Source of the DNA: Gemmatimonadota bacterium
GTDB taxonomy: Bacteria; Gemmatimonadota; Gemmatimonadetes; Gemmatimonadales; Gemmatimonadaceae
Length of the DNA: 64,000 nt
NCBI GenBank assembly: GCA_040388625.1
Contig: JAZKBK010000004.1
Location: 1 to 64,000, forward strand
Direction of reading: 5' to 3'
Shown: piece by piece, positions 1 through 64,000 of the stretch
Numbering within the stretch: position 1 is the first letter of the stretch
Layout: each line of letters begins with the position of its first letter
Made by a program: the position numbers and the translations under genes
Notes under the pieces: model-generated
What the model was told of the DNA's origin: nothing
The model's database searches: none
What the model saw: the letters and a program-made list of their open reading frames with translations, nothing else

Positions 1-788
<788 letters not shown>

Positions 789-1292
789 AGAAATCTGATA
801 GCTCTTCCCGAACGCGGCCATCTACGGACATTTAAGCCCGTAGGCTACCACGTCCGGAATCACTTTTATGAATATTCAGGTCTATACTCTCCCCGAAGCC
901 CTGAATGGCCTCGGATCAACGAGTCAGCCTCGCACATCCATCGATCTCAATTTCAATTGTCAATCAGCGTTTCGCCACATTTTCAGTGGCAGCCTTCCAA
1001 CCTATCGTTTCTGCCCCTCTTTCGCAAGGGGCTTTTTGAACTTTCTTCAGACTTCTTGCCGCGCCCTACGCCCTGCTCAACCAACCGCGGCAACCGCCTC
1101 TCCACGCTCCGAAAATGCAACAACTTCGGCCGCGCCTCGACGTCTCAATTCCACTCTACAATCAGCAACAACTTCGCCATACTACGGCGGATGCGCATCC
1201 TAACGGACGCCGCACTCGAAAGGAACCCCTGAAAGCCGCTTTTCTCACGCCTTTTTCAAGACTCCCAACCCTACCGCACGCAGCATGACAAA
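789..1292 (-). promoter_or_regulatory. 16S rRNA leader and probable rrn promoter region (504 bp, no gene seen)
   Basis: This gap separates tRNA-Lys from 16S. On the minus strand a perfect TTGACA (958-963) lies about 170 nt upstream of the 16S 5' end, but the hexamer 17 nt downstream (TGGATG) is a poor -10, so the promoter call is tentative. A GC hairpin with GCCCCT/AGGGGC arms lies at about 1015-1035. Open frames here have no coding-like composition; I see no gene. Confidence 0.4.
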
Positions 1293-1366
1293 TGCCCCCT
1301 CTCGGAATCGAACCGAGAACCTACTGATTAAGAGTCAGTTGCTCTAACCAATTGAGCTAAGGAGGC
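1293..1366 (-). tRNA. tRNA-Lys (anticodon CUU)
   Basis: The minus strand gives a 74-nt cloverleaf: acceptor GCCTCCT pairs with AGGGGGC, the D-arm region is TAGCTCAATTGGTTAGAGCA, the anticodon stem ACTGA/TCAGT encloses loop CTCTTAA with anticodon CTT, and the T arm contains GGTTCGATTCC. The discriminator is A and the CCA end is not encoded. It lies upstream of the 16S gene on the same strand. Confidence 0.96.
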
Positions 1367-1477
1367 GTTTCACTCCGAACTACCAGCGTACCACTCCAGT
1401 TCCACCACCGCTTGCCGTAACCGAGCGGCAGAACACCGCCAGAACCGCGTGGTCGCTCTCGCTCGTGACCTACCAGG

Positions 1478-1554
1478 TGGTGCGCCAGGAGGGGATCGAA
1501 CCCCCGACCTGCAGCTTAGAAGGCTGCCGCTCTATCCAACTGAGCTACTGGCGC
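1478..1554 (-). tRNA. tRNA-Arg (anticodon UCU)
   Basis: The minus strand folds into a tRNA with acceptor GCGCCAG/CTGGCGC, D-arm TAGCTCAGTTGGATAGAGC, anticodon stem GCAGC/GCTGC around loop CTTCTAA (anticodon TCT) and T arm GGGGTTCGATCCCC. Unlike the neighbouring tRNA-Lys, the 3' CCA is encoded in the DNA and included in these coordinates. Confidence 0.96.
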
Positions 1555-1772
1555 TGGACAGCCTCCCAATTTGGCGCGAACGACCCAAAAATGGAAGCCC
1601 CGCGCGCCACGATCTCACGCATAATGACGCAGCCCGTCCGGACGACTGCCAACTCGCCGATAGCTCGCCGATAACCACAGCGCGGGAACGCGCATTGCCA
1701 CACCATAACCCGACAACACTCCGCCAAGCGAAAGTCACCCGAGCAGCCGGTACTCGGCGAGGAGCTCCACAT

Positions 1773-2198
1773 ATGCAGTACGACGACTTTCTGGCTCTGG
1801 TTCAGGAACACGCTGGACTCAATAGCCGCACACGCGCGCTCGACATAACGCGCGCCACACTGGAGACGCTCGCCGAGCGGGTCGAGGCGGACACCGCGGA
1901 TAACGTCGCGTCGCAACTTCCGCCCGGGATCGCGCGGTTTCTGCGCAATCGCACGGGCGGTACGGGTGAGCGCTTTCCGGTAGATGAATTCGTGCACCGC
2001 GTCGCCGAACGCGCCGACATCGATTCCGACGAAGCGATTCGCGAGCTTCGGATCGTGCTCCAATCACTTGCTGAAGCGGTTTCCGAGGGCCAGGTGAATC
2101 ACCTGTGGGCGGAGCTACCGGGCGAATACCGGACGCTGTTCCAACCGACACAAAACTCCGGCCGCGCCGGCGCGATCAGGAGTGAAGGAAGCAGCTGA
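1773..2198 (+). CDS. DUF2267 family protein
   Basis: This encodes a 141-residue soluble protein starting MQYDDFLALVQEHAGL. Two similar helical halves each carry an acidic/Leu-rich pattern (ALDITRATLETLAERV and EAIRELRIVLQSLAEAV), as is typical of DUF2267, a family of unknown function often seen near stress and regulatory genes. The frame stays open back through tRNA-Arg, but the ATG at 1773 is chosen because GAGGAG lies about 8 nt upstream and the DUF2267 start motif begins there. It is monocistronic and divergent from the tRNAs. The family call comes from motif memory, not a search. Confidence 0.75.
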   Translation: MQYDDFLALVQEHAGLNSRTRALDITRATLETLAERVEADTADNVASQLPPGIARFLRNRTGGTGERFPVDEFVHRVAERADIDSDEAIRELRIVLQSLAEAVSEGQVNHLWAELPGEYRTLFQPTQNSGRAGAIRSEGSS

Positions 2199-2365
2199 TA
2201 AATACACCGTGCAGCGGATGAGATCGCATTCAACGATTGGATTCGGAATGCAGTTTCAGTGCTCGCACAACACTCGGATTGTGTGCGTGATGCGTGTCGT
2301 GCATAATCCGAGACGCAGTGCGCGATGGTGACAAAGTTTGCGAACGCCCTGCGCGTTCGCGCTCG

Positions 2366-2602
2366 CTACGGCTTGCTTCGAAAGCGCTCCCGGCGCGCCT
2401 GTTCTGCGTGCTCCTGTCGCTCGAGCGCTGCGCGATCCTGCGGCGGCGCGGCGTCGGTGGCTTGCGTGGTTCCTGGCTGGCCCGGGACGGGCGGTAGCGG
2501 TGCCCAGTCAGAGGTATCGGGCCGATATGCCCACATCGTTCCGTCGTCGCAGAGCGCGACGAGGTTGTTGACGGGTCCGGTGAGCTGAATCACGTGCCGC
2601 AT
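2366..2602 (-). CDS. Hypothetical protein, 78 aa
   Basis: This is a small protein beginning MRHVIQLTGPVNNLVALCDDG, followed by a Trp/Tyr/Pro-rich stretch (MWAYRPDTSDWAPLPPVPGQP) and a charged C-terminal tail. The N-terminal segment resembles one blade of a beta-propeller (a 'valcddG.mw.y' pattern), but one blade cannot form a propeller. The start at 2602 is preferred over an upstream ATG because a GGGGG purine run lies 4 nt before it. There is no signal peptide and I do not recognise the family. It stands alone between the DUF2267 gene and tRNA-Pro. The 167 bp on its left (2199-2365) shows nothing recognisable. Confidence 0.5.
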   Translation of the reverse strand: MRHVIQLTGPVNNLVALCDDGTMWAYRPDTSDWAPLPPVPGQPGTTQATDAAPPQDRAALERQEHAEQARRERFRSKP

Positions 2603-2678
2603 CGTGCCCCCTGCATTGATGGTGATCGCGCGACGTTCCGAGGGCCGCCGTATCGACCGGATTGACACTCAGGAACAA

Positions 2679-2717
2679 GATAAGGCCCCGCATCGAAGAT
2701 CGATGCGGGGCCTTATC
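2679..2717 (-). terminator. Rho-independent terminator after tRNA-Pro
   Basis: A perfect 18-bp inverted repeat (arms 2679-2696 and 2700-2717, GATAAGGCCCCGCATCGA and its complement) with a 3-nt loop lies 10 nt past the tRNA-Pro 3' end. On the minus strand it is followed by a T-rich run (TTATCTTGTTCC). Confidence 0.85.
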
Positions 2718-2727
2718 TGCAGCAAGG

Positions 2728-2801
2728 TCGGGGCGGCCAGATTCGAACTGGCGACCTCCTGCTCCCAAAGCAGGCGCGATACCGGGCTACGCTACGCCCC
2801 G
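2728..2801 (-). tRNA. tRNA-Pro (anticodon UGG)
   Basis: The minus strand gives a 74-nt cloverleaf with acceptor CGGGGCG/CGCCCCG, D-arm TAGCGTAGCCCGGTATCGC, anticodon stem CCTGC/GCAGG around TTTGGGA (anticodon TGG) and T arm CCAGTTCGAATCTGG. CCA is not encoded. Confidence 0.96.
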
Positions 2802-2842
2802 AGTCAATGAACTTAGTCGGGGTCGGACGGTTACGGCAACGC

Positions 2843-3462
2843 TCAGGCGTTTTCTCCCGAAAGCACCTCGAGCAGCGATCTGAAGGCGCGGCCCCGATGG
2901 CCGATCCGCTCCTTGTCCTCTTCCGACGCCTCGCCGAAGGTCTGCTGCAGCTCCTGCGACACGAAGTGCGGGTCGTAACCGAATCCGCTGAATCCGCGCG
3001 GCTGCGGGACTATCACGCCGGCGGTGGTCCCGGTTCGCACGACTGCACGCTCGCCATCCACGAAGGCTGCAGCACAGATGAACGACGCCGTCGCCGGCAG
3101 TGCGTTCATACGGCGGAGCTGCCCCAACAGCGTCGCATTGTTCGCCGCGTCGAGCGATTTGCCGGTGAGATCCGCGCGTCCCGAGTAGCGCTTGCTGCGC
3201 ACCCCTGGGCGCCCTCCCAGCACGTCGACTGCAAGTCCAGAGTCGTCGGCGAAGGTGGGAAGGCCGGTGCGTCGGTAGAAATACTGCGCCTTTGCGAGCG
3301 CATTCTCCTCGAACGTCTCCCACGACTCGATGGAATCTTCGTCGTCCGCTTCGGTCACACCGGCCTCGGTGAGGTCGGTGATCTGGAATGCGGTGCGGGC
3401 AAAGATACCGCGGAGCTCGCGCAATTTCCCTGGATTGCGTGTCGCGATGATGGAGCGCGTCG

Positions 3463-3466
<4 letters not shown>
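2843..3466 (-). CDS. rdgB: dITP/XTP pyrophosphatase (RdgB/HAM1 family)
   Basis: The 207-residue protein is of usual family length. It carries the N-terminal substrate loop [14 protein letters not shown], the [12 protein letters not shown] helix, the catalytic/metal motif [20 protein letters not shown], the central [19 protein letters not shown] and C-terminal [16 protein letters not shown]. The family hydrolyses non-canonical purine nucleoside triphosphates (ITP, XTP, dITP) to monophosphate and pyrophosphate, cleaning the nucleotide pool. Its start overlaps the stop of rph by 4 nt, so it is translationally coupled as the last gene of the operon. rdgB next to rph is a widely conserved pairing. 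Confidence 0.95.
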
Positions 3467-4174
<708 letters not shown>

Positions 4175-4182
<8 letters not shown>

Positions 4183-4651
4183 GCATCCGCTCTATGATTG
4201 AGGTTGTAGACTGGCCGGCAGTCAATGGGATCACAAGTACGTCGCCGCCGCGCGCGCGGACTTCTTCCGCGCCGACGATCGTCGCCTCCGTGTAATCACC
4301 GCCCTTCGCTATCACGTCGGGCATGAGACACCGCACGAGCTCGAGCGGCGTGTCTTCATCGAAGACCGTGACGACATCGACCGATTCGAGTGCGGCAATT
4401 ACGTACGCGCGCTCGATCTGCGACCTGATGGGACGTGAATCTCCCTTGAGCCGGCGCACCGACTCATCGCTGTTGATTCCGACCACGAGCGCATCGCCAG
4501 CGGCACGTGCGGCCTGTATGACGTCGATGTGGCCGGGATGCAGCAAATCGAAGACGCCATTCGTGAACACCACGCGTCCCCAGAAATCGGTACGCCAGTC
4601 GCGCAGCGTATTCCACGACATCACTTTCGAAGCGGCGTCACGCGGTGTCAC
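4175..4651 (-). CDS. D-glycero-beta-D-manno-heptose 1-phosphate adenylyltransferase-like protein (RfaE2/HldE C-domain)
   Basis: This is a stand-alone 158-residue nucleotidyltransferase of the cytidylyltransferase fold. It shows [22 protein letters not shown] (the HPGH nucleotide-binding motif), [15 protein letters not shown] and the distal ISSSI-like element [10 protein letters not shown]. The TNGCFD/HxGH pattern and length match the adenylyltransferase half of HldE (RfaE2), which makes ADP-heptose for the LPS inner core; a kinase half is not fused here. It begins with a GTG that overlaps the previous stop as GTGA. Related glycerol-3-phosphate cytidylyltransferases are the main alternative. 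Confidence 0.85.
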
Positions 4652-4998
4652 AACGGACCACTTTCGTTAAGGATGAAGTGCACGGTCCGCGAGTAACGCA
4701 ACAGCTTCCACGAGTCGTCGTACGAGCCGAAGACGTGAATCGAACTCGGCGCGCGCTCAACCGTCACGTGGTAAGCTTCTTCGGGAAGATCGAGAGAGTC
4801 GGCGGCGGCCCATATCTCCTGGCGAATTGCGTCGTCCTTTCGAAACGTTGCGTAGCGTACCTGCTGATCGACAGCATCGCGGAAACGGTAGTAGCGCATG
4901 TAGGGCGCCCCGACGTTGATGACAACGTAGGTCATGATCGCCAGCGTCAGCAGCCAGCCAAGGCAGCCAAGATCGGAAGCACCACGTCGCGTCACCAT
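4648..4998 (-). CDS. Hypothetical single-pass membrane protein, 116 aa
   Basis: The N terminus (residues 10-28, LGCLGWLLTLAIMTYVVIN) forms one transmembrane segment. The rest is a roughly 85-residue periplasmic-type domain with many Tyr, Arg and Asp residues, ending in [15 protein letters not shown] do not recognise the family. It sits between lptE and the heptose adenylyltransferase with 7-nt and 4-nt overlaps, so it is co-translated with envelope genes; a role linked to the outer membrane is only a context guess. Confidence 0.7.
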   Translation of the reverse strand: MVTRRGASDLGCLGWLLTLAIMTYVVINVGAPYMRYYRFRDAVDQQVRYATFRKDDAIRQEIWAAADSLDLPEEAYHVTVERAPSSIHVFGSYDDSWKLLRYSRTVHFILNESGPL

Positions 4999-5504
4999 TG
5001 CGACTGCACTCCTTCGACGATTGCCGTCACGAGCTTGTCCACCGCCTTGGAGCGGCCGATGCTCTCCTCACCTTCGTTGTACTGGCCGTCGACGATGTAT
5101 CCCTTGCGCGACCAGAGATTCTTGCCCGTGACCTGATCGACGACGTCGACATCGAGCACCATCTGCAACGATCTCTGCACCGCCGAGGGCGCGCCGCGCG
5201 AGCGTGAGTCGACGCCGATCGGAATGCCCGATTCGTAACGCCGAATCGTTCCGCGCACCACCGCGCTCGCACGCGCTTCGGAAGCCTCGCGCAGCCCGAG
5301 CCGATTTATGAGCCGAACACGCAGCGAATCGGAGATCTCGCGCTGGATGTCTGCAACCGGCGTCTGGTTGTCGAACGGAATGACGGCGATGGTATGCACG
5401 TGCGACGGCAACCCGCCCCCGTGGAAGCCATAAAGGCAGCCGACGGCGGCGAGCAGGAAGGGAGCAACGAGTAGAAGCTTCTTAAAAGCGCCAGACGGAC
5501 GCAT
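4992..5504 (-). CDS. lptE: LPS-assembly lipoprotein LptE-like
   Basis: The 170-residue precursor has a Lys-rich N terminus, a hydrophobic stretch and a lipobox ending at Cys23 (LLAAVGC), then YGFHGGGLPSHVHTIAVIPFDNQTPVADIQREISDSLRVRL. The pattern of YxF.G..LP.HI.tiaVP.f.N.T followed by an amphipathic helix is typical of the LptE/RlpB family, which plugs the LptD barrel in LPS export. The ATG at 5504 is chosen because it starts the signal peptide; the frame stays open further upstream but lacks one. It overlaps the end of the upstream lipoprotein gene by 23 nt. Confidence 0.75.
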   Translation of the reverse strand: MRPSGAFKKLLLVAPFLLAAVGCLYGFHGGGLPSHVHTIAVIPFDNQTPVADIQREISDSLRVRLINRLGLREASEARASAVVRGTIRRYESGIPIGVDSRSRGAPSAVQRSLQMVLDVDVVDQVTGKNLWSRKGYIVDGQYNEGEESIGRSKAVDKLVTAIVEGVQSQW

Positions 5505-6147
5505 CAAACGGCGGTACCGGTTGTTGGATCTCGATATCAAGGACGAGCGAACGCCGTCCAGACAACTCGTAACGAACTTTCTTTCCCGGAGCCCGGTCCA
5601 CCCACTCGACGATCCTGTCGCCCGCCACTCGCTCGACGCGCGTAAGCTGGCTGCCGACTGCCGTGACTCTCCACTGAACCGGAGAGCCGAGTGATGCCCG
5701 AAGTGTATCGCCCGACACACGGATGATCGTATCGGAAACGGGGGGCAGCGCAAGACGCCCGAGCGCTGCCCACAGGAGGGGCGCGGGCGGCACCAGGTCG
5801 CGGCCGTTGGATCCCGGTGGCACCAACAGACTGTCTCCGACGAGAATCGCTGCGGCGGCCGCACCGAATCCACCCCCCAGGAACAGATCGACGCGGGCAT
5901 GATCGGGCGGGCCCAAGCGAGCGACGCCCTCGCCGCGGCCGACTATCTGCCCCTGATCCAACTCCCACTTGAAGGTGATTTTCTGGGGAGTCACCGGGAG
6001 TGGAAATGACGGGAGCGTCGCGTCGAGCGGTGCGACACCCGGCAACGAGTGGATACGCGGTGCGCACGCGGCTGCAAGGACCAGCAGCAGAGCGACAGAG
6101 GTTCGCCGGACATGATGCGCGCGACGCAACACCGGGAGACCGCTCAC
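5482..6147 (-). CDS. Putative outer-membrane lipoprotein (LolB/DUF4292-like)
   Basis: This 221-residue precursor has the signal peptide RRTSVALLLVLAAACAP with lipobox LAAAC (Cys at about residue 28). The mature part is beta-rich: KITFKWELDQGQIVGRGEGVARLGPPDHARVDLFLGG, alternating strands, and a C-terminal half with VSGDTLRASLGSPVQWRVTAVGSQLTRVERV. This resembles the LolA/LolB half-barrel fold that shuttles or receives lipoproteins, but the family call is an inference. It lies between a HEAT-cyclophilin fusion (4-nt overlap) and lptE, which fits an envelope-biogenesis operon. Confidence 0.65.
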   Translation of the reverse strand: MSGLPVLRRAHHVRRTSVALLLVLAAACAPRIHSLPGVAPLDATLPSFPLPVTPQKITFKWELDQGQIVGRGEGVARLGPPDHARVDLFLGGGFGAAAAAILVGDSLLVPPGSNGRDLVPPAPLLWAALGRLALPPVSDTIIRVSGDTLRASLGSPVQWRVTAVGSQLTRVERVAGDRIVEWVDRAPGKKVRYELSGRRSLVLDIEIQQPVPPFDASVWRF

Positions 6148-7958
6148 CAGCGTACGCGGATCGAGTTGATCGCGTCACCTTCGACAAGTGCGTCCATCAC
6201 GTTCAGCCCGCTCGTTACCGCACCGAAAACCGTGTAATGGCCGGTCAAATGCGGCTGCGGGGTAAGTGTCAGGAAGTACTGACTGCCACCCGTGTCCGGA
6301 CCAGACAGGGCCATCCCCACAGCGCCGCGCGAATACGGCAGCAGTGTGAGCTCGTCGCGAATCGCGTAACCCGGACCGCCCTCGCCGTCGCCACGCGGAT
6401 CTCCATCCTGTGCGACGAAGCCGGGAACTACGCGATGGAATCTCAGGTTGTCGTATGCGTGCCTGTCGGCGAGCGTGGCAAAATTGAGTACCGTGAGAGG
6501 CGCCTTCACTCCATCGAACGTGATGACAATACGTCCGCGTATCGTGCGCAAGGTTGCGGTCGGAGGGTGTCCGCGCAGCGACGGCAGCACTACACGACGC
6601 ACGGCATTCTCGTACCACTCGAGCGGACGGTCGACCGCAGCCGTGTCGAGTGACCGCGCCTGGTTTCCGGGAATCGAGCTGCGCACTATCGAGTCGGGAT
6701 CGGATCTCCCGGCGGTGAGAGCGCGCTGAACAGCGGCATCGCGGCGACCGGTGTCGCTCGCAGCGAGAAGCTGATACGCAGCGCCGCGCACGCGCGCATC
6801 GGGATCGCTCGTCGCAGCCAACGCAACGCCGCGCGCGCGTGCCGTATCGCGCGAGCCGGACCATGCGCCGATCGCGACCGCTCGAAACCGCCAATCGGGC
6901 GAAGCACGCCACAGCGAGTCGGCTGGCAACGTCACACCCGAGGCAGCGGCTCCATCGAGCAGCGATCTGCGCACCTTGTACGTGGTGTCGAGCGCCCAGG
7001 CCTCGCGCCACAGCGATACCGTGGTGTCGAACGCGGGCGCCGCGCTCTGAGCAGCAGCGACTCGCACGTTGGCATCACGGTCGTACAACGCGTGGAGAAT
7101 TACAGCTCGCTCGGCAGTTCCAAATGACGCAATCGAGTGAAGCGCATTGATGCGAACGTACGGGCTCGGATCGGTGACAAGCACACGCAATCGCCCGATG
7201 GCCTCCGCGCGCAGCGAGTCACCGACCATCTGCTTGCCCAGCACGCGCGCAAGCTCGGCGCGAAATGCAGCGTCCGGATGCGGCGCATCCAGCAGCGGCC
7301 TCACGCCTGACCGCGCGCGCGCTCGTGCGACCGAGTACGCTGCGGCCCAGCGAAGTTCGGCGTCGGGAGAATGGAGATACGGCGCAATCGCGGCGACCGC
7401 GAGCGGCCGCATCTTGGACATCGCAATCAGCAGCTCGCGCAATGTCGCACGCGAAGCTGCATTGCGTTTGGGTGATTCGCCGAGCAGTGCCGCGACCGTG
7501 CCGGACGCCGGCGCCCCGATCTCGCCGAGCGCCCAGGCCGCGGACGGAGCGGCAGCGCCAGATGTGCGAGCGATCGACGCGAGCATGGACACCGCGCTCG
7601 TGTCGCGTACGAGACCGAGTCCGAATATCGCCGAAGACGCGACGACCGAGTCCGCGTCATGGGTGAGATCCCGCAGCAATGGCAGTGCGCGGCGTCTGTG
7701 TCGAAGCGCTACCTGCGACAGAGTGCGAGCGCCGACGCGCCGGATCTCCGCATCGTGCGATTGCAGCGCGGTCGCGAGCAGCGCCGTGTCGAGCGTGCGC
7801 TGGTCGGCCGACTTGAGGATGCGAGCGTAGAGGGTTACCTCGAGCGAATCAGCTTTCTGCGCGTGATGCGCGCCGGCTTGCCGGATCGCGACTACCGGGC
7901 GTACGGCTTGAACACCGAAGCCGGAGAGCACGGTAGCCAGCGCAAGTGTCAGCAACAT
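6144..7958 (-). CDS. HEAT-repeat protein fused to C-terminal cyclophilin-type peptidyl-prolyl isomerase
   Basis: The 604-residue product has an N-terminal hydrophobic segment (MLLTLALATVLSGFGVQAV, likely signal peptide). About 400 residues of HEAT-like helical repeats follow, each with a DPSPYVRINALHSIASFG or DPDARVRGAAYQLLAAS type helix pair. The C-terminal ~155 residues are a cyclophilin domain: GRIVITFDGVKAPLTVLNFATLADRH, YDNLRFHRVVPGFVAQDGDPRGDGEGG (FHRVVPGF..Q.GDP) and GSQYFLTLTPQPHLTGHYTVFGAV. Cyclophilins catalyse proline cis-trans isomerisation; the repeat array probably docks client proteins in the periplasm. It is the second gene after ybgC and overlaps the lipoprotein gene by 4 nt. 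Confidence 0.88.
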   Translation of the reverse strand: MLLTLALATVLSGFGVQAVRPVVAIRQAGAHHAQKADSLEVTLYARILKSADQRTLDTALLATALQSHDAEIRRVGARTLSQVALRHRRRALPLLRDLTHDADSVVASSAIFGLGLVRDTSAVSMLASIARTSGAAAPSAAWALGEIGAPASGTVAALLGESPKRNAASRATLRELLIAMSKMRPLAVAAIAPYLHSPDAELRWAAAYSVARARARSGVRPLLDAPHPDAAFRAELARVLGKQMVGDSLRAEAIGRLRVLVTDPSPYVRINALHSIASFGTAERAVILHALYDRDANVRVAAAQSAAPAFDTTVSLWREAWALDTTYKVRRSLLDGAAASGVTLPADSLWRASPDWRFRAVAIGAWSGSRDTARARGVALAATSDPDARVRGAAYQLLAASDTGRRDAAVQRALTAGRSDPDSIVRSSIPGNQARSLDTAAVDRPLEWYENAVRRVVLPSLRGHPPTATLRTIRGRIVITFDGVKAPLTVLNFATLADRHAYDNLRFHRVVPGFVAQDGDPRGDGEGGPGYAIRDELTLLPYSRGAVGMALSGPDTGGSQYFLTLTPQPHLTGHYTVFGAVTSGLNVMDALVEGDAINSIRVRW

Positions 7959-7959
7959 G

Positions 7960-8370
7960 TCAGGCGATTACCCGCACGCGCTCTAGTTGTTGCCTCAAAT
8001 GGTCAGGAATGCATGAGCCGCGCCCTTCGCGCGTCATGGCGACGAGGGTGGTGTATCCGGTAGCGATGGATGCGCCGTCAGCGGTCTCGATGTCATAATC
8101 GAACCGCACGACTCTGGACCGCACTTCGGTGACGCGCGTCGTGATGCGTATGACGTCGTCGTATCTGGCTGGCTTGATGTACCGCAGATGTGCCTCGACG
8201 ACGGCCAGCGCGGTGCCCTCGCGTTCGAGCTCGGCGTAGGTCATGCCGCCCAGCGCCCGGATGAGATCCGTGCGGCCCATATCGCACCATGCGAGGTAAT
8301 TGGCGTGATAGACCACGCCCATCTGATCAGTTTCCGCGTATCTCACGCGAACTTCGGTCACCTGGAGCAT
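7960..8370 (-). CDS. YbgC/FadM-type acyl-CoA thioesterase (hotdog fold)
   Basis: The 136-residue protein has the classical 4HBT signature VRYAETDQMGVVYHANYLAWCDMGRTDLI, with the catalytic Asp of the ETDQMG motif, and the single-domain hotdog length. The family hydrolyses short or long acyl-CoA/ACP thioesters; E. coli YbgC is tied to the Tol-Pal envelope system. It heads the leftward envelope operon and diverges from lpxH. There is no Shine-Dalgarno before the ATG; instead a -10-like TATCTT lies 5 nt upstream, which suggests a leaderless mRNA. Confidence 0.88.
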   Translation of the reverse strand: MLQVTEVRVRYAETDQMGVVYHANYLAWCDMGRTDLIRALGGMTYAELEREGTALAVVEAHLRYIKPARYDDVIRITTRVTEVRSRVVRFDYDIETADGASIATGYTTLVAMTREGRGSCIPDHLRQQLERVRVIA

Positions 8371-8405
8371 TTGTTAAGATACCGCCGCTGCGCTAAGCTT
8401 GTCGC
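8371..8405. promoter_or_regulatory. Divergent promoter between the ybgC-type gene and lpxH
   Basis: In only 35 bp, the plus strand has TTGTTA (8371-8376), a 17-nt spacer and TAAGCT (8394-8399) followed 6 nt later by the lpxH GTG. The minus strand has TATCTT (8375-8380) 5 nt before the thioesterase ATG. Both starts would coincide with the predicted transcript start (leaderless). Pattern-based only. Confidence 0.5.
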
Positions 8406-9170
8406 GTGCTCAACACTCCATGCCACATCGTATCCGACCTGCATCTGGGAGTCGCGAACGCCGAAGTCGAACGATCGTTCGAAGGGTATCTGGCGGGGAT
8501 TACCGGAAAAATTCCGGCCCTCATCATCAACGGCGACCTGTTCGACTTCTGGTTCGAGTGGAAGACGGTGATTCCAAGACGCGGCTTCCGGACGCTTGCC
8601 GCGCTTGCCGCACTGCGTGACAGCGGAACGGAGATCCTCTACATCGCGGGCAATCACGACTGCTGGGGCGGAGATGTCCTTCGCGAGGACGTCGGCGTGG
8701 AATATCACGTAGGCCCGTGGGAGGGGTCGATCGGGCCGTGGCGGGTACGTGTGGAGCACGGCGACGGACTTCGCGAAGTCGAGGACCGGAAGTACAGGAT
8801 GGTGCGACCGATCATGCGCTCCCCGCTTGCGATCGGAATGTTCCGACGGCTGCATCCCGACTGGGCGACGCGGCTCGCGTCGGGCAGCTCGAACGCGAGC
8901 CGCACGTACTCGGCTCGTGACGGAGGCGAGGGGTTGCGCGCGATCGGGCATGCGCGCCTCGAGTCGGAACCCGAGCTGGACGTTGCCGTCTACGGGCACT
9001 CGCACGTTGCGGCGCTCGAGCGTGTGGGCGCGAGGCAGGTCTTCGCAAACGCGGGATCGTGGCTCGATGCACCGACGTACATCGAAATAACCGACAGCTC
9101 GATCGAGCTGCTGCGGTGGAACGGGTCAGCCGAGCGTGAGAGTCTCCACGTGATCGATCGCGGCGCCTAG
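8406..9170 (+). CDS. lpxH: UDP-2,3-diacylglucosamine pyrophosphatase-like metallophosphoesterase (LpxH-type)
   Basis: The 254-residue calcineurin-type phosphoesterase has metal motifs in order: SDLHLG (residues 9-14), NGDLFDFWFEW (41-51), AGNHDCWGG (78-86), VEHGDGL and C-terminal YGHSHVAALE. GDLFDfW and GNHD are the usual LpxH signature; LpxH cleaves UDP-2,3-diacylglucosamine to lipid X in lipid A synthesis. The start is a GTG with no visible Shine-Dalgarno. It is one of few plus-strand genes here, and its 3' end overlaps the 3' end of murI by 45 bp on the opposite strand. Confidence 0.82.
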   Translation: MLNTPCHIVSDLHLGVANAEVERSFEGYLAGITGKIPALIINGDLFDFWFEWKTVIPRRGFRTLAALAALRDSGTEILYIAGNHDCWGGDVLREDVGVEYHVGPWEGSIGPWRVRVEHGDGLREVEDRKYRMVRPIMRSPLAIGMFRRLHPDWATRLASGSSNASRTYSARDGGEGLRAIGHARLESEPELDVAVYGHSHVAALERVGARQVFANAGSWLDAPTYIEITDSSIELLRWNGSAERESLHVIDRGA

Positions 9171-9932
9171 AAAGCGCTCCCCGACGTTGCGGAACTGCTC
9201 GGGCACGTCAGAGGCGATGAAACGCAAGCGGGAGCGGTCGTCGCGCTGAGCGTGACGCAGTCCGCGTTCTGTCAGCAGGCGGGCGACCTCGCCCGCGGTC
9301 TCCTCGGCGCTGTCGATCAATTTTATGTCCGGCCCAAGCGCGCGCGCGATCACCGGTTTCAGGAGCGGGTAGTGCGTGCAGCCAAGGACCAGCGCGTCGA
9401 TTCCGATGTCGCGCAGCGGCGCCAGATAATCCTGCGCGACAAGATTTATTGCGGGATGATCAAGCCAGCCTTCCTCGACGAATGGCACGAACAGAGGACA
9501 TGCGCGCGCCGTGACTTCGGCCTCATCGTCCAGTGCATGGATGGCGCGCTCGTAGGCGCCGGAGCTCACCGTCCCCTGCGTTCCAACGACACCGATGCGT
9601 CGTGACGCCGATGCGCGAAGGGCGGCGCGCGCACCGGGCTCGATGACTCCCGTAATGGGGATGTCGAAATGCGCGCGCAGCGAATCGAGCGCGTGCGCGG
9701 TCGCGGTATTGCAAGCAACCACCACGTTCTTCACGCCCTGATCGCGCAGGAACGACGTGATCTCGTGAGCGTAGCGAGTCACCGTTTCGGGGCTCTTGGG
9801 GCCGTAAGGAACGCGCGCCGTATCGCCGAAATAGATGATGTCTTCGTCGGGCAACTGGCGCATGAGCTCGCGCACGACCGTGAGGCCGCCGATACCGGAG
9901 TCGAATACTCCGATGGGCGCATCGGACTGCAT
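9126..9932 (-). CDS. murI: Glutamate racemase
   Basis: This cofactor-independent racemase supplies D-glutamate for peptidoglycan. The 268-residue protein shows the N-terminal IGVFDSGIGGLTVVREL motif, YFGDTARVPYGPKSPETV, the first catalytic cysteine in VVACNTATAHALDSL, GVIEPGARAA and the second in VLGCTHYPLLKPVI. I place the start at ATG 9932 (MQSDAPIGVFDSG), close to the family N terminus; a TTG at 9953 is the alternative and would sit 7 nt after the preceding gene's stop. It is the last gene of a leftward unit with ridA and a small membrane protein. Confidence 0.95.
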   Translation of the reverse strand: MQSDAPIGVFDSGIGGLTVVRELMRQLPDEDIIYFGDTARVPYGPKSPETVTRYAHEITSFLRDQGVKNVVVACNTATAHALDSLRAHFDIPITGVIEPGARAALRASASRRIGVVGTQGTVSSGAYERAIHALDDEAEVTARACPLFVPFVEEGWLDHPAINLVAQDYLAPLRDIGIDALVLGCTHYPLLKPVIARALGPDIKLIDSAEETAGEVARLLTERGLRHAQRDDRSRLRFIASDVPEQFRNVGERFLGAAIDHVETLTLG

Positions 9933-9960
9933 GTGTGTCGGAGTCTGTGTCAAGAGCCGT

Positions 9961-10551
9961 TCAGAATGCGAGCGAGGCGCCGATGGCGGCGCCGTTCGGG
10001 GTTGGGGTCACGGCGACGTTGGCCTTGAAGTCCCAGAGATTCGCGGCGACGTAAGCATCAGCGCCGGAAATTATGTGATTGAATATCAGAGCGGCGATCC
10101 AGTCTTCATAATGCGTTCGACGCGCACCGATGCGCGCGACGAGCCTGTTCTGCGTAAAACCGGTCGGAGTAATCACACCCGTGACCGTGTCAGCCGTGAA
10201 GCCCGTAGGAATGCTGTCCTTTCGTGCGGCGCGCGCCTCGCGCAGATCGAGTGCGGCCTTCCGCGCCATTCCGATCGAGAGCACCTCGGCCACCGCAAAT
10301 AGAATCGACGATGTCGGACGATTGAGGCGCGATTGAGCGAAACCGGGAAGCAGCATCGAATAGATCATGGCGCGACGAGGCGCGATTGGCGGATGCTTCA
10401 GCGAGTCGGCGATCGTATCTGCGAGGATCGGCGTGCGGCCAATACCGATGGGTTGCGTGCGCTGTGCAACCACCGGCGCGGCGGCAAGCAGCGACACGAG
10501 CGTCGCGAAGCACGCGCGACGCGCGCGTGCTATTCCTCGACGATGACGCAT
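9961..10551 (-). CDS. DUF5683-like membrane protein
   Basis: The 196-residue precursor has an Arg-rich N terminus, hydrophobic core and AAAPVVAQ cleavage-like site (residues about 1-30). Then come APRRAMIYSMLLPGFAQSRLNRPTSSILFAVAEVLSIG and a second hydrophobic segment, DWIAALIFNHIISGADAYVAANLW, ending in a beta-like PNGAAIGASLAF. The 'LPGfgQ...' plus 'DayV.a.l' layout resembles DUF5683. The ATG at 10551 is chosen for the signal peptide; the frame stays open further upstream into ridA. It lies between ridA and murI on the same strand. Function unknown. Confidence 0.7.
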   Translation of the reverse strand: MRHRRGIARARRACFATLVSLLAAAPVVAQRTQPIGIGRTPILADTIADSLKHPPIAPRRAMIYSMLLPGFAQSRLNRPTSSILFAVAEVLSIGMARKAALDLREARAARKDSIPTGFTADTVTGVITPTGFTQNRLVARIGARRTHYEDWIAALIFNHIISGADAYVAANLWDFKANVAVTPTPNGAAIGASLAF

Positions 10552-10606
10552 TACCGGAGCAGCGTGGCGTGCTCCGCTCACGAGCTCGCCGACGCTGTCG
10601 CTCACG

Positions 10607-10993
10607 TCAGCGGTTGATCGCCACGATCGCGTCGATCTCAACGAGGGCACCACGCGGGAGCGCGGATACCTGCACGGTGGATCGCGCCGGACGCGCCTCG
10701 CCGAGCCAGCGACCGTAAACCTCGTTCACGATCGGAAACGCGGCCATGTCGTGGATGTACACGGTGGCCCGCGCAACATCGGCCCATGTTGCACCAGCGG
10801 CAGTGATCACCGCCGACAGGTTGCGCATGACGATCTCGGCCTGCTCGCGCACATCGCCTGTGGACATCTGGCCGGAGGCGGGGTCGAGTGCGATCTGACC
10901 GGCTGTATACAACATTCCGTTGACGATCACACCCTGGGAGTAAGGGCCGATCGCCGCGGGTGCATTGTCGGTGTGGACGTGCTGGAGCGCCAT
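10607..10993 (-). CDS. ridA: RidA family reactive-intermediate deaminase
   Basis: The 128-residue protein is full family length. Motifs include the N-terminal DNAPAAIGPYSQGV, the GQIALDPASGQM loop, EQAEIVMRNLSAVITAAGATWADVARATVYI and the C-terminal ARSTVQVSALPRGALVEIDAIVAI, with the conserved Arg of the R-S/T-x-V-x-V strand that binds the imine carboxylate. RidA hydrolyses 2-aminoacrylate and related enamines/imines formed by PLP enzymes, protecting them from inactivation. It begins with ATG and is the first recognisable gene of the unit leading to murI. Confidence 0.95.
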   Translation of the reverse strand: MALQHVHTDNAPAAIGPYSQGVIVNGMLYTAGQIALDPASGQMSTGDVREQAEIVMRNLSAVITAAGATWADVARATVYIHDMAAFPIVNEVYGRWLGEARPARSTVQVSALPRGALVEIDAIVAINR

Positions 10994-11164
10994 TTTGAAA
11001 CCGTGAAAGAGCGAGCGAAAACGCCCGTGCAGCAGCGCGGGCCACGAATCAGGAAATATACCGCGTCGCAGGAGGGATTCGACGCGACGCTGCGCTCATG
11101 CTCGGCACATGATTCGCCGCTGTTGGCCGAGCGGCGTCACGGCATGGCGAGGGGGCCGTCGGAA

Positions 11165-11509
11165 CTAGGATTCCGGCTGGTGTTCCGGTTCGGGGTGTTC
11201 GTCGCGCACGAGCTTGAGGTGACGAACGACGGGCGTAGCGACGTCGCCAGCTGAAGCGTCGGTGCGGTAGTAAGGATCCAGCTCGCGAAGCGTGCCGCGC
11301 AACTCGCGATAGCTCGTGACCGCCTGTGAGTGAGCTATGGATGCTTCGAGGCTGCCGGGCCCGAACTGCGCTTCGGCAAGGCGAGCGACATAGTAGCGCC
11401 GCCACGCCTCTCGTACGAGGCGCTCGGTGTGGCCGGTGCTCGGTGCGCCGGCGCGAAGTGCCTTCCACTGAGGCGGTGTGATGTCTGGTCGGCCGGGCGT
11501 GTCGTCCAT
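11165..11509 (-). CDS. Hypothetical protein, 114 aa
   Basis: The protein is soluble, charged and mostly helical. It starts MDDTPGRPDITPPQWKALR and contains HTERLVREAWRRYYVARLAEAQFGPGSLEASIAHSQAVTSYRELRGTLRELDPYYR and an acidic His/Glu/Pro tail. The frame is open further upstream, but the ATG at 11509 is the only plausible start with no competing gene overlap. I do not recognise a family. It follows tatD on the same strand after an 89-bp gap, so it may be the last gene of that unit. Confidence 0.55.
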   Translation of the reverse strand: MDDTPGRPDITPPQWKALRAGAPSTGHTERLVREAWRRYYVARLAEAQFGPGSLEASIAHSQAVTSYRELRGTLRELDPYYRTDASAGDVATPVVRHLKLVRDEHPEPEHQPES

Positions 11510-11598
11510 GTTGTGGGTATCGGCAGCCCGGGCGAGTTTCCGAACCGCCTGACGCCATTCCGATAGCGGGATATCACATTTCTGCTCTAGCTTTCCTG

Positions 11599-12372
11599 CT
11601 ATTGACAGCGGAATAGTCGCCGAGCGTTGTCGATCACCTGCGCACCCATCGTTCCGGCGTCGACGCCGCGCACGCTGGCCAAGCGAGCCGCTGTGAGCGC
11701 GACCCACGCCGATTCGTTGCGCTTGCCACGATGCGGGACTGGAGCGAGGTACGGCGCATCCGACTCGACGAGAATGCGATCATCGGGAATCGAGCGGATG
11801 ATTTCGTCGCCTGCCCAGTTCCTGAACGTGACGATGCCGCTGAACGAGACATACCAGCCTGCATCGAGCGCTGTGCGTGCGAGATCGGCGCCGCTGGTAA
11901 AACAGTGCAGAACACCTCGGATGCCTTCCCTGCCCGCCTCACGGACCATCGTCGCGGTGTCGTCGTCCGCGTCGCGTGTGTGAACGACCACGGGACGGTC
12001 AAAACGCTTTGCCAGCTCGAGCTGCATCGCGAATGTGCGTCGCTGAGCGTCGCGCGGCGAGTTGTCGTAATGGTAGTCGAGTCCACATTCGCCTACCGCA
12101 ACTGCGCCTGCGTCGAGCAGGCGCTCGAGCGCCGTGACGTCAGCGACGGGATCGAACGACGCCGCGTCGTGCGGGTGGATTCCGGCCGTGAATGTGATCC
12201 AGCCCGGATGCGTTGCCGCTATCCGGGCTGATTCATGTGCCTGCTCGATCGATGCGCCGATGCAGACGATGCCTTCAGCGCCCGCATCGCGGGCGCGTGC
12301 GATTACCGCGTCGCGGTCGCCGCCGAAGGCTTCGTCCGCGAGGTGGGCGTGGCTGTCGAAGAACCTTTCCAT
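11599..12372 (-). CDS. tatD: TatD family hydrolase (metal-dependent DNase)
   Basis: The 257-residue TIM-barrel amidohydrolase shows the metal-binding DSHAHL at residues 6-11, AGIHPHDA, VGECGLDYHY, RPVVVHTRDADDD, GVLHCFTSG and ILVESDAPYLAP. TatD proteins are Mg-dependent 3'-to-5' DNases/RNases linked to DNA fragmentation and repair. The first 24 codons overlap the end of secF by 70 nt in another frame; the metal motif so close to the N terminus makes a later start impossible. Confidence 0.93.
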   Translation of the reverse strand: MERFFDSHAHLADEAFGGDRDAVIARARDAGAEGIVCIGASIEQAHESARIAATHPGWITFTAGIHPHDAASFDPVADVTALERLLDAGAVAVGECGLDYHYDNSPRDAQRRTFAMQLELAKRFDRPVVVHTRDADDDTATMVREAGREGIRGVLHCFTSGADLARTALDAGWYVSFSGIVTFRNWAGDEIIRSIPDDRILVESDAPYLAPVPHRGKRNESAWVALTAARLASVRGVDAGTMGAQVIDNARRLFRCQ

Positions 12373-13298
12373 GCGGTTGCCGGGACGTTACGAGGATACT
12401 TGCGCTCGATCCAGATGAGCACCGGGCCGGCGATGTACACGGAGCTGAAGGTTCCGGTCACGATTCCGAAGAGCATGACCCAGGCGAACGGCCGGATGAC
12501 TTCACCCGCGAAGAGCAGAAGCGCAAGAGTTGCCGCGGCCGTGGTCGCGTGCGTCAGGATCGAGCGTGGCAGCGTTTCGTTGATCGCGCGGTTGAGCGTG
12601 TCGTACAGCGTTTCCTTGCGGCCCTTGCGGAGGTCTTCACGCACGCGATCGAAGATGATGATCGTGTCGTTCAGCGAATATCCGAGCACCGTCAGCAGGC
12701 CGGCGACGACTGTGAGCGAGACCTCGAGGTGCATGACCTTGACGAACGCAAGCGTGGTGAACACATCGTGGCCAGTCGCAATGATCGCTGCGAGGCCGAA
12801 CCGCCACTCGAAACGGATTGCAAGGTAGACCAGGGTAATGACGAAGGACAGGAGGATGGCGATGAGCGCATTGCGCTTGAGCTCATCTCCAACGCGGGGT
12901 CCGATGGCTTCGGTGCGAAGCACCGTCACATTTGCCTGGCCGAATTTATCGAACAGGACGCTGTCGACGCGCTTGGACACCAGCTCGGCGCCCGCCGCCT
13001 GCTGGGCGACATCCTGCGCGCCCGCGACGCGAAGCGTGAAGTCGCGCGGCGTGCCGAACTGCTGGATTTCGGCGTCCCTGAAGCCGGCGCGATCCATGGC
13101 CGACCGGATCTGTCCCGGATCGACGGGAGTCTTGAACTGAAGCTGCTTGAGCGTGCCGCCTGTGAACTCGATGCTGTAGTTCACGCCCTTGATCGCAAGG
13201 GAGCCGATTCCGATCGCGATGAATGCGACTGTGAGACCGACGGCGACGCGCCACCAGCGAATGAAATCGTAATGAGTGTTATGAAAGATTCGCAGCAT
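12303..13298 (-). CDS. secF: Protein translocase subunit SecF
   Basis: The 331-residue protein has a first transmembrane segment at about 15-35, the periplasmic region with VNYSIEFTGGTLKQLQFKT and TEAIGPRVGDELKRNALIAIL (the conserved GP.vg.el motif), then five membrane segments including SLTVVAGLLTVLGYSLNDTIIIFDRVRE and a C-terminal IYIAGPVLIWIERKYPR. With SecD it uses the proton gradient to pull secreted proteins across the inner membrane. About 25 low-complexity residues after IERKYPR extend past the usual end and are encoded within the tatD overlap. It directly abuts secD. Confidence 0.95.
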   Translation of the reverse strand: MLRIFHNTHYDFIRWWRVAVGLTVAFIAIGIGSLAIKGVNYSIEFTGGTLKQLQFKTPVDPGQIRSAMDRAGFRDAEIQQFGTPRDFTLRVAGAQDVAQQAAGAELVSKRVDSVLFDKFGQANVTVLRTEAIGPRVGDELKRNALIAILLSFVITLVYLAIRFEWRFGLAAIIATGHDVFTTLAFVKVMHLEVSLTVVAGLLTVLGYSLNDTIIIFDRVREDLRKGRKETLYDTLNRAINETLPRSILTHATTAAATLALLLFAGEVIRPFAWVMLFGIVTGTFSSVYIAGPVLIWIERKYPRNVPATAWKGSSTATPTSRTKPSAATATR

Positions 13299-14954
13299 TT
13301 AGATGCTCAGTGCCTTCTGGTCGGTGTTGCGGGTGAGCCAGATGATGTAGAAAGTCCGCACCACGAATATCGCAGTTACCATGGAGGCGGCGATACCAGC
13401 GAGCAGGGTGACAGCGAAGCCGCGAACAGGTCCGGTTCCGAATTGATACAGAACTGCGGCGGTGAGCGCCGCTGAAACGTTCGAGTCGATGATGGCCGGC
13501 AGTGCATGACGGAAGCCCTCGTCGATTGACAATCGTGTTGACTTGCCGTGGTCGAGCTCCTCACGTATGCGCTCGAATATCAGCACGTTGGCGTCGACCG
13601 CCATTCCAATCGACAGAACGAAGCCAGCGAGTCCAGGCAACGTCAGAGTTGCATCGAAACCTGCGAGCGCGGCGAGCGTGCAGAGGGTGTAGATCGCGAG
13701 ACCGAAGACTGCGAGCAGGCCCGAGAAACGGTAGTAACCGATCATGATCACCACCACGAGGCAGAGCGCGATGGCGCCGGCCTGAATACTCGCGTGAATC
13801 GAGTCCGCGCCGAGGCTCGGACCGATGTTCCGGACCTCGTCGATCTTGAGCGGAACGGGAAGCGAACCGGCGCGCAGAACGAGGGCGAGATCCTGTGCTG
13901 CCTGGAGGTCGCGACCGCCGAGTGTGATCTGTCCCTGGGTGCCGATGGCTCCCTGGATGACCGGCGGACGCCCCATCACGAGACTGTCGAGCACGATGGC
14001 CATGTAATCGCCGATGTGCTTGGACGTCTCGTTGCGAAAGCGACGACCGCCTTCGTTGTTCAGCGTGAACTGGACAACCGTTCCTTCGGTCGGCGACTGA
14101 GTGGGCTTCGCATCGGTCAGATAATCGCCAGTGATGATCGGCCGCGCGTCGAGCAGATACATGGCGCGATAGGTACGCGAGCCAAGCGACGTGGTGTCGC
14201 TGGACCAGCGAATGACCTTGCCGGGAGGGATCGCGGCCTGGACCGAGGGAAGCGACAGGTAGCGCTGAAGCGCTGGCACGTCGTTCTGCGCAACATAGTA
14301 CTCGCCGGGCATCTGGCCTTGCTGGACCAGCTTCGAGAACGCGCCGCCCGCAACCGCCGCGGTGTCCTTCTTCGTCGTGTCGCCCGGCGCCTTCTTCGCG
14401 GTGTCCTTGGAGAACAGGCCCTGCAGAGCATTCTTGGCGCTATCCGTCTGCGTCGTCGCTGGCGCGGCAACGCCCTTCAGCGCAGCGGTCGAGCCAAGAC
14501 TCTTCACCGCGGCATCCAGTCGCGGAAGTGCCTTCTCGAGCGCTCCAGTCTTGTCTGTTATCTCGAACTGCAGGAACGCCGACTTCTGCACGACGTCCAT
14601 TGCGCGCTGCGGATCATCTATTCCGGGAAGCTCCACAATGATGCGGTCGGCGCCGGCCTTCTGTACGAGCGGCTCGGACACGCCGAACTGATCGATACGG
14701 GTGCGCACGACCTTGAGCGCGCGGTCGATGGCGTCGCTCTTGTCGGCCACCTTCTGCTTGGAGTCATCGATCTCGAGAGCGAGGTGCATTCCGCCCTGAA
14801 GATCGAGGCCGCGCTTGAGGGGGACACGCTGAACGGTGTCGACGACGTAGACGCCATTGCGCTTGACTCGCTCGGTCACGGTGCGCGGGAACAACGCCCA
14901 CGCCGACACGGCGATCAGCGCGAGAATGAGGAGGATGCGGTATTTGAGAGACAT
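13299..14954 (-). CDS. secD: Protein translocase subunit SecD
   Basis: The 551-residue protein has an N-terminal transmembrane segment, the conserved [18 protein letters not shown] and [30 protein letters not shown] motifs, [33 protein letters not shown], and a C-terminal membrane domain including [26 protein letters not shown] Lys/Thr/Asp/Ala-rich insert (about residues 170-210, with [17 protein letters not shown]) interrupts the first periplasmic domain and looks like a flexible linker. It works with SecF in post-translocational protein export. Co-transcribed with secF and preceded by ribF on the same strand. Confidence 0.95.
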
Positions 14955-14966
14955 TGAATATCGAGA

Positions 14967-15935
14967 TTAGCCCTTAAGGTTACCCTGAGACGACGCCACG
15001 GTCAACGCGGACCGCGCATCGGACTCATCCAGCTTGATCTGCTGCACCAGCGCATCGGCCGTCGGAAAGGCACGCGTGTCCCTCAGACGCTTCAGAACAT
15101 CAATCCGCACGGGCTGTCCGTAAAAGTCGCCAGAAACGTCGAAGAGATACGCCTCGATCGACCGTTCGTGGTCACCGAAAGTTGGCCGTGGGCCCAGATT
15201 CATCATCCCGCCGTATGTCCCCGTGGGGGTGACGACACGGACCGCGTAAACGCCATCGGGCGGCAGCAGCTTGCGCGACGAAGGCTGCGAGAGGTTGAGA
15301 GTCGGAAAGCCCAGCGCGCGCCCTCTGGCAGCCCCGGGAATGACGACCCCACTGATCGAGTACGGCCGTCCGAGCAACTCCGCTGCACGCGGAAGGTCGC
15401 CACCGGCTACAGCGCGCCGTATCGCAGTCGAGGAGATCCAGCGTCCGTCTTCGGCGGCGACCGGATCCACGACGTCGACGGTAAAGCCGCGGCTCGCACC
15501 GAGTGCCTGAAGCACCGCTGCGTTCCCCGCTCGCTCGCGACCGAAGCCGTGGTCGTGGCCGATGAGTAGGTGCTTCATGCGGAAGTCATCGCGCAGCACC
15601 TGGTCCACGAATTCGGTCGCACTGAGTGACGCGAGCTCGTGGGTGAATTGGAGCACCACTACGTGATCCAGACCGGTCCGCGCGAGCGCGTCCAGCTTCT
15701 CCTCACCGACGGTCAGAAGCGGCGGCGCGGCGGCGGGATTGACGACGTCGAGAGGATGTGGCTCGAATGTTATGGCAACGCTGTGCAGTCCTTCACTCTT
15801 CGCCGCGGCGACGAGGCGCGAGATCACATCCAGATGTCCGCGATGCACGCCGTCAAAGGTGCCAACGGTCACCGCGGCTCCCTTCACTTCCGGCGGCAGA
15901 TGCGCGCCGTCGCGAACTATCCGCGCTGCACTCAC
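14967..15935 (-). CDS. ribF: Bifunctional riboflavin kinase / FAD synthetase
   Basis: The 322-residue protein has an N-terminal FAD synthetase domain (AVTVGTFDGVHRGHLDVI with the GHxD nucleotide motif, VITFEPHPLDVV, LLIGHDHGFGRERAGN, ISSTAIRRAVAGGDL) and a C-terminal kinase domain (GRALGFPTLNL, PPDGVYAVRV, MMNLGPRPTFG, EAYLFDVSGDFYGQPVRI). It converts riboflavin to FMN and FAD. The GTG at 15935 overlaps the truB stop as GTGA, which fixes the start; the frame stays open further upstream inside truB but with no family sequence. Confidence 0.95.
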   Translation of the reverse strand: MSAARIVRDGAHLPPEVKGAAVTVGTFDGVHRGHLDVISRLVAAAKSEGLHSVAITFEPHPLDVVNPAAAPPLLTVGEEKLDALARTGLDHVVVLQFTHELASLSATEFVDQVLRDDFRMKHLLIGHDHGFGRERAGNAAVLQALGASRGFTVDVVDPVAAEDGRWISSTAIRRAVAGGDLPRAAELLGRPYSISGVVIPGAARGRALGFPTLNLSQPSSRKLLPPDGVYAVRVVTPTGTYGGMMNLGPRPTFGDHERSIEAYLFDVSGDFYGQPVRIDVLKRLRDTRAFPTADALVQQIKLDESDARSALTVASSQGNLKG

Positions 15936-16627
15936 TCGGCGATCACCCTGAGCCTGCGTACCGTCGGCTTCGGACTGGCGCGAAGATCGTCGATCGTTGC
16001 GGCGTCGATGACATCGAACTCGCCGCTGCGCGTTCGACGCAGCGAGGTGAGATGCGCTGCGCTGCCGCATGCACGGCCGAGGTCGCGGGCGAGCGCGCGC
16101 ACATATGTGCCGCCGCCGCAGATAATGGAGACGTTCAGCTCGTCGTCGGTGTGCGACGCGATCTGCCACTCGTGCACCGTGACGGGAGACGGGGCGAGCA
16201 CGACGCTCGCACCGGCACGGGCCGCACGATACGCCGGTGCGCCCTGCACCTTCTTTGCCGAGAACTCCGGCGGGACCTGCGGTATGACGCCGGTGAGCGA
16301 TGGAATCGCCGACAGGACAGCGTCACGGGACGGGAGAGGTGCTGTGCGAATCACGTCGCCGGTCGGATCACCGGTGTCGGTCTCCTCGCCGAAACGGATC
16401 GTAGCATCGTAAACTTTGGGCTCGTTGTCGATGAAGGTCGCCAGGCGTGTGGCGCGACCGAGCAGAAGGACGAGCAGTCCAGTGGCGAACGGATCGAGGG
16501 TGCCGAGGTGGCCGATGCTGCGTTCGCCGTATGCGCGGCGCGCGATGTCGACGACGTCATGTGACGTGATTCCAGCTGGTTTGTCGACGAGCAGCAGACC
16601 AGATACGTCGCCGTCGTCACCGTTCAC
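15932..16627 (-). CDS. truB: tRNA pseudouridine-55 synthase
   Basis: The 231-residue protein modifies U55 in the T loop of tRNAs. Motifs are GLLLVDKPAGITSHDVV, SIGHLGTLDPFATGLLVLLLGRATRL (the catalytic Asp of GTLDP), the VYDATIRFGEETDTGD block, QVPPEFSAKKVQGAPAYRAARAG, CGGGTYVRALARDLG and a short C-terminal tail. It lacks a long C-terminal PUA domain, as in many short bacterial TruB proteins. The GTG at 16627 overlaps the rbfA stop by 11 nt and gives a normal N terminus; an in-frame ATG 96 nt upstream lies within rbfA and is unlikely. Confidence 0.93.
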   Translation of the reverse strand: MNGDDGDVSGLLLVDKPAGITSHDVVDIARRAYGERSIGHLGTLDPFATGLLVLLLGRATRLATFIDNEPKVYDATIRFGEETDTGDPTGDVIRTAPLPSRDAVLSAIPSLTGVIPQVPPEFSAKKVQGAPAYRAARAGASVVLAPSPVTVHEWQIASHTDDELNVSIICGGGTYVRALARDLGRACGSAAHLTSLRRTRSGEFDVIDAATIDDLRASPKPTVRRLRVIAE

Positions 16628-16982
16628 GGTTCGAGTCTTCCGCCTTGATCTGTGCCAGGAGCGACTCGATGCGCGACGCCCGGGCCGCAGTCTCGTCGAT
16701 CTGGAAATCGAGCTCGGGGGCAAGCCTCAGCCGCAGCGCGCGACCGATCTCGCCGCGCAGTCGGTGGCCGACCTGATTGAGAATCGCGACCGGATCGGTG
16801 CCGTTGGTGTCCATGACGCTGACATAGACTCGCGCGCGCCTGAGATCCGACGTGACATCCACGCCGGTGACCGTGACCATCCCACTGATGCGAGGATCAC
16901 GTGAGCCACTCGTGAGATAGGATGCGACCTCCTCACGAATGGCGGCGGCTACGCGCTCAGCGCGGCGATTGTCGCGAGGCAT
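16617..16982 (-). CDS. rbfA: Ribosome-binding factor A
   Basis: The 121-residue KH-like protein starts MPRDNRRAERVAAAIREEVASYL, continues with DPRISGMVTVTGVDVTSDLRRARVYVSVM and ends RLAPELDFQIDETAARASRIESLLAQI. These are the usual RbfA features (the LF..DE sequence before the C-terminal helix). RbfA binds the 30S subunit and assists maturation of the 16S 5' end. It lies 9 nt after infB and overlaps truB. Confidence 0.94.
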   Translation of the reverse strand: MPRDNRRAERVAAAIREEVASYLTSGSRDPRISGMVTVTGVDVTSDLRRARVYVSVMDTNGTDPVAILNQVGHRLRGEIGRALRLRLAPELDFQIDETAARASRIESLLAQIKAEDSNRER

Positions 16983-16991
16983 CGCGAGACC

Positions 16992-19865
16992 TCACGATGC
17001 CGCGGCGCTCGACGCAAGCGTGCGCGCGACCTGTTCCTTGGTGTAGCACTCGAGAATGTCGCCGACCTTGATGTCGTTGAAGTTCTCGATGCCGATACCG
17101 CACTCGAAGCCCTCGCGCACTTCACGCACGTCGTCCTTGAAGCGGCGCAACGAGCCGATGACACCGTCGTACATCTCGACGCCATCGCGAATGACACGCA
17201 CACGGCCCGTGCGGTTGATGATTCCATTCCGCACGCTGCAACCGGCGATGACGCCGATGCGCGAGACCTTGAACACCTCGCGGACCTGCGCGTCGCCGAG
17301 CACCACTTCGCGCTCTTCGGGACGAAGCATGCCTTCGAGCGCAAGCTTGACGTCCTCGACGGCTTCGTAGATGATCTTGTACAGCTTGATCTCGACGCCT
17401 TCCCGCTCGGCGGCGTTGCGTGCATTGTTGTCCGGCCGCACGTGGAAGCCCACGATGATCGCGCCCGATGCACGTGCGAGCAGAATGTCGCTCTCGGTAA
17501 TTGCACCGACACCGCGATGGATGACCTCGACCGTGACTTCGGCCGTCGACAGCTGGCCCAACGCGTCGGCGAGTGCTTCCGCCGGACCGCCCTGGTCCGC
17601 CTTGATGACGATGCGGAGAGCGCGCGCCTGACCTGGCGCCGTCTGCGACATGAAGTCTTCGAGCGAGACGCTGCCCTTCATCGTGCGACGGCTGCGCGCC
17701 TCGCGGTCGAGCCGCTGACGACGCTGCGCGATCTCGCGCGACGCGGTTGCATCCTCGACTGCGAGGAACTGATCGCCGGCCATTGGAACACCGCCGATGC
17801 CGAGCACCTGAACCGGAATTGCAGGCCCGGCACTCTTCTGGTTGCGACCGCGCTCGTCGAGCAACGCACGAACGCGACCTGAATACATGCCGCAGATGAA
17901 GTCATCGCCGACGTGCAGGGTGCCGTTCTGCACGAGAACGGTTGCAACGGGACCCTTGCCCGGATCCAGCTGCGCTTCGATGACAGAGCCAACTGCACGA
18001 CGGTCCGGGTTCGCCTTGAGGTCGAGAATCTCGGCCTGCAGTACGAGCTGATCGAGAAGCGCCGGCACGTTCTGGCCTGTCTTCGCCGAGATCTCGCTGG
18101 CGAGCGTTGTTCCACCAAACTCCTCGAGCACGACACCGTGCTGCAGGAGGTCCTGCTTGACCTTCATCGGGTTTGCGCCCGGCAGATCGATCTTGTTGAT
18201 CGCGACGATCATCGGAACGCCGGCGTTCTTGGCGTGCGAGATTGCCTCGATCGTCTGCGGCATCACCTGATCATCCGCAGCGACAACGAGAACCACGATG
18301 TCAGTTACCTGAGCACCGCGCGCACGCATGGCTGTAAATGCCTGGTGACCAGGGGTATCGAGGAACGTGATCGCGCGGTCGCCCGGAAGCGTCACGTGAT
18401 ACGCACCGATGTGCTGCGTGATACCGCCCGACTCGCCCGCGACGACGTGCGCCTTGCGAATGTGATCGAGCAGCGACGTCTTACCATGGTCGACGTGACC
18501 CATGATGGTGATGACCGGCGGACGGGGAATGAGATCTTCCGCGGCGTCCTTCTCGAGCAGTGATTCGGTATCCGCGGCGTACTCGTCCTCGAGCACGGCT
18601 TGGAATCCAAATTCGCCAGCGATCAATTCGATCTGACCGAAGTCGAGTCGCTGATTGATCGAGACCATGAGGCCGAGGTTCTTGAAGGCGAAGCCAACGA
18701 TCTGGTTACCGGGGACCTTGAGCTGCTGAGCAAGCTCTGCCACGGTAACGAACTCGTTGACGCGGACCGTTTTCCTTTCCTTCTCGACAGCGGCCTTGCG
18801 CTGCGCCTCCACTTCTTCGCGCGATACAGTTTCATCGCGGCGTGGCGCGCCCTTGCGCGAGCTTCCGCGCATGGATGTCATCGTCTTGAAGATGTTGGCC
18901 GATACCGCTTCCTGATCCACGCGGCGACCGCGACCGCGTCCACGCGAGCGGTCATCCTGGCGTGCAGGTGCACGATCGCCCGTAGGACGTGGACGACTCT
19001 CGCGCGACGGTGTACCCGGAACGCTGGTGGAAGCAGCGGAGGCTGTCGGACGCGCATTCGGCGGTCCTGAGCCCTGGCGCTGATTGCTCGAGCTACCCGG
19101 GCGCGGCCGCGGACCACCCGGCGTCAGTGGACGCGGAGGGGTGGCGCTGGCACGCGGTTGAAGCGGCGGCAGAGGCGTCGGCCGCGGACGGTCGGGCCGT
19201 GCAGTCTGCGGACGATGCGTTGCTGGCGTCGGCGCTGAATGCGCGGTCTGGAGTTCGGGGCGTTCTGCCGGCACCGGTGCTTGCGCCGGTCGCTCCGCCT
19301 GTGGCGCGGCAGCTACTGGCGGCGGAGTGACTTCGCGTGGCGGAGTCGCAGGCTCGGCGGGCTTCTGTACCTGCTGGACCGGCGCGACCGGGGTTGGCTT
19401 GACCGGCTGTTCGACCACCGGCGCAGGCTTGGCCTCGGCCACTGGCTCGACGACAGGTGCTGGGCGGCGCACGCGAGCAGGCTGAACCGGCTCCGGCTCC
19501 GCGGCCTTCTCGACCGGAGCCGGCGTCGGCGCGGGCGCTGGGGGGGCGGCCACAACTTCCGGCTCGTGCACGACTTCGGCGGCGCGACGACGACGAACCG
19601 CAGGAGCTGGCTCGGGTTCAGGCGCAGGGACTTCGGCCGCAGCGGCAGAACCGCGGCGACGTCTGGCACCGGCGGCAGGTGCGGGCGCGGCGGACCGGGC
19701 GCGCTTTTCACGCTCCCAGCGCGCACGAGCTCGCGCGACCTGATCGTCGGTTAGCGGACTCACGTGACTGCGTACTGGGATATCCATCTGACGCAGGAGG
19801 TTGATCACCTCGTCAGCGGGAATCCCGAATTCACCAGCCATGTCCGTTACGCGCAACTTACTCAC
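16992..19865 (-). CDS. infB: Translation initiation factor IF-2
   Basis: The 957-residue GTPase recruits initiator tRNA to the 30S. It has an N-terminal IF2_N module (SKLRVTDMAGEFGIPADEVINLLRQM) and a long Pro/Ala/Glu/Arg-rich disordered linker (about residues 60-330). A second IF2_N follows (VRVNEFVTVAELAQQLKVPGNQIVGFAFKNLGLMVSINQRLD, about 375-420), then the G domain with GHVDHGKTS, GGITQHIGAY, DTPGH and NKIDLPGAN, and the C-terminal domains with DQGGPAEALADAL and VEIKLYKIIYEAVEDVKLALEGML. Operon with rbfA and nusA as in most bacteria; 8-nt overlap with the L7Ae-like gene. Confidence 0.97.
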   Translation of the reverse strand: MSKLRVTDMAGEFGIPADEVINLLRQMDIPVRSHVSPLTDDQVARARARWEREKRARSAAPAPAAGARRRRGSAAAAEVPAPEPEPAPAVRRRRAAEVVHEPEVVAAPPAPAPTPAPVEKAAEPEPVQPARVRRPAPVVEPVAEAKPAPVVEQPVKPTPVAPVQQVQKPAEPATPPREVTPPPVAAAPQAERPAQAPVPAERPELQTAHSAPTPATHRPQTARPDRPRPTPLPPLQPRASATPPRPLTPGGPRPRPGSSSNQRQGSGPPNARPTASAASTSVPGTPSRESRPRPTGDRAPARQDDRSRGRGRGRRVDQEAVSANIFKTMTSMRGSSRKGAPRRDETVSREEVEAQRKAAVEKERKTVRVNEFVTVAELAQQLKVPGNQIVGFAFKNLGLMVSINQRLDFGQIELIAGEFGFQAVLEDEYAADTESLLEKDAAEDLIPRPPVITIMGHVDHGKTSLLDHIRKAHVVAGESGGITQHIGAYHVTLPGDRAITFLDTPGHQAFTAMRARGAQVTDIVVLVVAADDQVMPQTIEAISHAKNAGVPMIVAINKIDLPGANPMKVKQDLLQHGVVLEEFGGTTLASEISAKTGQNVPALLDQLVLQAEILDLKANPDRRAVGSVIEAQLDPGKGPVATVLVQNGTLHVGDDFICGMYSGRVRALLDERGRNQKSAGPAIPVQVLGIGGVPMAGDQFLAVEDATASREIAQRRQRLDREARSRRTMKGSVSLEDFMSQTAPGQARALRIVIKADQGGPAEALADALGQLSTAEVTVEVIHRGVGAITESDILLARASGAIIVGFHVRPDNNARNAAEREGVEIKLYKIIYEAVEDVKLALEGMLRPEEREVVLGDAQVREVFKVSRIGVIAGCSVRNGIINRTGRVRVIRDGVEMYDGVIGSLRRFKDDVREVREGFECGIGIENFNDIKVGDILECYTKEQVARTLASSAAAS

Positions 19866-20184
19866 CCAGTTCTCCCTGTCCCCGGTACGTGGCTCTCACG
19901 CCACGTGCCAACTTGGCATCCAGGACGCCGACGACGGCCGTCGTCGTGCGTCCAACAGCCCTGCCGAGTTCATCGGCCGAGGCTGTTTCAATCATAGTAA
20001 TACTCCGCCCCTGGAGGAGCGGGACGATCTTGTCGCGGCTATTAGGCGACGCATCAGCTGCGACAATCGCCAGCCGAAGAGTCCCCTTGAAGACCGCATC
20101 CCTCGTTCTATCAACGCCTACCACGACCAGTCTGCCACGCGCGCCAAGGCCGATCAGTCGCAGAGCGGCTTTATCGTCCATCAC
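19858..20184 (-). CDS. Ribosomal L7Ae/L30e-like RNA-binding protein (YlxQ-type)
   Basis: The 108-residue protein has the L7Ae fold pattern: ALRLIGLGARGRLVVVGVDRTRDAVFKGTLRLAIVAADASPNSRDKIVPLL, a hydrophobic turn and a TTTAVVGVLDAKLARGV C-terminal strand-helix. Position between nusA and infB is diagnostic of the YlxQ family, whose members bind kink-turn-like RNA or the tRNA/rRNA machinery; the exact role is unsettled. It overlaps nusA by 4 nt (ATGA) and infB by 8 nt. A second Met directly follows the first, so the start could be one codon later. Confidence 0.82.
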   Translation of the reverse strand: MMDDKAALRLIGLGARGRLVVVGVDRTRDAVFKGTLRLAIVAADASPNSRDKIVPLLQGRSITMIETASADELGRAVGRTTTAVVGVLDAKLARGVRATYRGQGELGE

Positions 20185-21554
20185 GTCGTGACCGGCGGCT
20201 CCGCATCCGGAGTAGCCGGCTCGCTGGTTTCGCTCTGCGCCGCCGTCGCTTCCTCGTCGGGAGCATCGGTGGTCAACTCGTCGATGATGGCCACGAGCTT
20301 TTCCGCATCTTCGATCATGATGCCGGGAAGCTTGAGGAAATCCTCGCGCTCGAGATCCAGAATGTCGTCCAGACGTCGATAGCCGGCATTCTCCAGGATC
20401 GCAACCGTCGCAGGCGGCAATCCTTCGATGTCGGCCAACTTTGGATTGGTTGCGTTCGGGTGATCTTCGAGCGGTGCAAACGGCAGCGTATCAGCCGCGC
20501 GCTCCATCCACTCCCGGCTCGAGTAGAGATCGATCTTCCACTCGGTGAGCTCCGATGCGAGACGCACGTTCTGTCCATTCTTGCCGATCGCCAGCGAAAG
20601 CTGATCCTCGTCGACGATCGCCTGAATCGTGCGCGTGGTGGCGTCACTGAATACCCGCGCAACCTTGGCGGGTGCCAGCGCGAGGCGCGCAAAGCGTTCC
20701 GGATCGCCAGACCACGGGACGATATCGATGCGCTCACCGCTCAGCTCGTTTACTACGGCCTGCACGCGCGCGCCCTTTACGCCGACACACGCGCCGACCG
20801 GATCGACCGCCTCGTCACGCGAGAAGACGGCGATCTTGGTACGGCTTCCAACTTCGCGCGCGACAGAGCGGATCTCCACCGTGCCGGCCTGAATCTCCGG
20901 CACTTCGAGCTTGAACAGCGCCTGCACGAAGAGACCGTCCGCGCGGCTGAGCACGAGGCGGGGTCCCTTGGGTGTCTCCTCGACCTTCTTGAGAACTGCG
21001 CGAATCGGCTCGCCCTGATGATAGTGCTCGCGATGATTCTGCTCGCGGTACGGCATCACGGCTTCTGCTTCGCGGAAGCGGTTGAGCATGATGACGAGCT
21101 TGCCGCGCTCGATCTGCTGAACCTCGCCGCTCAACAGCTCGCCAACGCGTGATGTGAACTCGTCGCGAATCTTGGAGCGCTCGCCCTCGCGCACGCGCTG
21201 CAGAATGCGCTGCTTGGCCGCCTGCACTGCAGAGCGGCCGAACTCTGCAAAATCGGTCGGAATTTCCATTACGTCGCCGACCTGGAACTCCGGATCCTCG
21301 AAGCGTGCTTCTTCGAGCGATATCTCGCGAGCTGCGTCCTCGACCTTTTCCACGACGGTCTTGAGCAGCACGATACGAATGGCACCGCGATCTTCATCGA
21401 TGTCGACTTCGGCCTGCACCGGACCGCCGTGCTTCTTGGCGAGTGCGGCGAGGATACCGTCCTGCAAGAGATCGCGCAGCTCCGAACTGTCCATTGACTT
21501 GGAGTTCGTCAGCTCGCGTATCGCTGTCAGGATGTTTCCAGATTCGACTGCCAT
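20181..21554 (-). CDS. nusA: Transcription termination/antitermination factor NusA
   Basis: The 457-residue protein has an N-terminal RNA-polymerase-binding domain (residues 1-125), an S1 domain with GEVQQIERGKLVIMLNRFREAEAVMPYREQ, two KH domains (RTKIAVFSRDEAVDPVGACVGVKGARVQAVVNEL and DEDQLSLAIGKNGQNVRLASELTEWKIDL) and C-terminal helix-hairpin-helix repeats (LPPATVAILENAGYRRLDDIL). It ends in an acidic Glu/Thr/Ala tail. NusA modulates pausing, termination and rRNA antitermination. It starts 5 nt after the rimP stop in the rimP-nusA-ylxQ-infB operon. Confidence 0.96.
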   Translation of the reverse strand: MAVESGNILTAIRELTNSKSMDSSELRDLLQDGILAALAKKHGGPVQAEVDIDEDRGAIRIVLLKTVVEKVEDAAREISLEEARFEDPEFQVGDVMEIPTDFAEFGRSAVQAAKQRILQRVREGERSKIRDEFTSRVGELLSGEVQQIERGKLVIMLNRFREAEAVMPYREQNHREHYHQGEPIRAVLKKVEETPKGPRLVLSRADGLFVQALFKLEVPEIQAGTVEIRSVAREVGSRTKIAVFSRDEAVDPVGACVGVKGARVQAVVNELSGERIDIVPWSGDPERFARLALAPAKVARVFSDATTRTIQAIVDEDQLSLAIGKNGQNVRLASELTEWKIDLYSSREWMERAADTLPFAPLEDHPNATNPKLADIEGLPPATVAILENAGYRRLDDILDLEREDFLKLPGIMIEDAEKLVAIIDELTTDAPDEEATAAQSETSEPATPDAEPPVTT

Positions 21555-21559
21555 GGTGC

Positions 21560-21835
21560 CTACCTCTTCCAGTTGATTTCAGCATCATCGCTAATGCCAG
21601 GCGACGACACTTCGAGCGTATAGAACTCGCCCAGCGACCTGTCGGCATCGAGGCGTTCCTCGATGGCGCGCGACGCACGAGCGCAATCTCCGGCGGTGAC
21701 ACCTTCGCCATCGCGCCGATTGATTCTCACCTCGAGCACCGCCCGACTTCTGGTCCCACGTTGCCGGACACTAAAAACATCAAACCCCAGAGGTGCAATC
21801 GCTTGTCCCACAACGTCTTGCAAGGCAGGGCTCAT
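21560..21835 (-). CDS. rimP: Ribosome maturation factor RimP, N-terminal domain only
   Basis: The 91-residue protein matches the RimP N-terminal domain: LQDVVGQAIAPLGFDVFSVRQRGTRSRAVLEVRINR, GVTAGDCARASRAIEERLDADRSLGEFYTLEVSSPGI. It ends ten residues after SSPGI with a TAG only 5 nt before the nusA ATG. The usual SH3-like C-terminal domain (about 60-70 residues, starting at the 'rpL' segment) is absent, and there is no room for it downstream, so this is a genuinely short protein rather than a simple frameshift. RimP helps 30S assembly; position before nusA is classic. Confidence 0.85.
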   Translation of the reverse strand: MSPALQDVVGQAIAPLGFDVFSVRQRGTRSRAVLEVRINRRDGEGVTAGDCARASRAIEERLDADRSLGEFYTLEVSSPGISDDAEINWKR

Positions 21836-21861
21836 GTGATTTCTAACTGACCTCTATGAAT

Positions 21862-21887
21862 AAAAAAATGCGGGGGACCACCCCACA
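21862..21887 (-). terminator. Terminator or attenuator in the leader between cmk and rimP
   Basis: On the minus strand a G-rich/C-rich hairpin (GTGGGG, loop, CCCCCGC; 21869-21887) is followed by seven Ts (21862-21868), 26 nt before the rimP ATG. It can end transcripts from the cmk operon or act as an attenuator for rimP-nusA-infB: an upstream GCCCCGCACC (about 21900-21915) could pair with the G-rich arm. A second hairpin (GGTTGGCT-CCC-AGCCGGC, about 21975-21995) lies in the same 184-bp gap. Confidence 0.6.
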
Positions 21888-22019
21888 TTGAAAACGCCTC
21901 CAAGGTGCGGGGCGTGATGGAAATCTACTCATATAAGAGCAGAAAGCAACTCTGTGAGTAGGGGGCGGCGGGATAGCCGGCTGGGAGCCAACCGACGAAG
22001 CTCTAGCAGCCCGACATTC

Positions 22020-22568
22020 CTACACTTTCTGCGCCAGCGCCACTATCCGCTGAACCTGGTCCTCCTGGGTGAGATAGGTGGTATCGATCAGAACCGCGTC
22101 GCGCGCCTGAAGGGTGTTGGTGGCGTCACTGGCATCGCGCTCGACCAGCCGACGGGTCTCGTCGGCGATTTCGGCGTCGGTGGCCGAGCGCTCCAGACGT
22201 TGGTGCAGACGGCGACGGGCGCGCTCCCACGGATCGGCGACCAGAAAGATCTTGAGCTGCGCGTCGGGAAAGACGACGCTCCCGATGTCGCGACCGTCCA
22301 CTACTACGTTCTCAGTCGCGGCTGCTCGACGGAGTTCCGCGTTCACCGCGGCGCGGACCTCAGGCATCTGCGCGACTGCCGATACGGCCGCTGTAACCTC
22401 GGCGGAGCGCGGGTCCGCGATGCCGAGACGGCGGCCGGTTTCGGCGCGATACAGCGCGCCCGAGTCCAGGTGCCTGTATCCCAGCTCGCGCGCCACCCAT
22501 GCCGCTGTTGACGATTTTCCCGAGGCTGCCGGACCATCGATAGCGATCACCACTGTGCTACGCGACAC
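22020..22568 (-). CDS. cmk: Cytidylate kinase, compact form lacking the NMP-domain insert
   Basis: The 182-residue kinase phosphorylates CMP/dCMP. It has Walker A VVIAIDGPAASGKSST, the DSGALYR substrate motif, VSAVAQMPEVRAAV (Ser and Arg matching E. coli Ser101 and Arg110), VVVDGRDIGSVVFPDA and the LID region RDASDATN...DAVLIDTT. Between DSGALYR and the PRSAEV segment only about a dozen residues are present, where E. coli Cmk has about 50, so the beta-sheet insert of the NMP domain is missing. The GTG at 22568 overlaps aroA by 11 nt; sequence upstream in this frame is not cmk-like. Confidence 0.88.
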   Translation of the reverse strand: MSRSTVVIAIDGPAASGKSSTAAWVARELGYRHLDSGALYRAETGRRLGIADPRSAEVTAAVSAVAQMPEVRAAVNAELRRAAATENVVVDGRDIGSVVFPDAQLKIFLVADPWERARRRLHQRLERSATDAEIADETRRLVERDASDATNTLQARDAVLIDTTYLTQEDQVQRIVALAQKV

Positions 22569-23829
22569 GTCGCAGATCGCTCCAGAACGAAGGATAGGAC
22601 ACACTGACGCATTCAGGGCCGACGATATCGATCTCGTTGTCAGGGAGCGCGCCGAGTACGCCGAAGGCCATGGCGATGCGATGGTCGCCGTGCGTCTCGA
22701 TGCGGCCTGAAAGTGGCGCACGACTCCCGCGAATGGCCATGCCGTCGGACCGCTCTTCGGCGTCCACACCAATGGCCTGCAGATTACGCACGACGGCTGA
22801 AATGCGGTCGCTCTCTTTCACTCGCAGCTCGGCCGCGCCGCTGATCACGGTCTCTCCATCCGCTCGCGCGGCAAGGCACGCGAGTATCGGGACCTCGTCG
22901 ATCATCGAAGGCATCTCGGCGGCGCCGACATTCACGGAGCGCAGGGAGTCGGTGCCTGTCGCGCGGATGGTGGCAGTAGGTTCGCCGCCTTCATCGGAGG
23001 AGTCCAAAAGCGAAACCACCGCGCCCATCCGTTGAACCACGTCGAGAAAGCCGGTGCGGGTGGGATTGACGCAGACGCCAGGCATGTCGAGTGTGCGGCC
23101 GGGAACCAGCGCCGCGAGCGCTACGAAAAACGCCGCGGAGGAGGGATCGCCGGGTACGTGCGTGTCCACCGCGCGCATCGAGCGCGCAACACCGATGGAT
23201 ACAGATTCACCGTCCACCACAATCGGAATTCCACGTGCAGCGAGCATGCGCTCCGTGTGATCGCGCGACCGGGTCGGCTCCGTCACGTTGGCGCTCACCT
23301 GCGCGTTGAGCGCCGCGAGAAGAATGGCGCTCTTTACCTGCGCGCTCGCCGTGGGACTGTTCCAGCCGATGCTTCCGAGAGTGCCGCCATGGATGGTCAA
23401 CGGGAGACCATCGCCATCGCCCCCCATCGTAAAGTGTGCACCCATCTGCTCGAGTGGCTCGGTGACTCTTCGCATCGGCCGGCGACTGAGACTCGCGTCG
23501 CCGATGAGCGTACTGTCGAAGGGATGCGCGGCGAGCACGCCGGCCATGAGGCGCGCCGTGGTGCCACTGTTGCCGCAGTCGAGCGGCCGTTTGGGAACCA
23601 GGAGGCCGCGAAGTCCACGTCCGTGAACTGCTATGCCCTCCTTGTCGGGCTCGATGCGTACACCGAGCGCGCTCAACACCGACGCGGTGCTGTCGATGTC
23701 GGCAGAGCGCAGAAGACCGCTGATATGGCTCGTGCCATCAGAAAGCGCAGCGAGAATCAGACTGCGATGAGAGATGGACTTGTCGCCCGGAACCCGCACG
23801 ACGCCGCGAATGGACGCGATGCCGGTCAT
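22558..23829 (-). CDS. aroA: 3-phosphoshikimate 1-carboxyvinyltransferase (EPSP synthase)
   Basis: The 423-residue enzyme adds the enolpyruvyl group of PEP to shikimate 3-phosphate in chorismate synthesis. Motifs are [44 protein letters not shown] (the LxCGNSGTxxR motif), [25 protein letters not shown], the [16 protein letters not shown] segment, [11 protein letters not shown] and [12 protein letters not shown], then [18 protein letters not shown]. It continues the dap operon (4-nt overlap with dapD) and overlaps cmk, an aroA-cmk pairing common in bacteria. Confidence 0.97.
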
Positions 23830-24701
23830 CGGAGAGCCTCCTCGAGTGCCGTCGCCGCGTCAGTGCGCTCGTCGCGATATTTGACGATGATCGGCGTAAC
23901 GATCGAGAGTTTCATTTCAGTTGCCCACTCGGATGACGCGGGTCGCGTGCCGGGTATCACGACCGCGCCCATCGGAATGATGAGTGGCCGATCCGGCGAT
24001 GCTCTGTAGACGGTCTGGTTGACGAGGTCGAACACGGGTGTGCTGCGCGTGAGAACGACGCCCGCTCCGAGAACTGCCCTGCTCCGAACTACGGTCCCCT
24101 CGTACACACCGCAATTTCCACCGACGACGACGTCATCTTCTATGACAACTGGAGCTGCGTTGATTGGTTCGAGCACTCCACCAAGCTGCGCCGCAGCACT
24201 CAGGTGCACCCGCTCACCGACCTGCGCGCACGATCCGACAAGAGCGTGGGAGTCGATCATGGTCCCTGCACCGACGTATGCGCCGACGTTGACGTAACTG
24301 GGCGGCATGCACACGACGCCGCGAGCAAGGAATGCTCCGCGCCGGATGGAAGAACCTCCCGGAACCACGCGAATGCCATCGCTCAACCGAAGCGCGCGCG
24401 GCGGGTAGGTATCCTTGTCGAAGAACGAAAACGTTACATCGGTGTCACCGGACCGCGCAAACGACATGTCGACCACGGCACCAACACGAAAACCGAGCAG
24501 AATGCCAAGCTTGACCCATGGTACGGCGCACCAATCGCCAGTGGCCGCGCGCGCAGCTGCGCGCACGGCGCCGGCCTCGAGCAACGTGAGCAGCTCATCG
24601 ACTGCGGCGCGCGCATCCGGTGGCGGGGTCCCACGGACCGAAGCGAACGCTTCGATCCTGCTGGCGAGCGCTTCGTGTGCATGGCTCGAACCAAGCGTCA
24701 T
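23826..24701 (-). CDS. dapD: 2,3,4,5-tetrahydropyridine-2,6-dicarboxylate N-succinyltransferase
   Basis: The 291-residue hexapeptide-repeat acyltransferase has an N-terminal helical domain (to about residue 95), then the left-handed beta-helix: [78 protein letters not shown] in hexads, and a C-terminal segment with [10 protein letters not shown]-like [10 protein letters not shown]. The GVLEP...PVVIED run is typical of DapD. It succinylates tetrahydrodipicolinate in the succinylase branch of diaminopimelate synthesis. Overlaps dapA and aroA by 4 nt. Confidence 0.93.
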
Positions 24702-25597
24702 GCTGGTAGTGCTCCGACCGAGACGAGTGCTGCGCGCACCAACCCATGATGCTGGCGGGCGAGCGGGACGAGTGGAAGGCGAAGGTTGTCGCCCATCAGC
24801 TTCATCATCGCGAGAGCAGCCTTGACCGGTATCGGATTCGATTCGACGAAGGCTGCGTGAGTCCAGGGCGCGAGGCGACTATCGATGGCTCGCGCATCAT
24901 CGTAGTCGCCGCGGTGCGCGGCCGCGCAGAGTTGTGTGACGAGTGCCGGGGTCACATTGGACGTCACGGACGTCACACCGTCGCCGCCGGCCACCATCAC
25001 GGCAAGCGTGAGTGCGTCGTCTCCCGACAGTACAGAGAAATCGCGGGGCCGATGGCGAAGAATCTGGGTTATCTGGGCGAGATTTCCCGAAGCCTCCTTC
25101 ACCGCTACAATATTTGGGTGAGTGGCGAGCTCGAGCGTCGTCTCGGCTGTCACATTGCTTGCTGTGCGTCCCGGCACGTTGTACACGACCACAGGCAGAT
25201 CGATCGTATCAGCGATCGCGCGGAAGTGTGCCACTATGCCGCGTTGCGGCGGTTTGTTGTACGACGGCGACACGTGCAAGAGGTGCGTCGCGCCCGCGTC
25301 GCGCATCATCCTGGAGTTTGCCAGCGCGCGCGCAGTATCGTTGGATCCTGCGCCCGCGACGACAGGGATTCGTCCGGCAACCACTTCTACCGTGATCTCG
25401 ACAACGCGCCGCTGTTCGTCCGCGGTCATCGTTGCGGCCTCTCCGGTCGATCCGCAAGGCACGATGTAGTTGATCCCCTCCTCTATCTGCCATGCGACGA
25501 AGCTTCGTAATGCCTTTTCGTCCAGCTCACCCGCCGTGGTGAACGGAGTGACTATCGCGGTGCCAGCACCACGCAGCATGGGAACTGTCGATTTCAT
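24698..25597 (-). CDS. dapA: 4-hydroxy-tetrahydrodipicolinate synthase
   Basis: The 299-residue TIM-barrel aldolase shows [21 protein letters not shown], the [20 protein letters not shown] phosphate-loop-like motif, [36 protein letters not shown] (the Tyr of the catalytic triad), the Schiff-base lysine in [14 protein letters not shown] and [25 protein letters not shown]. It condenses pyruvate with aspartate semialdehyde. Coupled by 4-nt overlaps to dapB and dapD. Confidence 0.96.
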
Positions 25598-26286
25598 CGA
25601 ACCTCCTCATTGGATAACACATCGTCCAGCGTGAAGACGCCACGACGTCCGATCAGCCATCTGGCCGCGACGAGTGCGCCCTCCGCGAATACCCGCCTGT
25701 CGCGCGCTTCGTGCGAGATGACGATCTGCTCGAAACCACCGTCGAGAATGAGCGTGTGCGTGCCGGGCACGGAGCCGACGCGAACGCTCGTTATCGGAAC
25801 CTCGCGAGCCGATCCCTCCGCGAACTTTTGCTGCAGCATGCGCGCCGTGCCGGATGGCGCGTCCTTCTTCTCCGCGTGATGCGTCTCCACCAGCGCGGCA
25901 TCGAAGGTCGGGAGATTCGCGAAGATCTCACCCGCGCGACGCATCATGCGGGCTACCGCATGTACGCCGAGCGAGAAATTCGGCGCCCACAACAGTGACC
26001 CGCCTTTTTCCGAGACGAGCCGCGAAATCTCCGGCAGCTCACCATACCAACCAGTTGTACCGATCACGATCGGGCATCCGGCGATGATACACGCCCGGGC
26101 ATTCGCCGCAGCTGCGCCGGGCTCCGTGAATTCAATCGCCACCTGTGCACCGGCGAGCGAACTCGAGTCGATGACAGTGCCGGCGCCCAGCGTCGCGACA
26201 ACGTCGATCCCGCTCGTACGTGCAAGATGCGCGACTGCCGTTCCCATCTTACCCGGGCCGATTACTGCCAGCCGAAGCGCAGTCAT
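25594..26286 (-). CDS. dapB: 4-hydroxy-tetrahydrodipicolinate reductase
   Basis: The 230-residue NAD(P)H-dependent reductase has the Rossmann motif LAVIGPGKMGTAVAHLA, AIEFTEPGAAAANARACI, VIGTTGWYGE, WAPNFSLGVHAVARMM, and the catalytic region ALVETHHAEKKDAPSGTARML with the HH and the Lys of EKKDAPSGTA. It lacks part of the middle of longer DapB proteins (about 270 residues), as short forms do. It reduces hydroxytetrahydrodipicolinate in lysine/DAP synthesis. Overlaps lysC and dapA by 4 nt. Confidence 0.95.
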   Translation of the reverse strand: MTALRLAVIGPGKMGTAVAHLARTSGIDVVATLGAGTVIDSSSLAGAQVAIEFTEPGAAAANARACIIAGCPIVIGTTGWYGELPEISRLVSEKGGSLLWAPNFSLGVHAVARMMRRAGEIFANLPTFDAALVETHHAEKKDAPSGTARMLQQKFAEGSAREVPITSVRVGSVPGTHTLILDGGFEQIVISHEARDRRVFAEGALVAARWLIGRRGVFTLDDVLSNEEVR

Positions 26287-27644
26287 GAATTCGCCTCATG
26301 AGGAAAGAACTCGGCATGCAGCGACCGCATGGCATCCTGCATCGAGGGGCCGTCAACGACAACGGTGAGATTGATGCCGCTGGCGCTCAGTGAAACCATG
26401 TGAACGTGCATGCCGCCGAGCGCCTGCAGCGCCCGGCCCATGCAGTCGCCGCGGTCACCGATGCCGGATCCGACTATCGCAACGACAGCACGATCCCGCT
26501 CGATCGAAACGTCGCCGAGCAGGCGCAGGTCGATGAGCAGCTCATCCAGTCGCGTGGCGTCATCGAGCGTAACCGAGACGGATACTTCGGAAGTGGAGAC
26601 GACGTCGACCGATGTGCGCTGCCGCTCGAAGATCTCGAAAACGCTGCGCAGAAAGCCCTTCGCGAGCAGCATGCGGGGCGCGCTCACCCGCACTGTCGTA
26701 ACGTCGCCCTTGGCGGCGATGGCCGTCACCGGACGGCGCGGAGCGTCGAACATGATTCGCGTCCCGGATCGCGTCGGGTTACGCGTGTTGTAGATGTACA
26801 CGGGGATTCCACGCCGGACAGCCGGTGCAATCGTATTCGGATGCAACACCTTGGCCCCGAACGACGCGAGCTCCGACGCTTCGTCGAATCGGATCTGCGA
26901 GATGAGCTTCGCATCGCTCACCACGCGAGGATCGGCGGTGAGCATTCCGTCCACATCAGTCCATATCTCGATGTCGTCGGCCCCGAGGGCTGCACCGAGC
27001 AGCGACGCGGTGTAATCGGAGCCGCCGCGCCCGAGCGTCGTCGTAACGCCGGCCGCTGTAGCACCGATGTAGCCGCCGAGCACCGGAATGATTCCTGACC
27101 GGACCATCGGCGCGACACGATCGCGCGCGCGGTCCGAGATCGCATCCAGACTCGGCTCCGCCTGGTTGAAATGGTCGCTGGTGACAATGACTTCGCGCGC
27201 GTCCAGATGCTGCGCTGGAATTCCTCGCGCGCGGAATGCCTCGGTGACCAGCAAGGCGGACATCTGCTCACCGAACGACGCGACTGCATCGAGGCTCCGC
27301 GGTGTTATGTGGCCGAGCGTCGTGAGCGCCTCGGCCAGGCTCGCGACCTCATCGCACATCGCGGCAATCTCCGCAGCAGTGTCTGGACCACCCGGGACAT
27401 CGCGAAGCAGAACGTCGCACATCGCGACGTGCCGCTCGCGAATGTGCTCGACCGACCGGAGTGCGCCGATGAGCTGACCGCGCGCCGCCTGTTCCGCGAT
27501 GCCGAGCAGCTCGGTCGTGGTGCCGCTCGCCGCGGAGACTACCACGACAGGCGCGCGATGCAGCCGGCTCGCGACGACATCCGCCGCGCGGCAGATCGCA
27601 TCCGCATCGCCGACGGAGGTGCCACCAAATTTGACGACTATCAC
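26283..27644 (-). CDS. lysC: Aspartate kinase
   Basis: The 453-residue kinase starts VIVVKFGGTSVGDADAI (GTG start). It then has SFGEQMSALLVTEAFRARGI, TLGRGGSDYTASLLGAALGADDIEIWTDVDGMLTADPRVV, SFGAKVLHPNTIAPA and two C-terminal ACT domains (VTTVRVSAPRMLLAKGFLRSVFEIFERQRTSVDVVSTSEVSVSVTLDD and VAIVGSGIGDRGDCMGRALQALGGMHVHMVSLSASGINLTVVVD), the site of lysine/threonine feedback. The GTG overlaps the asd stop as GTGA, which decides the start. It catalyses the first step of the aspartate pathway; no homoserine dehydrogenase domain is fused. Confidence 0.95.
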   Translation of the reverse strand: MIVVKFGGTSVGDADAICRAADVVASRLHRAPVVVVSAASGTTTELLGIAEQAARGQLIGALRSVEHIRERHVAMCDVLLRDVPGGPDTAAEIAAMCDEVASLAEALTTLGHITPRSLDAVASFGEQMSALLVTEAFRARGIPAQHLDAREVIVTSDHFNQAEPSLDAISDRARDRVAPMVRSGIIPVLGGYIGATAAGVTTTLGRGGSDYTASLLGAALGADDIEIWTDVDGMLTADPRVVSDAKLISQIRFDEASELASFGAKVLHPNTIAPAVRRGIPVYIYNTRNPTRSGTRIMFDAPRRPVTAIAAKGDVTTVRVSAPRMLLAKGFLRSVFEIFERQRTSVDVVSTSEVSVSVTLDDATRLDELLIDLRLLGDVSIERDRAVVAIVGSGIGDRGDCMGRALQALGGMHVHMVSLSASGINLTVVVDGPSMQDAMRSLHAEFFPHEANS

Positions 27645-28717
27645 GGACGAGCCACGTAGCCCTGAGTGACGAGCAGCTCCGCGTTCATTATTGCGCCGCC
27701 CGCCGCGCCACGGATGGTGTTGCTGCCCATCGCTACCATCCGTACATCGAGCAGCTCGTCGCGCCGGATGCGTCCCACCGTGACGGTCATCCCGTTGCCC
27801 CGCATCACGTCGCGGCGCGGCTGCGGGTGATCCGGCGCTGTCGTGACGACGATCGGCCGATGGGGCCGCGATGGAAGATCCATGGCTTCCTCGCGGCCGG
27901 TCCACGCCATGATGGCGTCGGACACCTGCTCCGGCGTCGCGGAGGACGCGAGCCCGATCGACATGCAGGTCGTGTGTCCGTGCTCGACCGGAACACGATT
28001 GGCGTGCGCAGTCACCCGGAACGGCGCCGACTCGATCGCATTCTCATTCACGACGCCAAGCAGCTTGCCGATCTCGGCTTCGATCTTCGGCTCCTCGTCC
28101 GCGATGTATGGAATGACGTTGCCCATTATGTCGAGCGATGGTACGCCCGGGTATCCGGCGCCAGAGACCGCCTGCATGGTCGCGATGAACATGCTGGTTA
28201 TACCAAAGGCTTCATGCAGCGGCGCCAGCGGTAGCGCCGCAACGGTGGATGAACAGTTCGCATTCGTCACGAGCGCGCCCGTCCATCCACGGTGTTTGCG
28301 CTGCGCGTCGATCACGGCGAGGTGTTGCGCATTGATCTCGGGGATGAGCAGCGGAACGTCGCTCAGCATGCGGTGATTCTTGGCGTTGCTGCAAACGAAC
28401 CTGCCGGCGCGTGCGAATGCAATCTCAACGTCGCCCGCGACGCCCGAGTCGAGCGCTGAAAAGACTATCGAAGATGAAACCGAATCGGGCGTGCACGGCG
28501 TCACCGTGAGCGACGCGACATCCGCTGGCATTTCTCCCTCGAGCCAGTGCGTGGCATCTGCGTATCGCCTGCCCGCAGATCTTTCTGATGCTGCAACCTC
28601 GGCGACACGAAACCACGGGTGGTCGCGCAACAGTCTGATGAAAGTCTGGCCCACGGCGCCAGTTGCGCCGAGCACCGCGACCGGCATCCGGTCGCGAGCG
28701 ATATCATTGCCGGTCAT
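27641..28717 (-). CDS. asd: Aspartate-semialdehyde dehydrogenase (archaeal/eukaryotic-type)
   Basis: The 358-residue dehydrogenase has the NADP-binding VAVLGATGAVGQTFIRLL, FVCSNAKNHRMLSDVPLLIPEINAQHL, the catalytic cysteine in LVTNANCSSTVAALPLAPLHEAFG, AVSGAGYPGVPSLDIMGNVIPYIADEEPKIEAE and VTAHANRVPVEHGHTTCMSI. The NAKNxRM and DEEPKIEAE blocks belong to the archaeal/yeast subfamily rather than the E. coli type. It reduces aspartyl phosphate to aspartate semialdehyde. ATGA overlap with dapE upstream and GTGA with lysC downstream. Confidence 0.95.
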   Translation of the reverse strand: MTGNDIARDRMPVAVLGATGAVGQTFIRLLRDHPWFRVAEVAASERSAGRRYADATHWLEGEMPADVASLTVTPCTPDSVSSSIVFSALDSGVAGDVEIAFARAGRFVCSNAKNHRMLSDVPLLIPEINAQHLAVIDAQRKHRGWTGALVTNANCSSTVAALPLAPLHEAFGITSMFIATMQAVSGAGYPGVPSLDIMGNVIPYIADEEPKIEAEIGKLLGVVNENAIESAPFRVTAHANRVPVEHGHTTCMSIGLASSATPEQVSDAIMAWTGREEAMDLPSRPHRPIVVTTAPDHPQPRRDVMRGNGMTVTVGRIRRDELLDVRMVAMGSNTIRGAAGGAIMNAELLVTQGYVARP

Positions 28718-29712
28718 TGAGCTAGCAGTTGCCTTACGAGTGAAACATACGTCGAGACACTCGCACGCAGCTCATCGACATCGACGTATTCGTCGGGTGT
28801 GTGTGCCACATGGATGGATCCCGGTCCGAACAACAGCGGAGTTCCCCAGCGAGAGAGCAGCGGGATATCGGACGTGTATGAGACCGGTGCGACCTCGTAG
28901 CCATCCAGCACGTGAAAGTGCTGAGCCGGAATCGTCGATCCGAATTCGACGTCTGCGCCACCTGCGTGGGCCCAGTCCGAAATGAGGCGCTTGATTGGCT
29001 CGACGTCGCTCACGAGACGCAGCATCACTTCCGACTCCGCGCTTCCGGGAATGATGTTCGCTTCAGTTCCACCGGTGATCGTCCCGATGTTCACCGTCGT
29101 TGCACCGAGCACCGGATCGAAGGGGAAATCCACGTCATGGATCGTCGGAAGCAAACGCAGCAGCGGCTCGATGGCCGAGGCGCCGAGTTCTGGATAGGCG
29201 GAGTGCGCCTCCCGTCCGTGCGTGCGGACGATGAAGCGCAACGATCCCTTGCAGCCGCTCGCCAGCTTGCTCTCGGTTGGCTCACCGTTGACGAGGTAGC
29301 GACTGGTCGCCGCGAGATTGTTGGCGGCGCGTGCGCCGTCGGATCCTTTCTCCTCGCCCACCACGAAGAGGAGATCCACGCGGTCTTCGCCTTCGCTTAC
29401 GAGCTGCTCGGCTGCCGCCATCATTGCAGCTGCGATTCCCTTCGCGTCGCACGCGCCGCGGCCGTAGAGACGATTGCCGCTCAGCCTTGGCGGATGATAG
29501 GGCGGCACGGTGTCGAGATGCGTGGAAAGAGTGACTCCTCCACCGCGCCGCGAAGCCCACACGTTACCGCGTCCAGGCGAGACTTCCTGGATCGACACGT
29601 TCCAGTGCCGGCTCACGAGCCAGCGCGCGACGAAATCGATCGCCGCTCCCTCGTCTCTCGTAAATGATTGTATCGACAGCAGTTCTGCGGCGAGCGCGAC
29701 GACATCGGTCAT
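28714..29712 (-). CDS. dapE: M20 family peptidase, probable succinyl-diaminopimelate desuccinylase
   Basis: The 332-residue di-zinc hydrolase has VTLSTHLDTVPPY (the HxD metal pair), YGRGACDAKGIAAAMMAA (bridging Asp), FVVGEEKGSDGARA (catalytic Glu pair), LVNGEPTESKLASGCKGS, GREAHSAYPELGASAI (dimerisation-domain His) and the terminal HVAHTPDEYVDVDEL. Position at the head of the DAP operon with dapD implies succinyl-DAP as substrate; ArgE or LysK activity is an alternative. No Shine-Dalgarno is visible; a -10-like TAACTT lies 6 nt before the ATG, so the operon mRNA may be leaderless. Confidence 0.85.
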   Translation of the reverse strand: MTDVVALAAELLSIQSFTRDEGAAIDFVARWLVSRHWNVSIQEVSPGRGNVWASRRGGGVTLSTHLDTVPPYHPPRLSGNRLYGRGACDAKGIAAAMMAAAEQLVSEGEDRVDLLFVVGEEKGSDGARAANNLAATSRYLVNGEPTESKLASGCKGSLRFIVRTHGREAHSAYPELGASAIEPLLRLLPTIHDVDFPFDPVLGATTVNIGTITGGTEANIIPGSAESEVMLRLVSDVEPIKRLISDWAHAGGADVEFGSTIPAQHFHVLDGYEVAPVSYTSDIPLLSRWGTPLLFGPGSIHVAHTPDEYVDVDELRASVSTYVSLVRQLLAQ

Positions 29713-29718
29713 GCGCGC

Positions 29719-29724
29719 AAGTTA
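29719..29724 (-). promoter_or_regulatory. Candidate -10 element of the dapE-asd-lysC-dapBAD-aroA-cmk operon
   Basis: TAACTT on the minus strand ends 6 nt before the dapE ATG. No convincing -35 was found at 16-18 nt spacing. The 47-bp gap to the upstream terminator leaves no room for a lysine riboswitch or long leader. Confidence 0.35.
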
Positions 29725-29759
29725 GTGGCAGAGGTATCGCGTTGGGAGCGGAGAGAAAT

Positions 29760-29782
29760 GGGCAGGCACCGGGGGCCTGCCC
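29760..29782 (-). terminator. Rho-independent terminator of the helical orphan gene
   Basis: GGGCAGGC and GCCTGCCC arms (29760-29767, 29775-29782) form an 8-bp GC stem. On the minus strand it is followed by ATTTCTCTCC. It lies 20 nt after the stop codon at 29802 and separates that gene from the dap operon. Confidence 0.75.
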
Positions 29783-29801
29783 TCACAAACCATTGCTCGG
29801 C

Positions 29802-30323
29802 CTAGTGGCTGAGTTCCGCCGTGGACGTCGGAGCAACGCGATGGTCGCCTTGCCGGACCTGCTCGACGAACAATTGCTGAACGAGTCGGTTCGCCTCCCG
29901 GTTGTACGAATCGTGGTCTCGCTCGCCCGCCTCGCCGATACCCGCAAGTTGCGGCAGGCCAAGCGCGCGGCCAGCCTCCCGGAAAGTCTTGAAGGTGTCT
30001 TCGGATTGGCGGGACAGAACTATGTCGGCTACCAGGCGAAGGAAATCGCTTTCGCGGACCGAGTCGGCCAGGTCGCGGGCAGCGTTGGCCGTGGCGCCGA
30101 GGGCCCGCTTGAGGACGCCTGCGCTCGGCGCACCGAGCTCGTGCTGATAGTCTTCCAGCAGGCGTTGGTGGTCGCGCATGGCGGGTATGTAACGTGTACA
30201 GAGATCGCGAAAGCGCGGGTCTTCGGCCTGTGCTGCGTGGTCCTCCAATCCCTTGAGAAAGGCGTGGTGCTGGACGGCGGCGTTGTGCACTTGGGATTTG
30301 AGAAAGTCGTTTCCTGTATCCAT
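29802..30323 (-). CDS. Hypothetical helical protein (ferritin-like/four-helix-bundle type), 173 aa
   Basis: The protein is soluble and almost wholly helical: DFLKSQVHNAAVQHHAFLKGLEDHAAQAEDPRFRDLCTRYIPAMRDHQRLLEDYQHELG, then a long helix pair up to YNREANRLVQQLFVEQVRQGDH. The paired His/Glu residues (VQHHAFL, DHQRLLEDYQHE) in the first two helices resemble ferritin-like or DUF892-type proteins, but a complete di-iron ligand set is not obvious and the call is tentative. A strong GGAGG lies 4 nt before the ATG and a terminator follows the stop, so it is a monocistronic, well-translated gene, divergent from the Rad52-like unit. Confidence 0.7.
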   Translation of the reverse strand: MDTGNDFLKSQVHNAAVQHHAFLKGLEDHAAQAEDPRFRDLCTRYIPAMRDHQRLLEDYQHELGAPSAGVLKRALGATANAARDLADSVRESDFLRLVADIVLSRQSEDTFKTFREAGRALGLPQLAGIGEAGERDHDSYNREANRLVQQLFVEQVRQGDHRVAPTSTAELSH

Positions 30324-30534
30324 TGGTCCTCCGTGGGGTGATCCGGCTCAATTGACGGTGGCCAAGCACGTCCCGAGCCAGAAGGCAGGAGGGGTGCCTC
30401 GCGATCGAATAATTGGCACTTTTCCACACAGAACCCTTGCTTTGAAACACGCAAAACACTAGGTTTCCACATACCGAACAATCACCGAAAATTGCACCGT
30501 AAGTAGTGAACTACCAACGACTTGGCACGTGCCA
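30324..30534. promoter_or_regulatory. Divergent regulatory region between helical orphan and Rad52-like unit
   Basis: This 211-bp gap is AT-richer than its flanks. It holds a possible rightward promoter (TTGCTT at about 30437, 17-nt spacer, TAGGTT), an inverted repeat GTAGT-GA-ACTAC (30503-30514) and a TTGGCAC half-site (30413-30419) repeated in the palindrome at the downstream gene start. No small gene is apparent. Confidence 0.4.
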
Positions 30535-30535
30535 A
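30522..30535. promoter_or_regulatory. 14-bp perfect palindrome over the start of the orphan gene (candidate operator)
   Basis: TTGGCACGTGCCAA is a perfect dyad that ends on the A of the ATG at 30535. It occupies the place where a Shine-Dalgarno would be expected. The same 7-bp arm occurs as a single half-site about 110 bp upstream. A repressor site controlling the Rad52-like unit is an inference. Confidence 0.45.
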
Positions 30536-30861
30536 TGAAACAGGTCAAAGGCCGCGCCGGGGCTCGGAAAACGCGAAAGGTCCAGATTCCGCAGGTCCCG
30601 TCCACCTACGACGTGGAGCCGCTCGATCCGTGGCTTCAATGTGGGCCCGACACGACGGTGACAGAGTTGTGGAAGGTGTGGGAGCAGAGGGAGAAAGAAA
30701 GGACGCTGCACCTGGTGTACTTCGACCGGTACGGTTGGTATTGCGAACACGGACGTAGCTGCAAGGCGGTTGCGGAAGTACGGAGGATTGTTCGGACAAT
30801 GAGCGCGAATGCGCCTAGACCCAGGAGCTCTGGCAAGACCAGGGCGAGGAAACGGAAATGA
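30535..30861 (+). CDS. Hypothetical basic protein (108 aa) encoded with the Rad52-like gene
   Basis: Very basic tails (MKQVKGRAGARKTRKVQ at the start, GKTRARKRK at the end) flank a compact core: PSTYDVEPLDPWLQCGPDTTVTELWKVWEQREKERTLHLVYFDRYGWYCEHGRSCKAVAEVRRIVRT. The core has three cysteines and a CEHGRSC motif that could be part of a metal site, and several Trp/Tyr residues. I do not recognise a family. ATG 30535 is chosen over GTG 30529. Its stop overlaps the next gene's start as ATGA, so the two proteins are made together; nucleic-acid binding is a plausible inference from charge and context. Confidence 0.7.
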   Translation: MKQVKGRAGARKTRKVQIPQVPSTYDVEPLDPWLQCGPDTTVTELWKVWEQREKERTLHLVYFDRYGWYCEHGRSCKAVAEVRRIVRTMSANAPRPRSSGKTRARKRK

Positions 30862-31691
30862 TTGCGAGACAGGAGACATTCAATTCGAAGGACGCTGTCT
30901 GGTCAGCGCTGGCGGCCCCGGTGCCTGCGGGAACGATCTCGTGGCGCCAGGACGGCAAGCCGGTAGCGAGGGACGGGCGGTACTTCGCGCGCTTCGTGTG
31001 TTATATCGAAGCGAACACGGTGCGGGAGCGCCTCGACACAGTGGTCCCGGGTGAGTGGGACCTGACTCTCGAGATGCTGCCGCAGATCCACGGCGCCGAG
31101 GTCGATTCGGATTCGGTCTGCGCGTTCAAGGCGCGGCTTCAGGTACTCGGCGTGATCCGTGAGGACGTCGGGACCGGACGCGACTACAAGCAGGCGTCGA
31201 CCGATGCGTTCAAGCGCGCAGCGGTTCGGTTCGGAATTGGAAACGAGCTGTACTCGTACGAGCAGAACTGGGTCGAGGTTGATGGCGACGGCAAGTACGC
31301 CAAGCCAGTCGAAGATCCGGCGAACGCATACGAGCGCAGACACGGGAACGGCGCTGGAAAGCTGAGCCGTTCCGCGGTTGCGACCGACGACGTGAGTGCG
31401 ATGAAGGAAGCGAACACCCTGACGGACGTCGACGCAGTGAGCTGCCCCAAGTGCGGCGGGCGCATGTGGGACAACCGCCTGACCAAGCGGAATCCCAAGG
31501 CGCCCGACTACAAGTGCCGGGATAGAAACTGCGACGGAGTCGTGTGGCCGGTAAAGACCAACGGATCGCACGCGGAGCCTGATGGATCTGACTCCGCGGA
31601 AGAGTCGACCGCCGAAGTCGAGACGCCCAAGGCACCGGCGCGGAAGTCGCGCGCGGCGAAGCTGGCGCTGACGGACGAGATTCCGTTCTAA
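30858..31691 (+). CDS. Rad52/DdrA-like single-strand annealing protein with zinc ribbon and SSB-like C-terminal tip
   Basis: The 277-residue protein starts with a Rad52-type domain (residues 1-140): VWSALAAPVPAGTISWR, RYFARFVCYIEANTVRERLDTVVPGEWDL, then CAFKARLQVLGVIREDVGTG and YKQASTDAFKRAAVRFGIGNELYSY, the pattern shared by Deinococcus DdrA and phage Rad52-like recombinases. A linker leads to a zinc ribbon with Cys196, Cys199, Cys220 and Cys225. An acidic, disordered tail ends LALTDEIPF, close to the DDDIPF tip of bacterial SSB. The family anneals or protects single-stranded DNA. It is coupled to the basic orphan upstream and closed by a strong terminator. Confidence 0.82.
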   Translation: MIARQETFNSKDAVWSALAAPVPAGTISWRQDGKPVARDGRYFARFVCYIEANTVRERLDTVVPGEWDLTLEMLPQIHGAEVDSDSVCAFKARLQVLGVIREDVGTGRDYKQASTDAFKRAAVRFGIGNELYSYEQNWVEVDGDGKYAKPVEDPANAYERRHGNGAGKLSRSAVATDDVSAMKEANTLTDVDAVSCPKCGGRMWDNRLTKRNPKAPDYKCRDRNCDGVVWPVKTNGSHAEPDGSDSAEESTAEVETPKAPARKSRAAKLALTDEIPF

Positions 31692-31712
31692 CGCGGAAGT
31701 CAATCGCATGCG

Positions 31713-31757
31713 CACAAAGAGGGGAAGCGAATCACGGATTCGCTTCCCCTCTTTGTG
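31713..31757. terminator. Strong bidirectional terminator after the Rad52-like gene
   Basis: A perfect 21-bp inverted repeat (arms 31713-31733 and 31737-31757) with a 3-nt ACG loop lies 22 nt after the Rad52-like stop. The arms contain CTCTTTGTG on the plus-strand 3' side and the same on the minus strand, so it can serve both the rightward unit and tRNA-Leu. Confidence 0.85.
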
Positions 31758-31797
31758 TTCAGAATGTACGGGTAGTGCGGTGGTCGTTGCATCATAG

Positions 31798-31882
31798 TGC
31801 TCGGAGCCGGACTCGAACCGGCATGGAATTATGTTCCAAGGGATTTTAAGTCCCTCGCGTCTACCCATTTCGCCATCCGAGC
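31798..31882 (-). tRNA. tRNA-Leu (anticodon UAA)
   Basis: The minus strand gives an 85-nt class II tRNA with acceptor GCTCGGA/TCCGAGC, D arm TGGCGAAATGGGTAGACGC, anticodon stem AGGGA/TCCCT around CTTAAAA (anticodon TAA), a long variable arm (TTGGAACATAATTCCATG) and T arm GCCGGTTCGAGTCCGGC. CCA is not encoded. Confidence 0.96.
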
Positions 31883-31949
31883 TGTCACACGCAAAGTGCG
31901 TGGTGCAACACATCAATATACGAAGCCGCGATGACCCACGTAGGGCGGG

Positions 31950-33761
31950 TCAACCGGCGGGGATGCCAAGCACACTGACGGCATACCAGACCGAGTACGC
32001 AATGAGCGCCGAGAGCGATGCGTCACCGCCATTGCCAATAGCCATGCCGTCGGCGTCCACGAATTCGGCAGCGAGACCACCGTCGAGATCGGCGCGCCGC
32101 AACCATTCGAGCGTCTTCGCGGCGTCGGGTCCCATGAGTGTAGCGCATCGCTCGGCGAGGTTGATGTGCGCGGCATCGGCGTCGGATTGCTCGAGTCGTC
32201 GGACGGTGCGGCGATAGATCGAGTCGTCGCGCGAGAGCATGTGATAGAGCGGTAGCCAGAACACCGATCCCACCGGATCGTCACGCATGGACGTTGCACC
32301 GGCGAGATCGGTTGCCGTAGCGAGCAGCGTTCGCGACGAGTCCTTGTCAGTCGCGAACTGGCGCGTGATTGCGGCGCGGACGGCGTCGGCGTTCTGAACG
32401 TGTTCCGCGGTCTTCTCGTCGAGCGTCTGCTTGAGTACTTCGAGCGCGTCTGCGACGAGCGCGTTGCCGTGCAGCGTGTATGGCAGCTCCGCATCCGCGC
32501 CGGACGGAGTTGCATCCGTTCTGTACAATGGCAGCGATCCATGACGCGACGCTGCGATGTCGTCGTTCGCCGCGTAAAGTGCCTCGGCGATTGGCGCATC
32601 CTCGACGATGCGATCGTCACCTGTCTGCGCGACGTAGCGGTCCACAGAGACCGGATATGCAGCGGCCGCATCGAGACAGAACGCCACATCGAACGGAGTG
32701 CCATCGATGTAGTTGACACCGCGGCCCGGCGCGTATCCATGCAGCTCGCATGTTCTCAGCAGCAATTCGCGCGCGAGCGCGGTATCGGCGAGCTGAAATG
32801 CAGGCACCAGCCACATCAGCACCTCGTAGTCGCGTACCGTCAATCCCTGCGCGCACCATGGAATGCGCGAGCGGAAGATGTACCAGCGAGCGTCGTCGAT
32901 GGCTCGACCGGCAGCATAAAAGTACGCGAACATCAGATGCCGATTGATGAGACGGTCGGCCGCGGGAATGCCGGTGGATTGTTGCAGCGTCGAGATTGCA
33001 TCGCGCGTCTGTGCCGCGAGCGTTCGCCAGCCGCGGCGTCGCATCCGCTGCACCATGGCGACGGCGCCGTCGACTTCGGGGCCCGCCGCGGCGTACAATG
33101 CGAGGTCGACGCGCTCGCCTGGTTGCAGCACGGCCTCGCGGCTCAACGTGAACCGCGCTATGCCATCGGTGGTCTCGGCGACGGTACCGATCATCGAATC
33201 GCCAGTCAACGCCAACGCTGTCTCCGAGCCGCGATTCGTTCCGCGCAGAGTGATTATGTCGTCGGTCAGCGTCGCGATGTGCGCGTCGTCGAAGCGGCGC
33301 GCGGTACGGATGCGGTGTTGCCGAACGCCGAGCGTGCCTTGAGCGCGAAAGGTGACAGCGGCAGGCGATTGACCGCGATTCTCGATGGAGATCGCGTAGA
33401 CGAAGCCAGGGAAGTCGGCAGCGCGGCCACAGGGAGCGAAGATGGTTCCGCGTATGACGAGATCGCCAACCGTCGAATTGAAGGCCGGCAGCCACTCTAG
33501 GACGCGCTGCCAGGCCACCCGGGTCGTGGCGAGCTCGATCGGGGCGCCATTCGACTCGAAGCCCAGGCGCAGCAGCGGCTCGCCTGCCCCGTTCTCGAAG
33601 TCAGCGGCGCCGGCGAACTCGATGGCACCCCGGTGGGCCAGCGAGATCAGTCCGATTCCATGGATGGAACCGTCGGCCGGATGCACGCACGGCAACGAGA
33701 GCCAGTGGTTCCCGGTTACCTGCCACGGGATGGTTGGTGGCGTGCGCAGCTCAGACCTCAC
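31950..33761 (-). CDS. Six-hairpin glycosidase-superfamily protein, uncharacterised
   Basis: The 603-residue protein has an N-terminal beta-sandwich (to about residue 240, with IHGIGLISLAHRGAIEFAGAADFENGAGE and repeated beta strands). An (alpha/alpha)6-type helical domain follows: LINRHLMFAYFYAAGRAIDDARWYIFRSRIPWCAQGLTVRDYEVLMWLVPAF, NYIDGTPFDVAFCLDAAAAYPV, DPVGSVFWLPLYHMLSRDDSIYRRTVRRLEQ. This layout is common to GH15/GH94/amylo-glucosidase relatives; no specific catalytic pair can be assigned, so the substrate is unknown. There is no signal peptide. It starts at GTG 33761 without a visible Shine-Dalgarno and diverges from the outer-membrane protein gene. Confidence 0.65.
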   Translation of the reverse strand: MRSELRTPPTIPWQVTGNHWLSLPCVHPADGSIHGIGLISLAHRGAIEFAGAADFENGAGEPLLRLGFESNGAPIELATTRVAWQRVLEWLPAFNSTVGDLVIRGTIFAPCGRAADFPGFVYAISIENRGQSPAAVTFRAQGTLGVRQHRIRTARRFDDAHIATLTDDIITLRGTNRGSETALALTGDSMIGTVAETTDGIARFTLSREAVLQPGERVDLALYAAAGPEVDGAVAMVQRMRRRGWRTLAAQTRDAISTLQQSTGIPAADRLINRHLMFAYFYAAGRAIDDARWYIFRSRIPWCAQGLTVRDYEVLMWLVPAFQLADTALARELLLRTCELHGYAPGRGVNYIDGTPFDVAFCLDAAAAYPVSVDRYVAQTGDDRIVEDAPIAEALYAANDDIAASRHGSLPLYRTDATPSGADAELPYTLHGNALVADALEVLKQTLDEKTAEHVQNADAVRAAITRQFATDKDSSRTLLATATDLAGATSMRDDPVGSVFWLPLYHMLSRDDSIYRRTVRRLEQSDADAAHINLAERCATLMGPDAAKTLEWLRRADLDGGLAAEFVDADGMAIGNGGDASLSALIAYSVWYAVSVLGIPAG

Positions 33762-33771
33762 TTAGCTTTGG

Positions 33772-33801
33772 TTGACACGGACGGAACCGGAATGCTAACG
33801 T
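33772..33801 (+). promoter_or_regulatory. Sigma70-type promoter of the outer-membrane protein gene
   Basis: TTGACA (33772-33777), an 18-nt spacer and TAACGT (33796-33801) lie about 40 nt upstream of the ATG at 33840. The upstream in-frame ATG at 33792 falls just before the -10 and upstream of the predicted transcript start, which supports 33840 as the real start. Confidence 0.6.
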
Positions 33802-33839
33802 CCCCGCGTCGCGCCTACAACGATTTTTACCGAGAGCAC

Positions 33840-35453
33840 ATGCCCGGACGCTGGTTCCAAGCAGCAATTTTCACCCTCACGGCGTCGCTGTGCGCTGGCG
33901 CAGCTGGTGCCCAGGCGATCACCGGGCTGGGCGAAGATGCATCGATCACGCCGTCTGGCAGTTTCCGGATCAAGGTGGAAAGCGACTGGTCGTACTGGGA
34001 TCAGCTGTTCGTTTCCCCGAAGCCGGGCGTGGCGGGAGTTCTCCAACCGCTCGGCGGCCGGTTCAGCCTCGACAGCGTGGGGGTGGCACAGCTGCCCATC
34101 CTCAAGCCGGTTCAGGACACATTGCGGGCTATCACGGGCGTGTCAGGCCTCAACGTGTCGGTCGGGAAGACTGTCACGCAGGTGACCGACCGTGTCGCGA
34201 ACGTTCCGATATCGATCGAGGCCGGAATCTCGCGCTGGTTGTCGGTGACGGCGATGGTTCCGATCGTGCATACGCGGACGAGCGTGTTCTTTCGCGCGAA
34301 TCCCGCGGCGAACGAGGCCAATCTGGGTCCCAATCCGGCTGCGGCGGGAGATGCCGTCGCGCGCGCAACCGATTCCATCTTCACTGCACAGGTGATCACG
34401 GCGGCGACGGCGGTGAGGGCCTATTGCTCCGGCGCGGGCGCAAGCGATCCGCAATGCACCGGCTCCGCGGCGCTCGTCGCGTCAGCGACGGGATTCGGTA
34501 ACTCGGTCGCGTCTCTGTACATGAATGGCGCGCTGGTGCCGACGCGTGGAAGTTCCGTGCAGAGCGCCGTCGATGCGCGTGTCAGCAGCGTGCGCGGTGC
34601 GTTGAATGCGTTCGCGGCGAATCCTGCGACGGGAGTGCCGGCCATCACGGCGACGGGTGTCGTGGGAGCTCCGACTCCACTGGCGACGCCGGGTGTGCAG
34701 ACGCTGCTGAGCGATCCGTCGTACGGGGTCTCGCTGCAGCCGTTCCAGACGATCGAGCGAACGGGCCTCGGCGACGCGGAGCTGACTGCGAAGCTGCTGT
34801 TGTTCGATTCGTTTCGCGCACGCAACGCATCACGTTTCACGCCGCACGGAATCAATGCCCGGCTCGCTGTCGCTGGCGGATATCGCTTCCCAACGGGATC
34901 GCTTCCGGCGTCCGATGCGCTCACTGACATCGGAACAGGAACGCATGCAGGCGCGGTTCTCGCGCGCGGTTATCTGGACATCCTGCTCGGCGGTCACTTC
35001 TGGGTTTCCGGAGTTGCACGGTACGCAAAGGCGACGAGCGATTCGATGACGGTACGATACGCACCCGGCGTTACGTTCCCTCCGGCCGCCACCGCCGTTG
35101 CCGTCAATCGGCAACTCGGAAACATGCTCGAGATCGAGGCGACACCGCGCTGGGTGTTCAATGATTTCATCTCACTGGGCGGTCAGTATCTGTATCGTCA
35201 CAAGACGGCCGATGCGTACACGGCAGGTGGCGTTGCACTACCGGATCTCGGGCTTGGTACGGACTTCAAGGAGCAACGAGTCGGCGGTGGGATTGCGTTT
35301 TCGAATGCGCATGCAGTGAGTCAGGGAAAGTCGAAGATCCCGTTCGACGTGAGTTACCTGCATACGGAGACGGTGAGCGGGACCGGTGGCGCGGTGCCGA
35401 AGTTGATCAACGATCAGATTTTGATTCGGTTGTATTGGAGGCTGAAGCGGTAG
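33840..35453 (+). CDS. Predicted outer-membrane beta-barrel protein
   Basis: The 537-residue precursor has a clear signal peptide (MPGRWFQAAIFTLTASLCAGAAGAQ). The mature part alternates short amphipathic strands with Gly/Asn turns, such as PISIEAGISRWLSVTAMVPIVHTRTSVF, ARLAVAGGYRFPTG, RGYLDILLGGHFWVSGVARYAKAT and EATPRWVFNDFISLGGQYLYRHKTADAY. It ends in a strand NDQILIRLYWRLKR. An Ala/Ser/Thr-rich non-barrel region (about residues 165-310 of the precursor) is inserted. Porin-like transport is likely but no family is recognised. GAGAG precedes the ATG; it stands alone. Confidence 0.7.
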   Translation: MPGRWFQAAIFTLTASLCAGAAGAQAITGLGEDASITPSGSFRIKVESDWSYWDQLFVSPKPGVAGVLQPLGGRFSLDSVGVAQLPILKPVQDTLRAITGVSGLNVSVGKTVTQVTDRVANVPISIEAGISRWLSVTAMVPIVHTRTSVFFRANPAANEANLGPNPAAAGDAVARATDSIFTAQVITAATAVRAYCSGAGASDPQCTGSAALVASATGFGNSVASLYMNGALVPTRGSSVQSAVDARVSSVRGALNAFAANPATGVPAITATGVVGAPTPLATPGVQTLLSDPSYGVSLQPFQTIERTGLGDAELTAKLLLFDSFRARNASRFTPHGINARLAVAGGYRFPTGSLPASDALTDIGTGTHAGAVLARGYLDILLGGHFWVSGVARYAKATSDSMTVRYAPGVTFPPAATAVAVNRQLGNMLEIEATPRWVFNDFISLGGQYLYRHKTADAYTAGGVALPDLGLGTDFKEQRVGGGIAFSNAHAVSQGKSKIPFDVSYLHTETVSGTGGAVPKLINDQILIRLYWRLKR

Positions 35454-35471
35454 GAATCTGGTGTGACAGAC

Positions 35472-35485
35472 AGGGATGCATCCCT
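35472..35485. repeat. Perfect 14-bp palindrome between convergent genes
   Basis: AGGGATGCATCCCT lies 19 nt after the outer-membrane protein stop and 97 nt from the recN stop. It could form a short hairpin but has no T tract, so its termination role is doubtful. Nothing else is seen in the 128-bp gap. Confidence 0.4.
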
Positions 35486-35581
35486 CCCCCACCTTCGCAT
35501 GACATTCCTTACGCGGGCGATGCCTGGGCGTGGGAGCCGATCGTCAATCCTGCGCGGACCGCCAATTCGGCGGGTGTTGGG

Positions 35582-37249
35582 TTATGACCCTGCGGCTTGC
35601 AGCAATTCCTTCGCGTGTGCCCTGCTGGCCTTGCTTTCGGGATCGCCGCCCAGCATGCGCGCTATCTCTGTCACTCGATCGTTGGCGGAGAGGACACTGA
35701 TGTCTGCGGTGGTCACGCCTTCACGCGCGCCCTTGGCAACCACTATGTGATGGTGGGCGCGCGCGGCGATCTGCGGCAGATGGGATATTGCGAATACCTG
35801 ATGCTGCTCGGCGACTCGACGCATCGTATCGCCCACCTGCAAGCCGACGCGGCCACCGATTCCGGCGTCGACTTCGTCGAAGACAAGAGTCGGGATGTGA
35901 TCGACGGCTGCGAGCACAGTCTTGAGTGCGAGCATCACGCGCGCGAGCTCACCGCCTGATGCGACGCGTGCGAGCGGTCGCGGATCGTAGCCGACGTTCA
36001 GTGCAACGCGAAACTCAACATCCTCGGCGCCCTGCGGCGATATTTCCGCGCGCGGCGTCAGTGCGACGGTGAAGCGGCCGGAGTCCATTCCCAATTGCGG
36101 AAGCTCCGCGGACACTGCCTTGCCGATTGCGGTAGCAGCGCGCTTGCGAAGCGTCGTGAGACGCGCTGCCGCAGCACGCAGCCGGTCCGACGCTTCTCCT
36201 TCCTGCTTCCGGAGCTGCGCAACGTCGAACTCGGCTGAATCGACGAGATCGAGTTCGGCCTGCGCCGCGGCGCCTGTCGTGATGACGTCGGCGAGGGTGC
36301 CACCGTACTTCTTGCTCAGACGGAAGATCAGCTCGCGGCGCGCCCGAACGCCGGCAAGACGCTCGGGGTCCAATTCAACGGAAGACGCGTAGTCGGACGC
36401 TACGCGCGCCAGCTCGTCGAGCGCGTAGAAGCCGGTATCGTACAACTCCTGCATCTTGGACGCGCTTGCGTCGATCCGTGAGATCTGACCAAGCGCGCGA
36501 TGAACCGATGCGAGGCGCGCAAGCGCACCGTCCTCGTCATCGCTGAGCGCCTGCGACACTGCCTGCGCAAGTGTGCGCAACTCGTCTGCGTTCTCGAGAA
36601 CACGCGCGTCGTCTTCGAGTGTGACGTCCTCGCCCGGGACGAGCTGCGCGTCGCTGATTTCGCGCGCGACGTGTCTAAGGTAGTCCGCGCGACGCTCGGC
36701 GTCGGCGCGCCGTTTGGTGATCTCTTCGATCCTTCGTCGGATCGCCGCCAGCGAGGCGTACTCCGAAGCAACGTCACGCGCGGCGGTTGTGGCGTCCGCG
36801 TACGCGTCCAGAATCTGGCGTTGCGACTCGTCGTCGAGCAACGTCTGCGCTTCGTGCTGGCCATGCAGATTGACGAGCGACCGGCCGATCTCCGCGAGTA
36901 TCGTTGCCGTTACCGGCGTGCCGTTCACCCAGGCGCGGCCGCGCCCCGACGCGGCGATCTCACGCTTGAGCACCAGCGTTTCCCCTTCCGTGTCGATGCC
37001 ACGCTCATCTACGAGAGCCACAAGCGCCGGACGCCCGCTGAGATCGAAGACCCCCTCGACTGTCGCGCGCTCGGCGCCGGGGCGCACCAGATCGGCGCTG
37101 GCCCGTTCTCCCAGCAGCAATCCCAACGCGCCAACGATTATCGACTTGCCCGCGCCAGTTTCTCCCGAGAGAACATTCAGCCCGCGTTCGAGAGGAAGCG
37201 TTACCGAATCGATTATGGCAAAATTCCTGATTCGAAGTTCGGTCAGCAC
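35582..37249 (-). CDS. recN: DNA repair protein RecN
   Basis: The 555-residue SMC-like ATPase has LTELRIRNFAIIDSVTLPLERGLNVLSGETGAGKSIIVGALGLLLGERAS (Walker A), the QHEAQTLLD motif, a central coiled coil (about 150-370) and the C-terminal ABC half with LARVASGGELARVMLALKTVLA and PTLVFDEVDAGIGGRVG (signature and Walker B), then QVFAISHLPQIAARAHHHIVV. RecN acts early in double-strand break repair by bringing ends together. It is the last gene of the long infC-recN superoperon and overlaps nadK by 7 nt. Confidence 0.97.
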   Translation of the reverse strand: MLTELRIRNFAIIDSVTLPLERGLNVLSGETGAGKSIIVGALGLLLGERASADLVRPGAERATVEGVFDLSGRPALVALVDERGIDTEGETLVLKREIAASGRGRAWVNGTPVTATILAEIGRSLVNLHGQHEAQTLLDDESQRQILDAYADATTAARDVASEYASLAAIRRRIEEITKRRADAERRADYLRHVAREISDAQLVPGEDVTLEDDARVLENADELRTLAQAVSQALSDDEDGALARLASVHRALGQISRIDASASKMQELYDTGFYALDELARVASDYASSVELDPERLAGVRARRELIFRLSKKYGGTLADVITTGAAAQAELDLVDSAEFDVAQLRKQEGEASDRLRAAAARLTTLRKRAATAIGKAVSAELPQLGMDSGRFTVALTPRAEISPQGAEDVEFRVALNVGYDPRPLARVASGGELARVMLALKTVLAAVDHIPTLVFDEVDAGIGGRVGLQVGDTMRRVAEQHQVFAISHLPQIAARAHHHIVVAKGAREGVTTADISVLSANDRVTEIARMLGGDPESKASRAHAKELLQAAGS

Positions 37250-38115
37250 TGTTTGGGTTGATCGCGTGTCGGTAGTCCGCCCCAGCCGAGCTTGACGCGG
37301 AGCCGATCGAAGAAGCTGTTGCCCGGAAAGCGAACTATACGCACGGCGCGCGGCGCGCGGCGAACCGTTAATGTGTCGCCCGCAGCCAATCGCGTACCGG
37401 CCTGTCCATCCACGGTGATCAACACCTCGTCAGGACCGTCCAGCGATTCGAGAGTCACGGTGACGCTCGGCGGAAGGACTATCGGCCGAATGGCAAGCGC
37501 GTGCGCGGAGACTGGCGTGAGGATGATGGAATCGAGCGACGGCGTGACGAGTGGGCCGCCAGCCGACAGACTGTACGCCGTCGAGCCGGTCGGGGACGCG
37601 ACGACGACTCCATCGCTGTTGTAGTCGCCGAGCGTTTCGCCGTCGACGATAACCCGTACGCTCAGCATCCGTGCGAAGCCGCCCTTGTGCATCACGATAT
37701 CGTTGAGCGCCTGCCATTCTTCCGTAGGGGTTCCGTCGCTGTGCTTCGCTTCGCCGCGCAGTGCCATGCGCTCGTCGACGTCGTAGTCACCGGCAACCAC
37801 CGCTTCGAGTGCAGTCTTGAGCTCCGGCGCGCTGCAGCTGGTGAGGAAGCCAAGTCTTCCCAGGTTGACACCGAGGATGGGAACCGCTGCACCGTCGAGA
37901 AACCGGGCGGTGCGGAGCAAGGTTCCATCACCGCCAAGTGACAGCGCGACGTGAATCTGCGACGGCGACCTGAGTAACCGATCGTCGGGAGCATCGAGCA
38001 GGCCGGCTTCGAAATACAAGCTGACGCCGAGCTGACGCGCTTCGCTCTCGAGCACGTCCATGATGGATTCGAGCGCGGGGTATCCTCGATGACCGATTAC
38101 CCCGATGTTGATCAT
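37243..38115 (-). CDS. nadK: NAD kinase
   Basis: The 290-residue enzyme phosphorylates NAD to NADP. Motifs are HVALSLGGDGTLLRTARFL (GGDG), VPILGVNLGRLGFLTS, EEWQALNDIVMHKGGFARML (NE/ND motif region), DYNSDGVVVASPTGSTAYSLSAGGPLVTPSLDSIILTPVSAHAL. The last ~45 residues form the C-terminal strand region with VLITVDGQAGTRLAAGDTLTV. ATGA overlap with dxs and a 7-nt overlap with recN. nadK next to recN is common across bacteria. Confidence 0.96.
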   Translation of the reverse strand: MINIGVIGHRGYPALESIMDVLESEARQLGVSLYFEAGLLDAPDDRLLRSPSQIHVALSLGGDGTLLRTARFLDGAAVPILGVNLGRLGFLTSCSAPELKTALEAVVAGDYDVDERMALRGEAKHSDGTPTEEWQALNDIVMHKGGFARMLSVRVIVDGETLGDYNSDGVVVASPTGSTAYSLSAGGPLVTPSLDSIILTPVSAHALAIRPIVLPPSVTVTLESLDGPDEVLITVDGQAGTRLAAGDTLTVRRAPRAVRIVRFPGNSFFDRLRVKLGWGGLPTRDQPKQC

Positions 38116-40010
38116 CCGGCGACCGCCTCGGCGGCACTGCCGTGAAGCACGCGCACGCGCTCCGCGATTCCGGCCGCATCGAGTCCAGTCAGCTGTAGCT
38201 GGCGCGCTCGCGACGCCTGTTCGATGAATCTGTCGGCAACTCCGTGCGCAGTGACGCGCACGGTTGGATCCAGTCGCGCGATGACAGACGTCATGTACGC
38301 GCCGAAGCCATTGACCACGGTTCCTTCCTCGACCACGAGAAGATGACGATGGTCCGCGAGCAGTGCGTTGAGCGTGACTTCGTCGTGCGGCTTGAGGAAT
38401 CGGCAGTTGACAACCGTGATCGACAGTCCCTCGGCAGCCAGAACGTCAGCTGCAGCGAGTGCGTTGTTGACCATGGTACCAACGGCGAGCACCGCGAATT
38501 CGGAACCGTGACGCAACACTTCCCACGTTCCAAACGGGACCGGCGCGATCTCCGCGATCGGCGGAACGATGTCGGGCGACGCGTCGCGCGGATATCGCAG
38601 CGAGAACGAGCCATCCCTGTGCGCCATGCTGGTACGCAGCAGGCCGAGCATCTCGGTGCCGTTTTTGGGCGCAGTTACCGTTGCACCAGGAATCGAAAGC
38701 ATGTACGCGATGTCGTACAATCCCATGTGCGTCGGCCCGTCCTCGCCGACGAGGCCGGCGCGGTCCATGGCGAACACGACAGGCAGATGCTGGAGAGCGA
38801 CGTCGTGTATGATGTTGTCGTACGCACGCTGGAGGAAAGTGGAATAGATGGCGCACACCGGTTTGATCCCACGCGTCGCGAGGCCGGCCGCGAAGGTCAC
38901 GGCGTGACCTTCCGCAATTCCAACGTCGAAGAATCGCTTGGGGAATGCCTTCGCCATGACTCCTGTGCCGGTTCCGCTCGGCATTGCCGCGGTAATTGCG
39001 ACAAGCTTGGGATCGATGGCCGCAAGCTCCGCCAGCCCCTTTCCGAAAACCGCGGTGTAGCTCGGATTCGCGGATGACGCCTTGACCTGCTTGCCGGTTG
39101 CGGGGTCATGACCCGCGGGGAGCGCGTGCCACTTCTCGACGTTCTCGCCGGCCGGAAATCCCTTTCCCTTCTTGGTTACGACGTGAACGAGGCGCGGGCC
39201 TTCCATGGGGCGTACCGCTGCGAACGTCTCGAGAAGAAGATCGATATCGTGACCGTCGATCGGTCCGAAGTAGCGGAAGCCGAGCTCCTCGAACAGAACG
39301 CCCGGCGTGAGGAAGGACTTCATGCTCTCCTCCCACTTGCGCACCAGCGTACTCATTCCCTGCAACGGTCCCGGCATGCTGTCCACGACAGTGCCGATAG
39401 CTGAGCGCAGCCGGTTGTAGATCGGATTGCGCTGCACCGAGTTGAGATACTTGGCCATGGCTCCAACATTCGGAGCGATGGACATCTCGTTGTCATTCAG
39501 CACGACGATGAAATCGCGGCCGGATGCACCTGCATTATTCAATCCTTCATACGACAACCCCGACGTGAGTGCGCCGTCACCGAGCACGGACACCACCTTG
39601 AACGACTCGCCGGAAATATCGCGGCCGACGGCCATTCCGAAGCCCGCCGAGATCGCCGTCGCAGCGTGTCCCGCGCCGAAGGCATCGTACGGGCTTTCGG
39701 AGCGCTTGAGAAAGCCGGACATGCCGTTCTCGGTGCGCAGCGTGTCGAAGCCTCTGGCGCGTCCTGTAAGGAGCTTGTGCGGATAACCTTGGTGTCCGAC
39801 ATCCCACACGATCTGGTCGGTCGGCGTATTGAAGGCCGTATGCAGCGCGATGGTGAGCTCGACCACGCCGAGTCCCGCTCCGATGTGACCGCCGGTTCGG
39901 GCGCAGGAGTCGATGAGGAATGCGCGCACTTCGTCAGCGAGCGTGCGCAGCTCGTCGCGCGTTAGCGCCTTGAGGTCCGACGATGAAGTGATGCTTTCGA
40001 GTATTGCCAT
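38112..40010 (-). CDS. dxs: 1-deoxy-D-xylulose-5-phosphate synthase
   Basis: The 632-residue thiamine-diphosphate enzyme starts the MEP isoprenoid pathway from pyruvate and glyceraldehyde 3-phosphate. Visible are GGHIGAGLGVVELTIALH, WDVGHQGYPHKLLTGR, the ThDP motif VVSVLGDGALTSGLSYEGLNNAG, FIVVLNDNEMSIAPNVGAM, RYFGPIDGHDIDLLLE, FFDVGIAEGHAVTFAAGLA (catalytic Glu), DRAGLVGEDGPTHMGLYDIAYM and the C-terminal transketolase-type domain. Directly upstream is ispA (7-nt gap), so the operon couples precursor synthesis to chain elongation. Confidence 0.97.
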   Translation of the reverse strand: MAILESITSSSDLKALTRDELRTLADEVRAFLIDSCARTGGHIGAGLGVVELTIALHTAFNTPTDQIVWDVGHQGYPHKLLTGRARGFDTLRTENGMSGFLKRSESPYDAFGAGHAATAISAGFGMAVGRDISGESFKVVSVLGDGALTSGLSYEGLNNAGASGRDFIVVLNDNEMSIAPNVGAMAKYLNSVQRNPIYNRLRSAIGTVVDSMPGPLQGMSTLVRKWEESMKSFLTPGVLFEELGFRYFGPIDGHDIDLLLETFAAVRPMEGPRLVHVVTKKGKGFPAGENVEKWHALPAGHDPATGKQVKASSANPSYTAVFGKGLAELAAIDPKLVAITAAMPSGTGTGVMAKAFPKRFFDVGIAEGHAVTFAAGLATRGIKPVCAIYSTFLQRAYDNIIHDVALQHLPVVFAMDRAGLVGEDGPTHMGLYDIAYMLSIPGATVTAPKNGTEMLGLLRTSMAHRDGSFSLRYPRDASPDIVPPIAEIAPVPFGTWEVLRHGSEFAVLAVGTMVNNALAAADVLAAEGLSITVVNCRFLKPHDEVTLNALLADHRHLLVVEEGTVVNGFGAYMTSVIARLDPTVRVTAHGVADRFIEQASRARQLQLTGLDAAGIAERVRVLHGSAAEAVAG

Positions 40011-40017
40011 CTGCCTG

Positions 40018-40917
40018 TCAGTGCGTGCGAGTAATCACCAGATCGGCCAGGTGACGAAGCTCCTGGCTGAGCAGGTTGTGTTCCTGCAACGTGTTGCAAC
40101 CCTGCCTTGCGAGGGCAACAGCGCGATCCATTGCACCATTCACACCGAGCAACGCCGGATATGTGCTCTTGCCCAGCTCCGCGTCACGCCCAGCCGTCTT
40201 GCCGAGCGCGTCGGAGGAGGAAGTAACGTCGAGCACGTCGTCCACTATCTGGAACGCGAGGCCAATGTCGGCACCGAAGCTTCCAAGCGCCTCCACCGCG
40301 GGGCCGGCGGCACCTGCCGCCATACCGCCCACTTTTGCCGACGCGGCCATCAGTGCACCTGTCTTCGCGCGGTGAATCCGTTCCAGCTTTTCGAGCGAAT
40401 CTGCCGGAATGTCTTCGGCAATGAGGTCGTGCAGCTGTCCTCCAATCATACCACTGGCGCCGGCCGCCTGCATCAGCACGGCAACGATTGGCGCTGCCCG
40501 CGGAGCCCCGCCGTACATAGCCCGCACCGAGCGCGCAGCGGCCGCGGCAGCGATCGGGATAATCGCAACGCCAGCGACGACAGTCGCCGGGACGCCGCAT
40601 GCCTTGTGGGCGGTCGGACGACCGCGCCGCATGTCGTCGTCATCCATGCAGGGTAGATCGTCGTGCGCGAGGGAATACGCGTGCAGCATCTCCACAGCGG
40701 CTGCCAGACCGTAGACGTTGCCCCCACCGCCAGCTGCACGGTACGACGCTGCGACGAGAATGCCACGCAGACGCTTGCCGGGCCCTGAAAGAGCGTAGCG
40801 GACAACCCTGTCGAGACGTTGCGACATTGGCGGGAGGGTCTCGCAGGCCGCGCCGAGCGCAGCGTCGATGTAGCTGCGGTCGGATCCGAAGTCCACAGCC
40901 AGGTTTGGCTCAGACAT
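40018..40917 (-). CDS. ispA: Short-chain polyprenyl diphosphate synthase (farnesyl/geranylgeranyl type)
   Basis: The 299-residue all-helical prenyltransferase has the first aspartate-rich motif LAHDDLPCMDDDDMRRGRPT (DDxxxxD), GKRLRGILV, LIAEDIPADSLEKLERIHRAKTGALMAASAKVGGMAAG, and the second motif IGLAFQIVDDVLDVTSSSDALGKTAGRD (DDxxD-like DDVLD). The DDxxxxD first motif fits bacterial FPP/GGPP synthases; chain length cannot be fixed by eye. It lies between xseB (8-nt overlap) and dxs, the same xseB-ispA-dxs order as in E. coli. Confidence 0.93.
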   Translation of the reverse strand: MSEPNLAVDFGSDRSYIDAALGAACETLPPMSQRLDRVVRYALSGPGKRLRGILVAASYRAAGGGGNVYGLAAAVEMLHAYSLAHDDLPCMDDDDMRRGRPTAHKACGVPATVVAGVAIIPIAAAAAARSVRAMYGGAPRAAPIVAVLMQAAGASGMIGGQLHDLIAEDIPADSLEKLERIHRAKTGALMAASAKVGGMAAGAAGPAVEALGSFGADIGLAFQIVDDVLDVTSSSDALGKTAGRDAELGKSTYPALLGVNGAMDRAVALARQGCNTLQEHNLLSQELRHLADLVITRTH

Positions 40918-41122
40918 CGATGTCGCGTGTCTCGAAGACGCCTTCCGCGCTCTCGATGAGCAGTTGAACGCGTCCCTCGGCCCTGGTCAGTTCGTCGGAT
41001 GCGAGCCGGAGTATCTCGATCCCTTCCTCGAACAGCTTGAGCGCCTTGTCCAGCGGCAGTCCATCGCCCTCGAGATCTGCGACTATTTCCCGCAACCGCT
41101 CGACTCGCTTTTCGTAGCTCAT
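40910..41122 (-). CDS. xseB: Exodeoxyribonuclease VII small subunit
   Basis: The 70-residue helical protein starts SYEKRVERLREIVADLEGDGLPLDKALKLFEEGIEILR, the canonical XseB pattern (E.rL..Iv..lE....LdeaL..fEeGi.L), followed by a helix with EGRVQLLIES. It binds several copies per XseA. ATGA overlap with xseA and 8-nt overlap with ispA. Confidence 0.95.
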   Translation of the reverse strand: MSYEKRVERLREIVADLEGDGLPLDKALKLFEEGIEILRLASDELTRAEGRVQLLIESAEGVFETRDIDV

Positions 41123-42354
41123 GGCTTGTCCGCGACCCGCGCGGCGACGTCACCGTCGCGCAATGTGAGAGTGAAAGGCGCACCCGGCTTGAAGTCGGCG
41201 ACGCTTGCGAGCGTTGTCTTGTGGACCGTGTCGCGAGCGACCGCGTAGCCACGCGCAAGCGTCGCGAGCGGACTGAGCGCGTTGAGACGACCGGCGGTTG
41301 CGCTGATTGCCGCGCGCCGCCGCTCCGCATCGATCGACGCGGCGCGCCGGAGCGCCATGGCCCCGCTCTCGAGATCAGAGCGGGCCCGCGACGCACGCTG
41401 GGCGAGCGACGCACACAACTCGTCGCTCATGTCGCGTAGCGCGGCGAGCAGGTCGCTCCGCATCGGTACCGCTGCTTCCGCGGCAGCGGATGGAGTCGCG
41501 GCGCGATGATCTGCGATGAGATCGGCGATCGTCACGTCGATCTCGTGACCGACACCGGAAATCACGGGCACGGTGGAGTCCGCGATTGCGCGCGCAACGG
41601 CTTCGCTATTGAACGCCCACAAGTCCTCGCGTGCACCGCCGCCGCGTCCGACGATCAAAACGTCGATCTCGCCGAAGCGGCAAATGCGCTGGATGGCGGC
41701 GACGATTTCCGCAGGCGCGCCGGGCCCCTGCACCGTCGCGGCGCTCACCACGAGACTCACGTGCGGCGCGCGGCGACGAATCACGGAGATGACGTCGCGC
41801 AGTGCGGCACCATCCGGGCTGGTCACCATGCCGACGCGCGTCGGTGCCGACGGAAGGGCGCGCTTGCGCTCCGGAGCCAGCAGGCCCTCACGGTCGAGAC
41901 GCACTCGCGTTTCTTCCATCGCCTTGCGCCAGAGCCCATCGCCAATCGCATCGAGAGCGGTGACGTTGAGGTGCATCTCGCCGCGCGCGGAATACACGGT
42001 GAGCTGGCCAAAGGCCGTGACTTCCATTCCCTCGTCCGGCGACGCCGGAATTCCGCGCTGGCTGCGCGACCACACCACGCAGCGCACCTGCGCAGATGCA
42101 TCGCGGAGGCAGAAATACCAGTGCCCGTTTCTGTGACGCTTGAAGTCGCTGACCTCGCCGCGCACCCACAGCGGAGCGAACGAGCCCTCGATCACAGCGC
42201 GTGCGGTCTCGGTCAGCGACGCGACCTGTATCGCCGTCTCGGGGGATGAGCCCGGTGTTGCCGGCGCGACGATTGGTGTCGCGCCGGGTCCGGACCCGAA
42301 CAGATCGAACTCGACACCGGAGCGCGTCGCGCGAGAGCCGTATGAGCGTCTCAT
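41119..42354 (-). CDS. xseA: Exodeoxyribonuclease VII large subunit
   Basis: The 411-residue protein has an N-terminal OB domain (LWVRGEVSDFKRHRNGHWYFCLRDASAQVRCVVW, about 60-95), then the catalytic domain with PTRVGMVTSPDGAALRDVISVIRRRAPHVSLVVSAATVQGPGAPAEIVAAI, the IDVLIVGRGGGAREDLWAFNSEAVARAI core and PVISGVGHEIDVTIADLIADHRAATPSAAAE. A coiled-coil C terminus follows. ExoVII degrades single-stranded DNA from either end to oligonucleotides. An N-terminal extension of about 35 low-complexity residues precedes the OB fold. Coupled to xseB by ATGA. Confidence 0.95.
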   Translation of the reverse strand: MRRSYGSRATRSGVEFDLFGSGPGATPIVAPATPGSSPETAIQVASLTETARAVIEGSFAPLWVRGEVSDFKRHRNGHWYFCLRDASAQVRCVVWSRSQRGIPASPDEGMEVTAFGQLTVYSARGEMHLNVTALDAIGDGLWRKAMEETRVRLDREGLLAPERKRALPSAPTRVGMVTSPDGAALRDVISVIRRRAPHVSLVVSAATVQGPGAPAEIVAAIQRICRFGEIDVLIVGRGGGAREDLWAFNSEAVARAIADSTVPVISGVGHEIDVTIADLIADHRAATPSAAAEAAVPMRSDLLAALRDMSDELCASLAQRASRARSDLESGAMALRRAASIDAERRRAAISATAGRLNALSPLATLARGYAVARDTVHKTTLASVADFKPGAPFTLTLRDGDVAARVADKP

Positions 42355-42364
42355 CGCGCGGAGC

Positions 42365-43273
42365 TCACGCGGCCGCCAGACGCTGCGCCGCGCGGACAGT
42401 ATTGCGCAGCAACATCGCGATCGTCATCGGCCCGACACCGCCTGGCACGGGCGTAATGAGACCAGCAACTTCACGCGCGGCGTCGAAATCGACGTCGCCC
42501 ACGAGGCGTGTGCCGCTCTTCCGTGTCGCATCCGGAATTCTCGTGATGCCGACGTCGAGCACGGCGGCGCCGGGTTTTATCATGTCAGCCGAAATGAGAC
42601 CAGGCCGACCCACGGCGGTAATGAGAATGTCGGCGCAACGCGTGAACGACCCGAGGTCGCGCGTGTAGCGATGACAGATGGTGACAGTGCAGTTGGCCGT
42701 CGGCGCATCCTGCACCATCAACGCGGCCATGGGCTTGCCGACGATGTTGCTCCGGCCAACGACAACGCAATGCAGCCCGTGCGTCGTCACGTTGGACTGA
42801 CGCAGCAGTTCCTGGATTCCGGCGGGAGTGCACGGAACGAATCCATCGCGGTCGCCGGCTAGAAGCTTCCCGACATTGACAGGATGAAAACCGTCGACGT
42901 CCTTGGCCGGATCTATCCGACGGATCACCGCACCCGGTTCGATCTGTCGGGGAAAGGGCGACTGCACCAGAATGCCGTGCACCGACGAATCGCCGTTCAG
43001 CCGGTCGAGCAGCTCCATCAACTCGTGCTGTGACGTCGATGCCGGGAGGCGAATCGTATTCTCCTCCATGCCGACTTCAACACACGCACGCGCCTTGCCA
43101 GCGACGTACACGGCGCTCGCCGGATCGTCGCCAATGAGCACGACGGTAAGTTTTGGCACGACGCCCGTAGCCTTCAGCGTCGCGACTTCCGCACTCACCT
43201 CGCCGCGGATCCGCGCGGCGATGGCGGTTCCGTCTATCAGTTCAGCGGGCAATTCCGACGGCCCTCGTCTCAC
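42365..43273 (-). CDS. folD: Bifunctional methylene-THF dehydrogenase/cyclohydrolase
   Basis: The 302-residue enzyme interconverts 5,10-methylene- and 10-formyl-tetrahydrofolate. Motifs are [20 protein letters not shown] (catalytic Tyr and Lys), [34 protein letters not shown], the NAD(P) site [40 protein letters not shown] and the C-terminal [37 protein letters not shown]. The first 10 codons overlap rny by 32 nt; a TTG at codon 8 would shorten this overlap. Confidence 0.96.
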
Positions 43274-44831
43274 GAATCAACACTACCTTGATCTGACCGG
43301 GATACTGCAGCTCGCGCTCGATCCTCAAGGCGATTTCCTCCGACAGCGTCTCCATGCGAGGATCGTCGATCACGTCCGGCGTCACTATCACCCGAACTTC
43401 GCGGCCCGCCTGGATTGCGAACACCTTCTCGACACCGCGATAGTCCGACGCGATCCGCTCGATTCCTTCGAGCCTCTTCACATACGTCTCGAATGATTCA
43501 CGACGTGCGCCCGGACGCGCTCCACTTATCGCATCCGCTGCCTGGACGAGCACGGATATCTCGCTCTCGTGCGGAACGTCGTCGTGGTGCGCGGCGATCG
43601 CGTTCACGACCAGCGGATGCTCGCCGTACTTGGTGGCCATCTCGACGCCCAGCTGCACGTGCGTTCCTTCATGCTCGTGCGTGAGCACCTTGCCAACGTC
43701 GTGCAGCAATGCGCCGCGCCGCGCCATCGCCACGTCCAGCCCCAGCTCTGCAGCCATGATGCCCGCCAGCCAGGCAACTTCCTTGGAATGATTGAGGATG
43801 TTCTGGCCGTAACTCGTGCGCCACTTCATACGCCCGATGAGCTTGAGCAGCTCGGGGTGCAATCCGTGGACGCCGCTCTCGTACGCCGCACGCTCGCCAG
43901 TCTCGATCAACGCCTTGTCGACTTCCTCGCGCGCCTTCGTTACGACTTCCTCGATGCGCCCTGGATGGATCCGCCCGTCTGCCACCAGCTTCTCCAGCGC
44001 CATGCGCGCAATCTCGCGCCGCATCGGCTCGAAGCAGCTCACCACGACGGTATCTGGCGTATCGTCGATGATCACATCGACGCCGGTCGCCAGCTCGAAG
44101 GCGCGAATGTTACGTCCTTCGCGGCCGATGATCCGTCCCTTCATTTCATCGTTGGGAAGGGCGACGGTCGAGACCGTCGTCTCCACTGTCTGCTCAGCGG
44201 CGATCCGCTGAATCGCCAGTGCGATGATCTTTTTCGCCTCCCGCTCGGCGTTGCGCCGGGATTCCTCACGAATGACTCGCACGCGATTGGCGGCATCGGC
44301 GTGGGCCTCCTCTTCGAGTCGCTTTATCAACTCGTTCTTGGCGTCCGCCGCCGACATGCCGGCCAGCGTCTCGAGCCGGCGCCGCTCGTCGGCGATGAGC
44401 CGGTCCAGCTCCGCCTGACGTTCCCCGAGCTTGCTTTCGCGAGTGGTAATCTCAGACGCGGTGCGTTTGATCTCGCGCTCGCGTTGCTCAAGTGCGTCGG
44501 CCTTGCGCTCGATCGTTCCCGCGCGCTCCTGCAACCGTCGTTCGTCGCCCTCGACGTCCTCGCGACGCTTTCGCGCTTCCGCTTCCCACTCCTCGCGGAG
44601 CCGGATGAGTTCTTCCTTTCCTTCCAGTACGGCGGTCTTGCGAAGAGCCTGTGCGTCACGTTCAGCATCACTGATAATGCGCTTCGCTGTTTGTTCGGCA
44701 GAGGCACCGGCTGCCTGCTGCCGTTCCGCCTCCACTCTGGTACCAGCTTTACGCCCTATGACGAAAAAAAGGCCGCAGCCGGCGACCAGCACAAGAATCG
44801 CGCCCGCGGCCAAAATAGCCGTGAAGTCCAT
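43242..44831 (-). CDS. rny: Ribonuclease Y
   Basis: The 529-residue membrane-anchored endoribonuclease has an N-terminal transmembrane helix (residues 5-25), a long charged coiled coil (30-200), a KH domain ([49 protein letters not shown]) and an HD domain ([48 protein letters not shown], with HD at LLHDVGK). It initiates mRNA turnover. The initiating ATG precedes [10 protein letters not shown] directly. It lies 9 nt after zapA and overlaps folD by 32 nt. Confidence 0.97.
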
Positions 44832-44840
44832 CTTCGGAAG

Positions 44841-45140
44841 CTAATCGTAACGCTTGGCCGGTGGCAGCCACGGCCGGATCTCCTGACTGAGGGCGGTCAT
44901 CTGGGCCGCAAGCTCTGCGGCTTCGGCCTGGACCTGGGCCAGCTCGCCGGCCATGCGGAGACAGGCCAGAATTGCGGCCTTGTGGGTCTCCACCACCAGA
45001 CCTGACTGCATTATCTCGCGGATCGACTGATCGACCTGCTTCGCGATCGCCTGGGTTTCCTCGGCCGACGTGGCCGACCGCAGCGTGTAGTCGTCGCCGA
45101 GTATGGTGACGCGGACGGTGGTAGTCTTTGCTTTGGTCAT
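44841..45140 (-). CDS. zapA: Cell division protein ZapA
   Basis: The 99-residue protein has the ZapA globular head (TTTVRVTILGDDYTLRSATSAEETQAIAKQVDQSIREI) followed by a long helix (HKAAILACLRMAGELAQVQAEAAELAAQMTALSQEI) forming the coiled coil. ZapA crosslinks FtsZ filaments at the Z-ring. The arrangement zapB-like gene, zapA, rny downstream of pheT is found in several phyla. ATGA overlap with the coiled-coil gene. Confidence 0.9.
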   Translation of the reverse strand: MTKAKTTTVRVTILGDDYTLRSATSAEETQAIAKQVDQSIREIMQSGLVVETHKAAILACLRMAGELAQVQAEAAELAAQMTALSQEIRPWLPPAKRYD

Positions 45141-45430
45141 GCCGTGCCGTCCCGCTGTTGTTTGAGGAACCTGACACGCGCGAGCATCTTCTCCGTTCGC
45201 GTCCTGGCGACCTTGAGCCTGCGATTGAGCTCCGCGTTCTCGCGCTCCAGCTCCAGCACGCGCTGAGGCGACGTTCCAGCAACGCGGGCGGCCTCGTCTT
45301 CGACCGTGCGGAGCCGAGCCTCGGCGCTCAACGCGCGCTTGCGATAGCTCGCCAGCTCCTCGCCCAGGCGGCGCACGAGGCGGCCAAGCTGGGCGAACTG
45401 CGGATTCTCAGGTAGTGCGTGGTCTGACAC
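45137..45430 (-). CDS. Small coiled-coil protein, possible ZapB-like division factor
   Basis: This 97-residue, highly charged, nearly all-helical protein has heptads across FAQLGRLVRRLGEELASYRKRALSAEARLRTVEDEAARV and VLELERENAELNRRLKVARTRTEKMLARVRFLKQQ. The ENAELNRRL segment resembles ZapB/leucine-zipper proteins. Its ATGA overlap with zapA and overlap of 23 nt with pheT imply co-translation; a Z-ring partner role is inferred from context. The start is GTG at 45430. Confidence 0.75.
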   Translation of the reverse strand: MSDHALPENPQFAQLGRLVRRLGEELASYRKRALSAEARLRTVEDEAARVAGTSPQRVLELERENAELNRRLKVARTRTEKMLARVRFLKQQRDGTA

Positions 45431-47798
45431 CGAGCTCCTCGTTGAGGGCGCGCAGGATTCGCGCGCGGCGGCCTTCGATTTCCTTGTCGCGTAGGGTGCG
45501 CTCTGGATGCCTGAACGTCAAGCGCCAGGCGATACTCCGATATCCGTCGCCCACCCCCGCACCTCGAAATTCGTCGAAAGGCACGAGCGATTCCAGCATC
45601 TCGCCCGAATTCGTTCTGATGACGCGGGCGACGTCGGCGGCGACGACGTCGGCCGGTACCAGCAGCGCCAGGTCGAATTCGGCGGCGGGGGTGACGGGTA
45701 GCGGACGATAAACAACCGGCTCCCGCGCGATCCCGAACGCAGCAGTGAGGTCGATCTCGATTCCGAAGACCGGCGGTGCCCAGACCGGCGCGTCGACGGT
45801 GATCGGTCCGACGGTCCCGATCGTCGAGCCGTCGTGAACCACATCCCACCCATCGCGCGCCGCATTGGGCTGCAGCTCCGGACGGGACGGACCGGACTGG
45901 CCAAAGGCGGCGCGAACGATCGTCTCCGCGATCCACTTCGCGTCCCAGATGTCCATCTGTGCCGGTCTCGGATCGGTGAAATGCGCGGGACTGCGGTCGC
46001 CCGATATCACGGCCGCGGCCACGGTGCGCTCCATGGGAATCCGCTTATCCAGGCCACGACTGAAGACGACACCGACTTCGAACAACCGAACGTTGCGCGT
46101 CATGTGCGCGAAGTTGTGCTCCACGCGGCGCGCGAGCGTCTGGAGCGCGCTGGTTCGGAGCAACGCCTCGCTCTCCGCCAGCGGATTGAGAACGCGCACA
46201 CCATGCTCGCCCGCATCGGCGACGAATGGAATGGGGCGCACCTCCATCATGCCGGCTTCGACGAGCGCACGCGTCACGCGCCGCATGACGACGTATGCGG
46301 GCGACTCCGGCGCGGAACCGACCCTGAATGGACGCAGCTCGTCGGAGAAGGAATCGTAGCCACGCAAGCGCGCGACTTCCTCGATCAGATCCACCTCGAG
46401 GGTGACATCGGAGCGCCAGCGTGGCGGCGTGACGTGCAGCACCTCGTTCTCGCCGGAGTTGACCCCGAAGCCGACGCTGCCGAGCAGACGCATGCACTCT
46501 GGCGCGGAGACATGCTCGCCAAGAATCTTCGCGACGCGCGATACGCGGAGCGACAACTGATGCGGCGATGGGCGCGGCGAACCGACTGCGATCGGCGCGC
46601 CGTCGACACGTCCGCCGGCGAGCGATATTATGAGCGCCGTGGCGTAGCGCGCCAGATCGGCGGACGCGTGCGCGTCGAGTGCACGCTCGAAGCGATAACT
46701 CGCATCGGTGGATGTGCCGAGCGCGCGACGCGTCGAGCGCACCGAGCGAGGATCGAATACTGCGACTTCGAGCAGAACGTTGCTGGTGCCATCCGACACG
46801 GCGCTTTCGCTGCCACCGATCACGCCCGCAATGGCCTGCGCACGATCGGCGTCCGCGATCACCGTCATGGTCGGATCGAGCTTGCGCTCGACGCCGTCCA
46901 GCGTCGTGATGCGCTCGCCAGGCCGGGCGTTGCGCACGTGAATTTCCGGTCCGCGCAGGCGATCGAGATCGAACGCGTGCATCGGCTGACCAAAGCCGTG
47001 CAGCATGTAATTGGTCGCGTCGACGACGTTGTTGATCGGCCGCAATCCAATACTGATGAGGCGATTCGCAAGCCACTCAGGGCTCGGCTCGATCCTGACG
47101 CCGCGAATCACCGTCGCAGTGTACAGCGGACACGCTGACGGCTCATCGATGGAGACGCGAACGCCGCCGGTGCTTCCGTCACTGGTACCGTGCTCGAACG
47201 CGGGGGCAGCCGACATGCCGGGATGTTCCGGCATGTGCAGGTCGTTGCCAGTGTACGCCGAGATCTCGCGCGCCAGGCCTTCGTGCGACAGCAGATCGGG
47301 GCGATTGGGAAGCACGTCCACTACAAAGCGGGTATCGCCGGCGGGAAAGGCGTCGAGGAACGGTGTGCCTGGCGCTGCATCGGTGTGGAGCGTCAGTATG
47401 CCGTCGTGCTCGGTGCCGAGCGCGAGCTCGCGCGCTGAGCACAGCATTCCGTTTGAAGTCTCGCCACGTATCTTGCGGCGCTCGAGCTTGAGACCGCCAG
47501 GCAGCGTCGAGCCGGATGGCGCGAAGGGGTACTTCGAGCCGGCCTGAACATTGGGTGCGCCACACACGACGTCGAGCAGCTCGCCCATCCCGGCGTCCAC
47601 TTTCGTAACCCAGAGATGATCCGAATTGGGATGCGGCCTGGCCTCGACCACCAGACCGACGACGACGTCGCGGAGATCCGCGCGCAGCGAAATCACATCC
47701 TCGACTGTCGCTGCACGACTGGTTATCACATCGCGCAGCTGTTCCGGCGTGAGATCGAAATCGGTGAACTCGCGCAGCCATTCATACGACGCGTTCAT
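45408..47798 (-). CDS. pheT: Phenylalanyl-tRNA synthetase beta subunit
   Basis: The 796-residue protein has the usual domain order. It begins MNASYEWLREFTDFDLTPEQL and has a tRNA-binding OB domain (VEARPHPNSDHLWVTKVDAG, ICGAPN-like VVCGAPNV, about 45-150), the B3/B4 editing domain (INNVVDATNYMLHGFGQPMHAFDLDRLRG), the B5 domain (RWRSDVTLEVDLIEEVARLRGYD), the catalytic-like core (VEHNFAHMTRNVRLFEVGVVF) and the C-terminal FDX-ACB anticodon domain (FRHPERTLRDKEIE). It pairs with PheS to charge tRNA-Phe. ATGA overlap with pheS. Confidence 0.97.
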   Translation of the reverse strand: MNASYEWLREFTDFDLTPEQLRDVITSRAATVEDVISLRADLRDVVVGLVVEARPHPNSDHLWVTKVDAGMGELLDVVCGAPNVQAGSKYPFAPSGSTLPGGLKLERRKIRGETSNGMLCSARELALGTEHDGILTLHTDAAPGTPFLDAFPAGDTRFVVDVLPNRPDLLSHEGLAREISAYTGNDLHMPEHPGMSAAPAFEHGTSDGSTGGVRVSIDEPSACPLYTATVIRGVRIEPSPEWLANRLISIGLRPINNVVDATNYMLHGFGQPMHAFDLDRLRGPEIHVRNARPGERITTLDGVERKLDPTMTVIADADRAQAIAGVIGGSESAVSDGTSNVLLEVAVFDPRSVRSTRRALGTSTDASYRFERALDAHASADLARYATALIISLAGGRVDGAPIAVGSPRPSPHQLSLRVSRVAKILGEHVSAPECMRLLGSVGFGVNSGENEVLHVTPPRWRSDVTLEVDLIEEVARLRGYDSFSDELRPFRVGSAPESPAYVVMRRVTRALVEAGMMEVRPIPFVADAGEHGVRVLNPLAESEALLRTSALQTLARRVEHNFAHMTRNVRLFEVGVVFSRGLDKRIPMERTVAAAVISGDRSPAHFTDPRPAQMDIWDAKWIAETIVRAAFGQSGPSRPELQPNAARDGWDVVHDGSTIGTVGPITVDAPVWAPPVFGIEIDLTAAFGIAREPVVYRPLPVTPAAEFDLALLVPADVVAADVARVIRTNSGEMLESLVPFDEFRGAGVGDGYRSIAWRLTFRHPERTLRDKEIEGRRARILRALNEELGVRPRTT

Positions 47799-48835
47799 CG
47801 CGCCACCTGCGCGAGGAAGCGCATGTCGGAGTCATACAGAACGCGAATGTCCGGAATGCCGTAGCGTTGAAGCGCGATGCGAGCGGGCCCCATGCCGAAC
47901 GCCCAGCCCGTGTACTTCTCGCTATCGACGCCGGCGGCGTCCAGTACGTTTGGATGCACCATTCCCGATCCCAGAATCTCCATCCATCCCGTTCCCTTGC
48001 ACGCAGGACAGCCGGATCCCTTGCAGAGCCGGCATTCCACGTCCATCTCCGCGGATGGCTCGGTGAACGGGAAGTAGCTTGGCCTGAAGCGCGTGCGGGT
48101 CGCGCCGAAGAAGCGCGTAGCGAAATGGGTGAGCGTCGCCTTGAGATCGACGAAGCTGATTCCCTCATCCACCGCGAGTCCTTCGATCTGTGCGAACATG
48201 GGCGCGTGACTCGCGTCGAATGGATCGAGGCGATACACGTTGCCGGGTATCACGACACGAATTGGCGGCGGGCCGGCCTGCAGCGACCGAATCTGCACCG
48301 GTGACGTGTGCGTGCGAAGCACCACGTCCTCGGCGAGATACATGGTGTCGTGCATGTCCATCGCCGGGTGATCCGGCGGGAAGTTGAGCGCGGTGAAGTT
48401 GTACCACTCGGTTTCCGCTTCCGGGCCTGTCGCGACCGTGAATCCGATCTCGCGGAATATCTCGACGATTTCTTCGATGACGACGGTCACAGGATGCTCG
48501 GCGCCGCGGAACTGGCGGCGTGACGGCATGGTGAGGTCGATCTGCGGCGCGCTGGCGCGGGCGCCGGATTCGAGCTCCGTTCGGCGCGCTTCGAGCCTGC
48601 CTTCCAGGGCCTTCTTGAGGTCGTTGAAGGCGCGACCGGCGATACCGCGGTCGGGACCTTCGAACGTGGGAACGAGACGTTGCAGCTCGAGCAGGCGTCC
48701 GCTGGATCGGCCTATGAATTCCGCGCGCGCCCTTTCCAGTGAATCGGACGAGTCGGCCGCGGCGAAAGCCGCCGATGCTGCGCGTTCGAGGTCGGCAGCC
48801 GATGACTGGAAGTCGTTGAGCGTCGTTGCTGGCAC
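47795..48835 (-). CDS. pheS: Phenylalanyl-tRNA synthetase alpha subunit
   Basis: The 346-residue class II catalytic subunit has an N-terminal coiled coil (1-85) and motif 1-3 regions: EIFREIGFTVATGPEAETEWYNFTALNFPPDHPAMDMHDTMYL, LRTHTSPVQIRSL, RVVIPGNVYRLDPFDASHAPMFAQIEGL, FPFTEPSAEMDVEC, and GWMEILGSGMVHPNVLDAAG, FGMGPARIALQRYGIPDIR. A CxxCKGSGCPAC zinc-like cluster lies in ECRLCKGSGCPACKG. The start is GTG 48835, with no clear Shine-Dalgarno. A hairpin with T tract lies 30 nt upstream. Confidence 0.97.
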   Translation of the reverse strand: MPATTLNDFQSSAADLERAASAAFAAADSSDSLERARAEFIGRSSGRLLELQRLVPTFEGPDRGIAGRAFNDLKKALEGRLEARRTELESGARASAPQIDLTMPSRRQFRGAEHPVTVVIEEIVEIFREIGFTVATGPEAETEWYNFTALNFPPDHPAMDMHDTMYLAEDVVLRTHTSPVQIRSLQAGPPPIRVVIPGNVYRLDPFDASHAPMFAQIEGLAVDEGISFVDLKATLTHFATRFFGATRTRFRPSYFPFTEPSAEMDVECRLCKGSGCPACKGTGWMEILGSGMVHPNVLDAAGVDSEKYTGWAFGMGPARIALQRYGIPDIRVLYDSDMRFLAQVAR

Positions 48836-48864
48836 TTTTGCGATGGATGGACTTACAAATGAAA

Positions 48865-48896
48865 GGGGCGGACTCGTAAAGTATCGAGGCCGCCCC
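48865..48896 (-). terminator. Terminator-like hairpin between rplT and pheS (possible attenuator)
   Basis: On the minus strand GGGGCGGCCTCG and CGAGTCCGCCCC pair with one mismatch around an 8-nt loop, followed by TTTCATTTGT. It sits 30 nt before the pheS start. Either a partial terminator of infC-rpmI-rplT or a regulator of pheST; no Phe-rich leader peptide was found. Confidence 0.65.
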
Positions 48897-48941
48897 GTCA
48901 GCGCATCATCCGGCGCGATGCCGGTGAATCGTTGACGCTGC

Positions 48942-49307
48942 CTACGCGGCGGCGCTCAGCGCCTTGCGGGCCTGCTCGGCGAGCACGCCAAAGGCGGCTG
49001 CGTCGCGCACGGCGATATCGGCGAGGACCTTGCGGTCGATCTCGATGCCGGCCTTGCCGAGCCCGTTGATGAAGGTGCTGTAGCTCATGTCGTGGATGTG
49101 AGCGGCAGCGTTGATGCGAACGATCCAGAGCTTGCGGAACTCACGCTTTTTGTTCTTGCGGTCGCGGTAAGCGTACTTCCAGCCACGCTCGACGTTTTCC
49201 TTGGCGGATTTCCAGAGTTTGCTACGCGCGCCGAACGCACCGCGCGCGGCTTTCATTACCTGCTTTTTGCGCTTCAGACGCGCGACATTGGATCGTACCC
49301 TTGGCAT
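48942..49307 (-). CDS. rplT: 50S ribosomal protein L20
   Basis: The 121-residue basic protein matches L20 throughout: [100 protein letters not shown], in family order. L20 binds 23S rRNA early in 50S assembly and in many bacteria represses its own operon. AGAGGAG precedes the ATG by about 10 nt. It is the third gene of infC-rpmI-rplT. Confidence 0.98.
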
Positions 49308-49379
49308 GGGCTGCTACTCCTCTATGATAGGCGACGTGTGGTCGCGGATTGGACAGTTCGATTGCATTCGACGGGGCCA

Positions 49380-49399
49380 GGCGCGGATACATCCGCGCC
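49380..49399. repeat. REP-like inverted repeat between rpmI and rplT
   Basis: GGCGCGGAT-AC-ATCCGCGCC is a perfect 9-bp dyad with 2-nt spacer, just past the rpmI stop. The flank reads GGGGCCA...CTACAACTACG. It looks like a dispersed intergenic palindrome, but I found no second copy in this window. Confidence 0.45.
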
Positions 49400-49405
49400 C
49401 TACAA

Positions 49406-49603
49406 CTACGCCACCAACAAACGTTTCATGCGCTTTTCGTCGCCCGATGTCGCGATGGTGCCGGGGCGGCGCAGGTTGCGCTTCCGCTTGGCGGATTTCT
49501 TGGTGAGGATGTGGCTCTTGTTGGCCTTGTTGCGCCGAACCTTGCCGCTACCTGTAATAGAGAAGCGCTTTTTCGCGCCCTTGTGTGTCTTCATCTTCGG
49601 CAT
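49406..49603 (-). CDS. rpmI: 50S ribosomal protein L35
   Basis: The 65-residue, strongly basic protein begins [24 protein letters not shown] and continues [21 protein letters not shown], the canonical L35 sequence. It lies 9 nt after infC. A 98-bp gap with an inverted repeat separates it from rplT. Confidence 0.98.
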
Positions 49604-49612
49604 GCTAGTCCC

Positions 49613-50128
49613 TCACTTGGGTGCCAGAATCATCGTCATGGATTTTCCCTCGAACTTCGGATCTGCCTCGATCTTGCTCACGTCGACCAGCTCCTGGGCG
49701 ACACGAATCACGACCTTCCTTCCCAGCTCGGGGTGCGCGATCTGGCGCCCGCGAAACATCAAGGTGACCTTCACCTTGTTCCCTTCACCCAAAAATTCAC
49801 GCGCGTGCCGGACCTTGGTCTGGAAGTCATGCTCCTCGATGCCCGGGCGGAATTTGACTTCCTTGAGCTCGATCACATGCTGCTTTTTCTTGGCCTGACG
49901 AGCCATCTTGGCCTGCTCGAACTTGTACTTCCCGAAGTCCATGATTCGGACGACCGGAGGACGAGCAAGTGGTGCGACTTCGACGAGATCGAGGCCGAGC
50001 TCCTGCGCTCTGCTCAATGCCGTATCAACATCCATGATTCCAAGCTGGGCGCCGTCGTCGCCTATGACACGAAGAGGCGAAAAACGGATCTGACGATTGA
50101 CGCGCGGACCTTTGACGTCTGGGGGGAT
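49613..50128 (-). CDS. infC: Translation initiation factor IF-3, probable AUC start codon
   Basis: The ~171-residue protein has the IF3 N domain (VNRQIRFSPLRVIGDDGAQLGIMDVDTALSRAQELGLDLVEVAPLARPPVVRIMDFGKYKFEQ), a Lys-rich linker (QAKKKQHVIELKEVKFRPGIEEHDF) and the C domain with FLGEGNKVKVTLMFRGRQIAHPELG. It blocks subunit joining and proofreads start codons. No ATG or GTG is available. GAGG at about 50137-50140 is 8 nt before an ATC (50126-50128) but only 3 nt from an in-frame TTG (50132-50134), so AUC is favoured; IF3 genes classically use such codons for self-control. Confidence 0.93.
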   Translation of the reverse strand: MPPDVKGPRVNRQIRFSPLRVIGDDGAQLGIMDVDTALSRAQELGLDLVEVAPLARPPVVRIMDFGKYKFEQAKMARQAKKKQHVIELKEVKFRPGIEEHDFQTKVRHAREFLGEGNKVKVTLMFRGRQIAHPELGRKVVIRVAQELVDVSKIEADPKFEGKSMTMILAPK

Positions 50129-50134
50129 GAGCAA

Positions 50135-50318
50135 AACCTCGATAAGAGAGAAAACAAAAAACGCGGGCCTCCCACGTAGGAGTCCGCGCCAAACCCACCG
50201 TGGCGGTCACGGTGTGAATGATTCAGGACGCCTACAGCACCTCGGCAACGCCGGGGCCGGAGGGTGGGTCGCCGCTAGGCAACCACTTTCCGCATTAAAC
50301 TAAGCCTGGAAAGTTACC
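50135..50318 (-). promoter_or_regulatory. Leader region upstream of infC with hairpins and T tract
   Basis: Two structures precede infC on the minus strand: a perfect 7-bp hairpin CACCGTG/CACGGTG (50196-50214) and a GC-rich hairpin (50162-50188) followed by TTTTTT (50156-50161), about 20 nt before the infC ribosome-binding site. The latter either terminates the metallo-hydrolase unit or attenuates infC-rpmI-rplT. No gene is seen in these 184 bp. Confidence 0.55.
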
Positions 50319-51203
50319 CTAGGCCGATTCCGGACGCAAGCTGTAGGCCTTCCCGTCGAATTGCACCCGACCCCACGGCACCACGGCGTCGTGTTCGAAG
50401 ATGACGGTCCAGTCTCCCTGCTCCACTCGCTTGAGGAGCCCACGCTTGGACTCGAGAGTGACCAGCGGCTCCACGTCGTAACCCATGATCCACGGGAGCG
50501 GCAGATGGGCATGCGTCGGGACCAGATCGCCCAGAAAGATCGCGGTCTCGCCCGCCGAACGAATGACCACGCTCTGGTGGTATGGCGTGTGGCCCGGCGT
50601 CACCAGCACGCCGATCCCATCCACGATTTCCGATTCCCCTTCCAGCAGCTCCAGCTGCCCGGATTCGAGAGTCGGGACGTAGTTGCGATCGAAGTAGCTC
50701 GCCGCTGTGCGCTCGTTCGTATGGGTTGCGAATTCGTACTCGCCCCGCTGCACCAGGTAGCGCGCGCGCGGAAACGTGGGACGTACCACGCCCGCGTCGT
50801 CCACGAACGTGTTGCCGCCGGCGTGGTCGAAGTGCAGGTGTGTGCTGATGAGGATCGCAATCTGTTCGGGGCTCACGCCTACCTGTGCGAGACCGTCTTC
50901 GAGCGCGGTGCGTCCATTGGCGCCGACGTTCTCCACGCCGTAGATCTCGTGGAACTTCGCGTTCTCCTTGTTGCCTGCACCGCTGTCGATGAGAATGAGA
51001 CCGCTCGGATGCTCGATGAGAAGACAGCGCATGCCAAGCTGGATGCGGTTGCGCTCGTCGGCGGGTATGCGACGCTCCCACAGTGGCTTGGGCACGACGC
51101 CGAACATCGCGCCACCGTCGAGTCGCTGACCGCCTGCCTGTATCGCGTGAACGACAAGATTGCCGATGCTACGTGATTGTACGAGTGGAGTGGGTGCTGG
51201 CAT
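50319..51203 (-). CDS. Metallo-beta-lactamase-fold hydrolase (lactonase-like)
   Basis: The 294-residue protein has the MBL metal motif STHLHFDHAGGN (HxHxDH), GMRCLLIEHPSGLILIDSGAG before it, GVLVTPGHTPYHQSVVI (third His), TAIFLGDLVPTHAHL (bridging Asp) and VIFEHDAVVPWG (last His). The order and spacing resemble N-acyl-homoserine lactonases and related long-loop MBL hydrolases, but substrate cannot be fixed. ATG 51203 is chosen because upstream sequence in the frame overlaps the exonuclease gene. It is the last gene after arcA and the DnaQ-like gene. Confidence 0.85.
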   Translation of the reverse strand: MPAPTPLVQSRSIGNLVVHAIQAGGQRLDGGAMFGVVPKPLWERRIPADERNRIQLGMRCLLIEHPSGLILIDSGAGNKENAKFHEIYGVENVGANGRTALEDGLAQVGVSPEQIAILISTHLHFDHAGGNTFVDDAGVVRPTFPRARYLVQRGEYEFATHTNERTAASYFDRNYVPTLESGQLELLEGESEIVDGIGVLVTPGHTPYHQSVVIRSAGETAIFLGDLVPTHAHLPLPWIMGYDVEPLVTLESKRGLLKRVEQGDWTVIFEHDAVVPWGRVQFDGKAYSLRPESA

Positions 51204-51235
51204 TTTGTAGTACCTGTATTGCCTGCGAGTATTGC

Positions 51236-51937
51236 CTACGCGGTGCGGTCGTCGAGAGCGGCGGTCGGCATCGGCGACGGACGCCGGTTCTTGCCGCTGC
51301 GCGATCCACGACTCGTGGCGCGCTGAATGTCGTCCCAGGTGGTGAAGCCGCGATCCGCGGCATCGTCTATCATACGGAGCAAACAATGCGCCGTAATGAT
51401 CGCGTCGCCGGCTGCGCTGTGTCTCGTGCCGCGGTTGAGCTGATAGCGCGACGGCACGTCGAGAACGCCGTAATGATGTGCTACGTAGTCGAGCGACTTG
51501 CGCGGCAACTGCGGAAGCAGCGCGCGCGCAAGTCGAACGGTGCAGAGCCGCAATGCGGTCGGCGTCTTGCCCACCGCGCGCTCCAGCTCGGCGCTCACGA
51601 ATCCCCAGTCGAACTGTGCGTTATGCGCGACGAAGATGTTGCCGGCCAGTGCCATCACAAGCTCCGGTACGATCTCCTCGAAGCGCGGCGCTGTCGCGAC
51701 CATCCCCTCGCTGATGCCAGTGAGGTGCGTAATGAAGGGCGGGATGAAGCGATCCGGATTCACCAGGCGCTCGAATATCTCGGTGATACGACCTTCCGAT
51801 ACGACGACTACCGCGATCTCGGTTATGCGATGGCCGTACGCCGGACTGCCGCCGGTCGTTTCGACGTCTACAACGGCGTACGACAGCCGGCTCAGATTCA
51901 TCGTGCTGCCGACTGCGCGGCTCACCGTATCGCTCAC
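51236..51937 (-). CDS. DnaQ-like 3'-5' exonuclease (DEDD family)
   Basis: The 233-residue protein has ExoI SYAVVDVETTGGSPAYGHRITEIAVVVV (the DxE catalytic pair), HLTGISEGMVATAPRFEEIV, ExoII VFVAHNAQFDWGFVSAELER (N-x3-F-D) and ExoIII RHSAAGDAIITAHCLLRM (H-x4-D). This is the epsilon/PolC-type proofreading fold; the short size without polymerase or helicase domains suggests a stand-alone exonuclease. The GTG at 51937 overlaps the arcA stop as GTGA; ATG 51901 is an alternative. A basic tail (SRGSRSGKNRRP) follows the domain. Confidence 0.9.
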   Translation of the reverse strand: MSDTVSRAVGSTMNLSRLSYAVVDVETTGGSPAYGHRITEIAVVVVSEGRITEIFERLVNPDRFIPPFITHLTGISEGMVATAPRFEEIVPELVMALAGNIFVAHNAQFDWGFVSAELERAVGKTPTALRLCTVRLARALLPQLPRKSLDYVAHHYGVLDVPSRYQLNRGTRHSAAGDAIITAHCLLRMIDDAADRGFTTWDDIQRATSRGSRSGKNRRPSPMPTAALDDRTA

Positions 51938-53166
51938 CAGACGTCTTCCCGCTCGATGGGGCACGACATGCAGCGGGGTCCGCCGCCGCCGCGCACGAGC
52001 TCGCTTCCGTCGATGGTGATCACCGCGCGCTCGTCATCCTCGATGCGCTCCTGACCTTCCAGGAACGACGTCGAGGCGACTACGCGGTATCCTGAAGACT
52101 CCATCTCGCGCAGCGTTTCATGATTGCGCGCGTAGCTCACCGCCAGTCCCGGACGAATCGCGAAGAAGTTGCAACCCGACGCCCACTGCTCGCGCTCCTG
52201 CATTATGCGCTTCTTGCCGCCGCAAACGATCGGTTCTATACGCATGCCACATTGGTGCAGCGCGACAAAGACGTTGGGCATCTCACGCATCGTCGCGTCG
52301 CCCTTGCTCCAGTGCAGGATCGACAGACGCTCTGCGCCAATGAAGTGCGGCGCGTGAATGACACACTGCTCGCGATCGATCTGCGTGAAGATCATGTCGA
52401 GATGGATCGCGGTGTTTTCCTTGGGCATCACGACGACGATGATGTTCGTGAAAGCAGTATTGCCGAACACGAGTGACACCAGCTCGTCGATCGCGGCCGG
52501 GCTGGACCGCTCGCTGAACCCGATCATCAGCAGGTCCGGCCGCAACGGATGCACGTCGCCGCCTTCCAGTGTGTAATTCACGCGCCGCTCGACGGATCCG
52601 TCGTACAGGATTCCCGCATTTGCGAGCGCCGGGTGGTGTGCGAAGAGCGTCTTCATGATCAGCTCTTCGGTCCAGCGGGTGCCGTACCTCATGGAGCCGA
52701 TCATGACGTGCTTGCCGAGTCCCATCGCGGTGTCGCGTGTGAAGAAGAGATTGGGGACTGGCGGGAGGGCGTATCCGGTTTCGTTGAGCGTACGCGCGAG
52801 TGGTCCCGGGGTTTCCTCGCGGCCCTCGATCAGGACGCGCACGACGTCTTCCGGTGGAAGGTCGTTGAGGTCCTTGGCGATGGGCGCGGACTGGAGAATG
52901 TCCATCGCTTCGCGGATGATCAGATGCCGAGCCTCGATGGTCGCTACCGTTTCCGCGAGCAGATCGCGCACGTAGTGTACGGTGGCGAACCGCTCCAGCA
53001 CGGCGACGAGGCGGCGGTGCTCCGTCTGCGCCGTCTCCACGTGGATGATGTCGTCGTACAGGTAGTCCTCGCGCGTGTCGGGGGTGACGGCGAGGAGTTC
53101 CGGACCGGGCTCATGCACCAGGACGGAGCGAAGGGGTCCGATCTCGGAATTGATGTTGACTGGCAT
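51934..53166 (-). CDS. arcA: Arginine deiminase
   Basis: The ~410-residue guanidino-group hydrolase converts arginine to citrulline and ammonia. Motifs are IGPLRSVLVHEPGPELL, PNLFFTRDTAMGLG, TLEGGDVHPLRPDLLMIG (substrate Asp), IHLDMIFTQID (catalytic His), and the nucleophile near the C terminus in ELVRGGGGPRCMSCPIERE. ATG 53166 is chosen; a TTG 27 nt upstream is possible. arcB and arcC are not adjacent. It diverges from rex across a Rex operator 58 nt upstream of this start, which suggests redox control. Confidence 0.95.
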   Translation of the reverse strand: MPVNINSEIGPLRSVLVHEPGPELLAVTPDTREDYLYDDIIHVETAQTEHRRLVAVLERFATVHYVRDLLAETVATIEARHLIIREAMDILQSAPIAKDLNDLPPEDVVRVLIEGREETPGPLARTLNETGYALPPVPNLFFTRDTAMGLGKHVMIGSMRYGTRWTEELIMKTLFAHHPALANAGILYDGSVERRVNYTLEGGDVHPLRPDLLMIGFSERSSPAAIDELVSLVFGNTAFTNIIVVVMPKENTAIHLDMIFTQIDREQCVIHAPHFIGAERLSILHWSKGDATMREMPNVFVALHQCGMRIEPIVCGGKKRIMQEREQWASGCNFFAIRPGLAVSYARNHETLREMESSGYRVVASTSFLEGQERIEDDERAVITIDGSELVRGGGGPRCMSCPIEREDVW

Positions 53167-53223
53167 CTTTTCGTAAGATAGCGGCGCGGTCAACTTGCGG
53201 GCTTTGGTGCTTTTATCATACCT

Positions 53224-53241
53224 TTGTGAAGAATTTCACAA
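53224..53241. promoter_or_regulatory. Perfect Rex operator (ROP) between arcA and rex
   Basis: TTGTGAA-GAAT-TTCACAA matches the known Rex consensus (TTGTGAAnnnnTTCACAA) with an exact dyad. It overlaps the annotated GTG of rex. A -10-like TATCAT (53214-53219) lies 6 nt before the GTG. Confidence 0.88.
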
Positions 53242-53882
53242 GCCCAATTTCGTACTTGAAACGCGTACCAGACTCTACAGTCCGTCGTCTATCGCTCTAT
53301 CTCGGATTCCTGGAGGAACTCGAAGACAGCGGTGAAGCAACCGTATCCAGCGATGTTCTCGCCCGCCTGGGCGGGACCACCTCGGCGCAAGTGCGCAAGG
53401 ACCTGTCGATCTTTGGCTCGTTCGGAAAGCGAGGACTGGGCTATTTCGTCCCCGAGCTCACTACGCGGCTGCGCGAGATTCTGGGACTCGGACGGGACTG
53501 GCACGTGGCCATAGTCGGAGCCGGCAAGATCGGGTTGGCGCTGGCCCAGTACCCGGGTTTCCGGGAGAAGGGCTTCCACGTATCGGCGCTTTACGACGCG
53601 TCGCCTGCCAAGGTTGGAACGAGACTGGATTCGATTCCGGTGCGCGACGTCCACCGGCTCGCCGACGATGCCGCGAAGGAACACTTCGACATCGGCGTGA
53701 TTGCCGTGCCAGCCGATGGGGCGCAGTTTGTGGCGGATACGATGGTGGCCGCTGGCATAAAGGCAATCATGAATTTCGCGCCTGCACAGATTACCGTTCC
53801 CGCCGATGTCGTGACGCGTACTGTGAACATGGGGCTGGAATTCGAGGCGCTATCGTTCGCCCTGGCGAACCTCTCGAAATAG
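53226..53882 (+). CDS. rex: Redox-sensing transcriptional repressor Rex
   Basis: The 218-residue repressor has a winged-helix domain (VPDSTVRRLSLYLGFLEELEDSGEATVSSDVLARLGGTTSAQVRKDLSIFGSFGKRGLGYFV, about 13-75) and a Rossmann NAD(H) domain (VAIVGAGKIGLALAQYPGF, about 95-115), ending with the swapped C-terminal helix EFEALSFALANLSK. Rex senses the NADH/NAD ratio. The GTG at 53226 lies in the Rex operator with no Shine-Dalgarno: either the mRNA is leaderless, or the TTG at 53259 (LKRVPDSTVRR) is the start, matching the usual Rex N terminus. Confidence 0.93.
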   Translation: MKNFTSPISYLKRVPDSTVRRLSLYLGFLEELEDSGEATVSSDVLARLGGTTSAQVRKDLSIFGSFGKRGLGYFVPELTTRLREILGLGRDWHVAIVGAGKIGLALAQYPGFREKGFHVSALYDASPAKVGTRLDSIPVRDVHRLADDAAKEHFDIGVIAVPADGAQFVADTMVAAGIKAIMNFAPAQITVPADVVTRTVNMGLEFEALSFALANLSK

Positions 53883-54133
53883 GTTCTTCACGGAATTCGG
53901 GGAGATGGCGAAGTCCGCGCGTTAGGCACCGGACATTCTCGCACTTAACATCAGGGCGATTCCAGGGCCACCGACCGCCTTTGATTCGACTCCACCTTGC
54001 GCGTACACACAGTCCGGTACATTTTCGCCTGGGGGAGGGACATTCCAGGACAAAGCTTGCGTCCTGCGAGCTGTGTATACTGCCTGGCGCAAAATAGAAT
54101 GATCCGAAGCTGCGGTTGTCGTTGATGGAGTAG
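53883..54133. other. Intergenic region after rex, no gene seen
   Basis: These 251 bp hold a -10-like TATACT (54076-54081) with no good -35 and a short open start (ATG 54099) that stops after 8 codons. Nothing else recognisable. Confidence 0.5.
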
Positions 54134-56079
54134 TTAATCGTCGAGCCGCCGGTCCGACAACGGTTCGGCCCGATCAGTGTTAACGCTGTCTCGGCCATTC
54201 GGGTTGGAACGCCGGTCACACTCGAAGTATCAGCCGATGTAAACATGCAGACCACGCGTGCGCATGCGGAGCTTGACGTGCCAGCGATCGCCCAGATCGC
54301 CTATCGGTCGACGCACGGGATGCGCAGCGTCGCGCGGCGTAATCCAGGTGTGCAGCTATCGTGGCGCGGCGCAGCACAGCAGGGACCGGGGCAGGTTCGA
54401 CGGGCAGTGAGTGTGACCTTCCCTGTGCCTGGTCTGTACTACGTGCGCGCATCACTCACCAGCGACGACCCCGAAATCGATGCCAGTGGCATGGTGCAGA
54501 ACTCCGCTGCTACAAAGGTCGTATGGGTGAACGTCACGACCACGGGTGGCCAGGTTATTCACTCGCTTGCGGAGCTTCAAGGGTTTCGTAAGACCAACAC
54601 TACGCACGACCCTGTGCTACAATACGCAGCCGCTCCATCCGCTGCGGTAGGCCTCTCAGCGCAGCCCGCACTAATACCGATCTGCGATCCAAACGACCCG
54701 ACCTGCGAGCCGCCACCACCGCCGGGCCCGTCGTCCACACAATTCGCTGGCACGCTTGTCTACTACAATGCCAGGGTAGGCTACAGTGTGCCTCTCCCTA
54801 GCGCCACGATCGGGATCTTCGACACGCGCGGAACCGGGTTTAATTCGGTGACGCAGACTGACGCCGATGGCAACTTCACATTGACCTGCCCGCCTGCATA
54901 CGAGCGTGGCTATCTCCAGATGGCGGCGAGCTCGGTCAACTCCGATGTCAAGGTGCTCGTAACGAACCGGCCCTCGATGCCGCAAGCGGATCTGGGCTAC
55001 TGGCCGGACCAGGCAAATGCGTCCGTGGATTGGTGTGGAACGTATACCGGGGATTACCCGGTCGGTGCTCCATCGCAGGCCGAGGCGTTCGACAACACAA
55101 GCCAGACCGTGACCAGGTCGCGGCAGGTGTTCGCGGTCTCGAGAAATCCGATCGGTGTCAATTTCGTCGACGGGCCGCAGGATACTACTTGGCCAACTAC
55201 AATACCACGACAGATTCCATCACGATCCACGAGGGCTACGCCACGGGCACCTACGGCCTCTTTGTAGCAGCGCACGAGTACGGACACGCCGTGCATCAAA
55301 CAAGGCTGGGAGGAATACGCATTACGACCGCCAATGCTAACGATCCCACCTGCTCGCACCACAGCTACACCCTAGTTACGAATTACCAATGTGCCTTACG
55401 CGAAGGGTTCGCCGATTATCACGCCGTTGCTCTCTGGGGTGCCACGCTCGGAGATACGCTGTACCCGGAGTTCAACAACGGTGACTTCGCCGGACCGCCG
55501 GTCGGCACGGGCTTTGGGCCAACCGGCCCAAGGACGGAAGGGGCGATCGCGTCGACGCTGCTGCACCTGGGAGATGGTATAGCGACGCGGACCGTGTACC
55601 GTAGCGACCCCGGCTACCAGTACTACAGTGACAACGTCGCATTCACGCACGCAACGGTCGCGACCGCAATACGCGATTGCACGGTGACCCGGTCAGACAA
55701 CACCTTCATCCCAGCTGACGGCATTGACTACCTGATGTACTGCATGGAAAAGCCCGCCAGTTACAACAGTGCGTGTATATATAGTGTGACTGGATCTCCG
55801 ACAACTGCGTCGGCCTCGATGACAGCACCCGCAGCAACATCAGGAGCGTCAGAAACATCGGGAGCGTCGCCGGCAAACACAGGGCCACCAGGCTGCCAGC
55901 CGGTACCTGGATATTATTCGCCGAACATCACACCGGATGAGCGCAGCAAGTTCGCGGGGCTACGCAGCCCATACGACCCGGTCCCGGTCCAGTGGTCGTG
56001 GGGCGCGATACCGCAACGAAACGGTTATGACCCTAGCGTGCGGACGGTATGGATGTGCAATCTCTTCTACTGCAGTTGA
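54134..56079 (+). pseudogene. Frameshifted secreted zinc metalloprotease (HEYGH) with Ig-like and TTR-like domains
   Basis: Two adjoining frames make one protein. Frame A (open from 54134, first ATG 54245, to about 55175) encodes an Ig-like segment (VGTPVTLEVSADV...YYVRASLTS), a Pro-rich linker (CEPPPPPGPSS) and a transthyretin-like repeat (PSATIGIFDTRGTG...TDADGNFTL). Frame B (about 55175-56079) continues with YYLANYNTTTDSITIHEGYA, the catalytic FVAAHEYGHAVHQ and REGFADYHAVAL (likely third ligand Glu), ending in a Ser/Ala/Thr-rich tail. A one-base loss near 55168-55180 joins them. No signal peptide or start is visible at the 5' end, so the gene seems decayed there too, unless the read is in error. 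Confidence 0.65.
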
Positions 56080-56103
56080 CCTGTAGTTGAGTCGGTTTGG
56101 TAT

Positions 56104-56784
56104 ATGATAAGAAGCAATGCGATGTGGCTCACCGACAAGGGTACGGCGACGCGTCGGAGGCTTGCACGAGCGAGCGGCGGATTGCTCGGATCGCTCGTAT
56201 TCCTCTCGGCGTGCCGCCCGCCAGCCACCACACAAGCACCGACTGGGGCCGTCGACCAACCCCAGTCGGGATCCCAAGCGGGGCCTCAGTCGAAGCAGCA
56301 GTCGGCGCGGCTCCCCGCGCCGGGCGTCTATGCTCTCATGCGCGTCAGAGGCTTGGCGATTCCCGCTGATCTCAAGCCGAGCGGAGCTTACAATCTTTTC
56401 GAGCGCGTCATCGGTGGTCGGCTTTACCTGACACCTGATAGCATCTACCATACGATCATCTGTGCCGACCTGGTCGGCTCGACGGACAAGGGGCCGAACA
56501 CGATGGACCGGCAGACCGAGGGCCGGTACTGGACTGCTGGTGGCCGGATCTATTTTAGCGCCCTCATCGTTGATGGACCGCCGGACAGTATAGCGGTGCG
56601 AGTCAGGGGAGATACGATAGAGTTCGCCGCTAATCTGTACGTTCGCGACCAGACGAGTTCGCTTGCAGCAGCATTCTTGCGCGGTCCCCCGATCCCGGCA
56701 TACGTCTGCGCCCCTGTCCGCAACTCACTAGAACGGGGTGCGCACCCGAAGCCGAGTGACATAAGCCATGGCGAGGGTCTGTGA
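56104..56784 (+). CDS. Putative lipoprotein, paralogue A
   Basis: The 226-residue precursor has a positively charged N terminus, hydrophobic GGLLGSLVFLSAC lipobox (Cys at about residue 37), a Gln/Ser/Pro-rich linker and a beta-rich domain: SARLPAPGVYALMRVRGLAIPADLKPSG, NLFERVIGGRLYLTPDSIYHTIICADLVGS, GRYWTAGGRIYFSALIVDGPPDSIAVRVRGDTIEFAANLYVRD. The same domain occurs in the next gene. I do not recognise the family. The ATG at 56122 is an alternative start. No clear Shine-Dalgarno. It follows the metalloprotease pseudogene by 24 nt. Confidence 0.65.
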   Translation: MIRSNAMWLTDKGTATRRRLARASGGLLGSLVFLSACRPPATTQAPTGAVDQPQSGSQAGPQSKQQSARLPAPGVYALMRVRGLAIPADLKPSGAYNLFERVIGGRLYLTPDSIYHTIICADLVGSTDKGPNTMDRQTEGRYWTAGGRIYFSALIVDGPPDSIAVRVRGDTIEFAANLYVRDQTSSLAAAFLRGPPIPAYVCAPVRNSLERGAHPKPSDISHGEGL

Positions 56785-56841
56785 AACGTCCGTAGTCTTG
56801 CGCGGATTGTGCGGGACTCCCATAGAGGATTGGGAGCGTCG

Positions 56842-57426
56842 ATGAGACGGGTGTTTTTTCTCTCGGTCCCGATCGCACTCGCTGCCCTGTCGGCATGCCG
56901 ACCGCGCGCTGTTGCGCCATCACCGGCTGGAGTGGTCGGCCAGCCGCGAGCAGCGGCTCAGTCGGCACGCCTCCCCGAGCCGGGCGTCTATGTGCTCAGG
57001 CGCGTCAGCGGCTTGCCACTTCCCGCCGACCTCAAGCCGCCAGACTATGATCCGCGGCGCGGCTCCAATTTCTTCGAGCGCGTACTTGCGGGCCGGTTGT
57101 ATCTTGCGCCGGATCGGGACTACCAGACGGTGATATGTTCCGACCTCGTGGACTCGGCGGGGCGCGCGTCGAACCAGTCAACTGGTTTGGGTGGAAGGGG
57201 CAATAAGTACTGGTTAGCTGGTGGACGGGTCTACTTCAGCGATGTCCTCGCGGACGCGCTACCGGACAGCACAGTGGTCGGAGTACGAGGCGACACGGTG
57301 GAGTTCGCGGGACAACTGTTTACGCGCGACCGGGGGAGTGTCTTTCCGCATCTTCCTGTGATCGTGGGAATTGTCTGCCAATCTCTCCGCGCCTCGCCAG
57401 GATGGGCGCACCCCGGAGCCGAGTGA
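56842..57426 (+). CDS. Putative lipoprotein, paralogue B
   Basis: The 194-residue precursor starts MRRVFFLSVPIALAALSAC, a clean lipoprotein signal with lipobox ALSAC. The mature domain parallels the preceding gene: SARLPEPGVYVLRRVSGLPLPADLKPPD, NFFERVLAGRLYLAPDRDYQTVICSDLVDS, KYWLAGGRVYFSDVLADALPDSTVVGVRGDTVEFAGQLFTRD. Loops differ in length while core strands are conserved, indicating an old tandem duplication. ATG 56842 is chosen over an upstream in-frame ATG because GGGAG precedes it and the signal peptide begins here. Function unknown, outer-membrane or periplasmic anchoring inferred from the lipobox. Confidence 0.7.
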   Translation: MRRVFFLSVPIALAALSACRPRAVAPSPAGVVGQPRAAAQSARLPEPGVYVLRRVSGLPLPADLKPPDYDPRRGSNFFERVLAGRLYLAPDRDYQTVICSDLVDSAGRASNQSTGLGGRGNKYWLAGGRVYFSDVLADALPDSTVVGVRGDTVEFAGQLFTRDRGSVFPHLPVIVGIVCQSLRASPGWAHPGAE

Positions 57427-57580
57427 CGGAAGTCGTGGCGTGTGACGAGACTTGTCAAAACGGAGACAAGTCAATGAAATCAACTCGCGAGTCGAGCAGG
57501 CTGTAATCGTCTCGTACGCCATCCCTCGAACATTGCTCCTCGCGGATGACGAGAAAGCAAGCATTGAACATGCGGCGATG

Positions 57581-58417
57581 TCAGTCCGGAATCCTCGTAT
57601 TCCGCGGGGAAGATCTAAATAGCTCGACGAACTGCAGCGGGGTGAGCCGCTCGGGTCGCTCGGTTGGTGGAATGCCGAGTGCTGCGAGTGCATCGAGCGT
57701 CACCGCTGGAACACCCGATGCCGACGGGGGAAGACTGCGCAGGATCGTTCCGATCTGCTTGCGCCTCTGACTGAACAGGCTCTGCACGAAAGAACGGAAG
57801 CGCCCCTGCTCTCCCTCACGAAGAATGGGATCGGTGCGCGGCGTGACTCGTATCACCGATGAATCGACTTTCGGTGGCGGCTTGAATGCGCCCGGCGGAA
57901 TGTCGAATACACGCTCGACGCGCGCCAGGACCTGGAGGTTGACGGACAACGCGCCGTAGCTTCTGGAGCCCGCGTCCGCCATCGCGCGCGTCGCGACTTC
58001 GCGCTGCACGAGGAAGACCGCACGGCGTGGAAGTGCGCACGCAAGTGCATGAAACAGGATCGGTGTGGTGATGTAATACGGGACGTTGCCGACGAGAAGG
58101 TAACCGGGCCCGCCAAGCTTGCCGGGATCCGTCTTGAGGATGTCGGCCTCAACGATCTCGACGCTTGGCGTGAGGGCGAACCGTTCGCGCAACAATGCGG
58201 CGAGCGCGCGATCGAGCTCGACTGCCACGACGCGGCCCGCGCGCTGCACGAGAATGTCGGTGAGCGCGCCACGGCCCGGTCCGATCTCGAGCACAGTATC
58301 GGTCTCGGTGGGCGCGAGTGCGTCGACGATTCGTGCAAGCGCGCGCTCATCCGCAAGGAAGTGCTGGCCCAGTCGCTTGAGCGTGGGCGGGAATCCACCA
58401 CGTGTTCGCGTGATCAG
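57581..58417 (-). CDS. rsmA: 16S rRNA dimethyladenosine transferase, apparent CUG start
   Basis: The ~278-residue methyltransferase dimethylates A1518/A1519 of 16S rRNA. Motifs are LKRLGQHFLADERALARIVDAL, TVLEIGPGRGALTDIL (SAM site), VVAVELDRAL, VEIVEADIL, YLLVGNVPYYITTPILF (the NIPYYI/NLPY motif) and the C-terminal helical domain SFVQSLFSQRRKQIGTILRSL. The KRLGQHFL segment lies upstream of the first GTG (58294) and no ATG, GTG or TTG exists in this stretch. The CTG at 58415-58417 overlaps the preceding TGA as CTGA, mirroring the ATGA/GTGA overlaps elsewhere, so CUG is the best start; ATC or ACG just after are alternatives. Confidence 0.9.
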   Translation of the reverse strand: MITRTRGGFPPTLKRLGQHFLADERALARIVDALAPTETDTVLEIGPGRGALTDILVQRAGRVVAVELDRALAALLRERFALTPSVEIVEADILKTDPGKLGGPGYLLVGNVPYYITTPILFHALACALPRRAVFLVQREVATRAMADAGSRSYGALSVNLQVLARVERVFDIPPGAFKPPPKVDSSVIRVTPRTDPILREGEQGRFRSFVQSLFSQRRKQIGTILRSLPPSASGVPAVTLDALAALGIPPTERPERLTPLQFVELFRSSPRNTRIPD

Positions 58418-59697
58418 CTCCGAAGTACGACGAGAGTGAGATCGTCGCGCGGCGGAATGTCGCCGGTGTGCTGGCTCAGTGCATCGAATACGCGATCGAC
58501 GATCACCGCAGCGGGCTCGGTGGCGTAGCGCTGGATCGTATCGAGCACGCGACGCTCGCCCATGGGTTGTCCGGCGTCATTCAGCGCATCGGTGATTCCG
58601 TCCGTGAACAATACCAGCAGGTCCTTTTCGGGTGTCCACTTGACCGTACGCGATGTCGGAGCCTGGTCGCTCATGCCCAGCGGCGGGTCGAGCGCGCCGA
58701 GACGCTCCGGCTCGCCCGTCGGACGGCAACAGAAGACGTGAGGATGCCCTGCATTGGCATACTGAAGCGTCCGGTTCTGCCTGTCCACCACCCCGTAGAA
58801 CAGAGTGATGAACATCTCCGTGTTCGAAAGCTCTTCGCGCAACGAGTAGAGCAGCGCGTGCAGCATCGCGGCGGGATCGAGCGTGCTCTGGGCGTGAATG
58901 GCTGCAGCGCTCATGGCGAGCGCCATGATGAGCGCGGCGCGGTATCCGTGACTCGAGACATCGCCGATCATCACGCCGGTTGCAGATGGGGTGAGTCGGA
59001 AAAGATGATAGAAGTCGCCGCCAACGCTCTCAGCGGGGACTACGCGCGCGGATGCTTCCGCCTGTGGCGCGACCACGTCGCCGCTGGGCAGAAGCTTCAT
59101 CTGCAGGTCGTGCGCGAGACGCACTTCCTGCAGCAGTCTCTGCTGCTCGATGGATTCGCGCACCAATCGCGCGTTCTGAATCGCGCTGCCGATCTGCGTC
59201 GCGATAGCGGCAACGAGCTTGACATCGCCGGCGCTGAACGCGGCACCAGTGGATCTGTTGGTCAGGCTGACAGCGCCCAGCAGCTCGGGACGACCGGCCT
59301 CCCCCGTCCACATTATCGGCACGGCCAGCACGGCACCGATGCGAAAGCCGTCATCAGTGACGTCGTCCTCGGGAGCGATGACGACCGAATGACGGCCGCG
59401 AAATGCACGTGCGGCGAGATTGCGCGGATCGGACAACGAGACGCTCGGGAGCGCATTCGGGACGCCGACGGACGCGATCGGATCGAGCATGTCACTGCCG
59501 GCCTCGCACGTGTAGATCGCGGCGCGGCGCGCTCCCACTGTTTCGGATACTTCGCGGAGAATCGTAGTCGCTGCACGATCGAGCGAGACCGTGCGGCCCA
59601 GGATCTCGCTGATCGTGTAGAGGAGATTGATCTCCTCGTAGCGTTCGGCCAGCTCGCGCGCGGCGTTCTCGATCTCGAGCTCGAGGTCGCGTGACAT
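58414..59697 (-). CDS. GAF-PP2C phosphatase (RsbU-type) of a partner-switching module
   Basis: The 427-residue protein begins MSRDLELEIENAARELAERYEEINLLYTISEILG, a coiled-coil lead into a GAF domain (about 40-195, SETVGARRAAIYTCEAGSD..GAVLAVPIMW..LLGAVSLTNR). A SpoIIE/PP2C domain follows (ARVVPAESVGGDFYHLFRLTPSATGVMIGDVSSHGYRAALIMAL, LYGV..NRTLQYANAGHPHVFCC, DLLVLFTDGITDALN, DDLTLVVLRS), with metal-binding Asp residues in GGDF, GDVSSHG and DGITD. It should dephosphorylate the STAS protein nearby. The start overlaps the kinase stop by one base (TGATG). Confidence 0.9.
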   Translation of the reverse strand: MSRDLELEIENAARELAERYEEINLLYTISEILGRTVSLDRAATTILREVSETVGARRAAIYTCEAGSDMLDPIASVGVPNALPSVSLSDPRNLAARAFRGRHSVVIAPEDDVTDDGFRIGAVLAVPIMWTGEAGRPELLGAVSLTNRSTGAAFSAGDVKLVAAIATQIGSAIQNARLVRESIEQQRLLQEVRLAHDLQMKLLPSGDVVAPQAEASARVVPAESVGGDFYHLFRLTPSATGVMIGDVSSHGYRAALIMALAMSAAAIHAQSTLDPAAMLHALLYSLREELSNTEMFITLFYGVVDRQNRTLQYANAGHPHVFCCRPTGEPERLGALDPPLGMSDQAPTSRTVKWTPEKDLLVLFTDGITDALNDAGQPMGERRVLDTIQRYATEPAAVIVDRVFDALSQHTGDIPPRDDLTLVVLRS

Positions 59698-60116
59698 CAG
59701 CGGTTGAGCGTGAGGCGTACGACGTGTTGCGGACCGCGGAACTGCTCGACGCGATCCATCAACTGGTGCATGAGGAAGATGCCGCGGCCGTCCTCGCGCG
59801 TGATGTATTCGGCAGTCGTCGGATCGTGCGACTCCTTTTGCATATCGAAGCCGCTTCCCTCGTCCACCACATCGAATACGAGCGCCCGATCGGACACGGT
59901 CGCGCGCAGGCGAACGTGCTTGCGCGGGTCTTCGTGATTGCCGCGGATTATCGCGTTCGAAAGCGCTTCGCTGAGTGCGACCGGAATGTTCAGCGAGCAC
60001 TGGCGCCGCGAGAGGCGCAGCGATTTGCAGTGCTCGGTGACCAGATTCACGATCGGCTCGATCTGTCTGACGTCACTCGGGATCTCGACGTCGAGCGCTA
60101 CGTAGGAAGGCGTCAC
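59697..60116 (-). CDS. Anti-sigma factor serine kinase (RsbW-type)
   Basis: The 139-residue HATPase_c protein has the N box NIPVALSEALSNAIIRGNHEDPRKHV, G1-like VFDVVDEGSGFD and G2 EDGRGIFLMHQLMDRVEQF. These proteins bind a sigma factor or phosphorylate a STAS antagonist using ATP. It begins with GTG 60116 and has no obvious Shine-Dalgarno. It is followed by the PP2C gene and preceded by an 85-bp gap after the STAS gene. No sigma factor gene lies in the cluster. Confidence 0.9.
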   Translation of the reverse strand: MTPSYVALDVEIPSDVRQIEPIVNLVTEHCKSLRLSRRQCSLNIPVALSEALSNAIIRGNHEDPRKHVRLRATVSDRALVFDVVDEGSGFDMQKESHDPTTAEYITREDGRGIFLMHQLMDRVEQFRGPQHVVRLTLNR

Positions 60117-60201
60117 CGCGTCGAATGAGAAGTCATAAGGAACGTCGGACGAGCCGGCCCACGCGACATCAGCGAGCCGGCGGTGCTCCGGATTCGGGGC
60201 A

Positions 60202-60534
60202 TTAAAATCCTTCGAGTGCCCGCTCCCTGGTATCGGCTATCTGGAAGAGCGTATCGAGCTTGGTGAGCTCGAAGAGCGTCTGCAGATCGTCGTTGAGATT
60301 GGCCAGACGCAGCTCGCCGCCGTGCTCGCGGATCTTCTTGCTGAGTGAAACGAGGACGCCGAGTCCTGAGCTGTCGATGTAGCCGGTCTGCGCGAAGTCG
60401 ATAAGGAACTTGCGGTCCCCTTTTTCCAGCTCGTCCAGCACTTTCTGCTTCAGCTCCTGGCGATTGCCGACGATCAGCTGCCCTTCCACATCAACCACCA
60501 CCACATCGCCGTTCTTCTTAAGCGTAAAGCTCAT
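60202..60534 (-). CDS. STAS-domain anti-sigma factor antagonist (RsbV-type)
   Basis: The 110-residue STAS protein reads [79 protein letters not shown]. The phosphorylatable serine is in [10 protein letters not shown]. In partner switching, the dephosphorylated form sequesters the RsbW-type kinase and frees its target. ATGA overlap with pta upstream; the kinase and phosphatase genes follow downstream. Confidence 0.93.
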
Positions 60535-61394
60535 CCGTTCTCCGTTTGTAATGCCGTGATCGCCGTCACATTGATTATATCGTCCACCGTCGCGCCGCGC
60601 GACAGATCGGCAGCGGGGCGCGCCAATCCCTGCAGAATCGGGCCGAGTGCCGCAGCGCCAGCGAGCCGCTGGACCAGTTTGTAAGCGATGTTGCCGGCGT
60701 CGAGCGACGGAAACACGAGGACGTTCGCGCGACCGCCACAGGGCGAATCGGCGGCTTTGAGGGCCGCGACCGCCGGCACCAACGCGGCGTCTCCTTGCAA
60801 TTCTCCGTCCACCACGAGGGATGGGACTCGGTGCCGCACGATATCCACGGCGGCCCGGACCAGATCAACCGAAGGCCCCGAAGCGCTTCCGGCCGTACTG
60901 AAGGAGAGGAAGGCGATTATCGGCTCATCACCGACGATACGGCGGCGGTCGTTCGCGGCCGAGATTGCGATCTCGGCGAGCTGGCTGGCCGTCGGATACG
61001 GCACTACGGCGCAATCGGTAAATGTGAGAACCGGGGAGGCAGCTTCCCAAGGCCTTCCCGCGACCATGTAGAATGCGCTGGAAACAGTGAGCATCCCGGG
61101 GGCGAGGCCGATCTTGTGGATGGCGGCACGCAGAACGTCGCGCGTGGTGCTGACGGCGCCGGCAACCATCGCGTCAGCAACGCCGTTGGCGACCATTTCA
61201 GCCGCACTTTCGAGCGCATCGGGCCCCGGATCGATCAGTACAGGATCGCAGATGCCCATCGTATCGAGGCGTTCCGCGGCCGCGAGCACGCGCGGGTCGG
61301 AGCTTTCCGGAAAGGCGATGCGCCGCTTGGACTTCGCCGCGCGGCTCCGGATCCCGTCGATGAAACTGTGAAGACCTTCGTCAGTCACTGGCAA
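60531..61394 (-). CDS. pta: Phosphate acetyltransferase, compact form
   Basis: The 287-residue PTA_PTB enzyme interconverts acetyl-CoA and acetyl phosphate. Motifs are [180 protein letters not shown]. The segment between PVLIDP and the VADAMVAGA motif is only about 17 residues; typical enzymes (about 330 residues) have about 60, including a conserved ELRK. Phosphate butyryltransferase is a possible alternative. No ackA is adjacent. Confidence 0.88.
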
Positions 61395-61404
61395 TCACTC
61401 CCTT

Positions 61405-61890
61405 TCACTGATGGTCGAACTTTGCGCGGAGCGCTTCGGCCACCCTGGGATGCACGAGACCGGTGAGGTCGCCACCGTAGCGCGCCACCTCGCGCACGAT
61501 GCTCGAGCTGATGTACGTGGTTTCCACCGATGGCACCATGAAGACGGTTTCGATACCCGGCCCGAGGTGGCGATTCATCAGTGCCATCTGGAATTCATAC
61601 TCGAAATCGCCAGCTGCGCGCAACCCGCGGATGATCAGCGATGCGCCGATCGAGCGGGCGAAATCGGCGAGCAGACCGGCGAACGGACGCACAGTTATTC
61701 CCGGCGCATCGCCGATGGTGGTCCTGATGAGCTCGGTTCGCTCCTCGATGGAGAACAGCGGACGCTTGCTCGAATTTGTCGTGACGGCGATGACAAGCTC
61801 GTCCACGAAGGTCCGGCTGCGGCGCGCGAGTTCCTCGTGCCCACGGGTCATCGGGTCGAAGCTGCCAGCGTAAACGGCTATTGTCGGCAT
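61405..61890 (-). CDS. coaD: Pantetheine-phosphate adenylyltransferase
   Basis: The 161-residue nucleotidyltransferase has AVYAGSFDPMTRGHEELARRS (the TxGH motif), VIAVTTNSSKRPLFSIEERTEL, GLLADFARSIGASLIIRGLRAAGDFEYEFQMALMNRHL (phosphopantetheine site) and TTYISSSIVREVARYGGDLTGLVHPRV. It forms dephospho-CoA from phosphopantetheine and ATP. The start overlaps the rsmD stop by one base (TGATG), the usual rsmD-coaD pairing. Confidence 0.97.
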   Translation of the reverse strand: MPTIAVYAGSFDPMTRGHEELARRSRTFVDELVIAVTTNSSKRPLFSIEERTELIRTTIGDAPGITVRPFAGLLADFARSIGASLIIRGLRAAGDFEYEFQMALMNRHLGPGIETVFMVPSVETTYISSSIVREVARYGGDLTGLVHPRVAEALRAKFDHQ

Positions 61891-62402
61891 CAGCGATAGA
61901 AGGTAACGCCGGAATCGCCGTAGCGCCGCGTCTCTCCGCCCGGAGGCATGGCGACGGTGCGCGCGTGCTCGATTCCGATCATGCGTGAAAATGGCGCACT
62001 CAACCAGCGCTCCGCGAGGCGTACCGCTGCGTCCGTCGCGTAGGGCGGGTCGGCAAAAACCACGTCATACGAGTCGGGCCCGAGCGAGTCGGCAAAGGCG
62101 ATGGCGTCCGAGCGCAACACCGTTGCCCGGTCGGTAGCGTCCAGCGCAACCAGGTTCTCGCGCAGAATGCTGAGCGACCGCGGATCCGAGTCGACGAATT
62201 CCGCACTCGCAGCGCCACGCGACAGAGCCTCGATACCGAGTGCGCCAGAGCCTGCAAAGAGATCGAGCACGCGCGCGCCTGGAAGCGACAGTTGAACGAT
62301 GCTCATCCACGCCTCTCGAACGCGGTCGAGCGTGGGACGCACCGTCTTGCCGCGCGGAGCCTTGATTATCCGCCCGCGCCACTCGCCGCCGACGATCCTC
62401 AT
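61890..62402 (-). CDS. rsmD: 16S rRNA (guanine-N2-)-methyltransferase RsmD
   Basis: The 170-residue methyltransferase has MRIVGGEWRGRIIKAPRGKTVRPTLDRVREAWMSIV, the SAM motif ARVLDLFAGSGALGIEALSRGA, AEFVDSDPRSLSILRENL, and the catalytic YDVVFADPPYATDA (DPPY). It methylates G966 of 16S rRNA. It overlaps recJ by 4 nt and coaD by 1 nt. The C-terminal tail is short but complete. Confidence 0.96.
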   Translation of the reverse strand: MRIVGGEWRGRIIKAPRGKTVRPTLDRVREAWMSIVQLSLPGARVLDLFAGSGALGIEALSRGAASAEFVDSDPRSLSILRENLVALDATDRATVLRSDAIAFADSLGPDSYDVVFADPPYATDAAVRLAERWLSAPFSRMIGIEHARTVAMPPGGETRRYGDSGVTFYR

Positions 62403-64000
62403 CGCACGACTACATCTGCGAGACGTGCCTGCAGCCGACTTTCGCCTCTGTACTCATCGCGCTCCAGGCGGAACGCGACATCGAGCGCCTTTCCGGCGCG
62501 AATTTCCGGCGCGAGATCAGCCATTCCCCATCCGATCGCCTCGAGTTGAGTGCCGTTGGAGCCGACGAGAGTGAGCTTGAGTCCATCGCGCCCAACGACT
62601 CTTGGACTTCCAAATACGGTCACGTTCCGGGCTGCGAAGACCGGCGCAGGATTACCCACGCCGAATGGCTCGAAGTGTCGCAACGTGGTCTCGAGATCGA
62701 GCGTGTCCTGATCGAGCTCGATCTCGGCGTCGACGCGCAACACGGGCACCAGCTCGTCGAGCGTGAGACGTGCCCGCACAACCTGGTCGAAACGATGAGT
62801 GAAGGCACCCAACTGATCGGTGGCAATCGTGATTCCGGCGGCCGCTCGATGGCCTCCGAATCTGAGCAACAGATCGGAGCAGTCGACGAGCGCCGAATGA
62901 AGATCGAATCCCGGAATCGAGCGCCCGCTGCCCTTGCCCACGCCATCCTCGAGCGCGATCATGATCACCGGCCGCGAAAATTCCTCGACGATGCGCGACG
63001 CGACGATGCCGATGACGCCGGGATGCCAGCCTTCCTTCGCGAGCACGAGTCCGATCGCCCCGTCCCTCACCTGACGCTCAGCCATCACGCGCGCATCATC
63101 CAGCGTCGTGCGGTCGAGCGCCTGACGACGTTGATTCAGCTCTTCCAGCTCGCGCGCGATGACATTGGCCTCGTGCTCCGATTCAGTCAGAAGCAGCTCG
63201 ACTCCGCGCAGTGCGTGACCGAGCCGTCCCGCGGCGTTCAATCGCGGCGCCAGCGTGAAGCCGATCCGGCCGGCGGTGAGCGGCTTGCCATCCATTCCCG
63301 AAGCTCTGAGCAGAGCACGCAGCCCCACGTTCTCGGTCTCGGAGATCATTCGCATGCCGTACCGAACGAAGATCCGATTCTCGCCGCGCAACGATGCAAC
63401 GTCTGCGACGGTCGCGAGTGCAACGAGGTCCAGCATCTTCCAGATGAATGCGTCGCTGACCTTCAATGCGCTCGCAAGCGCGAGCGCGAGCTTGAACGCC
63501 ACACCGACCGCGGCGAGATCCTTGTCTGGATAGTCGCAATCCGGGCGGCGCGGGTTCAGCAACGCTAGAGAGTCGGGAAACGTCTCGCGCGGTAGATGAT
63601 GGTCGCTGATCACAACGTCGATCCCTGCCGCGTTCAGCGCAGCGACGGGCTCGAGCGCGCTGGTGCCGCAGTCGCACGTGACCACGACCTTCGCGCCGAT
63701 CTCGATTGCGTGTTTTACTCCCGCGGTGCCAAGGTCGTAGCCATCAGTCATGCGGTTCGGAATGAACGGAATCACATTGCCGCCAAATCCCCGAATCGCG
63801 CGCACGAGTAGCGTCGTCGAGCAGATTCCATCGACGTCATAGTCGCCGTGGATCATGACGAGCTCGCCGCCGCGAATCGCGCGCACCAGGCGTTCCACCG
63901 CCACTTCCAGGCTCATCATCGCGCTGCCGTCGTGCAGCTGATCCAGGCGCGGCCGCAGAAAGCGCTTGGCGGCTTCCGTGTCGCCGTAACCACGATGAAC
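62399..64000 (-). CDS. recJ: Single-stranded-DNA exonuclease RecJ (5' end beyond window)
   Basis: The reading frame continues to the right edge: 27 more residues (ending DQLHDGSA) precede the first internal ATG at 63919, and they match RecJ sequence before MSLEVAVERLVRAIRGGELVMIHGDYDVDGICSTTLLV. Visible motifs include DYDVDG, VVTCDCGTSALEPVAALNAAGIDVVISDHHLPRE (DHH), FALVNPRRPDCDYPDKDLAAVGVAFKLALAL, GFTLAPRLNAAGRLGHA, GWHPGVIGIVASRIVEEFSRPVIMIAL and GSGRSIPGFDLHSAL, then the OB-like C-terminal domain. RecJ is a 5'-to-3' exonuclease in recombination and mismatch repair. Confidence 0.95.
   Translation of the reverse strand, partial: VHRGYGDTEAAKRFLRPRLDQLHDGSAMMSLEVAVERLVRAIRGGELVMIHGDYDVDGICSTTLLVRAIRGFGGNVIPFIPNRMTDGYDLGTAGVKHAIEIGAKVVVTCDCGTSALEPVAALNAAGIDVVISDHHLPRETFPDSLALLNPRRPDCDYPDKDLAAVGVAFKLALALASALKVSDAFIWKMLDLVALATVADVASLRGENRIFVRYGMRMISETENVGLRALLRASGMDGKPLTAGRIGFTLAPRLNAAGRLGHALRGVELLLTESEHEANVIARELEELNQRRQALDRTTLDDARVMAERQVRDGAIGLVLAKEGWHPGVIGIVASRIVEEFSRPVIMIALEDGVGKGSGRSIPGFDLHSALVDCSDLLLRFGGHRAAAGITIATDQLGAFTHRFDQVVRARLTLDELVPVLRVDAEIELDQDTLDLETTLRHFEPFGVGNPAPVFAARNVTVFGSPRVVGRDGLKLTLVGSNGTQLEAIGWGMADLAPEIRAGKALDVAFRLERDEYRGESRLQARLADVVVR

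Follow-up and report, generated by a model that had tools for sequence, protein, structure and literature searches.

A predicted SOS-controlled operon for a Rad52-like annealing protein with an SSB-like tip in Gemmatimonadaceae

Introduction

Most of what is known of single-strand annealing proteins (SSAPs) comes from phages and from recombineering. What is the role of a Rad52-like protein with an SSB-like C-terminus, and of the small gene coupled to it, on the chromosome of a member of Gemmatimonadaceae, a family of soil bacteria? Here we describe this gene pair, called ORP and RAD, in a 64-kb stretch of DNA (the window) that comprises the start of contig 4 in a genome with 99% completeness. 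Our data indicate that the pair is probably a single-strand annealing operon that is fixed on the chromosome and induced by DNA damage.

Results

Both genes are on the plus strand, between a minus-strand housekeeping block and the gene for tRNA-Leu(UAA) (31797..31882, minus strand), a conserved neighbour that marks the site and keeps its position in relatives. The upstream gene, ORP (30535..30861, plus strand), encodes 108 aa with K/R-rich ends and a conserved H-G-W-Y-C-x-H-G-x-x-C core; an alternative GTG start lies in frame at 30529. RAD (30858..31691, plus strand), a single-copy gene in this genome, encodes a Rad52-superfamily protein of 277 aa. The ORP stop and the RAD start are joined by an ATGA overlap (30858-30861), and ORP residues 69-76 read YCEHGRSC; thus the preliminary description of this DNA was correct in reporting a two-gene unit with a coupled 108-residue partner and a CEHGRSC motif. 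The probable terminator between RAD and tRNA-Leu is a 22-bp hairpin, T-rich on its 3' side (31712..31758, no strand assigned) and folded at -41.5 kcal/mol.

The annealing domain of RAD (residues 8-165; 30879..31352, plus strand) is identified by several matches. Residues 16-140 are matched by Pfam Rad52_Rad22 (PF04098) with 43.8 bits (curated cut-off 20.3), and the protein is also matched by PHROG 1097, an Erf-like ssDNA annealing protein (E 4.5e-16). In the AlphaFold2 model, built from 27 homologs, the confidence of this domain is mostly 70-93, and disorder is predicted past residue 228. The top fold match of the model in PDB is yeast Mgm101 (E 1.6e-4, prob 1.00), followed by human RAD52 (E 6e-3); sequence identity to both is low (15-23%), and a sequence search of PDB with RAD gave no match. 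By profile and by predicted fold, RAD is assigned to the Rad52/Rad22 annealing superfamily, in agreement with the Rad52-like N domain proposed earlier. The C4 zinc ribbon proposed at the same time (residues 196-231; 31443..31550, plus strand) is likewise sustained, as none of its four cysteines (C196, C199, C220, and C225) varies among the 27 aligned sequences. Comparison with the sister species, represented in public data by a Gemmatimonadetes bacterium (locus L102), gave dN/dS values of 0.02 (annealing domain), 0.07 (RAD as a whole), and 0.44 (ORP), indicating that both genes are under purifying selection.

RAD ends with TDEIPF (residues 272-277; 31671..31688, plus strand), which conforms to the acidic D-x-[IL]-P-F tip of SSB; the SSB of the same genome, encoded elsewhere, ends with DEDDDLPF. 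A C-terminal [DE]x[ILVM]PF is present in 21 of the 27 RAD homologs versus one of 565 unrelated proteins, and this sole exception is encoded next to a Rad52-like gene, in what is probably a prophage region. Judged by these counts, the tip of RAD is no chance feature. At that, the tip is absent from five cellular homologs, three of which are mutual close relatives, and thus it is not essential everywhere. The preliminary description spoke of an acidic tail ending in DEIPF: the SSB-like ending is there, but the last 20 residues in the window species have a net charge of +3, with an acidic stretch located further upstream. Therefore the term acidic tail better fits the relatives, most of which do have such tails. 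The suggestion that RAD stands in for SSB is not supported, since a profile search found no match to the SSB domain (OB-fold, PF00436) in RAD and the genome encodes a normal SSB; the lack of a domain match led us to reject RAD as an SSB. RAD as a replacement for RecO was rejected as well, because nearly all relatives, RAD carriers included, have RecO.

ORP has no match in Pfam or NCBIfam, and its model, with a core pLDDT of about 90 (AlphaFold2), has no significant fold match in PDB. Nevertheless it is not the orphan it was taken for, as it belongs to a family that, within the phylum, is found only in Gemmatimonadaceae. Y69, H72, and C76 are invariant in the family alignment (A3), and C70 is conserved in >90% of sequences. 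ORP represents a previously undescribed family with no known relatives; no member was found in viral contigs. The co-occurrence of ORP with a Rad52-like gene, on which the earlier proposal depended, is supported: in genome contigs, ORP is directly upstream of RAD in 26/26 RAD loci with upstream sequence. Three genomes (L081-L083) retain ORP after clean loss of RAD, and the converse was not seen; hence the two are not strictly interdependent.

A sister subfamily of ORP is encoded elsewhere on the chromosome. Its members start with Q-[LIFT]-[DE]-[LFI]-[FW] (QLDLF, QIDLF, QFDLF, and similar), which we take to resemble a sliding-clamp-binding motif of the Q-L-[DS]-L-F type. This motif is absent from the window ORP, which has QIPQV at the corresponding place. 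In one genus, the sister-subfamily gene is located beside a different, plain Rad52_Rad22 gene in reversed gene order (L079, L080). In addition, small ORFs of this subfamily with an N-terminal QLDLF-like motif occur near the middle of loci L084-L096, several of them beside acetyl-CoA synthetase-like or CutC genes; no LexA boxes were found at these loci.

The strongest functional clue, missed by the preliminary description, is the LexA-type promoter of the pair. Relatives share, upstream of ORP, the sequence TTGACA-17 bp-TAGATT (or TACAAT) followed by ACCGAACA-N4-CCGAA, so that the box directly follows -35 and -10 elements spaced by 17 bp. The window has a weaker copy of this promoter, read from the sequence and not listed by the consensus promoter scanner: a putative sigma-70 promoter with TTGCTT, 17 bp, and TAGGTT (30437..30465, plus strand), whose elements and spacing are kept in relatives. 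Just 3' of its -10 element is the LexA-type (SOS) operator ACCGAACAATCACCGAA (30473..30489, plus strand). A matrix built solely from ORP promoters scored above threshold (99% of shuffles) upstream of lexA in 27/30 relatives and of recA in 22/30, versus 0/30 and 2/30 for coding controls. With a slightly relaxed pattern and explicit strands, sites were found at <=200 bp from lexA in 27/30 relatives and from recA in 24/30, the relaxed pattern having been chosen after the recA variants were seen. In 581,640 bp of loci, this pattern gave 17 matches versus 0.3 in shuffles. Of the 17, 15 fall at ORP promoters, and the other two lie a short distance upstream of plain Rad52_Rad22 genes. As the motif was defined on ORP promoters, the independent evidence for it is its presence at lexA, at recA, and at the plain Rad52 genes. 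In the genome under study, the motif is present upstream of lexA, recA, and ORP-RAD, with 12 matches at <=1 mismatch versus two for the reversed pattern.

Since the matrix derived from ORP promoters also finds the motif at lexA and recA across the family, this box is almost certainly the local LexA box, an assignment that rests on motif sharing, and the ORP-RAD unit is therefore predicted to be SOS-induced. The LexA box of alphaproteobacteria is likewise a direct repeat, GTTC-N7-GTTC (PMC3323433). A search of a literature library found no paper on a LexA box in Gemmatimonadaceae, and the box predicted here for the family is a testable product of the analysis.

Boxes of this type were also observed at other loci. 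A second, plain Rad52_Rad22 gene occupies another conserved site (L080:9564-10208, L100:8037-8693, L079:8951-9604), with a LexA-type box about 100 bp upstream in L080 and L100. In the genome under study, such boxes lie between an HD-domain-like gene and a phage-type annealing-family-like gene (L208:1501-1517), upstream of gyrB (L215:1501-1517), and upstream of a deacetylase-like gene (L214:1501-1517), all these genes being named by eye. Stand-alone chromosomal proteins that carry the RAD-type ribbon twice and, mostly, a DDDDLPF-type tip (L201:6867-7397, minus strand; L097, L098, and L130-L141) have LexA-type boxes nearby at three loci, L131, L140, and L201.

The promoter bears on whether the two genes act together. 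ORP and RAD could be independent SOS genes on one transcript, with ORP having its own role, such as one in checkpoint control or at the sliding clamp, and not acting on RAD. The persistence of both ORP and its LexA box in the three genomes that lost RAD is consistent with this, as is the QLDLF-like motif of the sister subfamily, most members of which have no Rad52 neighbours. However, the absence of any RAD locus with upstream sequence but without ORP, and the reversed pairing with a different Rad52_Rad22 gene in another genus, argue against it. We regard independence as possible but doubtful.

The ORP-RAD pair is located at one syntenic site beside tRNA-Leu in many genera (in a set of 99 relatives), where RAD retains about 60% identity among housekeeping neighbours, and the RAD tree is broadly similar to that of the neighbouring aspartokinase. 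No phage genes are found near the pair in the window. This pattern indicates that the pair is vertically inherited and chromosomally fixed. In several genera, the space separating RAD from tRNA-Leu contains differing inserted genes (L062, L063, L064, L070, L071, and L073), which suggests an insertion hot spot.

On the other hand, RAD has phage connections. A search of viral contigs with its most conserved stretches confirmed no homolog; a query with the ribbon found contig L143, in which the gene for a close, ribbon-bearing RAD homolog adjoins a replication-initiation gene. Moreover, the C4 ribbon and a DDDIPF-like tip are also carried by ERF proteins of viral contigs, by a prophage RecT (G019), and, in the sister species (G002), by a P-loop protein of the Sak4-like type. 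The fusion of an annealing domain with ribbon and tip, previously supposed to be non-standard in bacteria, is therefore not unique to the window, and phage ancestry of RAD is likely. In the literature library searched, no paper was found that describes an annealing protein bearing an SSB-like tip or a C4 ribbon of the RAD type. We also note that the sister-species Sak4-like protein with this ribbon (L200:5961-7025, minus strand) has a GEIPF tip and is probably encoded by a prophage.

In principle, RAD could be a prophage remnant, a phage recombinase stranded beside a tRNA gene with no host role. The homolog in L143, several RAD-like genes in a probable prophage region in G018, and the adjoining tRNA gene would all fit such an origin. 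However, the single site shared by many genera, the identity retained there, the housekeeping surroundings, the tree that broadly tracks a neighbouring gene, the strong purifying selection, and the conserved host LexA box speak against it. Thus, whereas phage ancestry is likely, absence of a host function is not, and we consider the remnant explanation quite improbable.

The recurring cassette also bears on the earlier suggestion that RAD competes with SSB. A decoy of this kind would use its tip to draw partners away from SSB, steering repair off RecA-dependent recombination; the SSB-like tip of RAD and the presence of a normal SSB in the same cell agree with it. However, outside the tip, the tail of the window RAD has a net positive charge, it has fewer acidic residues than the SSB tail, and phage ERF, RecT, and Sak4-like proteins carry the same ribbon and tip, for which recruitment is the simpler reading. 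Competition is therefore not favoured, and we hold it to be unlikely. Finally, the pair could be an anti-phage defence unit that targets phage recombination, a process in which Rad52-like proteins have a central part; the patchy distribution of the family would also fit. Yet the pair has no PADLOC match, occupies a fixed housekeeping site and not a defence island, and has a predicted SOS promoter, making a defence role very improbable.

Discussion

On the best reading of these observations, RAD is an annealing protein that is induced by DNA damage and resembles DdrA in its role; its tip would recruit partners of SSB, for instance RecO. The family and fold of RAD, its ribbon, the conservation of its tip, the pairing of the genes, their vertical inheritance, and the operator shared with lexA and recA come from the computational analysis described above; the following scheme goes beyond them. 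DNA damage would activate RecA, leading to LexA cleavage and derepression of the ORP-RAD promoter, and RAD would be translated in coupling with ORP. The Rad52 domain may oligomerise on ssDNA and anneal or protect ends, with additional nucleic-acid contact provided by the zinc ribbon. The flexible tail would expose the D-E-I-P-F tip and recruit SSB-docking proteins to the annealing site; RecO is present and is a candidate partner. ORP may be an accessory protein induced along with RAD, perhaps serving as an adapter to the replisome or to DNA.

A broader and more tentative scenario is that a mobile C-terminal cassette, consisting of the C4 ribbon and the SSB-like tip, has been joined to annealing proteins of four or more different families, in phages as well as in bacteria. 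In Gemmatimonadaceae, a Rad52 protein with this cassette could then have become fixed as an SOS function, its partner coming from a new family of small proteins that would connect annealing with the replisome via an ancestral clamp-binding motif. A bacterial SSAP that is vertically inherited, apparently under SOS control, and equipped with an SSB-like tip would illustrate host adoption of phage annealing enzymes, and the tip offers a direct way to test recruitment.

Among known systems, the closest in role is the damage-induced DdrA of Deinococcus, also a bacterial chromosomal protein with a Rad52_Rad22 domain tied to DNA damage; the Pfam domain is present in both Deinococcota control genomes. 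According to the published report, DdrA is a Rad52 homologue implicated in damage recovery (PMC515370), and an SOS-independent radiation/desiccation response is also used in Deinococcus (PMC8072749). In contrast to DdrA, the RAD unit has a LexA-type box, a C4 ribbon, an SSB-like tip, and a coupled partner gene. The phage ERF, RecT, and Sak4-like proteins share the ribbon, with up to 78% identity between viral ERF ribbons and that of RAD, and most have a DDDIPF-type C-terminus; they differ in having another annealing domain and in being phage-encoded, and the ORP family was found on the cellular side only in our comparison with viral contigs. Mgm101 and human RAD52 resemble RAD in the predicted annealing fold, but they are eukaryotic, and the ribbon and tip of RAD are outside the fold match. 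Bacterial SSB shares with RAD the acidic residues followed by [IL]PF, whereas in RAD, which has no SSB domain, the tip is borne by the annealing protein itself. For phage 80alpha, a contact of the annealing protein Sak with the acidic tail of SSB has been discussed (PMC11846896); the tip-bearing RAD would have the opposite polarity.
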